Positions 1-64,000 of a DNA stretch of 64,000 bases are shown one piece after another. The notes under the pieces were generated by a model. The model had not been told where the DNA came from. It made no database searches and saw nothing but the letters and a program-made list of their open reading frames with translations. Made by a program: the position numbers and the translations under genes. This DNA comes from Buchnera aphidicola (Melanaphis sacchari). Its GTDB lineage: Bacteria; Pseudomonadota; Gammaproteobacteria; Enterobacterales; Enterobacteriaceae. How positions within the stretch are numbered: the stretch's first letter is position 1; each line of letters opens with the position of its first letter. The DNA lies in assembly GCF_003096055.1 (NCBI RefSeq), contig NZ_CP029161.1:562138-626137 (forward strand), given 5' to 3'.

Positions 1-940
1 AATATAAAAATCCAAGATGTGCTATCATGGCACCATTATCAGTGCAAAATTTTGGTTCAGCATAAAATGCTTGTCCACTAAATTCATTTTTCATCATGAT
101 GCGTGCTTTTTTACGTAAAATTTTATTTGCACTTACACCACCTGCCACCACCAATTTATTCCAACGTTTTTTTACTAACGCTTTTTTCGTTTTAATTAGC
201 AAAATATCAATTACAGCATCTTCAAAAGCTAAAGCTATATCAGCTTTTTTTTGTTCATTTAAAATATTTTCATTAATAATTTTTGCAGTAAAGGTTTTTA
301 ATCCTGAAAAACTAAAATTTAAATTTTTATGATGAATCATAGGCCGAGGAAAATGAAATTTATCTTTTATTCCTTTAGTAGCTAAATTTGATAATTCATT
401 TCCATTAGGAAATTTTAGTTTTAACAATTTTGCTATTTTATCAAATGCTTCACCTGCAGCATCATCTAAAGAACTTCCAAGAATTTCGTACTTTCCCACA
501 TTATGAGCTGCAATAATTTGAGTATGTTTACCTGAAACTAACAATCCAATAAATGGAAATTTAATTGACTTGTAATTTAACATTGGCGATAATAAGTGAG
601 CTTCCATATGATTAACAGCAACAATAGGAATATTTAAAGAAATGCTAAAAGAATGAGCAAAAGTAGCTCCAACTAATAAAGAGCTATAAAAACCAGGCCC
701 TGCAGTATATGCAATTAAATCAATTTCCTTCATAAAATTTATATGCTTTCTTTTTATTTTATCTAATAATCGCACTATGTTTTTCATATGCATCCGAGAT
801 GCTAGCTCTGGCACAATTCCTCCATATTTAGAATGTATCTTTTTCTGATTACTAAGCTCGTTAATCAATAATCCTTTAGAGCTATCATATAAAGCTAAAC
901 CTGTATCATCACAAGATGTTTCAATACCCAGCACTTTCAT
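1..940 (-). CDS. tsaD: TsaD, tRNA threonylcarbamoyladenosine transferase (C-terminus cut by window edge)
   Basis: TsaD, with TsaB and TsaE, transfers the threonylcarbamoyl group to A37 of ANN-decoding tRNAs. The reverse strand reads MKVLGIETSCDDTG from 940 and stays open to base 1 for 313 codons. The metal-binding HMEAH motif, the VAGGVSANK segment and the late FCTDNGAMIAH block are all present, in the family order. The family is about 337 residues long, so only some 25 C-terminal residues lie outside the window. It diverges from rpsU, as ygjD does in E. coli. The gene looks intact as far as it can be seen. Confidence 0.95.
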   Translation of the reverse strand, partial: MKVLGIETSCDDTGLALYDSSKGLLINELSNQKKIHSKYGGIVPELASRMHMKNIVRLLDKIKRKHINFMKEIDLIAYTAGPGFYSSLLVGATFAHSFSISLNIPIVAVNHMEAHLLSPMLNYKSIKFPFIGLLVSGKHTQIIAAHNVGKYEILGSSLDDAAGEAFDKIAKLLKLKFPNGNELSNLATKGIKDKFHFPRPMIHHKNLNFSFSGLKTFTAKIINENILNEQKKADIALAFEDAVIDILLIKTKKALVKKRWNKLVVAGGVSANKILRKKARIMMKNEFSGQAFYAEPKFCTDNGAMIAHLGFLY

Positions 941-1146
941 TTCTTTAGCCTTAAACAATCTTAATAATAATTAATGTATAATACACTTATTTTGAATCAA
1001 TTGAAAAAAAAAGAACAAAAAATCACATTTAATATAAATGATACTTTACAAGCTTATATCAATTAAGATAGGATTTATAATTTAAGTATATAAAAACTAT
1101 TATCCATTATTATTTTATAAGTCAAAAAATTAAGGTAATTTATCAA

Positions 1147-1362
1147 ATGCCTATTATAAAAGTACGCGAAAATGAACCATTTGATGTCGCATTACGTCGT
1201 TTTAAGAGATCATGCGAAAAAGCAGGAATATTAGCAGAAATTCGAAGAAGAGAATTTTACGAAAAACCTACTACTGAACGCAAAAGAGCTAAAGCATCAG
1301 CTATAAAGCGTCTAGCGAAAAAATTAATGCGAGAAAATTCAAGACGCATTCGAATGTATTAA
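1147..1362 (+). CDS. rpsU: 30S ribosomal protein S21
   Basis: S21 is a small basic protein of the 30S platform, near the anti-Shine-Dalgarno end of 16S rRNA, and helps initiation. The 71-residue product begins [20 protein letters not shown] and ends [10 protein letters not shown], full E. coli length and nearly unchanged in sequence. It is the first gene of the macromolecular synthesis operon rpsU-dnaG-rpoD and is followed within 22 bp by a stem-loop that in E. coli limits read-through into dnaG. The 206 bp upstream are AT-rich and shared with the divergent tsaD. Confidence 0.98.
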
Positions 1363-1383
1363 AATTATTTAATAAATTTAAAA

Positions 1384-1410
1384 CCGTTTCTTTGAGAAAC
1401 GGGATTTTTT
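1384..1410 (+). terminator. Intrinsic terminator/attenuator between rpsU and dnaG
   Basis: A perfect 7-bp stem, CCGTTTC at 1384-1390 pairing with GAAACGG at 1396-1402, encloses a 5-base loop and is followed by GA and six T. It sits exactly where the E. coli operon has its internal terminator, which lowers primase output relative to S21. The run of T ends 11 bases before the dnaG start, so the hairpin could also affect dnaG translation. Confidence 0.85.
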
Positions 1411-1421
1411 CATCTAAATAT

Positions 1422-3158
1422 ATGTCTGGAAAAATACCTAAATATTTTATTAATGAGATATTATTTCGCACTGATATTGTTGCGCTTATTAATACAAAAA
1501 TAAATTTAAAGAAATCTGGAAAAAATTACCAAACTCACTGTCCATTTCATAATGATAAAACTCCATCATTTACAGTAAGTTATGAAAAACAATTTTACTA
1601 TTGTTTCGGATGCAATGCTCATGGAAACGTAATTGATTTCTTAATGAACTACGAACATTTAAACTTTATAGAAAGCATTGAAGAACTTGCAATATTACAT
1701 GGACTTGATATTCCATTTGAAAAAAAAAATATAATTGAACGAAACAATTACTCAAAAAAACAAAAAGTTTATTCGTTAATAGAAAAATTATCTAATTTAT
1801 ATAAAAAAAATATATTAATTACTAATACTCCATATCAATACTTAAAAAAAAGAGGTATTAGTAATAATATGATTAATTTTTTTTCTATTGGTTTTTCAAG
1901 TTCTACCTGGAGTGCATTTTCTAAAAAATTAAATATCTCAAAAAAATTTGAAAAAGATCTATTAAATCAAAAAATTATTTCTATAAATCAATATAAAAAA
2001 ATATATGATCCTTTTCAAGGGCGTATTATTTTCCCTATTTTTGATCAACATAATAGAACTATTGGATTTGGTGGGCGTTCAATAAATAATTTTTCACCAA
2101 AATATATTAATTCTCCTGAAACAAATATTTTTCAAAAAAGAAAACAAATTTACGGATTAAATCAAGTTATAAAAAAATATAAAAAACCTGAATATTTATT
2201 AGTCGTAGAAGGTTACATTGATGTTATTATGCTCACACAATATCGTATTAAATACGCTGTTTCATCCTTAGGAACATCTATAACAAAAGAACACATACAA
2301 GTTCTTTTTCGAAATACAGATACAATTATATATTGTTACGATGGCGATCATGCAGGGAGAGATGCCGCTTGGAGAGCTTTGAAAATTACATTACCGTACA
2401 TATCTGATAAAAAAAATATGAAATTTATAGTGTTACCCAAAGATGAAGATCCTGATACTATAGTCCAAAAAGAGGGAAGAGAAAAATTTGAATTACGTAT
2501 TAATAAGGCATTAACAATGTCAAAATATTTTTTTAAAAATATCCTAAAAAATATTGACTTATCGTCTAACGATGATAAATTTCATTTAAGCGTACGTACT
2601 TTACCTTTAATTAACTCTATACCTAGCGATACAATAAGAATTTATTTTCGTCAAAGATTAGCGAGAATAATAGGAATTTTAGATGATAATCAATTAGAAA
2701 AATTTTTATATGAAGAAGAAAGAAAAAATGAAAATGTAACATTTCAAATTAAAAAAACTCCCATGCGCATTTTAATAGGATTACTTATTCAGAATCCTTG
2801 CTTATCTGAATTAGTACCCTCAATAAAAAAATTTAAAAATATAAAAATAAAAGGTTTATCTATTTTTTTAGAAATTCTAAAAACATGCTTAAATAATCCA
2901 ACTTTTAATACAGGCCAATTATTGGAATTCTACAGAGATAAAAAAATAATTAATATTATAAAAATTTTATCTAAATGGGATCATATGATAGTTCAAGAGG
3001 AAATTCAAAATATGTTTACAGATCTTTTAAAAAATATATACAAAAAAGATCTTGAACAAAAAAGAGATGATTTAATTTCTAAAGAAAGGTTAATAGGATT
3101 AACAAAATATGAAAAAGAAGAGATTTGGTCTATTAATAAAAAATTGTGTAAAAAATAA
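1422..3158 (+). CDS. dnaG: DNA primase
   Basis: DnaG synthesises the RNA primers for replication and binds the DnaB helicase through its C-terminus. I chose the ATG at 1422 ([14 protein letters not shown]), which matches the family start; the open frame upstream to a TTG at 1392 runs through the terminator hairpin. The zinc-binding residues C40, H43, C61 and C64 fall in the usual places ([11 protein letters not shown] and [10 protein letters not shown]). The TOPRIM acidic residues are seen in [11 protein letters not shown] and [11 protein letters not shown]. Length is 578 residues against 581 in E. coli. The C-terminal helicase-binding part is lysine-rich and the most diverged region. Confidence 0.97.
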
Positions 3159-3271
3159 TTTTTTTAATTTTTATTAATTGCCTTCTTTATTAAGAAATCA
3201 AAGTAATTTTACATATTTTTTTGAACAAATAGTCAATTAATACTTACTAAATAAAATTTGGATACATTCCT

Positions 3272-5125
3272 ATGGAGCACAATCCGCACTCACGACTCAA
3301 ACTGCTTGTTACACATGGCAAGGAACAAGGATACTTAACCTATGCCGAGGTTAACGATCATCTTCCGGATGATATTATAGATTCCGAGCAAGTCAATGAT
3401 ATCATTCAAATGATCAATGATATGGGAATTCCAGTCGTAGAAGAAGCACCTGATGCAGATGATTTGATGCTAAATCACATTCATTCGGATACTGACGAAG
3501 ACACAGTAGAAGCTGCTACTCAAGTATTATCTAATGTCGATTCTGAACTAGGAAGAACAACGGATCCCGTCCGTATGTATATGCGAGAAATGGGAACTGT
3601 CGAATTACTCACAAGAGAAGGTGAAATTGACATAGCTAAACGTATTGAAGATGGCATTAATCAAGTACAATCTTCTGTTTCAGAATATCCAGAAGCAATT
3701 AATTATCTTTTAGAACAATATGATCGAATCAAAACAGGTCAAATTCGATTATCCGATATAATTACAGGTTTTGTAGATCCAAATGCAGAAGAAATTTTTT
3801 TCCCTCCTACAATTATAAATATTAACACTGAAATACTAGAGGATGTTATAAATAATGAAGATGATGAAAACGAAGACCACAACCAAAACAATAACTCGGA
3901 TGAAGATGAAAATACAATTGATCCAGAATTAGCAAATGAAAAATTCTCAGAATTGCGGAAACAATATAATAATACAAATAATATTATAAAAAATAAAAAT
4001 AGAAATCATAAAGATGCTTTACTGGAAATTTATAATTTGTCTGAAATATTTAAGCAATTTAGATTAGTACCTAAACAATTTGACCACTTAGTCAATAATA
4101 TGCGTAATATGATGGATAGAGTAAGAACGCAAGAAAGAATTATTATGAAATTATGTACTGAAGAATGCAAAATGCCTAAAAAAAAGTTTATTAATATTTT
4201 TTCTGGAAAAGAAACAAGTTATTATTGGTTTAAAAAAGAACAAAATGCTAATCAACCTTGGTCGAAAAAATTAAAAAAAATTAAAGATAAAGTCTTTATT
4301 AGTATAGAAAAACTAATTCAAATAGAAAAAGAAACAGGCTTAAAAATAGAACAAGTAAAAGATATTAATAAAAGAATGTCTATTGGAGAAGCAAAAGCTC
4401 GTCGTGCAAAAAAAGAAATGGTAGAAGCTAATTTAAGATTAGTAATCTCCATTGCCAAAAAATATACTAACCGTGGATTACAATTTTTAGATTTAATTCA
4501 AGAAGGAAATATTGGTTTAATGAAAGCAGTTGATAAATTTGAATATCGTCGAGGTTACAAATTTTCAACATATGCCACCTGGTGGATTCGACAAGCAATT
4601 ACTCGTTCCATTGCAGATCAAGCACGAACTATTAGAATTCCTGTTCATATGATAGAAACCATCAATAAACTTAACCGTATTTCTCGACAAATGCTGCAAG
4701 AGATAGGAAGAGAACCAACACCAGAAGAATTATCTGAAAAAATGTTAATTCCTGAAGATAAAATTAGAAAAGTTCTTAAAATAGCTAAAGAACCAATATC
4801 TATGGAAACACCCATTGGAGATGATGATGATTCTCATTTAGGTGATTTTATTGAAGATACAACGTTAGAACTTCCACTAGATTCAGCTACATCTGAAAGC
4901 TTAAGATCAGCAACACATGATATTTTATCAGGTCTTACAGCACGTGAAGCTAAAGTTCTTCGTATGCGATTCGGAATAGATATGAATACAGATCATACTT
5001 TAGAAGAAGTTGGAAAGCAATTTGATGTCACTCGAGAAAGAATAAGACAAATAGAAGCAAAAGCACTAAGAAAACTGCGCCACCCAAGCAGATCAGAAGT
5101 ATTACGTAGTTTTTTGGATGATTAA
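3272..5125 (+). CDS. rpoD: RNA polymerase sigma-70 (housekeeping sigma factor)
   Basis: RpoD directs RNA polymerase to housekeeping promoters. The 617-residue product is close to the 613 of E. coli. Region 1.1 (first about 90 residues) is almost unchanged. The acidic non-conserved region around residues 190-220 (Asp, Glu and Asn stretches) is followed by region 2 with [20 protein letters not shown] and by the region 4.2 helix-turn-helix [20 protein letters not shown]. It is the last gene of the rpsU operon. Its first roughly 100 bases have about 47% GC, far above the surroundings, and resemble the E. coli nucleotide sequence. Confidence 0.98.
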
Positions 5126-5180
5126 AATAGAGTGATATACAATAAAATCAATAGTATTTAAATTTAAAAAATTAAAACAA

Positions 5181-6011
5181 TTAAATGCCATCACCATGCT
5201 GAAAAAATTCCATACATAAAACTGAATTTTTTTTATTTTTCTCAAAAAAATTAATATTTTTATCATGTAATTTATTAACAATTTTAGCAGGAACACCAGC
5301 AACTGTCACATTTGGTGGAACATTTTTTATAACTACAGCACCAGCACCTATTTTTGATGCTAGACCAACTTCAATGTTTCCTAATATTTTTGCTCCAGCA
5401 CCTATACTAACTTTTTTTCTAATAGTAGGATGTCTATTTTTACCATTAATTTTACCTGTTCCACCTAAAGTAACAGAATGCAGTATTGAAACCTCATCTT
5501 CTATAACCACACCTTCTCCAATCACAATGCCAGTAGCATGATCAAGCATAATTCCAGACCCTATATATGCAGCAGGATGAATGTCTACTGAAAAAACAGT
5601 GGATATTCTACTTTGCAAATAAATAGATAAATCATATTTTTTTTTATTCCAAAGATAGTTACTTAGCCGATATGCCTCTAAAGCATGAAAACCCTTTAAG
5701 TATAAAAAGGGGATTAAATAATTATTCACTACTGGGTCTTTTTGTAGTATAGCTTTAATGTCTTTAATTACAGAATTTAATATAGATGAATTATCTAAAT
5801 ATATTTTATTAAAAATACTTCTCATTTCCACTTTAGATACCATGGAATTAGCAAGTTTATTAGCTAATATATAACTCAAAGAATGATTTAGATTGTGATG
5901 TCTAAGTATATTTTTTTGATAAAAATTAAATAAAATTGGTTCTTTTTCGATCGAAATATTAGCTTCATGTAAAATATTATTCCACACTTTTACTGCTTCT
6001 GAAAAACACAT
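5181..6011 (-). CDS. cysE: Serine O-acetyltransferase
   Basis: CysE makes O-acetylserine from serine and acetyl-CoA, the committed step to cysteine. The N-terminal helical domain is followed by left-handed beta-helix hexapeptides from about residue 140 (VDIHPAAYIGSGIMLDH). The catalytic histidines are in DHATGIVIGE and in GKNRHPTI. The extreme C-terminus EFFQHGDGI matches the E. coli tail that inserts into cysteine synthase and takes part in feedback inhibition by cysteine, so the regulatory end is preserved. Length is 276 residues against 273. It converges with rpoD and lies upstream of nothing else on its strand except secB, 76 bp before it. Confidence 0.96.
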   Translation of the reverse strand: MCFSEAVKVWNNILHEANISIEKEPILFNFYQKNILRHHNLNHSLSYILANKLANSMVSKVEMRSIFNKIYLDNSSILNSVIKDIKAILQKDPVVNNYLIPFLYLKGFHALEAYRLSNYLWNKKKYDLSIYLQSRISTVFSVDIHPAAYIGSGIMLDHATGIVIGEGVVIEDEVSILHSVTLGGTGKINGKNRHPTIRKKVSIGAGAKILGNIEVGLASKIGAGAVVIKNVPPNVTVAGVPAKIVNKLHDKNINFFEKNKKNSVLCMEFFQHGDGI

Positions 6012-6087
6012 CTTTTCTCCTAAATAAATGATTTTAATAAAAAAATATTTAATTAAATTTAAAGTATAAATTTTATATTAATATTAT

Positions 6088-6525
6088 TTAATCTATTTTA
6101 TCTTTTAAATTTTTATAAAAAATATCATCGAAATTAATTGGTGCAAGATTTAATTGCGGAAAACTTCCATAAGATACTAAAGTAGATATACATGTTCGAG
6201 CATATGGAAATAAAATATTTGGGCAATAAGCACCTAAACAATGTTTTAATTCATCTTTTTTTAGGTTTAAAATAAAAAAAATACCGGCTTGATAAACGTC
6301 ACACAAAAAAAATAATTCTTTTTTATTTTTTACTATTACTTTTACTTGTAAAATAACTTCAAAAACATTTTTTTCTAATTGATGCGCAATACTGTTTAAA
6401 TCAAATTTTATGATAGGGTTCCATTCTTTATGAAAAATATTTGGAGTTTTTGGAGCCTCGAAAGAAACATCTTTTATATAGATTCTTTGAATCTCAAAAA
6501 ATTTCTTTTTTTGATTTTTATCCAT
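6088..6525 (-). CDS. secB: Protein-export chaperone SecB
   Basis: SecB holds preproteins unfolded and hands them to SecA. The 145-residue product has the family core: FEIQRIYIKDVSFEAP near the N-terminus, LGAYCPNILFPYAR in the middle and FPQLNLAPINFD near the end. Length is close to the 155 of E. coli, with a short lysine-rich C-terminus. The genes yibN-secB-cysE lie in one direction here, as in E. coli, although gpsA, which lies between secB and cysE there, is absent. Confidence 0.95.
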   Translation of the reverse strand: MDKNQKKKFFEIQRIYIKDVSFEAPKTPNIFHKEWNPIIKFDLNSIAHQLEKNVFEVILQVKVIVKNKKELFFLCDVYQAGIFFILNLKKDELKHCLGAYCPNILFPYARTCISTLVSYGSFPQLNLAPINFDDIFYKNLKDKID

Positions 6526-6619
6526 AAGAAATCCGAAAGTATTAAATAATAAAAAAATTTTATATTTGATTATTATGAAAAATTATTAATAATTTTTCTA
6601 AAAATTATATTTTAGAAAA

Positions 6620-7057
6620 TTACTTTTTTTTTGAAAAAATAATAGGTAAATTATCTTGGTTCCATAAATCCATTCCATTTTTTAAAATATAAATATCATT
6701 GAAGCCATATTTAATAAATTTTTTAATATATTTATTATGATTTTCTAATGTATTAATAATAAGAATAATAGGAGAAGATTTAGATATATTTAATTCTTGC
6801 ATTACTTTTGAACAAATTTTTTCAAACGGAATATGAAAAGCATTAATGATATGCCCTGATTCATATAATTGCAATGATCTTGTATCAATAACAATAGCAT
6901 TTTTTTTATTAATTAACTCTATAGCAAAAAAATTATTAATTAATTTAGATTGAAGATACAAATGTTTAATACTAAAAATTACTGCTAAAAAAAAAGAAAT
7001 ACACCAAACGAAACTGAGAAAGAAGTGATTCATAACAAAAAAAACTAAATCTTGCAT
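6620..7057 (-). CDS. yibN: YibN, membrane-anchored rhodanese-like protein lacking the catalytic cysteine
   Basis: One N-terminal membrane segment (about residues 8-27 of the product started here) is followed by a rhodanese fold (AIVIDTRSLQLYESGHIINAFHIP). The start MQDLVFFVMNHFF aligns with E. coli MQEIMQFVGRHP; an ATG three codons earlier (7066) is possible. In E. coli YibN the active-site loop carries a cysteine. Here the corresponding loop (IINTLENHNKYI) has none, so sulfurtransferase activity is unlikely. Neighbour secB and the membrane anchor fit a role at the membrane, but the function is not established. Confidence 0.85.
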   Translation of the reverse strand: MQDLVFFVMNHFFLSFVWCISFFLAVIFSIKHLYLQSKLINNFFAIELINKKNAIVIDTRSLQLYESGHIINAFHIPFEKICSKVMQELNISKSSPIILIINTLENHNKYIKKFIKYGFNDIYILKNGMDLWNQDNLPIIFSKKK

Positions 7058-7164
7058 ATAGATCAATCCTTAAAATTTTTTATTAATATTAATTAAGGCA
7101 TTTAAAATAATTTAAATGCCTATTAAAAGATTAAAGAAATATCTTTAAAAATATATAAAATATT

Positions 7165-8544
7165 TTAAATAATATTTAATCGATTTTTTTCTTTTTGTAT
7201 TTCATTAAGAACTTGATCCGGAGAAACACCACCTTGAGAAAAACGTTTCTCAAGACATGCCTTTAAAGTAATATTTGAATATATATCTTTTTCAATAACA
7301 GAGCTATATTTTTGAAATACAGATAAATCAAGATCATTTAAAGATTTTTTTTCTTTAATTGCTCTAAGTACTAATTTACCCGATATATCATGAGCTTTTC
7401 GAAAAGGAATGCCTTTTTTTACCAAATAGTCTGCAATTTCAGTCGAATTAGAATAACTTTTTTCAGCAGCTTTTCGACATGATTGATTATTTACTTGAAT
7501 ATTTTTTAAAATTAAAGAAGCCATAGATAAACAATCGTTCCATGTTTTCATGGAATCAAATAAACCTTCTTTATCTTCTTGCATATCTTTATTATAGGAT
7601 AATGGAAGAGATTTCAAAACTACTAAAATAGAAATCATAGAGCCATAAACTCGACCACATTTTCCGCGTATTAATTCTAAAGCATCTGGATTCTTTTTTT
7701 GAGGCATTAAAGATGATCCGGACGTAATAGAATCAGACAATTCAATAAAATTAGCTTCATTAGAATTAAAAAAAATTAAATCTTCAGAAAAGCGAGATAG
7801 GTGCATCATACCAATAGAAGCAAAAGATAATAATTCTACTACATAATCTCTATCAGAAACACTATCCAGTGAATTATTAGTGGCAGATGAAAAACCCATA
7901 GATAGTGCAAGTTTATCACGATTAATATTCCATGCAGTCCCAGACAAAGCTCCAGAACCTAACGGACTAACATCTATTCTTTTTAAAAGATCTTCTAGAC
8001 GACTAACATCACGTTTTAACATCTGTAAATATGATAAACACCAGTAAGCAAAAGTAATAGGTTGGGCACGTTGCAAATGAGTATACCCTGGCATAATAAC
8101 ATTATGATTATTACTAGCAGTAATAACAAAAACTTTTTGTAAATTAATAATATTTTTTAATGTAACATGAATTATATTTTTACACCATAATTTTAAATCA
8201 GTTGCGATTTGATCATTTCTACTACGTCCAGTATGTAGCTTCTTTCCTAAATCTCCTACTTCTTTGATAAGATTTTCTTCTATCCAACTATGAATATCTT
8301 CAGAATTACTTTTTAATATCTCTTTAGCATTATTTAAAATTTTTTGTTTTAAAAAAAGCAACGCTGATTCTATTCTTTTTTGTTCGCTTTCAGTAAGAAC
8401 ACATGCCTCAACAAGAGAACGAGACCAAGCAACTGATGCTAATATATCACACTCAGCTAAAATATAATCAAAAGATAAAGAAGAATTAAACTTTTTGAAA
8501 AATTTATCAGATTCACCAAGAAACCTTCCACCCCATAGCGCCAT
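7165..8544 (-). CDS. argH: Argininosuccinate lyase
   Basis: ArgH splits argininosuccinate into arginine and fumarate, the last step of arginine synthesis. The fumarase-superfamily signature [19 protein letters not shown] is intact, as are the N-terminal ALWGGRF and the [16 protein letters not shown] segment. Length is 459 residues against 457 in E. coli. It is the last gene of the argC-argB-argG-argH run, 83 bp after argG. Confidence 0.97.
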
Positions 8545-8627
8545 ATATTTTCTCTACTTTATATAATTAATTAATCAAATAAAATGCATTAATGTTTTTA
8601 AGAATTTTTAAAAATTAAATATCAACA

Positions 8628-9836
8628 TCATTTTAATTTATTTTGAGCACGTATTTTTGAGGAAAGAGAAAAAAGACGAATAAAACCCTTAGCATCAGAG
8701 TGATGATAAACTTCATCTTTTCCAAAAGTAGCATATTCTTCAGAATATAAAGAATTTGGAGATCTTTTTTGAACTGCAATAACTGTTCCTTTATACAATT
8801 TTAATACAACTTCACCATTAACTGTTTTGGACAACACGTCAACTGAAGCTTGCAAAGACTCTCGAAGTGGAGTAAACCAACGACCATCATAAATAACAGA
8901 AGACATTTCTAACGCAATTTTTTCTCTCCATTGAAAACTTTCTCTATCCAAAACTAATTGTTCAATCGATCTAATAGCTGCATTTAAAATAGTACCAGCA
9001 GGCGTTTCGTAGCATCCTCTAGATTTAATCCCAATAATTCGGTTTTCAACAATGTCAATTCTTCCTATAGCATGTTTTGAACCAATTATATTTAATTCAT
9101 TTACACATTGCAAAGGATTTAATTTTTTATTATTAATAGATACTACAGATCCTTCTTTTATTTTTAATAAAATATATTCTGGTACTTCCGGGGCATTTTC
9201 TGGTTCCTCTGTCCAACTCCAACAATCTTTATCTGGCTGATTCCAAGGATTTTCTAACCGACCGCCTTCAGTTGAAATGTGCCAGGAATTTTCATCTTTA
9301 CTATAAATTTTTTCTAAAGTAGCTGTTGTAGAAATTTTTCTTTTTTCGAGATATTTTAATAATGACTCTCTTGAATTAAGATTCCATTCACGCCATGGAG
9401 CAATAACTTTTAAATGAGGGGCTAATGCAGCATAAACTATTTCAAAACGAACTTGATCATTTCCCTTTCCAGTCGCTCCATGACACAAAAATGAAGCTCC
9501 AATATTCAATGCAAATTCCACTTGTTTTTTAGCAATAACAGGTCTTGCAATTGCTGTGCCTAATAAATAATTACCCTCATATAGCGCACCAAATTTCAAC
9601 ATAGGATATACATAATTTTCTATAAAATCTTCTTTTAAATCAAACACATGACAACTATGAGCACCAGATTCTAATGCTTTTTTTTCTATATCTTTTAGAT
9701 CGTTTTGAGATTGACCAATATCAGCAACAAACGCAATAACATCAACATTATAATTTTCTTTTAACCATGGAATAATTGCTGAAGTATCTAGACCGCCTGA
9801 ATATGCTAATACAACTTTATGAATATTTTTTTTCAT
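8628..9836 (-). CDS. argG: Argininosuccinate synthase (short type)
   Basis: ArgG joins citrulline and aspartate with ATP. The PP-loop AYSGGLDTS stands at residues 10-18, and the ATP and citrulline sites appear in [16 protein letters not shown] and [10 protein letters not shown]. The protein has 402 residues, the short form of the family, whereas E. coli ArgG has 447. It lies between argB and argH, 21 bp after argB. In E. coli argG is unlinked, so this cluster has the order seen in other gammaproteobacteria with argECBGH. Confidence 0.96.
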
Positions 9837-9857
9837 TTTTTATAAAACCTATTTAAA

Positions 9858-10634
9858 TTAAAATAAAACTCTAGTACCAATATTAATTCCATTAAATAAC
9901 AATTTTAATTGCTCTGTATTTTGCCAACTTGCAATATCAACTGGACGTTTTAATGCGTATGCTGCTTCTAGAGCCGCATTTACTTTAACGACCATACCAT
10001 TAGTAATAATACCTTGTTCAATTAACTTTTTAGCTTGTATACTATCTATTTCTGGAATTCTTTGCCCTTTACCATCTAGTATCGAACTTATATCAGATAA
10101 TAAAATTAAATGAGCCCCTAAGGTAGTTGACAAAGCAGTAGCAGCTAAATCAGCATTAACATTCATTAATAATCCATCTTCTGTTATTCCTACGGAACTA
10201 ATAATAGGCAGCATACCTTGATTACAAAGTTGTTTAAGAAAAACTGGAGATCCGGGCATCGCTTGGCCTACATTTCCTAAGTTTTTATTTAATTGTTTTA
10301 CAATTACACTTTTTCCATCAGCTAAACATAAACCAACAGAATCTATTTTATATTTTAATGCCCATGAAAGAAGAATTTTATTAGCTGTTCCCGATAATAC
10401 CCCTGTGATAATATTAATATATTCAGCTGGAGTAGTTCGTAAGCCATTTCTTTTTTCAATAGGTATGGATAGTTTATCCATCAAATCATCTATTAATCTA
10501 CCCCCTCCATGAACAATTAAAATATGTCGTTTATTATATTTTTTATACTCGAGAAGCGCTTGGAATAAACGGTTCATTGCGGTATCGCTTTCAAGAAGAA
10601 CACCACCTAATTTAATAACTAATGGACTTATCAT
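9858..10634 (-). CDS. argB: Acetylglutamate kinase
   Basis: ArgB phosphorylates N-acetylglutamate, the second step of the arginine route. The amino-acid-kinase fold shows in [11 protein letters not shown] at the N-terminus, [11 protein letters not shown] near residue 43 and [18 protein letters not shown] near 150. Length is 258 residues, equal to E. coli. It follows argC by 15 bp, so the two are certainly co-transcribed. Confidence 0.97.
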
Positions 10635-10649
10635 TAAAAAAATACCTTA

Positions 10650-11660
10650 TTAACTATAAAGAATTGATTCTGTTTCAGAAAATCCAAAACGAATGTTAAA
10701 ACATTGCACCGCTTGTGCAGCTGCACCTTTTAATAAATTATCTTCTGCAACAACAATTACTATATATTTATCTTTTATAGTAAAACCAATGTCACAAAAG
10801 GGTAACTTTGCAACAGATTTAATACTAGGAAGATATTTTTTGTATATTCTAATCAATGACTTATCTTTATAAAAATTATTATAAATATTATAAATATCTA
10901 TTAGTTCTAAATTACATTTTAGCTGGCAAGTAATTGTAGCAATAATTCCTCGAGGAAAAGGACCTAAATGAGGAATAAAAATTATTGGAATACCTAAATG
11001 CTCTATAATTTCGGGAGTATGACGATGCTTAAAAATATTATACGGCTGCAGACTCACTTCGCAAAAACTATTATTCATATTAGGATTTTTACCAGATCCA
11101 CTCACACCACTAATAGCATTGACAATAGGTATATACTTAGAAGATAAAAAATCAGCCTCTAAAATAGGCTTTAATGCTAATTGAACACATGTTGCATAAC
11201 ATCCTGGAACTGAAATTAATTGAGCTCTACGAATTTTTTTTTGATTCCATTCAGCTAAACCATAAACAGAATTTTTTAAAATTTCTGGATATTTATGAGA
11301 GAATCCATAATATTTTTTATAAACTTCAATATTTTGCATCCTATATGAACCAGATAAATCTAATACCACGCAATTTAAAGATAAAAAAAAGGGAACAAGA
11401 AAATGGCTAATATGATGATCTGTAGCTAAAAAAACAGCATGAATATCTTTATTTATAATGCTTGACTTATTTATTTCTTCGAATGGTAGATCAATTATAT
11501 TAGTGAATTCTTGATGTAATTCTGAAAATAATTTTCCTGAATTTTTACTATTTTTTGCAACAAATATTTTTCTTATTTTAGCAAATGTATGACGATGAAT
11601 ATAATTGACTAATTCTGCACCAGTATATCCACTAGCGCCAACAATTAAAACATTTAACAT
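10650..11660 (-). CDS. argC: N-acetyl-gamma-glutamyl-phosphate reductase
   Basis: ArgC reduces acetylglutamyl phosphate to the semialdehyde with NADPH. The Rossmann motif [11 protein letters not shown] lies at residues 7-17, and the catalytic cysteine is in [14 protein letters not shown]. Length is 336 residues against 334 in E. coli. It is the promoter-proximal gene of argC-argB-argG-argH, divergent from argE over 144 bp. I see no convincing ARG box there, so ArgR control appears to be gone. Confidence 0.97.
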
Positions 11661-11804
11661 AAAAGTAATAAACCTTGAATAAAATATAACTATTTCTTAT
11701 GAAGTAAAAATTTTAGAATATTAGCTATAATGTTTTATTAAATATATTGATATCTTTTATAATGTGATATTATTAATTTACAATTTGTCAAAAAATCTTT
11801 ATAT

Positions 11805-12950
11805 ATGACTAGAAAAATACCTTCTTTTATTGAAATATATAAATCACTAATCAAAATACCTACAATTAGCAGTGAAAATAAATTAATTGATCAAACTAAT
11901 AAAAATTTAATTTATTTACTATCTAATTATTTTTCTGATTTAAAATTTTTAATAAAAATTAAAAATATACCATATACTAATAAATTTAATATGTTAGCGT
12001 CCATCGGATATGGCGAGGGAGGTCTTTTGCTTTCCGGCCATACAGACACCGTAAATTTTGATGATACATCATGGACACAAGATCCTTTTCAACTAATCGA
12101 AAAAAATAATAAATTATATGGATTGGGTGTAGTAGATATGAAAGGTTTTTTTGCTTTTATACTAGATATAATATCATCTATAGATTTAAAAAAACTAAAA
12201 AAACCTCTTTATATCCTTGGCACCGCAAATGAAGAAACAGATATGTCAGGCGCAAGATATTTTATTCAATCTACAAATATTAAACCAGACTGTATCATTA
12301 TTGGAGAACCAACATCATTAGAATTAATTACAGCTCATAAAGGACATACGTCTTACTCCCTAGAAGTAATCGGTAAAACAGCTCATTCTAGTAATCCTGC
12401 TATTGGTATTAATAGTATTGATATTATGCATAAAATTATAAATAAATTGATTTCTTTAAAGAAATATTTTAAGAAAAAATATTTTCATAAAGATTTTTCT
12501 ATTTCATACCCTACTATGAATTTTGCTTCTATACAGGGAGGAGATGCAATTAATAAAATTTGTTCATCATGTATTTTAAATTTTGAAATAAGACCTACAC
12601 CTGGATTAACTGTAAAAAAAATTGAAATTTTAATTCAAAATAAATTAAAAAAAATTATAAAAAAATGGCCTGATCGTATTATTTTAAAAAATCTTTTTTT
12701 TTCCGTACCTTCATATGAATATTCATCAGAAAAAAAAATACTTAACACTATAGAAAAATCTTGCAAATTAATAAATAAAACAGTTGATTATTGTACTGAA
12801 GCTCCCTTTTTTCAAAAAATTGCACCCACTTTAATACTAGGTCCTGGTTCAATTCAACAAGCTCATTGTTCTAATGAATATTTAGATTGTCATTTTATCC
12901 AGCCAACTAAAAATATTTTTGAAAAAATAATAAAAAAATTTTGCTATTAA
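11805..12950 (+). CDS. argE: Acetylornithine deacetylase
   Basis: ArgE removes the acetyl group from N-acetylornithine to give ornithine. It is an M20-family metalloenzyme: metal ligands are in SGHTDTVNFDD and GLGVVDMKGFFAF, with the catalytic EE pair in GTANEETDMSGARYF and IIGEPTSLE after it. The C-terminal YCTEAPFFQ and GPGSIQQAHCSNEY blocks are present. Length is 381 residues against 383. A 55-base piece coding ASIGYGEGGLLLSGHTDT (11997-12051) has 58% GC, unlike anything around it. Confidence 0.96.
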   Translation: MTRKIPSFIEIYKSLIKIPTISSENKLIDQTNKNLIYLLSNYFSDLKFLIKIKNIPYTNKFNMLASIGYGEGGLLLSGHTDTVNFDDTSWTQDPFQLIEKNNKLYGLGVVDMKGFFAFILDIISSIDLKKLKKPLYILGTANEETDMSGARYFIQSTNIKPDCIIIGEPTSLELITAHKGHTSYSLEVIGKTAHSSNPAIGINSIDIMHKIINKLISLKKYFKKKYFHKDFSISYPTMNFASIQGGDAINKICSSCILNFEIRPTPGLTVKKIEILIQNKLKKIIKKWPDRIILKNLFFSVPSYEYSSEKKILNTIEKSCKLINKTVDYCTEAPFFQKIAPTLILGPGSIQQAHCSNEYLDCHFIQPTKNIFEKIIKKFCY

Positions 12951-12987
12951 AATAAAAAATAATTTTTTAATAATATTAATTATCTAA

Positions 12988-13009
12988 AAGTTTAGAATTT
13001 TATAAACTT
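12988..13009. terminator. Weak hairpin between convergent argE and metF
   Basis: AAGTTTA at 12988-12994 pairs with TAAACTT at 13003-13009 across an 8-base loop. It overlaps the last codons of metF and lies 38 bp past the argE stop. The stem is short and all but two pairs are A:T, so it may be chance in such AT-rich DNA. Confidence 0.3.
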
Positions 13010-13887
13010 AATGATTTAAGAAAGTAACACGTAGAATATACTACATCTGATTTATTTAAACTATAGAAATGAAAATTTTTTACACCTTCTGTAAATAATT
13101 TTTTTACAATATCTATTAATATATTTACACCTATTAATCTTTGAGTGGTTAAATCATCCTCTAATTTATTAAACATCTTAAAGATCCATTTTGGTATAGT
13201 GACATTAGTCATTGTAGAAAATTTTTTCAATTGTTGAAAGTTATAAATTGGCAATATTCCTGGTATAATTTCGACATTAATACCATTTTTTATACATTGA
13301 TCACGAAAATTTAAATAACTATCAATATTAAAAAAAAACTGAGTTATAGCGCGATTAGCACCTGCATCAATTTTCTTTTTTAAATTTAAAATATCATCTT
13401 TCATATTATCTGATTCTGGATGTCTTTCTGGATAAGCGGCTACAGAAATATCAAAATCAGCAATTTTTTTAAGAAAAGTAACTAAATCTGCAGCGTACAT
13501 AATATGTTTATGCATCTTATTTTTTGCATCACCTCGCAAAGCAACTATATTTCGTATACCGCTTTTCCAATACAATCGCGCTATTTTTTCTAATTCTATT
13601 GGCGTATTATTCACGCAAGTTAAATGCGGAGCCGTAATAACACCCGTCTTTTTATATATTTTTTGAACTATTTCATATGTTTTTTTTTCTTCTCCATTAT
13701 TCGCTCCATGAGTGACAGAAAAAAAAGAAGGATTTAATTTAATCAATTTTAAAATTGAAAGATATAGTTTATTCTCTAAATCTATGTTTTTAGGAGGAAA
13801 AAATTCAAAAGAAAATTGTAAAGTATTTTTTAAACTTTCTAATCTGTTATGAATAGTTTCTTGATAATGCTTATTTAAAAAATTCAT
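13000..13887 (-). CDS. metF: 5,10-methylenetetrahydrofolate reductase
   Basis: MetF makes 5-methyl-tetrahydrofolate, the methyl donor for methionine synthase. FSFEFFPPK at about residues 27-35 contains the conserved glutamate, and FAD-site blocks such as ALRGDAKNK, AAYPERHPES and FFFNIDSYLNF are recognisable. Length is 295 residues against 296. The methyl acceptor enzyme MetE is also in this window at 30157-32415. No MetJ-type operator is visible upstream. Confidence 0.96.
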   Translation of the reverse strand: MNFLNKHYQETIHNRLESLKNTLQFSFEFFPPKNIDLENKLYLSILKLIKLNPSFFSVTHGANNGEEKKTYEIVQKIYKKTGVITAPHLTCVNNTPIELEKIARLYWKSGIRNIVALRGDAKNKMHKHIMYAADLVTFLKKIADFDISVAAYPERHPESDNMKDDILNLKKKIDAGANRAITQFFFNIDSYLNFRDQCIKNGINVEIIPGILPIYNFQQLKKFSTMTNVTIPKWIFKMFNKLEDDLTTQRLIGVNILIDIVKKLFTEGVKNFHFYSLNKSDVVYSTCYFLKSLSL

Positions 13888-14048
13888 TTTTATTAACCTT
13901 GAATTATAATATGTACATTATAATAATATTATACTAAATAATTATACTAATAATTAAAAAATTTAATTTAAATTTTCAAGATATATATAATATTTTATTA
14001 TTATTTAATTTCTTAAAAATATTAAACTTACTTTCAAAAGAATTTATA

Positions 14049-15079
14049 ATGCATAAAAAAAAACTTTTTACAAATCTTTAAAATATTTAAACACATTCAG
14101 AATTAATGTAACAGCAAAAAAAATTATTTTCGTTACAACAATTCAATTACTACTTGATATATGGAAAAAATACAGATTAAAAAACATTCCTTGTATTATT
14201 TTAGGCGAAGGTAGTAATGTTCTTTTTTTAGAAAATTATGAAGGAATAGTAATAATTAATAGGATTAAGGGAATTAAAATTAAAGAAAAAAAAAATTTTT
14301 GGTCGCTACATATTTTATCAGGAGAAAAATGGAGTGATTTAGTTAGTTATACATTACGAATTAAAATATTTGGATTAGAAAACTTAGCTTTAATACCAGG
14401 ATGCATAGGATCTGCTGCTATCCAAAATATCGGTGCTTATGGATTAGAATTTAAAGAAATTTGCGAATACGTTGATGTAATTTCATTAAAAAATGGAAAA
14501 ATTATAAGAATGCAAAATAAAGAATGTAATTTTTCTTATCGAAATAGTATTTTTAAAAATAAATATAATTATGGTTATGCGATCATTGCTGTTGGTATAA
14601 AAGTATCTAAAACCTGGAAACCTATTGTATCTTCTATATTCTTTAAAAAAGAAATTTTTAAAATAAATCCATATAAAATATACAATATAATATGTAAATT
14701 AAGAAAAAAAAAAATTCCAGATCCTAATAAATTAGGAAATGCTGGTAGCTTTTTTAAAAATCCTATTATTCATCCTAAAAAAGCAAAAAAGATTTTATTT
14801 TTATACAAAGATATGCCATATTTTCTTGAAAAAAATGGTTTTATAAAAATTCCTGCTGCATGGTTAATTGAACATTCTAATTTTAAAAATATTCATATTG
14901 GCGATGCAGCTATTTATCAAAAACAGAAACTTATACTAATCAATAAGAAAAAAGCTAAATCAAAAGATATTTTAAAATTAGCTATAAAAATACAAAAACA
15001 TGTGTTAAAGAAATTTTATATTCTTTTAAAACCAGAAGTAGATCTTATTAGTTCATCAGGAAAGATAAAATTATTATAA
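14049..15079 (+). CDS. murB: UDP-N-acetylenolpyruvoylglucosamine reductase MurB, frameshifted in an A9 run after the start codon
   Basis: MurB reduces the enolpyruvyl group to make UDP-N-acetylmuramate for peptidoglycan. From 14057 to the stop at 15079 one frame encodes a complete MurB: SLKYLNTF near the N-terminus, LGEGSNVLFLENYEG, LENLALIPGCIGSAAIQN, the FYR-type SYRNSIFK and NAGSFFKNP. The only ATG available (14049) is out of frame by one base: ATG CAT followed by nine A (14055-14063) reads into a stop after ten codons. Ten A would give M-H-K-K-K-T-F-Y-K-S-L-K and a 343-residue protein against 342 in E. coli. No in-frame ATG, GTG or TTG occurs before the conserved region. Polymerase slippage on poly(A) would restore it. 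Confidence 0.88.
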
Positions 15080-15155
15080 AAAATTAAATGAATTTGATAC
15101 AATTATTTTTATCTTTAATAAGATATTTTTAAAAAAATTATTTCTTTAAAAAAAC

Positions 15156-15183
15156 TTGCAATAAAAATGAAAAATTATATAAT
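15156..15183 (+). promoter_or_regulatory. Candidate sigma-70 promoter of the tRNA cluster
   Basis: TTGCAA at 15156-15161 and a perfect TATAAT at 15178-15183 are separated by 16 bases. They lie about 83 bp before the first tRNA gene in a 187-bp spacer with no gene. In DNA this rich in A and T such matches arise by chance, so this rests mainly on position. Confidence 0.4.
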
Positions 15184-15266
15184 AAGAAAATAAAATTACT
15201 CATATTTAATTTTATTTTAACAAAAAATTAATTAATATTAAAATTTAATTAAATAAAAAATAAATA

Positions 15267-15339
<73 letters not shown>

Positions 15340-15352
15340 AAAATCGCTAAAA

Positions 15353-15434
<82 letters not shown>

Positions 15435-15441
15435 AAAATAC

Positions 15442-15513
<72 letters not shown>

Positions 15514-15521
15514 CAAATTCA

Positions 15522-15595
15522 GCTGATATGGCTCAGTAAGGTAGAGCACACCCTTGGTAAGGGTGAGGTCCCCAGTTCAAATCTGGGTATCAGCA
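15522..15595 (+). tRNA. thrT: tRNA-Thr(GGT)
   Basis: Acceptor GCTGATA pairs with TATCAGC, the anticodon stem ACCCT/AGGGT encloses TTGGTAA with anticodon GGT, and the T arm has AGTTCAAAT. The discriminator is A; no CCA is encoded. In E. coli tufB follows directly; here 249 bp of gene-free AT-rich DNA lead to secE. Confidence 0.96.
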
Positions 15596-15844
15596 TAAAT
15601 TTTAATTTTTTAACTTTTTTAAAAAATAATTTTTTTATATCAAATCACCAAATCTCACCTGTATTATATAAAACTATCTAATTCTAATTTTACTTAAAAA
15701 TAGCAAAATATTAAAATAATATATTTCTATTAATTAGAAAATTTAATATTTTTAATAAAAAAATATTATTTATATAAAAAGAAAAATATTTTTAGTAAAA
15801 AATATATTTTTTCTATTTATTATTTTATAATTCTAAGGAAAATT

Positions 15845-16228
15845 ATGAATATAAAAATTTTTAATTTCAGAAAATCTAAATATTTAGAAAAAATGAAATG
15901 GCTTTTAATATCTATTTTTTTAATTTTACCTATTTTCATTAACAATAATTTTTTTCAAATTAATATTTTTATTTGCAGAGGAGCAGTACTTATTTCAATT
16001 ATGTTAGCAATAATTATTGCACTAACAACAGAAAAAGGAAAAAATATTCTAACATATATAAATGCATCAAAAAATGAGATGAAAAAAATAATATGGCCCC
16101 AATATAAGGAAACTTTACACACTACATGTATAATTATTTTCATCGCAGTAATCATGTCTCTTCTTGTATGGGGAATTGATAGCATTATATTTCGTTTAAT
16201 AACATTTCTTATTAATCTAAGGTTTTAA
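15845..16228 (+). CDS. secE: Preprotein translocase subunit SecE
   Basis: SecE clamps SecY in the membrane translocon. Three hydrophobic segments appear (about residues 18-34, 42-62 and 94-118), the arrangement of the three-helix enterobacterial SecE. The conserved amphipathic stretch [16 protein letters not shown] precedes the last helix, and the 127-residue length equals E. coli. The start has a good AAGGAAAATT ribosome site. nusG begins five bases after the stop. Confidence 0.95.
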
Positions 16229-16233
16229 AAAAA

Positions 16234-16779
16234 ATGCAAGAAAGTTTAAAAAAAAAGTGGTATGTGCTACAAGCTTTCTCTGGATTTGAAGGGCGTGTCG
16301 TACAATCAATACAAGAACATGTTAAATTAAAAAAAATGAATGACTATTTCGGAGAAGTTATGGTTCCTTCTGAGGAAGTAATTGAAATCAGAGGAGGCCA
16401 ACGTAGAAAAAGTGAACATAAGTTTTTTCCTGGATACGTATTAATTCACATGATTATGACAGATGCAACTTGGCATTTAATAAGAAATATACCTCGAGTA
16501 CTGGGATTTATTGGAGGAAGATCGGATAAACCATCGCCTATTAGTGATAAAGAAGTAGAAATAATAATTAACCGACTTCGACAAATCGGAGATAAACCAA
16601 GACCCAAAACTTTATTTGAACCAGGAGAAATGATTCGAGTTAATGATGGACCTTTTGCTGATTTTAACGGTATAGTAGAAGAAGTAGATTATGAAAAAAG
16701 TAGATTAAAAGTATCAGTCTCTATTTTTGGAAGATCTACGCCAGTAGAATTAGATTTTAGACAAGTCGAAAAAAATTAA
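16234..16779 (+). CDS. nusG: Transcription termination/antitermination protein NusG
   Basis: NusG bridges RNA polymerase to Rho or the ribosome. The NGN domain is nearly unchanged ([35 protein letters not shown]), and the KOW domain reads [19 protein letters not shown] with [19 protein letters not shown] after it. Length is 181 residues, equal to E. coli. It is co-transcribed with secE and rplK, the latter 31 bp downstream. Confidence 0.98.
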
Positions 16780-16810
16780 AATTTTTTTATTTAAAACAAG
16801 GTCTTATAAA

Positions 16811-17239
16811 ATGGCAAAAAAAATACAATCTTATATCAAACTTCAAATATCTGCAGGAATGGCTAATCCAAGTCCCCCAATTGGTCCCGCTCTAGGACAA
16901 AAAGGCGTAAATATCATGGAATTTTGTAAATTATTTAATACAAAAACAGAAAATCTAGAAAAAGGACTGCCTATACCAGTAATTATTACAGTGTATTCAG
17001 ATCGATCATTTACATTTGTTACTAAAACACCTCCGGCTTCTATTTTATTAAAAAAATCTGTAGGAATAAAATCTGGATCTAAAAAACCAAAAATAGAAAA
17101 TATAGGTAAAATCACTAATTTAAAAATTAAAGAAATAGCGATGATCAAGCAACAAGATATGACTGGTTCAAGTATTAAAAAAATTATGGAATCTATCAAA
17201 GGAACTGCTAAATCTATGGGCTTAATTATTGAAGATTAA
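16811..17239 (+). CDS. rplK: 50S ribosomal protein L11
   Basis: L11 binds the GTPase-associated centre of 23S rRNA and contacts elongation factors. The N-terminal block [20 protein letters not shown] and the C-terminal RNA-binding domain with [20 protein letters not shown] are intact. Length is 142 residues as in E. coli. It is followed after four bases by rplA. The leader from nusG is only 31 bp, so I cannot recognise the L1 operator that controls this operon in E. coli. Confidence 0.98.
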
Positions 17240-17243
17240 AATT

Positions 17244-17939
17244 ATGAAAAAAATCAATAAACGTATGAAAAATACAAAAAAAAATATTGATGTTAAAAAA
17301 TTATATCACATTGATGAATTAATAGAATTACTAAAAAAAACATCAAAAGTAAAATTTGTTGAAAGTATTGATATTTCTATTAATCTAGGAATAGATCCTA
17401 AAAAATCAGATCAGAATATTCGAGGGTCTACCATATTACCTTATGGAATAGGTCGTAATGTTAAAGTTGCTGTATTTACACAAGGAGAAAATGTTAAAAA
17501 AGCTCAAAAAGCAGGAGCAGAATTTATTGGAATGGAAGATTTATCTGAAAAAATTAAGAAAGAAGGCATTCAGTTCGATAGAGCTATTGCTTCACCTGAC
17601 GCCATGAAAATTGTCACTCAATTGGGACATATATTAGGACCACGCGGACTGATGCCAAACCCTAAATTAGGGACTGTTACAACAAATATTTATGAAGCAA
17701 TCAAAAATGTTAAAAAAGGACAAGTTCAATATAGAAGTGATAAAAATGGAATTGTTCACTCTACTATAGGTAGAATTAATTTTAAATCCAATCAAATTAA
17801 GAAAAATTTTAACATTTTTTTAGAATCTATTAAAAAATCTAAACCCCCTCAATCAAAAGGTATTTATATAAAAAAAATTACTTTATCAAGTACAATGGGA
17901 ATAGGATTAATTCTTGATCAATCTAACTTGAATATTTAA
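17244..17939 (+). CDS. rplA: 50S ribosomal protein L1
   Basis: L1 forms the mobile stalk beside the E site. The ATG at 17244 (MKKINKRM) matches E. coli MAKLTKRM; an upstream TTG at 17229 lies inside rplK and is not needed. Conserved blocks are [25 protein letters not shown] and [16 protein letters not shown]. Length is 231 residues against 234. In E. coli L1 also represses rplK-rplA translation. Confidence 0.97.
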
Positions 17940-17951
17940 ATTTTTTTTAAC

Positions 17952-17980
17952 TTTACGAGAATAAAAAAATTATCTATAAT
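17952..17980 (+). promoter_or_regulatory. Candidate promoter upstream of rplJ-rplL-rpoBC
   Basis: A TTTACG element at 17952-17957 and TATAAT at 17975-17980 are spaced by 17 bases, in the rplA-rplJ spacer where E. coli has its main rplJ promoter. This would leave a leader of about 190 bases before rplJ, room for an L10-binding leader. The -35 match is only fair. Confidence 0.4.
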
Positions 17981-18176
17981 AGCCCTTTTTTTAAAGAAAA
18001 AACTATAATTTTTTTACTAAAAAATTCCAAAATATATAAATTTTTAAAAAAATTTAACTTAATATTTTTAGAATTTTAATATTTTTTAAAATAATTGATC
18101 TTTTATATAACATATTACAGATTTAAAAATTAATTAAACGTCTTTTCTCTAAATTAAATATCGGAGAATGCGATAA

Positions 18177-18674
18177 ATGGCATTAAAAATTGATAAAAAA
18201 AAAATAATTATTTCTAAAATCCATCAAATTTCAAATTTAGCGCTATCAGCAATTATCGCAAATTCCCAAAATATTTCTGTAAATGAAATTAATCAACTTC
18301 GCAAATCTGGACGCGAAGTGGGCGTTAAAATGAATATTGTACGAAATACTCTACTAAAATTAGCGATTAAAAATACATCTTTTGAATGCTTAAAAGATAA
18401 AATAAAAGGGTCAACTTTTATTGCTTATTCCACAAAACATCCTGGAAGCGGTGCAAGATTATTTAAAAATTTTGAAAAAAAAAATTCACATTTCAAAATT
18501 AAGGGGGCTGTATTTGAAGGAAAACTATTATCTGATTTAGAAATCAATCAACTTGCAGATATGCCGACTTATGAAGAAGCAATATTAAAACTTGTCGTGA
18601 TACTAAAAGTATTAGCTGCAGGCAAACTTATTTATACGTTATCCGCTATCAAAGAAAAAAAAGAAACCTCTTAA
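18177..18674 (+). CDS. rplJ: 50S ribosomal protein L10
   Basis: L10 anchors the L7/L12 stalk to the ribosome. The product of 165 residues, E. coli length, carries the VKMNIVRNTLLKLAIK and FIAYSTKHPGSGARLFKNF segments, and ends in the helices that bind L12 dimers. The ribosome site is CGGAG at 18162-18166. The 237-base spacer before it is unusually long for this operon and fits a regulatory leader, as in E. coli where L10 represses its own translation. Confidence 0.95.
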   Translation: MALKIDKKKIIISKIHQISNLALSAIIANSQNISVNEINQLRKSGREVGVKMNIVRNTLLKLAIKNTSFECLKDKIKGSTFIAYSTKHPGSGARLFKNFEKKNSHFKIKGAVFEGKLLSDLEINQLADMPTYEEAILKLVVILKVLAAGKLIYTLSAIKEKKETS

Positions 18675-18741
18675 AGAGTTACTATTTTGATATATTATAA
18701 AATAGCTAAAACAATTTTAATTGTTATTAGGAATCATTCTT

Positions 18742-19110
18742 ATGTCTATCACTAAAGAACAAATTTTACAAGCTATATCAGAAATGTCTATTATGAATGT
18801 TGTAGATCTTATTTCAGAAATGGAAAAAAAATTTGGAGTTTCTGCAAATATGTCTTTAAATTCTAATAACAAAGACGATAAAAAAACTTCAGAAGAAAAA
18901 ACAGAATTTGACGTTATTTTAAAAAATATCGGTCCGAATAAGGTACCAGTAATAAAAAGTGTTCGTAGTGCAACAGGTTTAGGATTAAAAGAAGCAAAAG
19001 ACTTAGTGGAATCTGCTCCTGTAGTTATAAAAGAAAATATAAGTAAAATTGATGCAGAATCATTGAAAAAAACTTTAGAAAATGTTGGTGCTGAAATCGA
19101 AATTAAATAA
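18742..19110 (+). CDS. rplL: 50S ribosomal protein L7/L12
   Basis: L12 recruits translation factors. The ATG at 18742 ([13 protein letters not shown]) is the family start; an open frame reaches back to 18721 without support. The C-terminal factor-binding domain ([32 protein letters not shown]) is well kept. The flexible hinge, alanine-rich in E. coli, is replaced by Ser, Asn, Asp and Lys (about residues 38-53), which follows the AT bias. Length is 122 residues against 121. Confidence 0.97.
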
Positions 19111-19140
19111 ATATGCTTTATTTAGTTAACTTCTACATAC

Positions 19141-19170
19141 GGCTGGTGTTTCTAATTCACCAGCCCTTTT
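19141..19170 (+). terminator. rplL-rpoB attenuator hairpin
   Basis: GGCTGGTG at 19141-19148 pairs perfectly with CACCAGCC at 19158-19165 around a 9-base loop and is followed by CTTTT. E. coli has a very similar hairpin at this place, the partial terminator that sets the ratio of ribosomal protein to RNA polymerase synthesis. The GC-rich stem stands out in a spacer that is otherwise nearly all A and T. Confidence 0.88.
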
Positions 19171-19276
19171 AATATAAAAAATATACAAAAAAGTAATTTA
19201 TCACAAAGAACTGTCTCTCCTTCAGAAATAAAAAAATTTTAATATTAATTTATATATTAACGAGCTTAGGAATCCC

Positions 19277-22200
19277 ATGGTTTACTCTTACACCGAAAAA
19301 AAACGAATTCGTAAAGATTTTGGAAAACGTCCTCAAGTTTTGGACATACCATACCTTCTTTCTATTCAACTAGATTCTTTTAAAAAGTTTATACAACCAG
19401 ATCAAGATGGTCAACATGGATTAGAAGCTGCCTTTCGTTCTGTTTTTCCCATACGGGGTTATAATGGAAATTCTGAATTACAATATGTAAGCTATAGATT
19501 GGGAGATGTAATATTTGATGTCAAAGAATGTCAAATAAGAGGAGCAACTTATTCTGCACCATTAAGAGTAAAATTAAGACTAATTATCTATGAACGCGAC
19601 ATATTAGAACCAACGGTTAAAGATATTAAAGAACAAGAAGTATATATGGGTGAAATACCATTAATGACTAATAATGGCACTTTCATAATTAACGGCACAG
19701 AAAGAGTAGTTGTATCTCAATTACATCGAAGTCCTGGAGTATTTTTCGATAGCGATAAAGGAAAGACGCATTCTTCAGGAAAAGTCTTATATAATGCTCG
19801 AATAATTCCTTATCGAGGATCTTGGTTAGACTTTGAATTTGATCCTAAAGATAATTTATTTGTTAGAATAGATAGACGTCGTAAGCTACCAGTTACTATT
19901 ATTTTACGAGCTCTGAATTATACTACAGAAGAAATATTAGATTTATTTTTTGAAAAAAATATTTTTCAAATACAAAATAACAAAATTAAATTAAAACTGA
20001 TTTCAGAAAGACTAAGGGGTGAAACAGCTTCTTTTGATATCCAAAAAAATAAAAAAGTATATGTAAAAAAAGGTCGTCGTATTACTGCAAGACACATTCA
20101 AGAACTTAAAAAAAATAAAGTAAAATCAATCACAGTTCCTATAGAATATATTTTAGGCCGAGTAGTTTCTAAAAATTATTTTCACCCTCAAAATAATGAA
20201 CTAATTATTTCAGCTAATACACCATTATCTTTGGAAATACTAAATAAACTGCAACAACTAAAATTTTTATCTGTCGAAACACTTTTTACTAATGATTTAG
20301 ATCATGGACCTTATATTTCAGAGACATTGCGTATAGATTCATCTAATGATCGCACAACGGCGTTAATGGAAATTTATCGCGTTATGAGACCCGGTGAACC
20401 TGTTACCAAAGAAGCAACAGAAAATTTATTCGAAAATTTATTTTTTACGGAAGATAGATATGATCTATCGTCTGTGGGTCGTATGAAATTCAATCGATCA
20501 TTATCACGAAAAGAAATTGAAGGTTCTAGTACTTTAAGTAAAAAAGATATTATTGATGTTATTAAAAAACTTATTGAAATTCGCAATGGAAGGGGAGAAG
20601 TAGATGATATTGATCATTTAGGAAATAGACGAATTAGATCAGTAGGTGAAATGGCAGAAAATCAATTTAGAATTGGATTAGTTCGCGTTGAAAGAGCTGT
20701 AAAAGAAAGATTATCTGTAGGTGACTTAGAAACACTCATGCCTCAAGATATGATTAATGCCAAACCTATATCTGCAGCAATTAAAGAATTTTTTGGTTCT
20801 AGCCAATTATCTCAATTTATGGATCAAAATAATCCTCTATCAGAAATTACTCATAAAAGAAGAATTTCAGCGTTAGGATTAGGCGGGTTAACTAGAGAAA
20901 GAGCAGGTTTTGAAGTAAGGGATGTTCATCCGACTCACTATGGACGCGTTTGTCCAATAGAAACACCAGAAGGACCAAATATTGGATTAATTAATTCTTT
21001 ATCGGTCTATGCACAAACAAATGCATATGGATTTTTAGAAACTCCTTATCGAAAAGTAAAAAATAGATTTATTACTCAAGAAATTCATTATTTATCAGCA
21101 ATAGAAGAAGGAAATTATATTATTGCACAAGCAAATACTAACGTAGATAAGAATAATATGTTTGTTGATGATTTAGTAACTTGTCGGCATAAAGGTGAAT
21201 CTAGTCTATTTAGTTGCGATGAAGTAGACTACATGGACGTTTCAACTCAACAAATTGTATCTGTTGGAGCGTCTTTAATTCCATTTTTAGAGCATGATGA
21301 TGCAAATAGAGCATTAATGGGTGCAAATATGCAACGACAAGCTGTACCTACCCTTAAAACTGATAAACCTTTAGTGGGAACCGGTATGGAAAGAGCTGTA
21401 GCCGTAGACTCAGGAGTAACAATAATTGCAAAACGAAGCGGAATTATTCAATATGTCGATGCATCACGTATTATTATAAAAGTAAGTGAGGAAGAAACAT
21501 GCTCGGGAGAAGCAGGAATAGATATTTATAACTTAACTAAATATACTAGATCAAATCAAAATACTTGTATCAACCAAAAACCATGCGTTCAATTAAACGA
21601 GAAAGTCAATAAAAATGACGTTTTGGCTGATGGACCATCTACTGATTTAGGAGAACTTGCATTAGGTCAAAATATGAGAGTAGCGTTTATGCCATGGAAT
21701 GGATACAATTTTGAAGATTCTATACTAGTTTCGGAAAAAGTTGTTCAAAAGGATCGTTTTACTACTATTCATATTCAAGAATTATCTTGTATTTCTAGAG
21801 ATACAAAATTAGGTGCGGAAGAAATTAGTTCTGATATACCCAATGTAGGTGAAGCGGCATTATCTAAGCTTGATGAATCTGGAATAGTTTATATCGGAGC
21901 TGAAGTAACTGGAGGAGATATTTTAGTAGGAAAAGTTACGCCAAAGGGAGAAACACAATTAACACCTGAAGAAAAATTGTTACGTGCTATTTTTGGAGAA
22001 AAAGCTTCTGATGTAAAAGATTCTTCTTTACGAGTTCCTAACGGAGTATGCGGGACTGTAATTGATGTTCAGATTTTTACAAGAGATGGAGTTAAAAAAG
22101 ATAAAAGAACGTTAGAAATTGAAAATATGCAACTTAAGAAAGCAAAAAAAGATCTTACAGAAGAGTTTAAAATATTTGAATCAAGCTTATTTTCTAGAAT

Positions 22201-23305
22201 TAAAAAAATTCTTATTTCCTGTAATGTTAACATAGATTATTTAAATAAATTATCCTATGAAAAATGGTTTTTAATTGATATAAAACAAAAAGATCAAAAA
22301 AAAGAAATAAACGATATTTTGAAAAAACATAATGAATTAAAAAAAGAATTTGAAAGAAAAATAGAAACAAAGCGCCGAAAAATTACACAAGGCGACGATC
22401 TTTCCCCTGGAGTTTTAAAAATAGTAAAAGTATATTTAGCTGTGAAACGTCAAATACAACCTGGTGATAAAATGGCGGGTAGGCACGGAAATAAAGGAGT
22501 AATTTCTAAAATTAATCCTATTGAAGACATGCCATACGATGAAAATGGTATACCAGTTGATATTGTATTAAATCCATTAGGAGTACCATCTCGTATGAAT
22601 ATCGGACAAATACTAGAAACACATCTAGGAATGGCAGCAAAGGGTATTGGCAATAAAATTAATGATATGATTAAAAAAGAAGAAAAAATATCTAATTTAA
22701 GAGAATTTATTCAAAAAGCATTTGATCTAGGAGATAACTTACGTCAAAAAGTTAATTTAAAAAAATTTTCTGATCAGGAAATACTTTGTCTAGCTGAAAA
22801 CTTAAAAAAAGGAATGCCCATTTCAACTCCTGTATTTGATGGAGCTCAAGAAAATGAAATTAAAAAAATGTTAAAATTTGCTGATCTACCTACATCTGGT
22901 CAAATTTCACTCTTTGATGGAAGAACGGGAGAAAAATTTGAAAGACCAGTTACTGTTGGTTATATGTATATGTTGAAATTAAATCATTTAGTAGATGATA
23001 AAATGCACGCTAGATCTACTGGATCTTATAGTTTAGTTACTCAGCAACCTTTAGGAGGAAAAGCTCAATTCGGCGGACAACGTTTTGGAGAAATGGAAGT
23101 TTGGGCTTTAGAAGCATATGGTGCTTCTTATACGCTACAAGAAATGCTCACCGTAAAATCTGACGATGTCAATGGAAGAACCAAAATGTATAAAAATATC
23201 GTCGATGGCAATCATCAAATGGAACCTGGTATGCCAGAATCATTTAACGTATTATTAAAAGAAATTCGTTCATTAGGAATTAATATTGAATTAGAAAACG
23301 AATAA
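19277..23305 (+). CDS. rpoB: RNA polymerase beta subunit
   Basis: RpoB forms one half of the catalytic cleft. The product has 1342 residues, exactly the E. coli length, with no insertion or deletion apparent. The rifampicin region ([20 protein letters not shown], then [20 protein letters not shown]) is present, with susceptible-type residues, and the C-terminus carries the [12 protein letters not shown] block. It follows the rplL attenuator and a 166-bp spacer and is co-transcribed with rpoC. Confidence 0.99.
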
Positions 23306-23383
23306 TATCAATTGTCAACAAATCAATAATACTACTTAAATTTTTACCAACTTCACAAGTTCCATTCCAACGAGAGCTAATTC

Positions 23384-26300
23384 GTGAAAGATTTATTAAA
23401 ATTTTTAAAAGCCCAAACCAAAAATGATGATTTTGATGCTATTAAAATTTCATTAGCATCGCCAGATATAATTAGATCGTGGTCATTTGGAGAAGTAAAA
23501 AAACCAGAAACAATTAATTATCGTACATTTAAACCTGAACGAGATGGTCTTTTTTGCGCTCGTATTTTTGGCCCGGTCAAAGATTACGAATGTTTATGCG
23601 GAAAATATAAAAGATTAAAACATCGAGGCGTCATTTGTGAAAAATGCGGCGTTGAAGTTACTCAAAGTAAAGTTAGACGCGAAAGAATGGGGCATATAGA
23701 ACTCTCTTCGCCTACAGCTCACATTTGGTTTTTGAAATCATTACCATCTCGTATAGGTTTATTATTAGATATGCCATTAAGAGACATTGAAAGGGTATTG
23801 TATTTTGAATCTTATGTTGTTATTGAACCAGGAATGACTCATCTTGAAAAACGAAAAATTTTAACGGAAGAAGAATATTTAGATGCATTAGAAGAATTTG
23901 GAGATGAATTCCAAGCGACTATGGGGGCAGAAGCTATTCAATTTCTGCTAAAAGACATAAATTTAACAAAGGAATGTCAAAATTTAAGAGAAGAATTGAA
24001 TGAAACAAATTCAGAAACGAAAAGAAAAAAATTAACAAAAAGAATCAAATTATTAGAATCATTTATACAATCTCATAATAAACCAGAATGGATGATTCTT
24101 ACAGTTTTACCAGTTTTACCGCCAGATTTGAGACCGTTAGTACCATTAGATGGAGGAAGATTCGCCACTTCTGATTTAAACGATCTTTATCGAAGGGTAA
24201 TTAATCGAAATAATCGCCTCAAAAGATTATTAGATTTAGCAGCTCCTGATATTATTGTTCGCAATGAAAAAAGAATGTTACAAGAAGCAGTAGATGCTTT
24301 ATTAGATAATGGTAGAAGAGGTAGAGCTATTACCGGGTCAAATAAAAGACCTTTAAAATCATTAGCTGATATGATCAAAGGAAAACAAGGACGATTTCGA
24401 CAAAATCTTCTTGGAAAACGTGTGGATTATTCAGGAAGATCAGTAATTACTGTAGGACCATATCTTCACTTACATCAATGCGGATTACCTAAAAAAATGG
24501 CTTTAGAACTCTTTAAACCATTTATATATGGAAAATTAGAAGTACGTGGTTTAGCAACTACAATTAAAGCAGCAAAAAAAATGGTTGAACGCGAAGAAGC
24601 AATAGTATGGGACATTTTAGATGAAGTTATTCGTGAACATCCTGTTTTGCTAAATAGAGCACCTACTTTACATAGATTAGGAATTCAAGCATTTGAACCT
24701 GTTTTGATAGAAGGAAAAGCTATTCAATTACATCCATTAGTTTGCGCTGCCTATAATGCAGATTTTGATGGAGATCAAATGGCTGTCCATGTTCCTCTTA
24801 CTATTGAAGCTCAATTAGAAGCAAGAGCTTTGATGATGTCTACAAATAATATTTTGTCTCCAGCTAACGGAGAACCAATTATTGTACCCTCCCAAGATGT
24901 AGTGCTAGGACTTTATTATATGACCCGCGAAAAAATTAATGGAAAAGGCGAGGGTATGATATTAAATAGTTCTCACGAAGCAGAGAAAGTATATCGTCTA
25001 GGAATTGCAGAATTACATTCATTAGTCAAAGTACGTATAATAGAGTACAAAAAAGACGAGAATAATAATTTTAAATCTATTAAAAAAATTATCAATACAA
25101 CTATAGGACGAGCAATTTTATGGATGATTGTTCCTAAGGGTCTTCCATTTAACATAGTTAATCAAACTTTAGGAAAAAAAGACATTTCAAAAATGCTAAA
25201 TACTTGTTATCGAATCTTAGGTTTAAAATCTACTGTATCTTTTGCTGATCAAATTATGTATACAGGATTTGCTTATGCAGCAAGATCTGGTGCGTCAGTA
25301 GGTATTGATGATATGGTTATACCAGAAAAAAAATTAAATATTATAAATGAAGCAAAAATAGAAGTTGCCGAAATACAAGAACAATTTCAATCTGGATTAG
25401 TTACAGCAGGAGAAAGATATAATAAAGTTATTGATATTTGGGCAGCTGCCAACGAAAGAGTTGCTAAAGCAATGATGGAAAATTTATCTACAGAATCTGT
25501 ATTAGATAAAAACGGAAAACAAAAAAAGCAAATTTCTTTTAATAGTATATTCATGATGGCTGATTCAGGTGCGAGAGGATCTGCTGCACAAATACGTCAA
25601 TTAGCAGGTATGCGAGGTTTAATGGCAAAACCCGACGGGTCTATAATTGAAACGCCAATTACAGCAAATTTTAGAGAAGGTTTAAATGTGCTTCAGTATT
25701 TTATTTCTACTCATGGCGCTCGCAAAGGATTAGCTGATACTGCATTAAAAACTGCAAATTCTGGATATTTAACACGTCGTTTAGTGGATGTAGCTCAAGA
25801 TTTAGTTGTGACTCAAAACGATTGCGGAACACATGAAGGTATATTAATGACACCCTTAATAGAAGGAGGAGATGTTAAGGAGCCTTTACGAGAACGAGTT
25901 TTAGGACGTGTTACTGCAGAAACAATTTTCGTTCCTAATACACAAAAAATACTGATTAAGAGAAATACTTTATTAAATGAACAATGGTGTGATCTTTTAG
26001 AGAATAACTCTATAGATAATGTCAAAGTCAGATCTGTAGTAAACTGTGAAACAGATTTTGGTGTTTGTGCTTATTGTTATGGTCGAGATTTGGCAAGGGG
26101 AAATTTAGTCAACAAAGGCGAAGCAATAGGAGTAATAGCAGCGCAATCTATTGGTGAACCAGGCACGCAATTAACTATGAGAACTTTTCACATAGGTGGT
26201 GCTGCATCAAGAGCTGCTACTGAATCTAGCATTCAAATAAAAAATACCGGAATTATAAATCTTAATAATGCAAAATCTGTTACTAATTCTACTGGGAAAA

Positions 26301-27640
26301 TAGTTATCACATCCAGAAATGTAGAACTTAATATAATTGATTATTTTGGAAGAACAAAAGAAAGCTACAAAGTTCCTTATGGAGCTATTATGGCAAAGGG
26401 AAATGGCGAAAAAGCAAATTCTGGAGAAATAGTAGCAAAATGGGATCCGCATACTATTCCTGTAATCACAGAAGTAAATGGATTTGTTAAATTTGTAGAT
26501 ATGATAGATGGTCAAAGCATAACAAGACAAGCAGATGAACTAACAGGATTATCATCTATAGTAGTTTTAGATACAGCAGAAAGAATGACCATTGGAAAAG
26601 ATTTGAGACCTTCATTAAAAATAGTTGATAAACATGGAAATGATGTACTTATTTCTGGTACAGAAATGCCTGCACAATACTTTTTGCCCGGAAAGTCTAT
26701 TGTTCAATTAAATGACGGAATACAAATCAGTTCTGGAGACACCTTAGCAAGAGTACCTCAAGAATCTGGAGGTACAAAAGATATTACAGGAGGACTGCCA
26801 AGAGTAGCTGATTTATTTGAAGCTAGACGACCAAAAGAATTAGCGATTTTAGCAGAAATTAGTGGAATCGTTTCTTTTGGAAAGGAAACAAAGGGGAAAA
26901 GAAGACTAATTATCACCCCAGTAGATGGCAGTGATTCGTATGAAGAAATGATTCCCAAATGGAGACAACTAAATGTATTTGAAGGAGAAAGAGTCGAACG
27001 AGGTGATGTTATATCAGATGGTCCAGAATCACCACATGATATTCTGCGTTTAAGAGGTGTTCAAGCAGTAACTAAATACATCGTTAACGAAGTACAAGAA
27101 GTATATCGTCTTCAAGGTGTAAAAATTAATGATAAACACATTGAAGTTATTGTTCGACAAATGCTAAGAAAAGCTACTATAATAAAATCAGGCAATTCAG
27201 ACTTTTTAGATGGTGAACAAGTAGAATTCTCTCGCATAAAAATTTCTAATCGAATTTTAGAACAGCAAAAAAAAACACCAGTAATATACTCAAGAGATTT
27301 ATTAGGCATCACTAAAGCTTCTCTTGCAACTGAATCATTTATATCTGCAGCGTCTTTTCAAGAAACTACTAGAGTACTAACTGAATCTGCAGTTGCAGGA
27401 AAAAAAGACGAATTACGCGGACTTAAAGAAAACGTTATTGTCGGTCGTTTAATACCAGCTGGCACAGGATATGCATATCATAAAGAACGCTTAAAACGTC
27501 GTAATAAAAAAAATATTAATCAAGGTTTATCTTCTTCTATTAATAATCATTGCTCTTCACAAGTAAGCGCAGAAGAAGCATCAGCTAGTTTATCAGAATT
27601 ATTAAATTCTACTCTCGTAAATAATGATTATACTTCATAA
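23384..27640 (+). CDS. rpoC: RNA polymerase beta' subunit
   Basis: RpoC carries the catalytic magnesium. Translation starts at a GTG ([11 protein letters not shown]), as in E. coli, which also uses GTG. Zinc ligands are seen in [20 protein letters not shown] and in a second site with [15 protein letters not shown]. The active-site loop is [12 protein letters not shown]. Length is 1418 residues against 1407. A run of nine A at 27267-27275 lies in frame inside the gene. Confidence 0.99.
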
Positions 27641-28074
27641 GTAAAATATTTTTAACAATCTATTATAATCTGCCGTTATAGCTGCTTAAAAAAGCAGCTA
27701 TAATAAAAAATATATGATAAATGTAATTAAAATAAAATTTTAATTTTTTTATATTTTAGAATTTTATTAAAAATAAATAATAAAATAATTTATGATCTAT
27801 TTATTAATACAAAGTTATTTGTAATGCTTAATAATTTTAATAAATTTATTCAATTAATGTTCTTTTATATTTATATTATCTTTTTACTTATTTTTAGATA
27901 TATTATATATTTTATTTATTTAAATCTTTGGGACTTTATTCTAAAAAATATTTAAAAGAATAATTAATTTTTAAAAATTATATAACAATTGAATTAAAAA
28001 AACTCTTAATATACCTAAAATATAGAAATAATATTTAAATTAATTATTAATTTTTAAAAACAAAGGAAAAAATA
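27641..28074. other. Gene-poor spacer between rpoC and hupA
   Basis: This 434-bp stretch holds the rpoC hairpin near its start and otherwise nearly pure A/T DNA. The thiamine genes found near here in E. coli are absent and I see no remnant of them. The one open frame longer than 40 codons is a hydrophobic 43-residue frame at 27824-27955, described among the findings and not called as a gene. The hupA ribosome site AAAGGAAAA lies at the end. Confidence 0.7.
27676..27703. terminator. Hairpin downstream of rpoC
   Basis: TTATAGCTGC at 27676-27685 pairs with GCAGCTATAA at 27694-27703, ten base pairs around an 8-base loop. No run of T follows on the plus strand, so it may protect the 3' end of the rplJL-rpoBC messenger as well as, or instead of, ending transcription. 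Confidence 0.6.
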
Positions 28075-28347
28075 ATGAACAAAACTCAATTAATTAACAT
28101 TATTTCTAAAAAATCTAATTTATCTAAAATACAAGTAAAATCTACTTTAGAAACAACATTAGCAGCAATTATTGAATCTTTAAAAAATGGTGAATCTGTG
28201 CAAATAGTGGGATTCGGAACATTTAAAGTAAACCTAAGAGCTTCGCGTACAGGAAGAAATCCTCAAACAGGAAAAGAAATAGTCATCCCCGCCACAAAAG
28301 TTCCTAGTTTTATATCCGGTAAAACATTAAAAAACGCAATTAAATAG
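28075..28347 (+). CDS. hupA: DNA-binding protein HU
   Basis: HU is a small dimeric protein that bends and compacts DNA. The 90-residue product begins [13 protein letters not shown] and contains the arm region [18 protein letters not shown]. Length equals E. coli HU-alpha, and the position near purH and rpoC matches hupA rather than hupB. A good AAGGAAAA ribosome site precedes it. Confidence 0.95.
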
Positions 28348-28371
28348 AGTCATATAATAAATATATTATTA

Positions 28372-28389
28372 AGGGGCAATTATGCCCCT
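28372..28389. terminator. Hairpin downstream of hupA
   Basis: AGGGGCA at 28372-28378 pairs with TGCCCCT at 28383-28389 around a 4-base loop, 24 bp past the hupA stop. No T run follows on the plus strand. Its GC content is high for this genome, which argues that the structure is selected. Confidence 0.65.
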
Positions 28390-28468
28390 GTCTAAAAAAA
28401 CATTTAATATCAAAAATCCTAATATCTAATTAATTTGAGAAACAATCGCTTTAAAAAAGAAAAAAATT

Positions 28469-30043
28469 ATGTCATTTAAAAAAAATATAAAAAATGCTTT
28501 AATTAGCGTATCTGATAAGAAAAATCTTTTAAAAATAGCAAAAATATTATTAGCTAGGAAAATTAATTTACTCACCACGAATGGAACGGGAAATTTTTTA
28601 AAAAAAAATAATATACCTATTATTCGAATATCAGATTACGTAAATTTTCCTGAAATAATGAACGGACGCTTAAAAACATTGCACCCAAAAATAATGGCGG
28701 GCATTTTAAGTAGAAGAGAAAAAGATCAAAAAACAATGATGTTATATAACTTATCAGAAATAGATATAGTTATTGTTAATTTTTATCCATTTGAAAAAAT
28801 AAAAAAGGAAAAAAATAATATTGACGAAATTATTGAAAATATTGACATCGGAGGACCTACACTTGTTCGTGCTGCTGCAAAAAATTATAAAAATGTAATA
28901 GTTTTGGTAGACTTATCAGATTTAGAATTGATAACTGATGCCATTAAAAATGATCAAATGTGTATAAAAAAAAGATTTTTTTTAGCTAAAAAAGCTTTTG
29001 AATATACCTCAAATTACGAAAAAATAATTTCAAATTATTTTACAAAGATGACAAATTTTCAAAAAAAATTAAAAGACGACATATTTCCAAATGAAATTAA
29101 ATTGAATTTTATAAAAAAACAAAACTTAAGATATGGAGAAAATCAACATCAAAAATCATCTTTTTATGTAAATAAAAGTATATTACAATCAGGAACAATA
29201 AGTTCATCTTATCAACAACAAGGAAAAAATTTATCTTATAATAATGTATCTGATGCTGACATAGCTCTAGAATGCGTAAAAGAATTTTTTAATCCAGCAT
29301 GTGTTATTGTTAAACACGGAAATCCTTGTGGAGTTTCTGAAGGAAATTCAATTTTTGAATCATATCTCTCTGCATATAATGCTGATCCAGTTTCATCATT
29401 TGGAGGAATTATTGCTTTCAACGATACTTTGGACTTTCTAACTACTCAAGAAATTATTAAAAAACAATTTGTTGAAGTAATTATAGCGCCGAAAATAAAT
29501 ATTGATGCATTAAAAGAATTAGAAAAGAAACCAAATATAAGAATACTAACTTGCGGAAAAATAAAAAAAATAAATAAAGAATTAGATTTTAAACGAATAA
29601 CTAATGGAATGCTTATTCAAGAATATGACCATAGCGAAATAAATTTAAAAAAATTTTCTTTTGTAACAAAAAGAATACCTACATCAAAAGAATTAAAAGA
29701 CGCAATATTTTGCTGGAAAGTCTCTAAATTTGTCAAATCTAACGCAATCGTATATGGTTTAAATCAAACTACAATAAGTATAGGTGCGGGACAAACAAGT
29801 AGAATTGATGCAACTAATTTAGCAAATTTTAAAGCAAAAAATAGAAAAAAAAATACTATTGGAGCAGTTATGGCTTCTGATGCTTTTTTCCCTTTTCGAG
29901 ATGGAATCGATAGTGCAGCTTCTATTGGAATTAATTGTATCATTCAACCTGGAGGTTCTATTAATGACCAAGAAATCATTCAGGCAGCTAATGAATATAA
30001 AATTGCAATGATTTTTACAAATAAAAGACATTTCAAACATTAA
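28469..30043 (+). CDS. purH: Bifunctional AICAR transformylase / IMP cyclohydrolase
   Basis: PurH formylates AICAR and closes the ring to give IMP. The N-terminal cyclohydrolase (about residues 1-195) has NGRLKTLHPKIMAGIL and IDIGGPTLVRAAAKN. The transformylase half has NLRYGENQHQ, VIVKHGNPCGV and ASDAFFPFRDGID. Length is 524 residues against 529. In a symbiont making histidine, AICAR is a by-product of the histidine pathway, so this enzyme can feed purines even if earlier steps are missing; purD, its operon partner in E. coli, is not here. Confidence 0.96.
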   Translation: MSFKKNIKNALISVSDKKNLLKIAKILLARKINLLTTNGTGNFLKKNNIPIIRISDYVNFPEIMNGRLKTLHPKIMAGILSRREKDQKTMMLYNLSEIDIVIVNFYPFEKIKKEKNNIDEIIENIDIGGPTLVRAAAKNYKNVIVLVDLSDLELITDAIKNDQMCIKKRFFLAKKAFEYTSNYEKIISNYFTKMTNFQKKLKDDIFPNEIKLNFIKKQNLRYGENQHQKSSFYVNKSILQSGTISSSYQQQGKNLSYNNVSDADIALECVKEFFNPACVIVKHGNPCGVSEGNSIFESYLSAYNADPVSSFGGIIAFNDTLDFLTTQEIIKKQFVEVIIAPKINIDALKELEKKPNIRILTCGKIKKINKELDFKRITNGMLIQEYDHSEINLKKFSFVTKRIPTSKELKDAIFCWKVSKFVKSNAIVYGLNQTTISIGAGQTSRIDATNLANFKAKNRKKNTIGAVMASDAFFPFRDGIDSAASIGINCIIQPGGSINDQEIIQAANEYKIAMIFTNKRHFKH

Positions 30044-30079
30044 TTTAAAAACATTTAACATTTAAAAAATAAACAATTG

Positions 30080-30145
30080 TTTAAATCATCATTTAGATTT
30101 TCCGCAGTAAAAATGAAAATAATCTAAAAGATGATTTAAATTTTT
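30080..30145 (+). terminator. Long terminator stem between convergent purH and metE
   Basis: An 11-bp arm (30080-30090 with 30130-30140) and an 8-bp arm (30092-30099 with 30121-30128) form one stem interrupted by a single A opposite A, with a 21-base loop. Five T follow at 30141-30145. It is the longest stem-loop I noticed in the window and would end purH; from the other side it may also serve metE. Confidence 0.82.
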
Positions 30146-30156
30146 GAAAAAATAAA

Positions 30157-32415
30157 CTAAATTTTAGTTCTCATACTTTTAGCTACTTGAACCATATTTT
30201 TTAACGCTAATTCTGTCTCTATCCAATTTCTTGTTTTTAATCCACAATCTGGATTAATCCAAATACGATCTAATGGAATATAGTTAATAGCTTTATGTAA
30301 TAAAATGCTAATTGAATTAATATCTGGTATATTAGGTGAATGAATATCATATACTCCAGGGCCAACTTCATTTGGATATTTAAAATCTTTAAATGCTTGT
30401 AACAGCTCCATATCCGAACGAGCAGTTTCTATTGTAATGACATCAGCATCTAGTAAAGCAATAGAACTCATAATATCATTAAATTCACAATAACACATAT
30501 GTGTATGAATTTGAGTGGTATTTTTAACACCATAAGAACTTAATCGGAAAGAGTTAACAGCCCAAGATAAATATTTATCCCATAAACTTTTTCGTAAAGG
30601 TAAACCTTCTCTTAAAGCAGGCTCATCAATTTGAATAATCTCTATTTTTTCTTTTTCTAAATCTAAAACTTCATCGTTAAGAACTAATGCAATTTGCATT
30701 GCAATTTTTTCTAAAGAAATATCTTCTCTAGGAAAAGACCAAAATAAAATTGTAACCGGACCGGTTAACATTCCTTTCATAGGTTTATTAGTTAACGATT
30801 GAGCATATTTAGACCATTTTACTGTTATAGGTTTTGGTCGACTAATATCACCAATAATAATAGGAGGTTTTACACAACGAGACCCATAACTTTGCACCCA
30901 ACCATTATCAGTAAATACAAATCCTTCTAAATTTTCACCAAAATACTCTACCATATCATTTCTTTCAGCCTCTCCATGGACAAGAACATCTATATCTAAT
31001 TTTTCTTGAAACTTAACTACTTCTTTAATATTTTCTTTAATACCTTTCTCATACTCCTTATAACTTACTAATCCTTCTTTATAATGTCTTCTTAATTTTC
31101 TTATCGATTGAGTTTGAGGAAATGATCCGATAGTAGTTGTTGGAAAAAATGGTAAATTAAATTTCTTTTTTTGTTCTTTAGAGCGAATATTATAAGAATC
31201 AATGCGTTTAAAAGTTTTATTAAATATTTTAGATAAACGTTTTTGTACTTTTGGATTATGTACTTTATTAGAAAAGGTACGATCGTACATTGGTAAAGAC
31301 CATTTTTCGATAAAAGTAGTATTATTTTGATTTAATGCATTTGATAATAAAGATAATTCTTGACACTTTTGAACAGCAAAAGAAAACCATTTTTTAACAT
31401 CTTCACTTAAATTTTTTTCTGCATCTAAATCAATTGGACAATGTAATAAAGAACATGAAGAACCAATTAATATTTTTTTTCGAAATGGTAAAATTGTAGA
31501 AATAGTTTTAAACCATTTTAATAAGTTAGATTTCCAAATATTCCGGCCATTTACTATTCCTAAAGATAAAATCCAATCTTTAGGTAACGTAGAGTTAAAA
31601 GAAAATAAATCATATTTTCCAAAAATTAAGTCAATATGAATTCCGTATATTGGTAAATTTCGAATAAATTCTATATTGTGCTTAATATTGTCAAAATATG
31701 TAGCTAATAATATCTTCGAAGATCCATGTAAATAATCATAAGCATATAAATAAGATTTTTTCCAACGCTCAGGAAGATCTAAAACCAAAGCAGGTTCATC
31801 AACCTGAACAAACTCAATATCACGTTTAGATAATTCATTTAAAACATATTTATATATTGGTAATATTTTTTCTAGCATTTCCAGACGATCAAAATATTTA
31901 CCTTTAACTTTGCCTAACCAAAGATAAGTAATAGGACCTAATAATATAGGTTTTACTTTATAACCTAATGATAGCGCCTCATCTGTTTCATCTAAAATCT
32001 GTTTCCAAGAAAAATTTAATGCTTTTTTTTTATCAAATTCTGGGACAATATAATGATAATTAGTATTAAACCATTTAGTCATTTCTGAAGCAGATATGTT
32101 TGGAGAATTACCTCGAGCTACACGAAACAAACAATCTAAATCAATAGATTTATCTGGATTCAAATGTCTATCTGGTATATTCCCTAACATCATACTAATA
32201 TTTAACACATGATCATACCAGGAAAAATCTCCTACTGGTATATAATCAATTCCTGCATTTTTTTGTATTTCCCAATGATTTTTCCTTAACTCTGATCCTG
32301 TAGACAGAAGATCTTCTTTCGTAATGTTCCCAGACCAATAAGCTTCTTGAGCTTTTTTTAACTCACGGTTTAAACCAATTCTTGGAAATCCAAGCGTATG
32401 ATTTGAAATAATCAT
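30157..32415 (-). CDS. metE: Cobalamin-independent methionine synthase
   Basis: MetE transfers the methyl group from methyl-tetrahydrofolate to homocysteine. Zinc and substrate residues are in the C-terminal barrel: [11 protein letters not shown] holds the His and Cys ligands, [26 protein letters not shown] and [11 protein letters not shown] follow the family. Length is 752 residues against 753. It diverges from its activator gene metR and takes its substrate from MetF, also encoded here. Confidence 0.98.
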
Positions 32416-32556
32416 TAATTACACCTTAATTATATTATTTGCGATTTAATCAATAAATATTCTATAATTGATCTAATTTAATTATATGCTTTATAATTCT
32501 TCTATTTAGTCGAATTCGCAAGCTCAAATAATTCATTATAAACATGAAATAATATC

Positions 32557-33468
32557 ATGATAAACTTAAAACATCTTCAAATATTACAAACATTAAAAAA
32601 TACTGGTTCAATTAATCTTACAGCAATTGAATTACATCAAACACAATCAGCTATTTCGCATCAATTTAATAAATTAGAAAAAAAATTAGGTTTTAAACTA
32701 TTTATCAGAAAAACTAATCCAATAAAATTTACAGTTCAAGGAAAAATTTTACTTCAACTATCAAAAGAAATATTGCCAAAAATTCAAAAAGCAATAAAAA
32801 ATTGCAAAAAATCTCCTCTAAAAACTATCAAATTAGCTATTGAATGTCATAGTTGTATTCAGTGGTTCACACCAGCTCTTAGAAAATTTCAAAAAAAATG
32901 GCCAAAAATAAAAATAGATTTTTATTCTGATATGATATTTAGCCCTCAACCATATCTTCAACAAGGCGAACTAGATGTTGTTTTAACTTCAGAGGTATTG
33001 CCTAAAAGTAATATATTTTACGCACCTATATTTGATTTTGAGGTACGCCTGATTTTATCACCTAATCATCCCTTAGTAAAAAAAAAGAAAAAAATTACTC
33101 CAGGAGATTTATCATCTGAAATATTAATGACATATCCTATACCACGCAATAGATTAGATATATGGAAATTATTTCTAAAACCAGCTGGCATCATACCAGT
33201 TTTCAAAAATGTACATAATACCTCTCTTTTAATCCAAATGGTATCCGCACAAATGGGAGTTGCTGCATTACCTCATTGGGCAGTTGACAACTTTGAAAAA
33301 CAAGGTTTGATTATTACAAAAAAAATAGGAAACGGATTATGGAAACGTTTATATGCTGCTACAAGGAATGGTGAACAAAAAGAAATTATTATAAAAAGTT
33401 TTATTAATTCTATACACTCGCATGCTTTTTCTCACTTAAACTTTATTCGAAATAAATTACGCATTTAA
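32557..33468 (+). CDS. metR: LysR-type transcriptional activator MetR
   Basis: MetR activates metE with homocysteine as co-inducer in E. coli. The N-terminal winged helix-turn-helix reads TGSINLTAIELHQTQSAISH followed by QFNKLEKKLGFKLF, and the rest is a LysR effector domain with VSAQMGVAALPHWAV. Length is 303 residues against 317. Specific regulators are rare in such reduced genomes, so its retention with the divergent metE promoter suggests methionine synthesis is still controlled. Confidence 0.93.
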   Translation: MINLKHLQILQTLKNTGSINLTAIELHQTQSAISHQFNKLEKKLGFKLFIRKTNPIKFTVQGKILLQLSKEILPKIQKAIKNCKKSPLKTIKLAIECHSCIQWFTPALRKFQKKWPKIKIDFYSDMIFSPQPYLQQGELDVVLTSEVLPKSNIFYAPIFDFEVRLILSPNHPLVKKKKKITPGDLSSEILMTYPIPRNRLDIWKLFLKPAGIIPVFKNVHNTSLLIQMVSAQMGVAALPHWAVDNFEKQGLIITKKIGNGLWKRLYAATRNGEQKEIIIKSFINSIHSHAFSHLNFIRNKLRI

Positions 33469-33491
33469 AATAAAATTTTATAAAAATAAAT

Positions 33492-34295
33492 TTATTTTTC
33501 CAAAAAAATTCTCTTTAAAAAAACTGCAACACCATCATTTTTATTACTTCCAATAATCTCAGAATGAGGCAAAGATTTCTTTAAATTAGGATCTGCATTT
33601 TCCATAATGCATGATTTTCCAACAATGCTAAGCATGTCTTGATCATTCATTCCATCTCCAATAGCAATAAATTTTTTTAAAGAAATTCCCAAAATACTAG
33701 ATATTAACTTTAATCCATGACCTTTAGAAGCTTTTCTTGATGTTACTTCTAAACAACCTGGAAGAGAAAAATTAATATTAATTTTAACACCTAAGCGTTT
33801 AATAATTTCTTTTTCAAGATTATTTAATTCTAAAAAATTTTTACTTGTAAAAAAAATTTTACTAATTTTATTTAATTGTAAATTATTCAAAGAAAAAAAA
33901 TTGTATTTTAAAGATGACAAAGTAGGACAAAAATTATTATCTAATTTATTATTATTTATATACCACCGATTTTTACGATATATCTGAGTAATAATACTAG
34001 GATTAAAATATCCTATTTCACAAAGCGTTCGAGCAATATCTTCATCTAAATAATTTTGAAAAATTAATTTATTATTTAAATCATAAATTCTAGCTCCATT
34101 AGAACTAATAATAAAAAATTTTATTTTTAAGCTATTTTTGATATTTATTAAATCAGCATAATGACGGCCAGAAGCAAAAATAAAATAAATATTTCTTTTT
34201 ATTAGCAAATTAATAACTTTTTGAGTATACGTAGTAATTTTATTGTCTGGAGAAAGTAGAGTTCCATCTAAATCTACTGCGATTATTTTATACAT
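33492..34295 (-). CDS. yigL: YigL, HAD-superfamily phosphatase (Cof type)
   Basis: The HAD nucleophile motif DLDGTLL places the catalytic aspartates at residues 8 and 10; SNGAR, the late lysine in RKASKGHGL and the acidic GDGMNDQDML motif follow in order. The 267-residue length and sequence match E. coli YigL (266), a sugar-phosphate and pyridoxal-phosphate phosphatase. In E. coli yigL lies close to metR, so the neighbourhood is ancestral. The physiological substrate here is not known. Confidence 0.9.
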   Translation of the reverse strand: MYKIIAVDLDGTLLSPDNKITTYTQKVINLLIKRNIYFIFASGRHYADLINIKNSLKIKFFIISSNGARIYDLNNKLIFQNYLDEDIARTLCEIGYFNPSIITQIYRKNRWYINNNKLDNNFCPTLSSLKYNFFSLNNLQLNKISKIFFTSKNFLELNNLEKEIIKRLGVKININFSLPGCLEVTSRKASKGHGLKLISSILGISLKKFIAIGDGMNDQDMLSIVGKSCIMENADPNLKKSLPHSEIIGSNKNDGVAVFLKRIFLEK

Positions 34296-34437
34296 AAAAA
34301 CCTTAATAAAATATAATATTTATTATATCTAAATATATTTAAAAATATAATAATTACAAATAAAATGTATATTTTATACATTGTAACAATTTTTTATTAT
34401 CAATAAAACATAAAAAAGCAATGTCAAGGAAATACAC

Positions 34438-35820
34438 ATGTTAAAAAGAGATACTACTATAGTAATACTTGCAGCTGGAAAAGGAAGTAGAATGAAATCA
34501 AATTTTCCTAAAGTATTACATAAATTAGGCGATAAAACCATTTTAGAATATGTTATAAATACAGCTAAGTCGATTAATCCCAAAAAAATAATATTAGTTG
34601 ATAATTTCGAAAAAAAAATTATTTCATCTAATATTCAAGAAAAATCAATAAACTATGTTATTCAAAAAAAACAAAATGGAACTGGAGGCGCTATACTGAC
34701 TGCATCAAAAAAATTTTTAGACGATGAATATATAATTGTTTTATATGGAGATATGCCTTTTATTTCAGCTGAATCAGTAAAAAAGTTAATAAAATATAAA
34801 AAAAAATCAAAAATTACTTTGTTGACATCTTATCTAGACAATCCTAATGGATATGGTAGAGTTTTAAGAAAAAACAAAAAAATTATCAGTATTATAGAAG
34901 AAAAAAATGCAAATTTTTATGAAAAAAAAATTAAAGAAGTATATTCTGGAACATTTATAGCAAATGCAAAAAATTTAAAAAAATGGCTAAAAAAAATAAA
35001 TGATAAGAATATTCAAAAGGAATTATATGCAACTGATATTGTTCATATTGCTTATTTAGAAGGTGCAAATATTAAATCTGTAAAAACTATAAAAACTAAA
35101 GAAATATTAGGAATTAATAACAAATTGCAACTATCTATTTTAGAAGAAATATTACAAAAAGAAAAAATTAAAAAATTACTTATTAATGGAATTACATTAA
35201 AAAATCCATATAATTTTACTCTACGCGGTAATTTAAAGCATGGAAAAAATGTAGAAATAGAAAGCGGTGTAGTATTAGAAGGAAATATTTTTTTAGGAGA
35301 TAATATTAAAATTGGAACAGGGTGTATTATTAAAAATAGCTTTATTAATGATAATACACATATTAAAGAATATACAATTCTAGATAACGTTCAAATAGGT
35401 AAAAATTGCATTATCGGACCTTTTGCGCATTTAAGACCTAAAACAATATTGAGCGATGAAGTAGAAATAGGTAATTTTGTTGAAATAAAAGACAGTAATA
35501 TCAAAAAATCATCTAAGATAAAACATCTTAGTTATATTGGAAATGCTGAAATTGGTGCTCGAGTTAATATTGGAGCAGGTAGCATAACATGTAATTACGA
35601 TGGTAAAAATAAATTTAAAACTACTATTGGTGATAATGTTTTTATTGGCTCTAACACACAACTAGTGGCGCCTATTAAAATTACAAATAATACAACTATT
35701 GCAGCAGGAACTACTTTAACTAAAAATATTAATATTCCCTGTTTAGTTTATAATAAAAAAATACAAAAATGTAAAATAAACTGGACTAGATCAAATAAAA
35801 ATAAAAAATCTACTGATTAA
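34438..35820 (+). CDS. glmU: Bifunctional GlcNAc-1-phosphate uridyltransferase / glucosamine-1-phosphate acetyltransferase
   Basis: GlmU makes UDP-N-acetylglucosamine, the wall and lipid A precursor. The N-terminal pyrophosphorylase motif [20 protein letters not shown] is intact, and the C-terminal half is a left-handed beta-helix with repeated isoleucine-led hexapeptides and the acetyltransferase blocks [13 protein letters not shown] and [13 protein letters not shown]. Length is 460 residues against 456. It is followed by glmS after 53 bp, as in E. coli. Confidence 0.96.
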
Positions 35821-35873
35821 TTCAAATTATTAATACTTATAAAATATTTAATAAATTTAAAAGGTATGCCTAT

Positions 35874-37703
35874 ATGTGTGGCATTGTTGCTGCAGTAACA
35901 AAACGCAATATAATTAATTTTCTTCTACAAAGTATCAAAAAGTTAGAATATCGAGGATACGATTCATCAGGATTGGCAGTAATAAATAAAAATAGTGATA
36001 TTGTCCGAATTCGATGCGTCGGAAAAGTTAACGTACTCTCTAAAAAAGTAAAGAAAAAAAAATTATTTGGAAATATTGGATTTGCTCATACTAGATGGGC
36101 TACACATGGGAAAATTTCCAAAGAAAATACGCATCCTCATATTTCTTCGAATATTGTCGTTGTTCATAATGGAATTATTGAAAATAGTTCAAAATTAAGA
36201 ATTTTATTAGAAAAAAAAGGATATACATTTAATTCTGATACAGACACTGAAGTTATTGCTCATTTATTGCATTTAGAACAAAGTAAAAAAGGTCTCTCTC
36301 TTTTAAAAACAGTTCAAAAAAGTATATTACAATTGAATGGCAATTATAGTATGGTCGTCATGGATGCTAAAAATGCATCTAAACTAATAGCAGTCCGTTC
36401 TGGCAGTCCTTTAGTGATTGGATTAGGCATAAAAGAAAACTTTATAGCTTCTGATCAAATTGCATTACTAAGTTCTACAAAACGTTTTATATATTTAGAA
36501 GAAGGTGACATAGCAATAGTAAAAGCAAAAAAAGTTAATATTTTCAATAAAGACGGAGTCATAATTGAAAGAGATGAAATTAAGTCTAATGTAAAATATA
36601 AATCTGTAAGTAAAGGAAAATATAAACATTATATGGAAAAAGAAATATATGAACAACCTTTATCTATTCAAAAAACTTTAAACAACCGTATAAAAGAAGA
36701 TAAAACTATACATTTTTCAGAATTAAGTCCAAAAGAAGAAAATTTATTTTTAAAAGCAGAACATATTCAAATAGTCGCTTGTGGCACTTCCTATCATGCA
36801 GCTTTAGTATCCAAGTATTGGTTTGAATCTCTTGCCGACATTCCATGTGATGTTGAAATAGCTTCCGAGTTTTCTTCAAGAAAACTCGCAATAAGAAAAA
36901 ATAGTTTCTTTATTACTTTATCACAATCTGGAGAGACTGCTGATACATTAGAAGCTTTGAGAATATCTAAAAAACTAGGATATTTAGGCAATCTTACTAT
37001 ATGTAATATGAAAGGATCATCATTAGTTAAAGAATCTGATTGTTGCCTATCAACAGAAGCAGGCATAGAAATAGGTGTTGCATCAACAAAATCATTTACT
37101 GCGCAATTAACTGTCTTATTAATGTTGATAACAAAAATAATGCATTTAAAAAGAAAAAACATTATGATTGCAAAAAAAATTGTAAAAAGTTTACATTACT
37201 TACCTAGCAAAATTAAAAAAATTTTTAAAAAAAATACATTAATAGAAAAAGTAGCTAATAATTTATATCGTAAAAAAAACATACTATTTTTAGGTCGAGG
37301 AAGTCAATATCCTATTGCTTTGGAAGGTGCTCTAAAAGTCAAAGAAATCTCTTATATTCACGCTGAAGCGTATCCATCAGGTGAACTAAAACACGGCCCT
37401 TTAGCATTGATTGATAAAAATATGCCTGTTATTATCATAGCTCCAAATGATTCGTTAATTGAAAAAACAAAAAAAAGTATTCAAGAAATATCTGCAAGAG
37501 AAGGAAAAATTTATGTTCTTTCAGACAAAGAAGTAAATTTAGAAAACAATATAAATTTTATTAAAATACCGTATATTGAAGAAATTATTGCTCCTATCCT
37601 TTATATAGTGCCGTTACAACTATTTTCCTATTACATAGCACTAAAAAAAGGAAAAAATATTGATCAACCTAGAAATCTTGCAAAATCTGTTACAGTAGAA
37701 TAA
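35874..37703 (+). CDS. glmS: Glutamine--fructose-6-phosphate aminotransferase
   Basis: GlmS produces glucosamine-6-phosphate. The glutaminase domain starts MCGIVAAV, with the catalytic cysteine exposed once methionine is removed, and has [11 protein letters not shown] and NGIIEN. Two SIS domains follow ([36 protein letters not shown]), and the C-terminus ends [11 protein letters not shown]. Length is 609 residues as in E. coli. I see no sign of the small-RNA control known in E. coli. Confidence 0.98.
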
Positions 37704-37755
37704 ATTTTTTAATTATTTCAAAGAAATTAATATAAAGGTAAAATATTTATTAAAA

Positions 37756-37796
37756 AGAGTATGAGTTTTCAATTTAAAAACTTAATCTCATACTCT
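37756..37796. terminator. Bidirectional terminator between glmS and rpoH
   Basis: AGAGTATGAG at 37756-37765 pairs perfectly with CTCATACTCT at 37787-37796 across a 21-base loop. On the minus strand the stem is followed by TTTTTA, so it fits best as the rpoH terminator and may also stop glmS transcripts arriving from the other side. Confidence 0.78.
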
Positions 37797-37806
37797 ATAT
37801 AAAAAA

Positions 37807-38664
37807 TTAATTTTCTATAGCTCTTTTTAATTTTTTCATAGCATTTTTTTCTAACTGACGAACACGTTCTGCAGAAATTCCATAATTACTTGCAATTTTT
37901 TGTAGAGTATTTTTTTTATTATTATCTAGCCAACGAGCATGAATAATATCTCGACTCCTAGTATCTAATCTTAATAAAGCATTGCTTAATTTGCTTGTGG
38001 TATGTTTATCCCAATCATCTTTTTCTAAGCCATGAGCAAAATTAGAAGTTTTATCTTGTAGATAAGGCATGTTTGTATTATTTTTTCCATTTTTTAAATC
38101 TTCTTCTGGAAATGGACTAAAAATTACGTCTTGCGCTGACATTCGAGATTCCATTTCTCTAACATCTTCATTGCTCACTCCTAATTCTTGTGCAACTATT
38201 TTAATTTCGTCTTCATTAAACCAACCTAATCTTTTTTTATTTTTTCTTAAATTAAAAAATAACTTTCTTTGTGCTTTAGTTGTGGCTACTTTTACAATAC
38301 GCCAATTACGTAATACATATTCATGTATTTCAGATTTAATCCAATGCACCGCAAAAGATACAAGACGCACTCCTATTTCGGGATTAAATCTTCGCACTGC
38401 TTTCATTAACCCTATATTACCTTCTTGTATTAAATCCGCCTGAAGGAGACCATAACCTGAATAATTGCGTGAAATATGAATAACGAAACGAAGATGAGAA
38501 AGAATCAAAGTTTTTGCGGCATCCAAATCACCGCTATAACGCAAGCGCTTAGTTAAGGATTTTTCTTCTTCAAGAGAAAGCATTGGCCATAAATTAGCGA
38601 TTCTAATATATGAATCTAAGTTTCCCGGCGAAGTTACAGACAAAATCTGCACTTTATTAATCAT
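37807..38664 (-). CDS. rpoH: RNA polymerase sigma-32 (heat-shock sigma factor)
   Basis: RpoH directs transcription of heat-shock genes. Region 2 contains [20 protein letters not shown] and [19 protein letters not shown]; the RpoH-specific box is seen in [17 protein letters not shown]; region 4 holds [20 protein letters not shown]. Length is 285 residues against 284. A matching sigma-32 promoter lies ahead of groS in this window. ftsE and ftsX, which precede rpoH in E. coli, are gone, leaving ftsY as its upstream neighbour. Confidence 0.97.
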
Positions 38665-38817
38665 TTTTATTCCAGCATTAATAAAATATATTTAATGAAT
38701 TATAAAGATGTGGGATTTTTATATCATACTTGAATTAAACATTAAAATCAAAATTTTATATAAACATTATTTTCAATGAAAATTTTCATTAATCTCTTTA
38801 CTTTCAAAATAAAAATA

Positions 38818-39876
38818 TTATTTTTGACTACAAAAAATTGATTGAATAAAACTATTGCTATCAAATACGATTAAATCATCTGCTTTTTCGCCAATACCAA
38901 TATAACGAATAGGAATTAAGAATTGATCAGCCAACGTAAAAATAACGCCACCTTTTGCTGTACCATCAAGCTTAGTTATAATGAGACCAGTTAAATTTAA
39001 TGCTTCATGAAATTTTTCTGTTTGTTTAATTGTATTTTGACCATTACATGCATCAATAGTTAATATCTTTTCATGTGGTGCACAGGGATTTAATTTCTTA
39101 ATGACACGAACAATTTTTTTTAACTCTTCAACCAAATACAACTTATTGTGTAATCTTCCAGCTGTATCAATGATTAAAATATCTATTTTTTTTGACATTG
39201 CTGATTTTAATGCGTCAAAAGCTACTGCTGCAGGATCAGATCCTAAAGTTTGAGCTATTACTGGAATATTATTCATTGCGCCTAATGTTTGCAATTGTTC
39301 TATTCCAGCGGCTCTAAACGTATCTGATGCAGCAAGCATTACAGATTTTCCTTGTAATTTATACCTTTTAGCTAACTTAGAAATTGTAGTGGTTTTTCCT
39401 GTTCCATTTACTCCTACCACAAGTATAACAAAAGGAAATTCATTTATAACATTTAAAGGAACTTCTACTTTTTTTAAAATAGAGTACATTTTTTGTTTTA
39501 AAAGAAAATATACTTTTTTAGAATCTTTTAATTCCTTGCGATGAGCATCATTAATTAAATCTTTAATAATTTTATCTGTAGTGCTTATACTGATATCAGA
39601 AAGAATCATAGTCTCTTCTAACTCTTCGAAGAGAGCATCATCTATTTTCTTTGATAAAAAAATACGATCTATGCTATTTCCAAAAAATTTTTTAGTTTTT
39701 ATCAAACCTTCTTTTAATTTTAAAAAAAATTTTTTTTTTGTAGTAATATTATCTTTTTTAGTAGAAACTATTTGACGATTTTCTTGAAAAATTTTATCTC
39801 CATCTAGATTTTTTTTTTGATTTTCTTTATTTTTACCGAAATTTATCCAAGAAAAAAAGCTTTTTTTATTACTCAT
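38818..39876 (-). CDS. ftsY: Signal recognition particle receptor FtsY
   Basis: FtsY docks SRP-ribosome complexes at the membrane. The NG GTPase domain fills the C-terminal two thirds: GVNGTGKTTTISKLA (P-loop), AASDTFRAAGIEQL, DTAGRLHN and ITKLDGTAKGG. The acidic N-terminal domain of E. coli FtsY (497 residues) is mostly missing, leaving 352 residues, and is lysine-rich instead. I took the start at MSNKKSFFSW (39876); an ATG eight codons earlier (39900) is possible. Confidence 0.95.
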   Translation of the reverse strand: MSNKKSFFSWINFGKNKENQKKNLDGDKIFQENRQIVSTKKDNITTKKKFFLKLKEGLIKTKKFFGNSIDRIFLSKKIDDALFEELEETMILSDISISTTDKIIKDLINDAHRKELKDSKKVYFLLKQKMYSILKKVEVPLNVINEFPFVILVVGVNGTGKTTTISKLAKRYKLQGKSVMLAASDTFRAAGIEQLQTLGAMNNIPVIAQTLGSDPAAVAFDALKSAMSKKIDILIIDTAGRLHNKLYLVEELKKIVRVIKKLNPCAPHEKILTIDACNGQNTIKQTEKFHEALNLTGLIITKLDGTAKGGVIFTLADQFLIPIRYIGIGEKADDLIVFDSNSFIQSIFCSQK

Positions 39877-40000
39877 TTTATAAATTCCATAAAAAAACAA
39901 TTAATTGTTAAAATTCTCTTTAAAATTATAAATTAAATATTTATTTAAATATTATTTAATAATAAAATCAATTATATTACTAATATAAAAAATTAATAAA

Positions 40001-40569
40001 ATGCACAATTCTTTTTTTAAAAAAAACGGAAAAATTTATATTATTTCTGGAAAATTAAAAGGGCAAAAATTATCTTTTAAAAATAATTTAAAAATACGCC
40101 CAACGACTAATCGAATACGCGAAACTCTTTTTAGTTGGTTATCTCAAAAAATTAAAAATGCCCGCTGTCTTGATTGTTTTTCGGGAAGCGGCGCATTAGG
40201 AATAGAGGCTATATCTCGATACGCTTCCTTTGTAACATTTCTAGAAATAAAAAAAAAACAATAATTACATTAAAAAAAAACATAAAAAAATTAAATATAT
40301 CTAATTTAGAAATTATACATACAAATACTTTATATTGGCTGAAAAAAAATGGAACTCCATATGATATAATCTTTATAGATCCACCATATTATCAAGATTT
40401 AACAAATAAAACTATTTTGTTATTAAAAAATAAATGGATCAAAAAAAATTCGTTTATTTATATCGAAAAAGAGAAAAAAAAATCATTAAATATACCATAT
40501 AACTGGATTTTATATAAAAAAAAAATTACTAATCAATTAGAATGTTACCTATATATTTTTAATGAATAA
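40001..40569 (+). CDS. rsmD: 16S rRNA m2G966 methyltransferase RsmD, frameshifted in an A10 run
   Basis: RsmD methylates G966 of 16S rRNA. The first frame (40001-40264) encodes IRPTTNRIRETLFSWL-like sequence and the SAM motif LDCFSGSGALGIEA; the second (to 40569) continues with KNGTPYDIIFIDPPYYQ, which contains the catalytic DPPY. The frames meet in ten A at 40249-40258. As written the first frame stops six bases later; eleven A would join FLEIKKK to TIITLKKN and give 189 residues against 198 in E. coli, aligned without gaps at the junction. Slippage on poly(A) could restore the protein. ftsY lies divergent, as in E. coli. Confidence 0.9.
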
Positions 40570-40613
40570 AAAATATTAATTTAAAATTATTTAAAAAATG
40601 AGATCAAATATTA

Positions 40614-41087
40614 ATGAAAATTTTAGTTTCAGTAAATACAACACTAGAACTATTTTGTAAAAAACCAATAAATTTTATAAAATCATCAAATAATGGTATT
40701 ATTTCTGTATCAAAAAATAAAAAAACATTATTTTATGCAATGACTCCAGAATTTTTAAAAAATTTATTTGATCTAGAATATAATCAAAAAAATAAAATAG
40801 AACAAAAATTCAAAATGCATACTCATTGGTACCCTGATAAAGACTTTATTCAAAAATCAGCACTATGGGGTATAATATTAGATAAAAAACCTACAAAATA
40901 TGAATTAAATGCTTTTATTGCATATTGGAAAGCAGAAGGATGTTTCTTTCATCATATCCAGTGGCAACAGAAATTAGCTAGAAGTTTACAAAAAAGTCGA
41001 TTTATTAAAGTAGAAAAACAAAAAAGGGATATTACTTATATACCGATACCAGATAAAAAAATACCTGATGGTTTTAGAGGTAAATAA
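40614..41087 (+). CDS. dnaT: Primosomal protein DnaT
   Basis: DnaT acts in replication restart with PriA and helps load DnaC-DnaB. The C-terminal half is very close to E. coli: YPDKDFIQKSALWGI, ELNAFIAYWKAEG and FHHIQWQQKLARSLQKSR, ending IPDGFRGK. The N-terminal part is shorter and diverged, giving 157 residues against 179. It overlaps dnaC by one base in the sequence TAATG, so the two are translationally coupled. Confidence 0.93.
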   Translation: MKILVSVNTTLELFCKKPINFIKSSNNGIISVSKNKKTLFYAMTPEFLKNLFDLEYNQKNKIEQKFKMHTHWYPDKDFIQKSALWGIILDKKPTKYELNAFIAYWKAEGCFFHHIQWQQKLARSLQKSRFIKVEKQKRDITYIPIPDKKIPDGFRGK

Positions 41088-41827
41088 TGACATTTTATAA
41101 TGAATTTTTTAAAAAACTTCAACGCATTATGCCTAATCATATCAAACCTAAATTTCAGAATGATCAAGATTTATTAGCCTGGAATCAAGAACAGGGAAGA
41201 TTATCTTCTGAATCGATATTACGCGAAAATAAAGCTATGAAAATGCAACGTGTTTTAGGTCGATCAGGAATTCGCGAATTATATATGAATTGTTCATTTG
41301 AAAATTATAAAATTGAACATGATGGACAAAAAAGGGTTTTAAAAGCAGCTAAAAGATACGCTGAAACATTTCATGAAAATATTGCAAGTTTTATTTTTTC
41401 CGGAAGACCCGGAACTGGAAAAAATCATTTAGCATCAGCTATAGGAAATTATTTGATTCTTCACGGAAAAAGTATTTTAATCGTTACAGTAGCGGATTTA
41501 ATGTCAAATATGAAAGGTACATTTAGCGGAACTAGTAACATTACTGAAGAAAATTTACTACATAATCTTAGCAGTGTTGATTTGCTTATGATTGATGAAA
41601 TTGGCATGCAGACCGAATCAAGGTACGAAAAAGTTATTATTAATCAAATAGTAGACAGAAGATCATCTTCTAAAAGATCTACTGGAATGTTATCTAATCT
41701 GGATCACAAAGGAATGAAAAATTTATTGGGAGAACGAGTTATTGATAGAATGCGCCTAGGAAATAGTTTATGGCTAACTTTTGAATGGGATAGTTATAGA
41801 CAGCATATCAAAGGAAACGAATATTAA
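41087..41827 (+). CDS. dnaC: Replicative helicase loader DnaC
   Basis: DnaC loads the DnaB helicase onto single-stranded DNA at the origin and at restart sites. The Walker A motif reads GRPGTGKNH (the same GKN as E. coli), Walker B is LLMIDEIG, and the NQIVDRRSSSKRSTGML and GERVIDRMRLGNSLW blocks are nearly identical to E. coli. Length is 246 residues against 245. It is coupled to dnaT, and its stop is 17 bp from the convergent efp. Confidence 0.96.
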   Translation: MTFYNEFFKKLQRIMPNHIKPKFQNDQDLLAWNQEQGRLSSESILRENKAMKMQRVLGRSGIRELYMNCSFENYKIEHDGQKRVLKAAKRYAETFHENIASFIFSGRPGTGKNHLASAIGNYLILHGKSILIVTVADLMSNMKGTFSGTSNITEENLLHNLSSVDLLMIDEIGMQTESRYEKVIINQIVDRRSSSKRSTGMLSNLDHKGMKNLLGERVIDRMRLGNSLWLTFEWDSYRQHIKGNEY

Positions 41828-41844
41828 TTATAAAAGTAAAAATT

Positions 41845-42411
41845 TTATTTAATTCTAGATACATAATCCCCAGATCGGGTGTCTACTCTAATAATCGATC
41901 CAATTTGTACAAACAATGGCACTTTAACTATTGCACCAGTACTCAATTTAGCTAATTTATTGGATGCATTTGCTGTATCACTTTTAAAAACTACTTCAGT
42001 ATCTATAACTTTAAGCTCTACAAAAATTTTTGGTGTGATAAAAATGGGAATGTTATTCCAAAAAGTAATAGAACATGTATCTTGCTCTAATAACCACTTT
42101 TTATTTACACCAATAACTTTCTTTTCTACTGATAATTCTTCAAAAGTTTTATTATTAATAAAATACCAAAAATTCCCGTCATTATACAAGTAAGATAACG
42201 TATACTCTGATACGTCAGCTATTTCTAATGAGTCTGTAGATTTAAATGTTTTTTCTATTAACTGCCTTGTTAATAATTTTCTAATTTTAACACGAACAAA
42301 AGATTGTCCTTTTCCGGGTTTGACAAATTCACTTGATTCTATTAAACAAGGTTCTTTTTCAAAAATAATTTTACGTCCTGATCTAAAATTATTACTATGA
42401 TATACTTTCAT
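41845..42411 (-). CDS. efp: Translation elongation factor P
   Basis: EF-P rescues ribosomes stalled at polyproline. Three beta-barrel domains are expected; the modification loop [11 protein letters not shown] puts Lys34 in place, the residue that receives beta-lysine. Length is 188 residues as in E. coli. It diverges from epmB, whose product isomerises the lysine used for that modification, over 39 bp. Confidence 0.97.
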
Positions 42412-42450
42412 GAATACCTCAAATTAATAAATATATATTTTAATAAACGT

Positions 42451-43467
42451 ATGAAACATCAAGAGATAAAAGAGTTAATTAAAAAAAAAGAAAATTGGTT
42501 GTACGAAATGTCTAACGCTATTACTGATCCTAAAAAACTATTAGAATACCTAAATTTAAAAAAATACCCAAAAAATTTTAGCACCGTTAAATCTAAAAAA
42601 TTTTTTCTATTTCGAGTACCTTATTCTTTTGCCAAAAGAATGAAAAAAAATGATCCTAAAGATCCATTACTATTACAAGTTATTATAAGAAACCAAGAAT
42701 TATTAAATAATTTAAAATTTAATGAGGATCCAGTTCAAGATAAAAATAATATTGTATTACCTGGATTAATACATAAATACAATGATCGAGTATTATGGAT
42801 TTTAAAAACAAGTTGTGCTGTTCATTGCAGATACTGCTTTAGAAAAAATTTTCCATACGCACAAAATCAAGGAAATAAAAAAAATTGGATTCAAATTATT
42901 AATTATATACATGATAATAAAAATTTAAATGAAGTAATTTTTTCCGGTGGAGATCCATTAATGGCTCAAGATCATGAATTATTATGGATTATTACTTTGT
43001 TATCAAAAATTAAACATATAAAAAGATTGAGAATACATACTAGATTACCTGTTGTTATACCTAACCGAATTACTTCAACTCTTTGTAAAATTTTTAAAGA
43101 TAGTATCTTAAAAATTATTTTAGTTACTCATATTAATCATCCTCAAGAAATAAATGAAGATTTAAAAAAAAATTTGTTAAAACTTAAACAATCAAATGTA
43201 ATTTTATTTAATCAAAGCGTTTTATTAAAAAATATTAATGATAGCGCAAATGTTTTAGCAAATCTCAGCGAAAAATTATTTAAAAATAATATTATTCCAT
43301 ATTACTTGCATACTTTAGATAAAGTTATAGGAACGTCACATTTTTTTGTATCCAATAAAAAAGCAAAAAATATTATGTTAAATTTGAAAAAAATGATGTC
43401 TGGATTTTTAGTTCCAAGACTAGCTTTTGATAATGGATCTAAAAAAAGTAAAATTATTATAAGTTAA
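42451..43467 (+). CDS. epmB: EF-P lysine 2,3-aminomutase EpmB
   Basis: EpmB is a radical SAM, PLP-dependent enzyme that converts lysine to beta-lysine for attachment to EF-P by EpmA. The cluster motif is CAVHCRYCF, followed by [14 protein letters not shown] and [23 protein letters not shown] and SGFLVPRLA lie near the end. I chose the ATG at 42451 (MKHQEIKEL), which fits the 342-residue family with 338; the open frame back to 42397 would overlap efp. EpmA is not in this window. Confidence 0.93.
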
Positions 43468-43475
43468 TATTAAAA

Positions 43476-43506
43476 ATCTTTCCTCATAAAAAATCTGAGG
43501 AAAGAT
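43476..43506. terminator. Bidirectional terminator between epmB and groL
   Basis: ATCTTTCCTCA at 43476-43486 pairs perfectly with TGAGGAAAGAT at 43496-43506 across 9 bases. On the minus strand the stem is followed by TTTTTA, a proper terminator for the groSL operon; the plus-strand flank is less T-rich. Confidence 0.82.
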
Positions 43507-43549
43507 ATCTTTAAATTAATTTAAAAAAGGACTCGTTAACTAAAAAATC

Positions 43550-45208
<1,659 letters not shown>

Positions 45209-45248
45209 TCAAATATATTTGTTTTACGGATATATAGCATATAGTTCA

Positions 45249-45539
45249 TTATTCAACAATTGCTAAAATGTCACTTTCAGTTAAAATTAATAATTCTTCA
45301 TTATCAATTTTTTCTGTTTTTGCACCATAACCTTCATTAAAGATAACTAAATCACCTACTTTAACGTCCAATTTTTTTACTTGACCATTATCTAAAATAC
45401 GACCATTACCTACTGCTACAACTGTACCACGAGTCGACTTCGCCGCAGCGGAACCGGTAAGAACAATACCGCCTGCAGATTTTGATTCTGCTTCTTGACG
45501 TTTTACAAGAACACGATCATGCAATGGACGAATTTTCAT
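45249..45539 (-). CDS. groS: Co-chaperonin GroES
   Basis: GroES caps the GroEL ring. The 96-residue product begins [16 protein letters not shown], with a mobile loop around [18 protein letters not shown] and the conserved [15 protein letters not shown]. coli has 97 residues. A strong ribosome site (AGGAG) precedes the start, and the sigma-32 promoter lies about 77 bp upstream. Confidence 0.98.
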
Positions 45540-45615
45540 ATTGGAATGCTCCTATAAAATAATTTAAACTATTCAAAAAAAATATTTTATTATTTAATTT
45601 TTGATCATGTACTAA

Positions 45616-45644
45616 ATATAGGGATTCTTATTAAAAGTTTCAAG
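45616..45644 (-). promoter_or_regulatory. Sigma-32 heat-shock promoter of groS-groL
   Basis: Read on the minus strand, CTTGAAA (45644-45638) and CCCTATAT (45623-45616) are separated by 14 bases. This matches the heat-shock consensus CTTGAAA, 13-15 bases, CCCCATNT, with only small departures in the -10 part. The three consecutive C in a nearly pure A/T spacer make a chance match unlikely, and rpoH is present in the same window. Confidence 0.85.
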
Positions 45645-45787
45645 TGTAAAAAATATTTTTTTCTTTTTGAATGTCAATTAAAAAATTTTTATTAACAATA
45701 ATTTTTATAAAGATTATTTATATTTTGAAGAGTTCTCATAAAAAAGATTGACAAACTTTTATATTTGATGATTTAATGTAAAAAATT

Positions 45788-45860
45788 GCCCGGATAGCTC
45801 AGTCGGTAGAGCAGGGGACTGAAAATCCCCGTGTCGGTGGTTCAATTCCGCCTCCGGGCA
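45788..45860 (+). tRNA. pheU: tRNA-Phe(GAA)
   Basis: Acceptor GCCCGGA pairs with TCCGGGC, the D loop has AGCTCAGTCGGTAGAGC, the anticodon loop CTGAAAA gives GAA, and the T arm has GGTTCAATTCC. The discriminator is A with no encoded CCA. It is on the plus strand, between groS and mnmE, both on the minus strand; its 3' end is six bases from the mnmE stop. Confidence 0.97.
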
Positions 45861-45866
45861 TAAAAT

Positions 45867-47225
45867 TTATTTCCCTATGCAAAAAGTAGAAAAAATACTA
45901 TTTAACAAATCATTTGAAGTAAATTCTCCTGTTATCTCTCCTAATAATTTATTTATAAAGCTTAAAGAATCAGCCAAAAATTCAATATTTTTAAGCTCTG
46001 ACCATTTTTTATAAGATTTTAAGAATTCACGAAAAGATAAATCAATTTGATAAAGATGACGTCTTCTTGCAACAAAAACGCTTTCCTGATTTTTGTTTGT
46101 TTCTTTTTTCGTAAGATGTTTTTTTAAAACATCAATACCCTCTCCTGTAAGAGTAGAGATATTAATAAATACTAGATTTCCATTTTTTTTTATTCTGCTA
46201 TTCTCTTTAACTAAATCGTTTTTATTTAAAACAAAGGTAACTTCTATATTAGAAGGTATGCTTTTTTGAAAATTTGTAGCCATTCTCTTTTGATCTAATA
46301 CACTTGTTGTTTTATCAATAATAAAAAGAACATGATCTACACTCTTAATAGCATTCCAAGTTTTTTGAATCCCAATTTTTTCAATTTCATCATCTGTATC
46401 ACGCAAACCTGCAGTATCAATAATTTGATATAAAACACCATTAAGATAAATATCTTCATGAATAATATCACGTGTAGTTCCCGGGATATTAGTCACTATA
46501 GCTCTATTGTGACATGATAAAACATTTAATAAACTAGATTTTCCAGCGTTAGGAGGACCTACAATGACTACTTTTTTTCTTTCACGTATTACACTGCCTT
46601 CTACTATTGAATTTCTTATTTTTAAAAATTGATTATATATCTTATCTAATTTTATAGAAATTGTATCATTGATTCCAAAGTTAATATTTTCTTCTGGAAA
46701 ATCTATTCTTGATTCTATATCAATACGTAATTTAATAATTTTATCGATTAATTCTTTAATATAAGATGAAAAATTACCTTGTAAAGTATTTAATGCGCCT
46801 CGACTAATTAATTCTGTTTCCGAATTAATTAAATCATCAATGGCTTCAGCTTGAATTAAATCAATTTTATCATTCAAAAAAGCGCGTTGACAAAATTCAC
46901 CTGGTCTCGCTATTCTGACGTTTTTAATAGATAAAATACTTTTAATTAATAAATCCATAACTAAAGGACTACCATGACCTTGTAATTCTAATACATCTTC
47001 ACCGGTAAATGAATGAGGTGCTGGAAACCATAATGATATCCCTTGATCTAATAATTTCCTATTTATATCTAAAAACTTTGAATAAGTAGCATATCTGGAT
47101 CGAGGTATCTTTCCTAAAATTTTTATAGCTACTTGATTAGCTTCTGTACCAGAAACTCTTATTATTCCAACAGCGCTTTTTCCGGGACAAGTTACTTGAG
47201 CAACAATAGTATCTTCTTGAATCAT
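45867..47225 (-). CDS. mnmE: tRNA modification GTPase MnmE
   Basis: With MnmG, MnmE builds the 5-carboxymethylaminomethyl group on U34 of tRNAs. The N-terminal folate-binding domain has [20 protein letters not shown]; the G domain inserts near residue 215 with [28 protein letters not shown] and NKND; the C-terminal cysteine motif is CIGK. Length is 452 residues against 454. Its partner mnmG is at the far end of this window. Confidence 0.97.
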
Positions 47226-47274
47226 AAAATTCTTCTTTCTTTTAAGTCACAAAATTTTTTACTGATAAATATTA

Positions 47275-48882
47275 TTATTTTTTACTCTGTTTTTTAAATT
47301 TAGATAAAATAATTTTTTGTTGTATAATAGTCACTAAATTACTTACAATATAATACAAAACTAATCCAGACGGAAACCATAAAAAAAATGCAGTAAAAAG
47401 AATTGGCATAAAATTCATTATTTTTTGCTGTAGAGGATCTGCGACATTATTAGAAGATGTTTTTTGAATAAAAAACATAGTTAATCCCATAATGACAGGT
47501 AAAACATAATATGGATCTTGACCTGATAAATCTTTAATCCAAAACATAAAAGGAGCATGCCTTAATTCGACAGAACTAATCAACATGTAATAAAGGGATA
47601 AAAAAATAGGCATCTGAATAAAAATAGGTAAGCAACCTCCTAATGGATTAATTCTTTCTTTTTTATACAACAACATCATTTCTTGACTCATTCTCTGTTT
47701 GTCATTTTTAAACATTTCTTTTAATTCATTAATTTTAGGTTGTAAATCTCTCATTTTTGCCATAGAAGAATATTGCGCTTTTGTAAGGGGATAAGTAATA
47801 GCGCGCATAATTAAAGTAATTGCAATAATAGAAAAACCCCAATTTCCTATAATGTTGTGTAAAACACTCAATAACTTAAATAATGGCTGGGATAAAAACC
47901 AAAGATAACCGTAATCTACCGTTAAATCTAAATTAGGCGCAATTAAAGCCATTTCTTGTTGAAGTTCAGGTCCAATCCATATTTTTGATTTAATAATAGA
48001 TTGAGAATTAGCTGGAATATTAATTGAAGAAGATTTATATCCAATAGTAGCAATACTATTATTAGTATAAGAAGTATAAATTATATTAGAATCGGTATTT
48101 ACTTCAGGAATCCAAGCGACGGCAAAATACTGTTGTAACATAGCGATCCAACCATCTTTTGTTGTAATATATAAATTTTTATTACTTGAAATATCATCAA
48201 ATGTATATTTTTCATATTTTTGATTACTACTAGAATAAGCAGCACCACGAAAAGTTTGAAGAGCAAAATTACTACTATAAATATCACGATTTTTAGGCAA
48301 CTGAATTGTTTGTTTAAGTTGTCCAAACATTTTTACTTTTAATTCTTTATCAGTTGGATTATGAATTGTGTATTCTATTTCTAGAATATATTTATTCGGC
48401 TTAAGAATAAAAGTTTTTGTATAAATAACACCATTATCTTTATAAAAAAACATTGGAACACGTAATTCTTTTTTACTCTTATCTAATTTAAAAAAATTTT
48501 TTTTTGAAACATACAATGGTCTAGTATGATTATTAAAATTATCCAGACCATCTGGACCAATTAAACCACTTTGTACTTGGTAAGTAAAATCAGATGATGT
48601 TTCTAATAATTTTAAAATATTTGAAGAATTGAGCTTATCTTTATAATTAATTAAACTGGCTTCTTCTATATCACCTCCATTCATATTCACGACTAATCGA
48701 AGTACGTCGTTTTGAATAACGATTTTATTTGTATTATCTCGATCATGATTTTTTGAATTTAATTCTCTATAAATCTTGCGCTCTATTTGATCACTTGGAC
48801 TGGACTGAACATGCCAACTTTTCCAAATTAAAAAAGAAGCAAGTAAAAAAATAATAATAAAAAAATTACGCTGCACTTCCAT
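47275..48882 (-). CDS. yidC: Membrane protein insertase YidC
   Basis: YidC inserts and folds inner-membrane proteins, including the c subunit of ATP synthase encoded here. An N-terminal membrane anchor (FFIIIFLLASFLIW) is followed by a large periplasmic domain (about residues 25-330) and the conserved five-helix core with GNWGFSIIAITLIMRAITYP, LGGCLPIFIQMPIFLSLYYM and GLVLYYIVSNL. Length is 535 residues against 548. It is preceded by yidD, the rpmH-rnpA-yidD-yidC-mnmE order of E. coli. Confidence 0.96.
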   Translation of the reverse strand: MEVQRNFFIIIFLLASFLIWKSWHVQSSPSDQIERKIYRELNSKNHDRDNTNKIVIQNDVLRLVVNMNGGDIEEASLINYKDKLNSSNILKLLETSSDFTYQVQSGLIGPDGLDNFNNHTRPLYVSKKNFFKLDKSKKELRVPMFFYKDNGVIYTKTFILKPNKYILEIEYTIHNPTDKELKVKMFGQLKQTIQLPKNRDIYSSNFALQTFRGAAYSSSNQKYEKYTFDDISSNKNLYITTKDGWIAMLQQYFAVAWIPEVNTDSNIIYTSYTNNSIATIGYKSSSINIPANSQSIIKSKIWIGPELQQEMALIAPNLDLTVDYGYLWFLSQPLFKLLSVLHNIIGNWGFSIIAITLIMRAITYPLTKAQYSSMAKMRDLQPKINELKEMFKNDKQRMSQEMMLLYKKERINPLGGCLPIFIQMPIFLSLYYMLISSVELRHAPFMFWIKDLSGQDPYYVLPVIMGLTMFFIQKTSSNNVADPLQQKIMNFMPILFTAFFLWFPSGLVLYYIVSNLVTIIQQKIILSKFKKQSKK

Positions 48883-48884
48883 AA

Positions 48885-49142
48885 TTAATATTCACTTTTA
48901 TCTTTAATCTTTTGACACAATGAATCGTCTTTACTTAAGTAAAATGGATGACACTTACACAAACGAAGAATTGTTAAAATTATACCTTTGATAAGACCAA
49001 AATTACGTAAAGATAATAGCATATATGTAGAACAAGTAGGATAAAAACGACAACGTGATTGCATAAAATAACTGATGTAATTTTGATAAATTAAAATTAA
49101 AGAAGTTAGTAAAAAGATTATCCCTGATGATAATTTGACCAT
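48885..49142 (-). CDS. yidD: Membrane protein insertion efficiency factor YidD
   Basis: YidD is a small membrane-associated protein that assists YidC. The family motif CRFYPTCSTYM is present, as are IRLCKCHPF-type residues (RLCKCHPFYLS). Length is 85 residues, as in E. coli. Its start overlaps the end of rnpA by 25 bases in another frame, and its stop is two bases before yidC, so these three are tightly coupled. Confidence 0.93.
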   Translation of the reverse strand: MVKLSSGIIFLLTSLILIYQNYISYFMQSRCRFYPTCSTYMLLSLRNFGLIKGIILTILRLCKCHPFYLSKDDSLCQKIKDKSEY

Positions 49143-49465
49143 ATATTCTCCAATACATTTATTATTTTTTTATTTTTTAAATAAATGATATTTTTTTTAG
49201 CTATTACTACAAAATCCATTGAAATTAATTTATGCTGTGATAAACGAAAAGTTTCTCGAATTAATCGTTTAATTGCATTACGTTTATACGCGTATTTAAC
49301 ATTTTTGCGAGGTATACTAAGACCTAATCGAGGATATTCTAATAAATTAGAACGAGCTAATATAGATATTTCACATGCATCTTGGATGCAAGGATTATCA
49401 AAAACGTATTTAAAATTAATAGATTTTAGTAATCTAAGTTTTTTTTTAAAAAAAAATAGCACCAT
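49118..49465 (-). CDS. rnpA: Ribonuclease P protein component
   Basis: RnpA is the protein subunit of RNase P, which trims tRNA 5' ends. The RNA-binding motif is KRNAIKRLIRETFR, and PRLGLSIPRKNVKYA and MDFVVIAKK are recognisable. Length is 115 residues against 119. It begins 11 bp after the rpmH stop. Confidence 0.95.
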   Translation of the reverse strand: MVLFFFKKKLRLLKSINFKYVFDNPCIQDACEISILARSNLLEYPRLGLSIPRKNVKYAYKRNAIKRLIRETFRLSQHKLISMDFVVIAKKNIIYLKNKKIINVLENIWSNYHQG

Positions 49466-49476
49466 TATTAACCTTA

Positions 49477-49620
49477 TTATTTACTAGAAATAGTTAAACG
49501 AGTTCTTAACTTAGCGCGTCTACGTGATAAAATATAACGACCATTTTTAGTAGCCATGCGGATTCTAAAACCATGAGAACGATTACGCTTTAATACTGAT
49601 GGTTGAAAAGTACGTTTCAT
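49477..49620 (-). CDS. rpmH: 50S ribosomal protein L34
   Basis: L34 is a very small, highly basic ribosomal protein. The minus strand reads [20 protein letters not shown] at its start, then [20 protein letters not shown], and ends TISSK, 47 residues against 46 in E. coli. The gene is near the dnaA promoter region, divergent from dnaA, the arrangement of most bacteria. An AGGTAAAT ribosome site is seen upstream. Confidence 0.97.
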
Positions 49621-50013
49621 TTTAATATTTACCTTTATTTAATTTACGTAATGTATAAACAAAATTTTATAAAATAGAAAAATTAATAAAAATATATTTT
49701 ATAAACTATTATCTCATTAATTTTTGTAATAAAAAATAATAAATTTACTTAAAAAAATAATGTTAATGTTTTTTTGATATGATAATTTTATTTATATTAT
49801 TAAAAGATAACACACAAATTTTAAAATCACCTCTTTAGATAAAAAATATCTAATAAAATATTATTATATCCTTTACGTTATACTCACCAATCTTAAATTG
49901 TATAACTTTTAGTATAAAAAATATAATTTTTATACAAAAAATATATCTGTTATGTAAAAGAATAAAAAATTTTTTAAATTTTATTTTTTTATTTTGTGCG
50001 CTTGGAGTCCACC
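49621..50013. other. rpmH-dnaA divergent intergenic region
   Basis: The 393 bp between rpmH and dnaA contain no gene. I found no DnaA box (TTATCCACA or one-mismatch form) in it. A perfect 9-bp inverted repeat, GTATAAAAA at 49912-49920 and TTTTTATAC at 49927-49935, lies about 80 bp before dnaA. The last about 20 bases before the dnaA start are GC-richer and contain the ribosome site GGAG at 50004-50007. The promoters of both genes must lie here, but I cannot single them out against the A/T background. Confidence 0.6.
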
Positions 50014-51366
50014 GTGTTACTTTGTCTTTGGAAACAGTGTCTTGACCGGTTACAGCATGAGCTTCCATCTACAGAGTTTAGTATGTGGATACGCTCTCTG
50101 AAAGCCAAACTAAACAATAATATCTTAGAAATATATGCTCCAAATCAATTCGTTTTAGACTGGGTAAAAGATAAATATTTAATTTGTTTTAAAAAAATAT
50201 TAAAAGATTTTTATGGTTCTAACTCACCCATAATACAATTTAAAGTATATCAAATCTTTAAAGAAAAAAAATTTGAAAAAAAAATAAACAATAAAAATGA
50301 AAAAAAAATTTGCTACCAAATACCAATACTTAAAAAACCGTTGTACTGTTCTAATATTAACAAAAAACATAATTTTGAAAATTTTATAGAAGGAAAATCA
50401 AACCAATTAGCACGAGCAGCAGCATCTCAAGTGGCTAGTAATCCTGGAAATTCTTATAATCCTCTTTTTTTATACGGACAAACAGGATTAGGAAAAACTC
50501 ATTTATTACACGCTATAGGCAACGGAATACTAGAATATAAATATAATATCAAAATTATTTATATGCATTCTGAAAGATTTGTACAAGATATGGTAAGAGC
50601 TTTAAAAAACAATGCAATTGAAAAATTTAAACTATATTATCGATCTGTTGATGCACTACTAATTGATGATATTCAATTTTTTGCACATAAAGAACGCTCA
50701 CAAGAAGAATTATTTCATACATTTAATGCGCTTTTAGAAGGAAATCAACAAATTATTTTAACTTCCGATCGATACCCTAAAGAAATAATTGGTGTTGAAG
50801 ATCGTTTAAAATCTAGATTCGGATGGGGTTTAACTGTCGCTATTGACCCTCCCGAATTAGAAACAAGAGTAGCGATATTAATAAAAAAAGCAGATGAAAA
50901 TAATATTAAATTACCTGACGAAGTAGCTTTTTTTATAGCTAAACATTTGCGATCTAACGTACGTGAATTAGAAGGTGCACTTAATAGTATTATTGTGAAC
51001 GCCAATTTCACTCATAGATCTATTACTATAGATTTAGTTCGTGAAGCACTTCACGATATATTAGCATTACAAGAAAAACTTATTACTATCGATAATATTC
51101 AAAAAAAAGTAGCAGAATATTATAAAATTAAAGTTTCAGACTTACTATCTAGAAGACGCTCTCGTTCCGTAGCGCGCCCTCGACAAATGGCTATGGCTAT
51201 GGCAAAAGAATTAACTAATCACAGCCTACCTGAAATTGGCAACGCCTTTAGTGGAAGAGATCACACTACAGTGTTACATGCATGCCGCAAAATTAAACAA
51301 CTGCGCAAAGAAAATTATGATATTAAAGAAGACTTTTCAAACTTAATTAGAACTTTATCGGTATAA
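50014..51366 (+). CDS. dnaA: Chromosomal replication initiator DnaA
   Basis: DnaA binds and opens the origin. The start is the GTG at 50014 (protein begins [18 protein letters not shown]), matching the E. coli GTG and with GGAG six bases before it; the upstream open frame to 49996 also begins with GTG but lacks support. Domain I is well kept, domain II is short and lysine-rich, the AAA+ domain has GQTGLGKTH and LLIDDIQFF, and the C-terminal DNA-binding signature is [14 protein letters not shown]. Length is 450 residues against 467. The first 100 bases are about 47% GC. Confidence 0.97.
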
Positions 51367-51370
51367 TTTT

Positions 51371-52471
51371 ATGAAATTTACTATTAAAAATGACCTTTTA
51401 ACTCAAAATATAAAAAAAATAAGCCGATTATTAGTCAAAAATAATTCTTTTCCAATTTTAGAAAATATATTAATGGAGATTAAAAATGATACATTGTTTT
51501 TAACTACAACCAATTTAGAAATAGAACTTATTTCAAAAATTAAAATTTTTACAAAAAATATTGCAGGAAAAATAACTGTTTCCGGAAGAAAAATGTTAAA
51601 TATTTGTAAAAATTTGTTACCTGTATCCGAAATAAAGATACAATTAAAAAAAAATAAAATTCATATTTCTTCTGAAAATAGTAATTATATTTTAACTACC
51701 TTACCTGCAGATAATTTTCCAAATCATCAAGACTGTAATAGTATTTTAAGTTTTGAGATTTCATCAAATTCTTTAAGATCAATGATAGAAAAAACTGCAT
51801 TTTCCATGGGAAAACAAGACGTACGACACTATCTTAATGGAATTTTATTAGAAAAAAAGGGAAATACCTTAAAAAGCATAGCAACAGACGGCTATCGGTT
51901 AGCAGTTTCATCAACTAATATAAAAGAAGATATCAAATCTTTTTCTATTATTATGCCAAATAAGGGAGTATTAGAACTATATCGACTACTAAATATTAAA
52001 AAAAAATTATTAAAAATTTTTATTAGCAATAATAATATAAAAATCTACATCAATGATCTAATTTTTACCAGTCAATTAATTGAAGGAAAATACCCTGACT
52101 ATAATAATGTTCTATTTTCAAAAAAAGACAATCCAATTGTTACTAATACGGCGCTTTTAAAAAAATCATTATTACGCACTGCTATTTTAACACACGAAAA
52201 ATTTTGTGGAATTGAAATAAAAATTGAAAACAAAAAGTTTAAAATCTTGTCAGATAATCAAGAAGAAGAAAGTGCAGAAGATACATTTAATACCAATTAT
52301 TCTGGAGATACGATAGAAATATCAATTAATGTTTATTATATATTAGATGTACTTAACGCTATCGATGACGAAAATATTTTAATATTTTTTAATTCATCTA
52401 AATCGTCTATACAAATTGAATCTGAAAATGATTCTTCAAATATATACGTTATAATGTTATTAAAACGTTAA
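51371..52471 (+). CDS. dnaN: DNA polymerase III beta sliding clamp
   Basis: DnaN encircles DNA and tethers polymerase III. The three clamp repeats span the 366 residues, exactly the E. coli length; [20 protein letters not shown] and GYRLAVSS are typical. The C-terminus ends VIMLLKR, whereas E. coli ends VVMPMRL. It starts four bases after dnaA. recF, the next gene in E. coli, is missing. Confidence 0.96.
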
Positions 52472-52530
52472 CATTATATAATATTTATTAAAAATAATTA
52501 TTATATTAAAATTTTATAAATAAAAACTGA

Positions 52531-54951
<2,421 letters not shown>

Positions 54952-54989
54952 AATATTTAAATTTTTTAATTTTAAAAAACTTAAAAATT

Positions 54990-55011
54990 GCGGCAGGACA
55001 AAACCAGCCGC
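54990..55011 (-). terminator. Terminator of the atp operon
   Basis: GCGGC at 54990-54994 pairs with GCCGC at 55007-55011, continued by two further G:C pairs (54996-54997 with 55004-55005) after one A opposite A. On the minus strand the stem is followed by AATTTTT, so it terminates the atp operon six bases after atpC; it may also stop gyrB. Confidence 0.85.
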
Positions 55012-55017
55012 GAAAAA

Positions 55018-55437
55018 TTATCTATTTTTAAATTTATCGATAATTTCAAGAACGCGTAATTGTGCAATAGATTTAGCAATATTCAAAAGAACATCTTCTT
55101 TATTTTTAAATTTACTTTTATTCTTAAGATACTTTTTAGCTTGTTTTCTTGCTTCTAAAGCACGTTTTTTATCTAATTCAGTTCCACGAATAGCAATATC
55201 AGCTAAAATAGATACAATAGATGGTTGAACTTCTAATACTCCTCCAGAAACATAAAGACACTCTTCTTTTTGATTAATATGAAATATATGTATAATACCT
55301 GGTTTTATAATGCTCAATAATTGTACGTGTCCTGGATAAATACCCATATCTCCTTCACTTCCAGATATTTGTATTTTTTTTACTATTCCAGAAAATATAG
55401 GTTTTTCAACAGTAACAATATCTAAATGAAATTTCAT
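55018..55437 (-). CDS. atpC: ATP synthase epsilon subunit
   Basis: Epsilon is part of the rotor stalk and inhibits the enzyme. The beta-barrel segment GSEGDMGIYPGHVQLLSIIK and the sequence VSGGVLEVQPSIVSILAD mark the family; two C-terminal helices follow. The start MKFHLDIVTVEK gives 139 residues, as in E. coli; another ATG four codons upstream (55449) is possible. It is last in the operon. Confidence 0.95.
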   Translation of the reverse strand: MKFHLDIVTVEKPIFSGIVKKIQISGSEGDMGIYPGHVQLLSIIKPGIIHIFHINQKEECLYVSGGVLEVQPSIVSILADIAIRGTELDKKRALEARKQAKKYLKNKSKFKNKEDVLLNIAKSIAQLRVLEIIDKFKNR

Positions 55438-55461
55438 AAACACGTCCATATCTTTTTTTTA

Positions 55462-56874
<1,413 letters not shown>

Positions 56875-56887
56875 CTAAACTCATTAT

Positions 56888-57763
56888 TTAATTTTCTGAT
56901 AACGCTGAAGAGCCTGCAATAATTTCTGTTAATTCTTGGGTAATATTAGATTGACGAATTTTATTATAAACTAATTGTAATTCTTTAATGCAATTATTGC
57001 TATTATCTGTTGCAGTTTTCATAGCTATCATACGAGCTGCTTGTTCACTAGCAATATTTTCTAATATACTTTGATATACTTGAGATTCAATGTACCGATC
57101 AAATAATGTATCTAAAATTAACTTAGATTCTGGTTCATATAAATAATCCCATTTTATTTTTTTTGTAAATGATGTATTCTCTTCACTGGATAAAGGCAAT
57201 AGTTGAGCAACTATTGGATGTTGAGACATTTTATTATAAAATTTGTTATAAGCTATAAAAATTTTATCAATTTCTTTATCTTGATATTTTTCTAAAAAAA
57301 TTTTAATGTGACCAATTAATTTTGATAAGTCAGGATTTTCTCCAATATTACACATTGTCGAAATTATTGAATTACCGTACAATTTAAAAACAGACAAACT
57401 TTTTAATCCGAATAATATTAATTGACAAGAAATGTTGTTTTTTTCAAGAGACTGAATTTGAAATAATACTTTTTTAAAAAGATTAGTATTTAGACTTCCA
57501 CATAAACCTCTATCAGTAGAAACAATAATTATTCCTACGCATTTATTTTTTCTATTCTCTAAATAACTATGCTTGTATTCTAAACTACCTTGTAAGGCAT
57601 GATGAATGACGTTTTTTAATATTCTAGAATATGGTCGACCCAAGCGCATTCTTTCTTCAGTTTTTCTCATTTTAGAAATAGCTACCATTTCCATGGCTTT
57701 AGTAATCTTTTTTGTATTTGTTATGCTAATTATTTTATTTCTTATTTCTTTTATATTAGCCAC
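56888..57763 (-). CDS. atpG: ATP synthase gamma subunit
   Basis: Gamma is the rotating shaft. The N-terminal helix IRNKIISITNTKKITKAMEM, the STDRGLCGSLN segment and the C-terminal helix with RMIAMKTATDNSNN are conserved. Length is 291 residues against 287. It lies between atpA and atpD, spaced by about 30 bp on either side. Confidence 0.97.
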   Translation of the reverse strand: MANIKEIRNKIISITNTKKITKAMEMVAISKMRKTEERMRLGRPYSRILKNVIHHALQGSLEYKHSYLENRKNKCVGIIIVSTDRGLCGSLNTNLFKKVLFQIQSLEKNNISCQLILFGLKSLSVFKLYGNSIISTMCNIGENPDLSKLIGHIKIFLEKYQDKEIDKIFIAYNKFYNKMSQHPIVAQLLPLSSEENTSFTKKIKWDYLYEPESKLILDTLFDRYIESQVYQSILENIASEQAARMIAMKTATDNSNNCIKELQLVYNKIRQSNITQELTEIIAGSSALSEN

Positions 57764-57794
57764 TATATTCTCTTAATTAATTTATATCAAAATT

Positions 57795-59336
57795 TTATAA
57801 TTGAGTATTTTTAAAATCATTAACTAAAGCTGTTAATTTATTTTTTATAGCATCATTATAATCTCCTTGTTCATTAATTTCTTTTATTAAATCTGCATAG
57901 TATTCATGTGAGTATATTAAAACTTCTTTTTCAAACCATTGAATTTTTTCGACAGAGATATTATCAAGATAATCATTTTGAGCGATAAAAAATATTATTC
58001 CTTGTTCTGCTACAGACATAGGTTGATACTGTTTTTGTTTCAATAATTCAATAATTTTTTGACCATATATTAACTGTTTTCTAGTTGCATCATCTAAATC
58101 AGATGCAAACTGTGAAAAAGCAGCAAGATCATGATATTGCGCTAAAGCTGTACGAATCCCAGAAGATAATTGTTTAATAATTTTAGTTTGAGCAGCACTT
58201 CCAACACGAGAAACAGATATGCCAGCATTCACAGCAGGCCGAACACCTGAATTAAATAAACTAGATTCTAAAAATATTTGTCCATCAGTAATAGAAATTA
58301 CATTAGTCGGGACAAATGCTGAAACATCACCAGATTGTGTTTCAATAATAGGAAATGCCGTCAAAGAACCCGTTTTAACAATTGTTTTTTCATCTCTTTT
58401 AATATTATTAATATACTCTTTAGAAACTCGAGCAGATCTTTCTAGTAAACGAGAATGAAGGTAAAAGATATCTCCTGGAAAAGCTTCACGACCTGGCGGT
58501 CTGCGCAATAATAAAGAAATTTGCCGATAAGATACAGCATGTTTAGAAAGATCATCATAAACAATTACAGCATCTTGTCCAAGATCGCGAAAATATTCTC
58601 CCATAGCGCAACCTGAATAAGGTGCTAAATACTGCAAAGAAGCTGCTTCAGAAGCTGATGCAACAACAATAGCAGTATTTTCTAAAGCATTACATTCATC
58701 TAATTTTTTAATGACATTTATAACTGTAGATAACTTCTGTCCTATAGCTACATAAATACATGGTATATTAAATTTTTTCTGATTAATGATCGTATCTATT
58801 GCAAGCGCCGTTTTTCCTGTTTGACGATCTCCGATAATCAATTCACGCTGACCTCGACCAATAGGTATCATTGAATCAATAGCTTTATAACCGGTTTGTA
58901 TAGGTTCATTAATTGATTGGCGATCAATTACACCAGGGGCATCTCTTTCGACCGGAGAATAACAATCATGTTCTATTATACCCTTTCCATCGATAGGATG
59001 ACCTAATGCATTCATCACACGACCTAATAACTTTTTACCCACAGGAACTTCTAAAACTCTACCTGTACATTTAACTTTCAAACCTTCAGTGATTTTAATA
59101 TACGAGCCCATCACTACTGCACCAACTATATCTCGTTCTATATTTAATGCAATTGCATATTGATTATCAGGCAATAAAATCATTTCTCCCAGCATAACAT
59201 CTGAAAGACCATAAATTTTTAAAACGCCATCATTAACAGAAATAATCGTGCCTTCATTATAAGACTGATTAAAAACATCAAACTGCTTAATTCTTTCCTT
59301 AATCAATTGACTGATTTCTGAAGAATTTAATTGCAT
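57795..59336 (-). CDS. atpA: ATP synthase alpha subunit
   Basis: Alpha binds nucleotide without catalysis and alternates with beta. The P-loop [15 protein letters not shown], the [11 protein letters not shown] block and [17 protein letters not shown] are present. Length is 513 residues, equal to E. coli. It follows atpH by six bases. Confidence 0.98.
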
Positions 59337-59342
59337 ATATTA

Positions 59343-59885
59343 TTACTCTCTTAAAATATTTAAAGAATCAGATAATTGTTTGAAATGATTTCGAAGTGAA
59401 AAATCAAATACAGTATCATTTATTTTTACAAGTATACCATTTAAAAGATAAGGATCAATTTTATACACAAATTTAATGCGAGATAGTAATTTTTTTTCTA
59501 ATATAGAACGTATATGAAAAATTTGATCATCACTCAAATAAGATGCTGATATCAATTTAACAGAAACATACCCTTGATAAATTAATTCTAATCTTAAAAA
59601 TGCTCTTAATATATCCTTAAAAATTTTAAATCGTTGATTTTTAGCTAATAATTTTATTAAATTCCGAGCATCTTCATTAATGTAATCACCGGCAATTAAA
59701 ATAAAAAAAGACGATAAAAATTTTGGCGATAAAGACCCTGACAAAAATTTTTGAAACTTTTTGAATAAAATAACTTTATTCATAAATATTAACATTTCTT
59801 TCCACTTTTTTATTGACTTTTGTTCTATTGCTAACTCAAAAATTGCTTTAGCATAAGGTCTAGCAACGGTATTAAAAATCAACAT
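59343..59885 (-). CDS. atpH: ATP synthase delta subunit
   Basis: Delta connects the peripheral stalk to the top of F1. The N-terminus FNTVARPYAKAIFELAIEQ matches the family, and the DPYLLNGILVKINDTVFDFS segment near the end is the usual signature. Length is 180 residues against 177. Its ATG shares one base with the end of atpF. Confidence 0.95.
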   Translation of the reverse strand: MLIFNTVARPYAKAIFELAIEQKSIKKWKEMLIFMNKVILFKKFQKFLSGSLSPKFLSSFFILIAGDYINEDARNLIKLLAKNQRFKIFKDILRAFLRLELIYQGYVSVKLISASYLSDDQIFHIRSILEKKLLSRIKFVYKIDPYLLNGILVKINDTVFDFSLRNHFKQLSDSLNILRE

Positions 59886-60370
59886 TAATTTTTTGTCTCC
59901 GATAAAGAAAAGATTAATTTATCTATTAGATCCTTATTTTCATCTTTCTGAATATTTTTTTCAATAATTTTTTCAGCTATTAAAATTGCTGAATCTATAA
60001 TTTCTTTTTGTAAAGTTTTACGCGCATCTATCATTTTTCTATTAATTTCTAGTTGATTATTTTTAAAAATTTTTTTGCTTTCTTCTATAGCTTTTGCTTT
60101 GGCTTTTTCTAAAATTAATAGTTTTTTATTATTTGCTTCATTTAAAATCAAAACAGCTTTTTTCTGAGAACATTTAATTTCTTGCTTAATTTTTTCTTGA
60201 ATCAAAAGGAATTCTTTTTTAGCATTTTCTGCAGATACTAAAGATTCTTTAATTTTTTTTTGTCGTGTTTCAACTGCTAACATAATAGGAGGCCATATAA
60301 ATTTCATACAGAACCAAACAAATAATATAAAGGAAATTAATTGGCCGAGAATAGTTGCATTAATATTCAT
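59885..60370 (-). CDS. atpF: ATP synthase subunit b
   Basis: Subunit b forms the peripheral stalk. It starts MNINATILGQLISFILFVWF with one membrane helix (to about residue 27, KFIWPPI), followed by a long charged coiled coil rich in lysine and glutamate. Length is 161 residues against 156. It lies after atpE (115 bp gap) and overlaps atpH by one base. Confidence 0.95.
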   Translation of the reverse strand: MNINATILGQLISFILFVWFCMKFIWPPIMLAVETRQKKIKESLVSAENAKKEFLLIQEKIKQEIKCSQKKAVLILNEANNKKLLILEKAKAKAIEESKKIFKNNQLEINRKMIDARKTLQKEIIDSAILIAEKIIEKNIQKDENKDLIDKLIFSLSETKN

Positions 60371-60485
60371 AATCGCACCTTCAGAGCTCTAATAAAACAA
60401 AAAATTAATCTTTACGCTAATTTTAAACGTAAAGATTTTACCAGTACTCATTATAATAAAATTTTTAAAAATCTATGATAAAAAA

Positions 60486-60749
<264 letters not shown>

Positions 60750-60770
60750 TTATAATTAATTTTTATTTTA

Positions 60771-61598
<828 letters not shown>

Positions 61599-61874
61599 TC
61601 ATTATTGCTGCGTATAATTTAGTAAAATTAAAAAATAACTAAATTTTTAAAATGTTCTATTTATTTTCAAAATAAAATTTTTAAAAATATTTTCAAAATT
61701 AAAGCTATTTCTTAAAATAAATTTTTAGATAAAAAATACATTATTTTTTACATTTTAAAATACTTATTATTAGTGCTTAATATTTAATATTTTTAAATAA
61801 AAATTTTAAATCTAATTAAGATAAATAATTTCATGAAAGAATAAATCTCATATGATCAACTTTAGAATTAATTT

Positions 61875-63770
61875 TTAAATGGAATAATTTTTATAAGATT
61901 CTTTTTTTAAATGTATTAGCAGAATAGATATCGAGGCTGGCGTAATGCCAGAAATACGCGACGCTTGACCAATAGAAACAGGCTTATAATCATTTAATTT
62001 TATAATAGCTTCACGAGATAAGCCCTTTATTGTATTATAGTCAAAATTAGGCGATAAAGGAGTGTTTTCATTTTTTAAATGTCTTCTAATCTCTTCAAAC
62101 TGTCGTTTGATATAACCCTCATATTTAATAGTATTTTCTATTTGCTCGATTGCTTCAATATCAAAAATATTTGATTTAATTATGTCTAAATTTTTTAATT
62201 TATTATAATTAATTTCAGGACGTTTTAATAAATTTAATACATTTGTTTCTTTGATTAAAGAAAAATTAAAATATTTTTCTAAAATATTTGCTTCATAAGA
62301 TTGTGGAAATATTTTAACTTTTTTTAAATAATTTGTTTCAATATCGATATTTAATATTTTTTCATTGTAACGAGACCAACGCAAATTATCAATTAATCCT
62401 AACTTATGACCAATTTTAGTTAAACGCAAATCTGCATTATCTTCTCTTAAAGTTAAGCGATATTCAGACCGAGAGGTAAACATTCGATAAGGCTCTTGTA
62501 AACCTTGCGTAGTAAGATCATCAATTAAAACGCCTAAATACGCTTGATCACGTCTAGGAAACCACTGTTCCTGACATTTAGCACTAAGTGCTGCATTCAA
62601 ACCCGCTAATAAACCTTGGGATGCAGCTTCTTCATAACCGGTAGTTCCATTAATCTGACCAGCCAAAAATAACCCCTTAATCCATTTATTTTCTAAGGTA
62701 AGATTTAAATCCTTAGGATCAAAAAAATCATATTCTACAGCATATCCCGGATTAATAATTTTAGATTTTTCTAACCCTTTTATAGATTTAATCATCTCTT
62801 TTTGGACACTAAATGGCAAACTAGTTGAAATCCCATTAGGATATATTTTTATACTCGATAAACCTTCTGGTTCTAAAAAAACTTGGTGTGATTTTTTATC
62901 AGGAAAACGTATTATTTTATCTTCGATAGAAGGACAATATCTAGGCCCCAAGCCCTTTATAATACCCGTATAAATTGGGCTTTTATCTAAATTATCGCGT
63001 ATAATTTCATGTGTATTTTCATTTGTATGTGTAAGAAAACATGGCATTTGACGCGGATGATTTGATGCCTTTCCCATAAATGAAAATACTGGCATAGGAA
63101 AATCACTATGTTGTACAAATAAGTCATTAAAATTAACTGTATTTATGTCAATTCGAGGAGGTGTTCCGGTTTTTAACCGATTAACACGTAACGGTAAGTC
63201 TTTTAAACGATTAGCTAAATCTATTGATGCCCCGCTGCCCCTCCTTCCTGAAAAATAACTATCTAATCCTATATGTATTTTAGCTCCTAAAAAAGTACCA
63301 GTAGATAATACAACCGAATGTGAATAAAAACTGATTTCATTTTTTGTTAGAACACCTCGAACTTCATAATTTTTAACAATTAAATCTACTACTTCACCTT
63401 CTAATATTAACAAGTTTTTTTCTTTTTGTAACAACCTTTTTATATTTCTTGAGTAAAGAACTCTATCAGCTTGCGCTCTAGTTGATCTAACAGCTGGACC
63501 TTTTTTAGAATTTAATATTCTGAATTGAATACCTGAATAATCAATAGCTTTAGCCATTATTCCACCTAAAGCATCTATTTCTTTTACTAAATGACTTTTT
63601 CCAATGCCGCCAATAGCTGGATTACAAGATAAAACACCTATATCTTCTATTTTTTGAGTTAACAATAATGTTTTGCAACCAATTCTAGCAGACGCAGCAG
63701 CTGCTTCAGTACCAGCGTGTCCACCGCCAATAATAATTACATCAAATTTTTTAGAACCTGATTTTAACAT
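61875..63770 (-). CDS. mnmG: tRNA uridine 5-carboxymethylaminomethyl modification enzyme MnmG (GidA)
   Basis: MnmG is the FAD partner of MnmE in U34 modification. FAD-binding motif [17 protein letters not shown] stands near the N-terminus; [32 protein letters not shown]-like GRRGSGAS, and [10 protein letters not shown] follow, with [20 protein letters not shown] at the end. I chose the ATG at 63770 ([17 protein letters not shown]), with GAGAG before it; the frame remains open upstream for 48 codons without family support. Length is 631 residues against 629. Confidence 0.97.
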
Positions 63771-63912
63771 ACTCTCGCGACCTTTAAAAATATTCAGACT
63801 TATTTTATACAGTATTAATATTTTAATCAAGATAGTATATATGAAAAATTTAGATGCAAAAAAAATAAAATAGATAACACCATAATATAATATTAATCTT
63901 TGCAATATACAC

Positions 63913-64000
63913 ATAAAAGATAAAAGATAAAAGATAAAAGATAAAAGATAAAAGATAAAAGATAAAAGATAAAAGATAAAAGATAAAAGATAAAAGATAA
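63913..64000. repeat. Tandem heptamer array (ATAAAAG)n upstream of mnmG
   Basis: The unit ATAAAAG repeats without a single mismatch from 63913 to the window end, 88 bases or 12.6 copies, so the array is cut by the edge. It lies 143 bp upstream of the mnmG start, the side where E. coli has oriC. It could be a variable microsatellite, an unwinding element, or an assembly boundary artefact; copy number cannot be judged here. Confidence 0.95.

Follow-up and report, generated by a model that had tools for sequence, protein, structure and literature searches.

Frameshifts in poly(A) tracts that are rescued by polymerase slippage have been described in Buchnera and Blochmannia (Tamas et al., 2008; Wernegreen et al., 2010; both as reported in the accessible parts of PMC5009743, PMC3017870, PMC4389277 and PMC6260861). 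Slippage has been reported for Buchnera mur genes with runs of ten A (Tamas et al., 2008, as cited in reviews) and for the Buchnera of R. padi (PMC3164680), and the available text of PMC5009743 states that it corrects 12–50% of the transcripts of frameshifted endosymbiont genes, including cell-wall genes of an aphid symbiont. Single-base insertions in A/T runs are given as the main type of transcript insertion in Buchnera (PMC5574713, in the part available).

In Buchnera, murF, murE and mraY have also been noted to carry homopolymeric frameshifts, Table 1 of the same study giving 18 in Buchnera Sg, and those of murF were read as four independent inactivations (accessible part of PMC3164680). 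In 2022, murC, murE and murF were scored as lost in the Buchnera of the Aphidini after frameshifted coding sequences had been removed; loss and new adaptations were inferred, and in the Buchnera of R. maidis a D-Ala probe was incorporated into cell walls (accessible part of PMC9116674). The R. maidis Buchnera assembly is described as polished with PacBio and Illumina reads (PMC6451198, in the part available). An A-run also serves as the slippery sequence in programmed -1 ribosomal frameshifting of the dnaX type (mentioned in the accessible part of PMC5009743).

The murB gene studied here lies in a stretch of 64,000 nucleotides of the genome of Buchnera aphidicola from Melanaphis sacchari (the window; all positions are those of this stretch). 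It resembles the Tamas/Wernegreen type in that the frame is shifted once, within an A-run, while the gene is open elsewhere, in being a Buchnera mur gene and in the purifying selection on its out-of-frame part. It differs in that the run occupies codons 3–5, right after the start, and in that the gene is murB. Frameshifts of that type are kept between species; here the murB offset occurs in four of 35 genomes, with repeated and single origin separated by 3 versus 4 changes. The pathway and the kind of lesion are those of PMC3164680, whereas with the 35 genomes used here the out-of-frame state of murF is that of the majority (29), at one site, and an out-of-frame root is the cheaper one. The genes and the clade, R. 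maidis included, are those of PMC9116674, but here the genes are present and conserved, with one frame break each in the affected genomes of the clade. Unlike the dnaX type, murB has no stimulatory structure in the window's organism, and its break lies at the start and not inside the gene. The accessible literature on Buchnera with murB, murF frameshift, peptidoglycan or slippage, that is, the literature outside subscription papers, held no account of a murB start offset and none tying the 'lost' mur genes of the Aphidini to slippage.

Results

The window belongs to a genome of 637,486 bases in three contigs, the nearest relatives of which are Buchnera genomes. The original prediction placed murB one base out of frame at a run of nine A beside its start codon; direct reading confirmed this (Table 1), and the feature proved larger in extent than noted. 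A single CAT stands between the ATG and the run. The frame opened by the ATG had been said to stop at once, and an early stop is real, but ten codons are read before it is reached. The MurB frame itself, predicted to be unbroken for over 330 codons, is free of stops throughout and bounded upstream by an in-frame TAA (14054–14056), and the prediction that ten A would give a protein of 343 residues is right by count. Both Pfam domains scored above cut-off (FAD_binding_4, 65.4 bits; MurB_C, 87.4 bits), and E. coli MurB (1mbb) and the window's MurB aligned over residues 7–338 (E = 1.7e-99). The N-terminal residues had also been expected to align: this holds for E. coli from its Ser4 onwards, but the lysine-rich N-terminus shows likeness to Buchnera relatives only.

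Table 1. Features of the murB locus, in window coordinates.
Feature	Position	Strand	Remarks
Start codon (ATG) of murB, the only plausible one	14049–14051	+	Sequence reading; the out-of-frame reading of ten codons ends at TAA 14079–14081 (feature 14049..14081)
Run of nine A, proposed slippage site	14055–14063	+	The MurB frame would be reached with one further A or by a single -1 ribosomal step
MurB reading frame, 340 codons, without a start codon of its own	14057–15079	+	FAD_binding_4 and MurB_C domains
A10 run within murB, in frame here	14286–14295	+	Equivalent place out of frame in G012, G026 and G053
A11 run within murB, in frame here	14704–14714	+	Sequence reading

A start-codon scan found no ATG, GTG or TTG in the MurB frame before codon 152, and no ATT, ATC, ATA or CTG upstream of the conserved SLK..NTF motif; within 90 nt upstream of the conserved S codon, the ATG at 14049 is the sole ATG, GTG or TTG. 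An alternative murB start was rejected, none being in frame ahead of the conserved motif. A start-adjacent A-run of this kind escapes annotation, as a caller that relies on start codons would open murB at an internal ATG (189 aa). A second copy of murB was likewise considered and rejected, the MurB_C family match being single in the whole genome. Between 13500 and 15900, Rfam recognized four tRNAs downstream and nothing else; promoter matches near murB numbered 15, about what chance predicts (14.2), and the search for a terminator near the gene gave nothing.

Runs of nine A are nothing unusual here. A count over the 54 gene-like ORFs of the window gave 38 distinct coding runs of at least nine A, 37 of which are in frame, the remaining one being a break in rsmD; what sets murB apart is the frame and not the run. 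Odd starts were flagged at nine of the 62 window loci, eight of which were read as antisense ORFs or as genes with a start present, leaving murB. One internal break was found in a real gene of the window, namely a gene of PF03602, which we take to be the RsmD family (40001–40569, + strand); it is split at an A10 run (40249–40258) and needs +1. The rsmD of G001 carries a break of its own at a different site. A wider comparison of 64–68 kb in five genomes gave three clear breaks outside the mur genes, in the rsmD of the window's organism (G000 in the genome comparison), the rsmD of G001 and a hydrolase-family gene of G030. It also gave a candidate partial break in G030 at 37160 and listed short ORFs in G010. 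An apparent N-terminal break of rpoC was rejected, as this gene starts with GTG.

The genus set comprised 36 genomes, 35 of which contain murB, and the start was read in all 35. An in-frame ATG opens the gene in 31. In the other four, the window genome (A9), G008 (A10), G026 (A10) and G010 (A11), the sole nearby ATG is out of frame by one and the same offset, lying 26 nt before the conserved Ser codon, and no in-frame start precedes the conserved motif. On a tree of rpoB, nusG, rplK, rplA and rplJ, a quick one with seven open forks, these four occupy three places within one clade of 14 genomes. The clade was inferred to be the tribe Aphidini from the position inside it of G001, taken as the Buchnera of S. 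graminum, and of G008 (642,929 bp), taken as that of R. maidis. The offset requires 3 changes if it arose three times and 4 if it arose once in an ancestor and was later reverted, so that by one change the offset is more likely to be repeated than to be inherited from the base of the clade; shuffled labels gave a mean of 3.87 changes, with 3 or fewer in 12.8% of shuffles. A start run of at least nine A occurs in 17 genomes and is out of frame in four of six inside the clade versus none of 11 outside it (Fisher p = 0.006, uncorrected for kinship).

Further breaks were found within murB: one at an A10 run near codons 78–80 in G012, G026 and G053, one near codon 217 in G065 and one near codon 42 in G041. 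G053, G065 and G041 belong to other genera of the family and have reduced genomes, with murB breaks at A10, A10 and A12, respectively, all needing +1. Altogether, all nine genome-sites of poly(A) frameshift in murB need +1, that is, one added base. In the family-wide search for murB, 105 of 119 genomes matched, and 11 of these, all small, were inspected around the gene. The murB frame of G040 lacks its first 42 residues, and that of G063, a genome 49% complete, is in four pieces. No match to murB or mraY was obtained in searches of G025, where a fetched metF stretch ended short of the murB place; this may be a natural case of true pathway loss.

mraY was located in 35 of the 36 genus genomes, and the dcw clusters of these 35 were fetched and ten genes mapped in each. 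They hold 58 frame changes, 55 of which need +1; the exceptions, with the opposite step, are murF of G000, murE of G019 and ddlB of G012. In the window's organism, murC and murE (both at A10) need +1 as murB does, and murF (A14) needs -1 or +2. Across the genomes, murF is the gene most often affected, being out of frame in 29 of 35 (30 events), in all 29 at a single place around codon 250, where the A-run is 9–14 long and an adjoining T-run or second A-run is often an alternative candidate. murC is out of frame in ten, always at the run at codon 100, murE in eight, at several runs, and ddlB in seven; mraY, murD and ftsW are each broken in one genome, and ftsI, murG and ftsA in none of the 35 clusters. 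In G008, each of murB, murC, murD, murE and murF is broken once. The ddlB of G030, taken as the Buchnera of A. pisum Tokyo, has its break at A11, near the ddlB breaks of G006, G011, G021 and G032.

Broken gene-genomes numbered 61 of 280 for mur genes against one of 420 for the other genes tested, and events per tract of at least nine A were 63 of 433 against one of 241; the control set includes very constrained genes (rpoB and ribosomal genes), the start events of murB were entered manually, and a few events lie outside such tracts. Stops were present in nine of 408 aligned pieces, none of them beside a break (the 30 codons next to each break being excluded), and three of these nine pieces are mur genes counted in frame (murC of G012, murC of G014 and murF of G005).

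Selection was estimated as dN/dS by NG86 counting, as distinct from likelihood. For murB it was 0.27–0.36 in four pairs of offset genomes, and the neighbouring metF gave 0.35–0.43 there (89 codons being the basis of two of these values); for G008–G010, pN was 0.093 against a pS of 0.242. Five in-frame pairs gave 0.10–0.32 for murB, so that the offset pairs lie above most of them. Under neutrality about 90 stop-making changes would be expected per substitution per site, or about nine stops at 0.1 substitutions per site; the four offset murB frames contain none. The prediction that murB had not decayed is supported both by purifying selection and by the same offset in four of 35 genomes.

Purifying selection was also seen on the out-of-frame downstream parts of murF, murC and murE. 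After its break, murF had a dN/dS of 0.08–0.37 in 11 out-of-frame pairs against 0.18–0.19 in two in-frame pairs; murD, murG and mraY gave 0.11–0.31 over the same 13 pairs, although murD of G008 and mraY of G001 carry breaks of their own. In eight of the 11 out-of-frame pairs, the part of murF after the break had a higher dN/dS than the part before it. Because of this, and of the higher values in the offset murB pairs, some relaxation is possible in the mur genes of out-of-frame lineages.

By parsimony, an out-of-frame root for murF costs 6 changes and an in-frame one 8. The in-frame state of murF, however, turns up in six genomes with the widest scatter that the tree allows (6 changes; shuffled mean 5.67), so that the data agree equally well with frequent switching and with an old offset followed by repeated repair. 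For murC the in-frame root is the cheaper (6 changes against 7), suggesting that this gene has broken repeatedly at a single run.

Discussion

The murB of this Buchnera is probably a living gene, its start offset by the length of an A-run and its transcripts rescued by polymerase slippage. RNA polymerase would slip in the A-run, a minority of transcripts would gain one A and yield full-length MurB, and the remainder would give a peptide of ten residues. The same arrangement would apply to murC and murE of this organism, and to murF with a different offset. Rescue by slippage, as originally proposed, is supported by the recurrence of the offset, the purifying selection on the body of the gene, the lack of an alternative start and the same state of murC, murE and murF. 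On these grounds we infer that the cell produces MurB and that RNA polymerase, more than the ribosome, accounts for the step; the case is probably a further instance of the known poly(A) slippage kind, found in murB and at the start. Several points count against this reading. A run of nine A is rather short, and slippage would be expected as well in the in-frame A10 and A11 runs later in murB; a deletion bias in the DNA, with homopolymer contraction, or undercalling would give the same +1 direction. In the pea-aphid Buchnera, moreover, no frame-restoring transcript errors were found, according to the part of PMC5574713 available, which counts against rescue.

Restoration of the frame by ribosomal -1 frameshifting on the A-run (an A_AAA_AAN heptamer with slipping tRNA-Lys) instead of by the polymerase is unlikely. 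A slippery heptamer, A_AAA_AAA, does stand in the zero frame of murB at 14057–14063, and the required direction fits all nine murB events and 55 of the 58 dcw events. No stimulatory hairpin, however, follows the tract in the window's organism (14064–14123: -0.6 kcal/mol, z = +1.04); of three other stretches that were folded, the one from G008 forms a modest hairpin that lies further downstream (z = -2.16, matched in 7 of 200 shuffles). The murF of the window's organism, with its A14 run, needs the opposite step, which slippage on a long run can supply but -1 shifting cannot, and the published Buchnera cases are described as transcriptional in the accessible sources. Least probable is an error of sequencing or assembly in a genome that truly has ten A. 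Homopolymers are error prone, undercalling would yield the same direction, and the rsmD of the same window is likewise broken at an A10 run, but of the 38 coding runs of at least nine A in gene-like ORFs of the window 37 keep the frame, the A10 run inside murB keeps it too, and the offset is seen again in three other genomes, one of which (G008, taken as the R. maidis Buchnera) was polished with PacBio and Illumina reads.

It is also quite improbable that these are early pseudogenes, in which relaxed constraint on the peptidoglycan pathway has allowed poly(A) deletions in murB, murC, murE and murF as a first step of loss, with no rescue. The concentration of frame breaks in mur genes would agree with this, as would G025 with its lack of murB and mraY matches, the reported disappearance of nearly the whole pathway in most other subfamilies of aphids (PMC9116674, in the part available), the apparently repeated rather than ancestral breaks of murC and murB, and the slight rise of dN/dS in out-of-frame pairs. 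Against it, the out-of-frame parts have dN/dS values well under 1 that fall inside or close to the span seen for mur genes and lineages in frame, stops occur in only nine of 408 pieces and never beside a break, 29 of 35 genomes have murF out of frame and the out-of-frame root is the cheaper (6 versus 8 changes), and the R. maidis Buchnera has cell walls (PMC9116674, same part). The recurrence of the offset and the purifying selection on murB are compatible neither with a sequencing error in one genome nor with a gene that died long ago. The offset in the window genome may nevertheless be too young for decay to show, since parsimony slightly favours three separate origins.

The comparison raises the question whether frame breaks that recur in this way represent damage that is tolerated or a means of control. 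It is conceivable, though rather doubtful, that out-of-frame poly(A) tracts throttle the synthesis of lipid II in Buchnera, as a shared device under selection: with murB, murC, murE, murF and ddlB each one base off in many lineages, only slipped transcripts would give enzyme, which would lower and jointly tune the output of the cell wall. The 'lost' mur genes of the Aphidini would then be expressed, and the R. maidis Buchnera could have a wall without need of new enzymes.

A pathway scored as broken after filtering, in a symbiont in which walls are seen (accessible part of PMC9116674), has been an apparent paradox, and it becomes a testable prediction here: the genes are present, conserved and one step off, nearly always in the same direction. 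Because murB and several out-of-frame cell-wall genes are otherwise intact, their proteins are probably still made. The sequence evidence suggests that slippage at A-runs is what still makes MurB and the other out-of-frame cell-wall proteins, and that out-of-frame mur genes should not be scored as lost.
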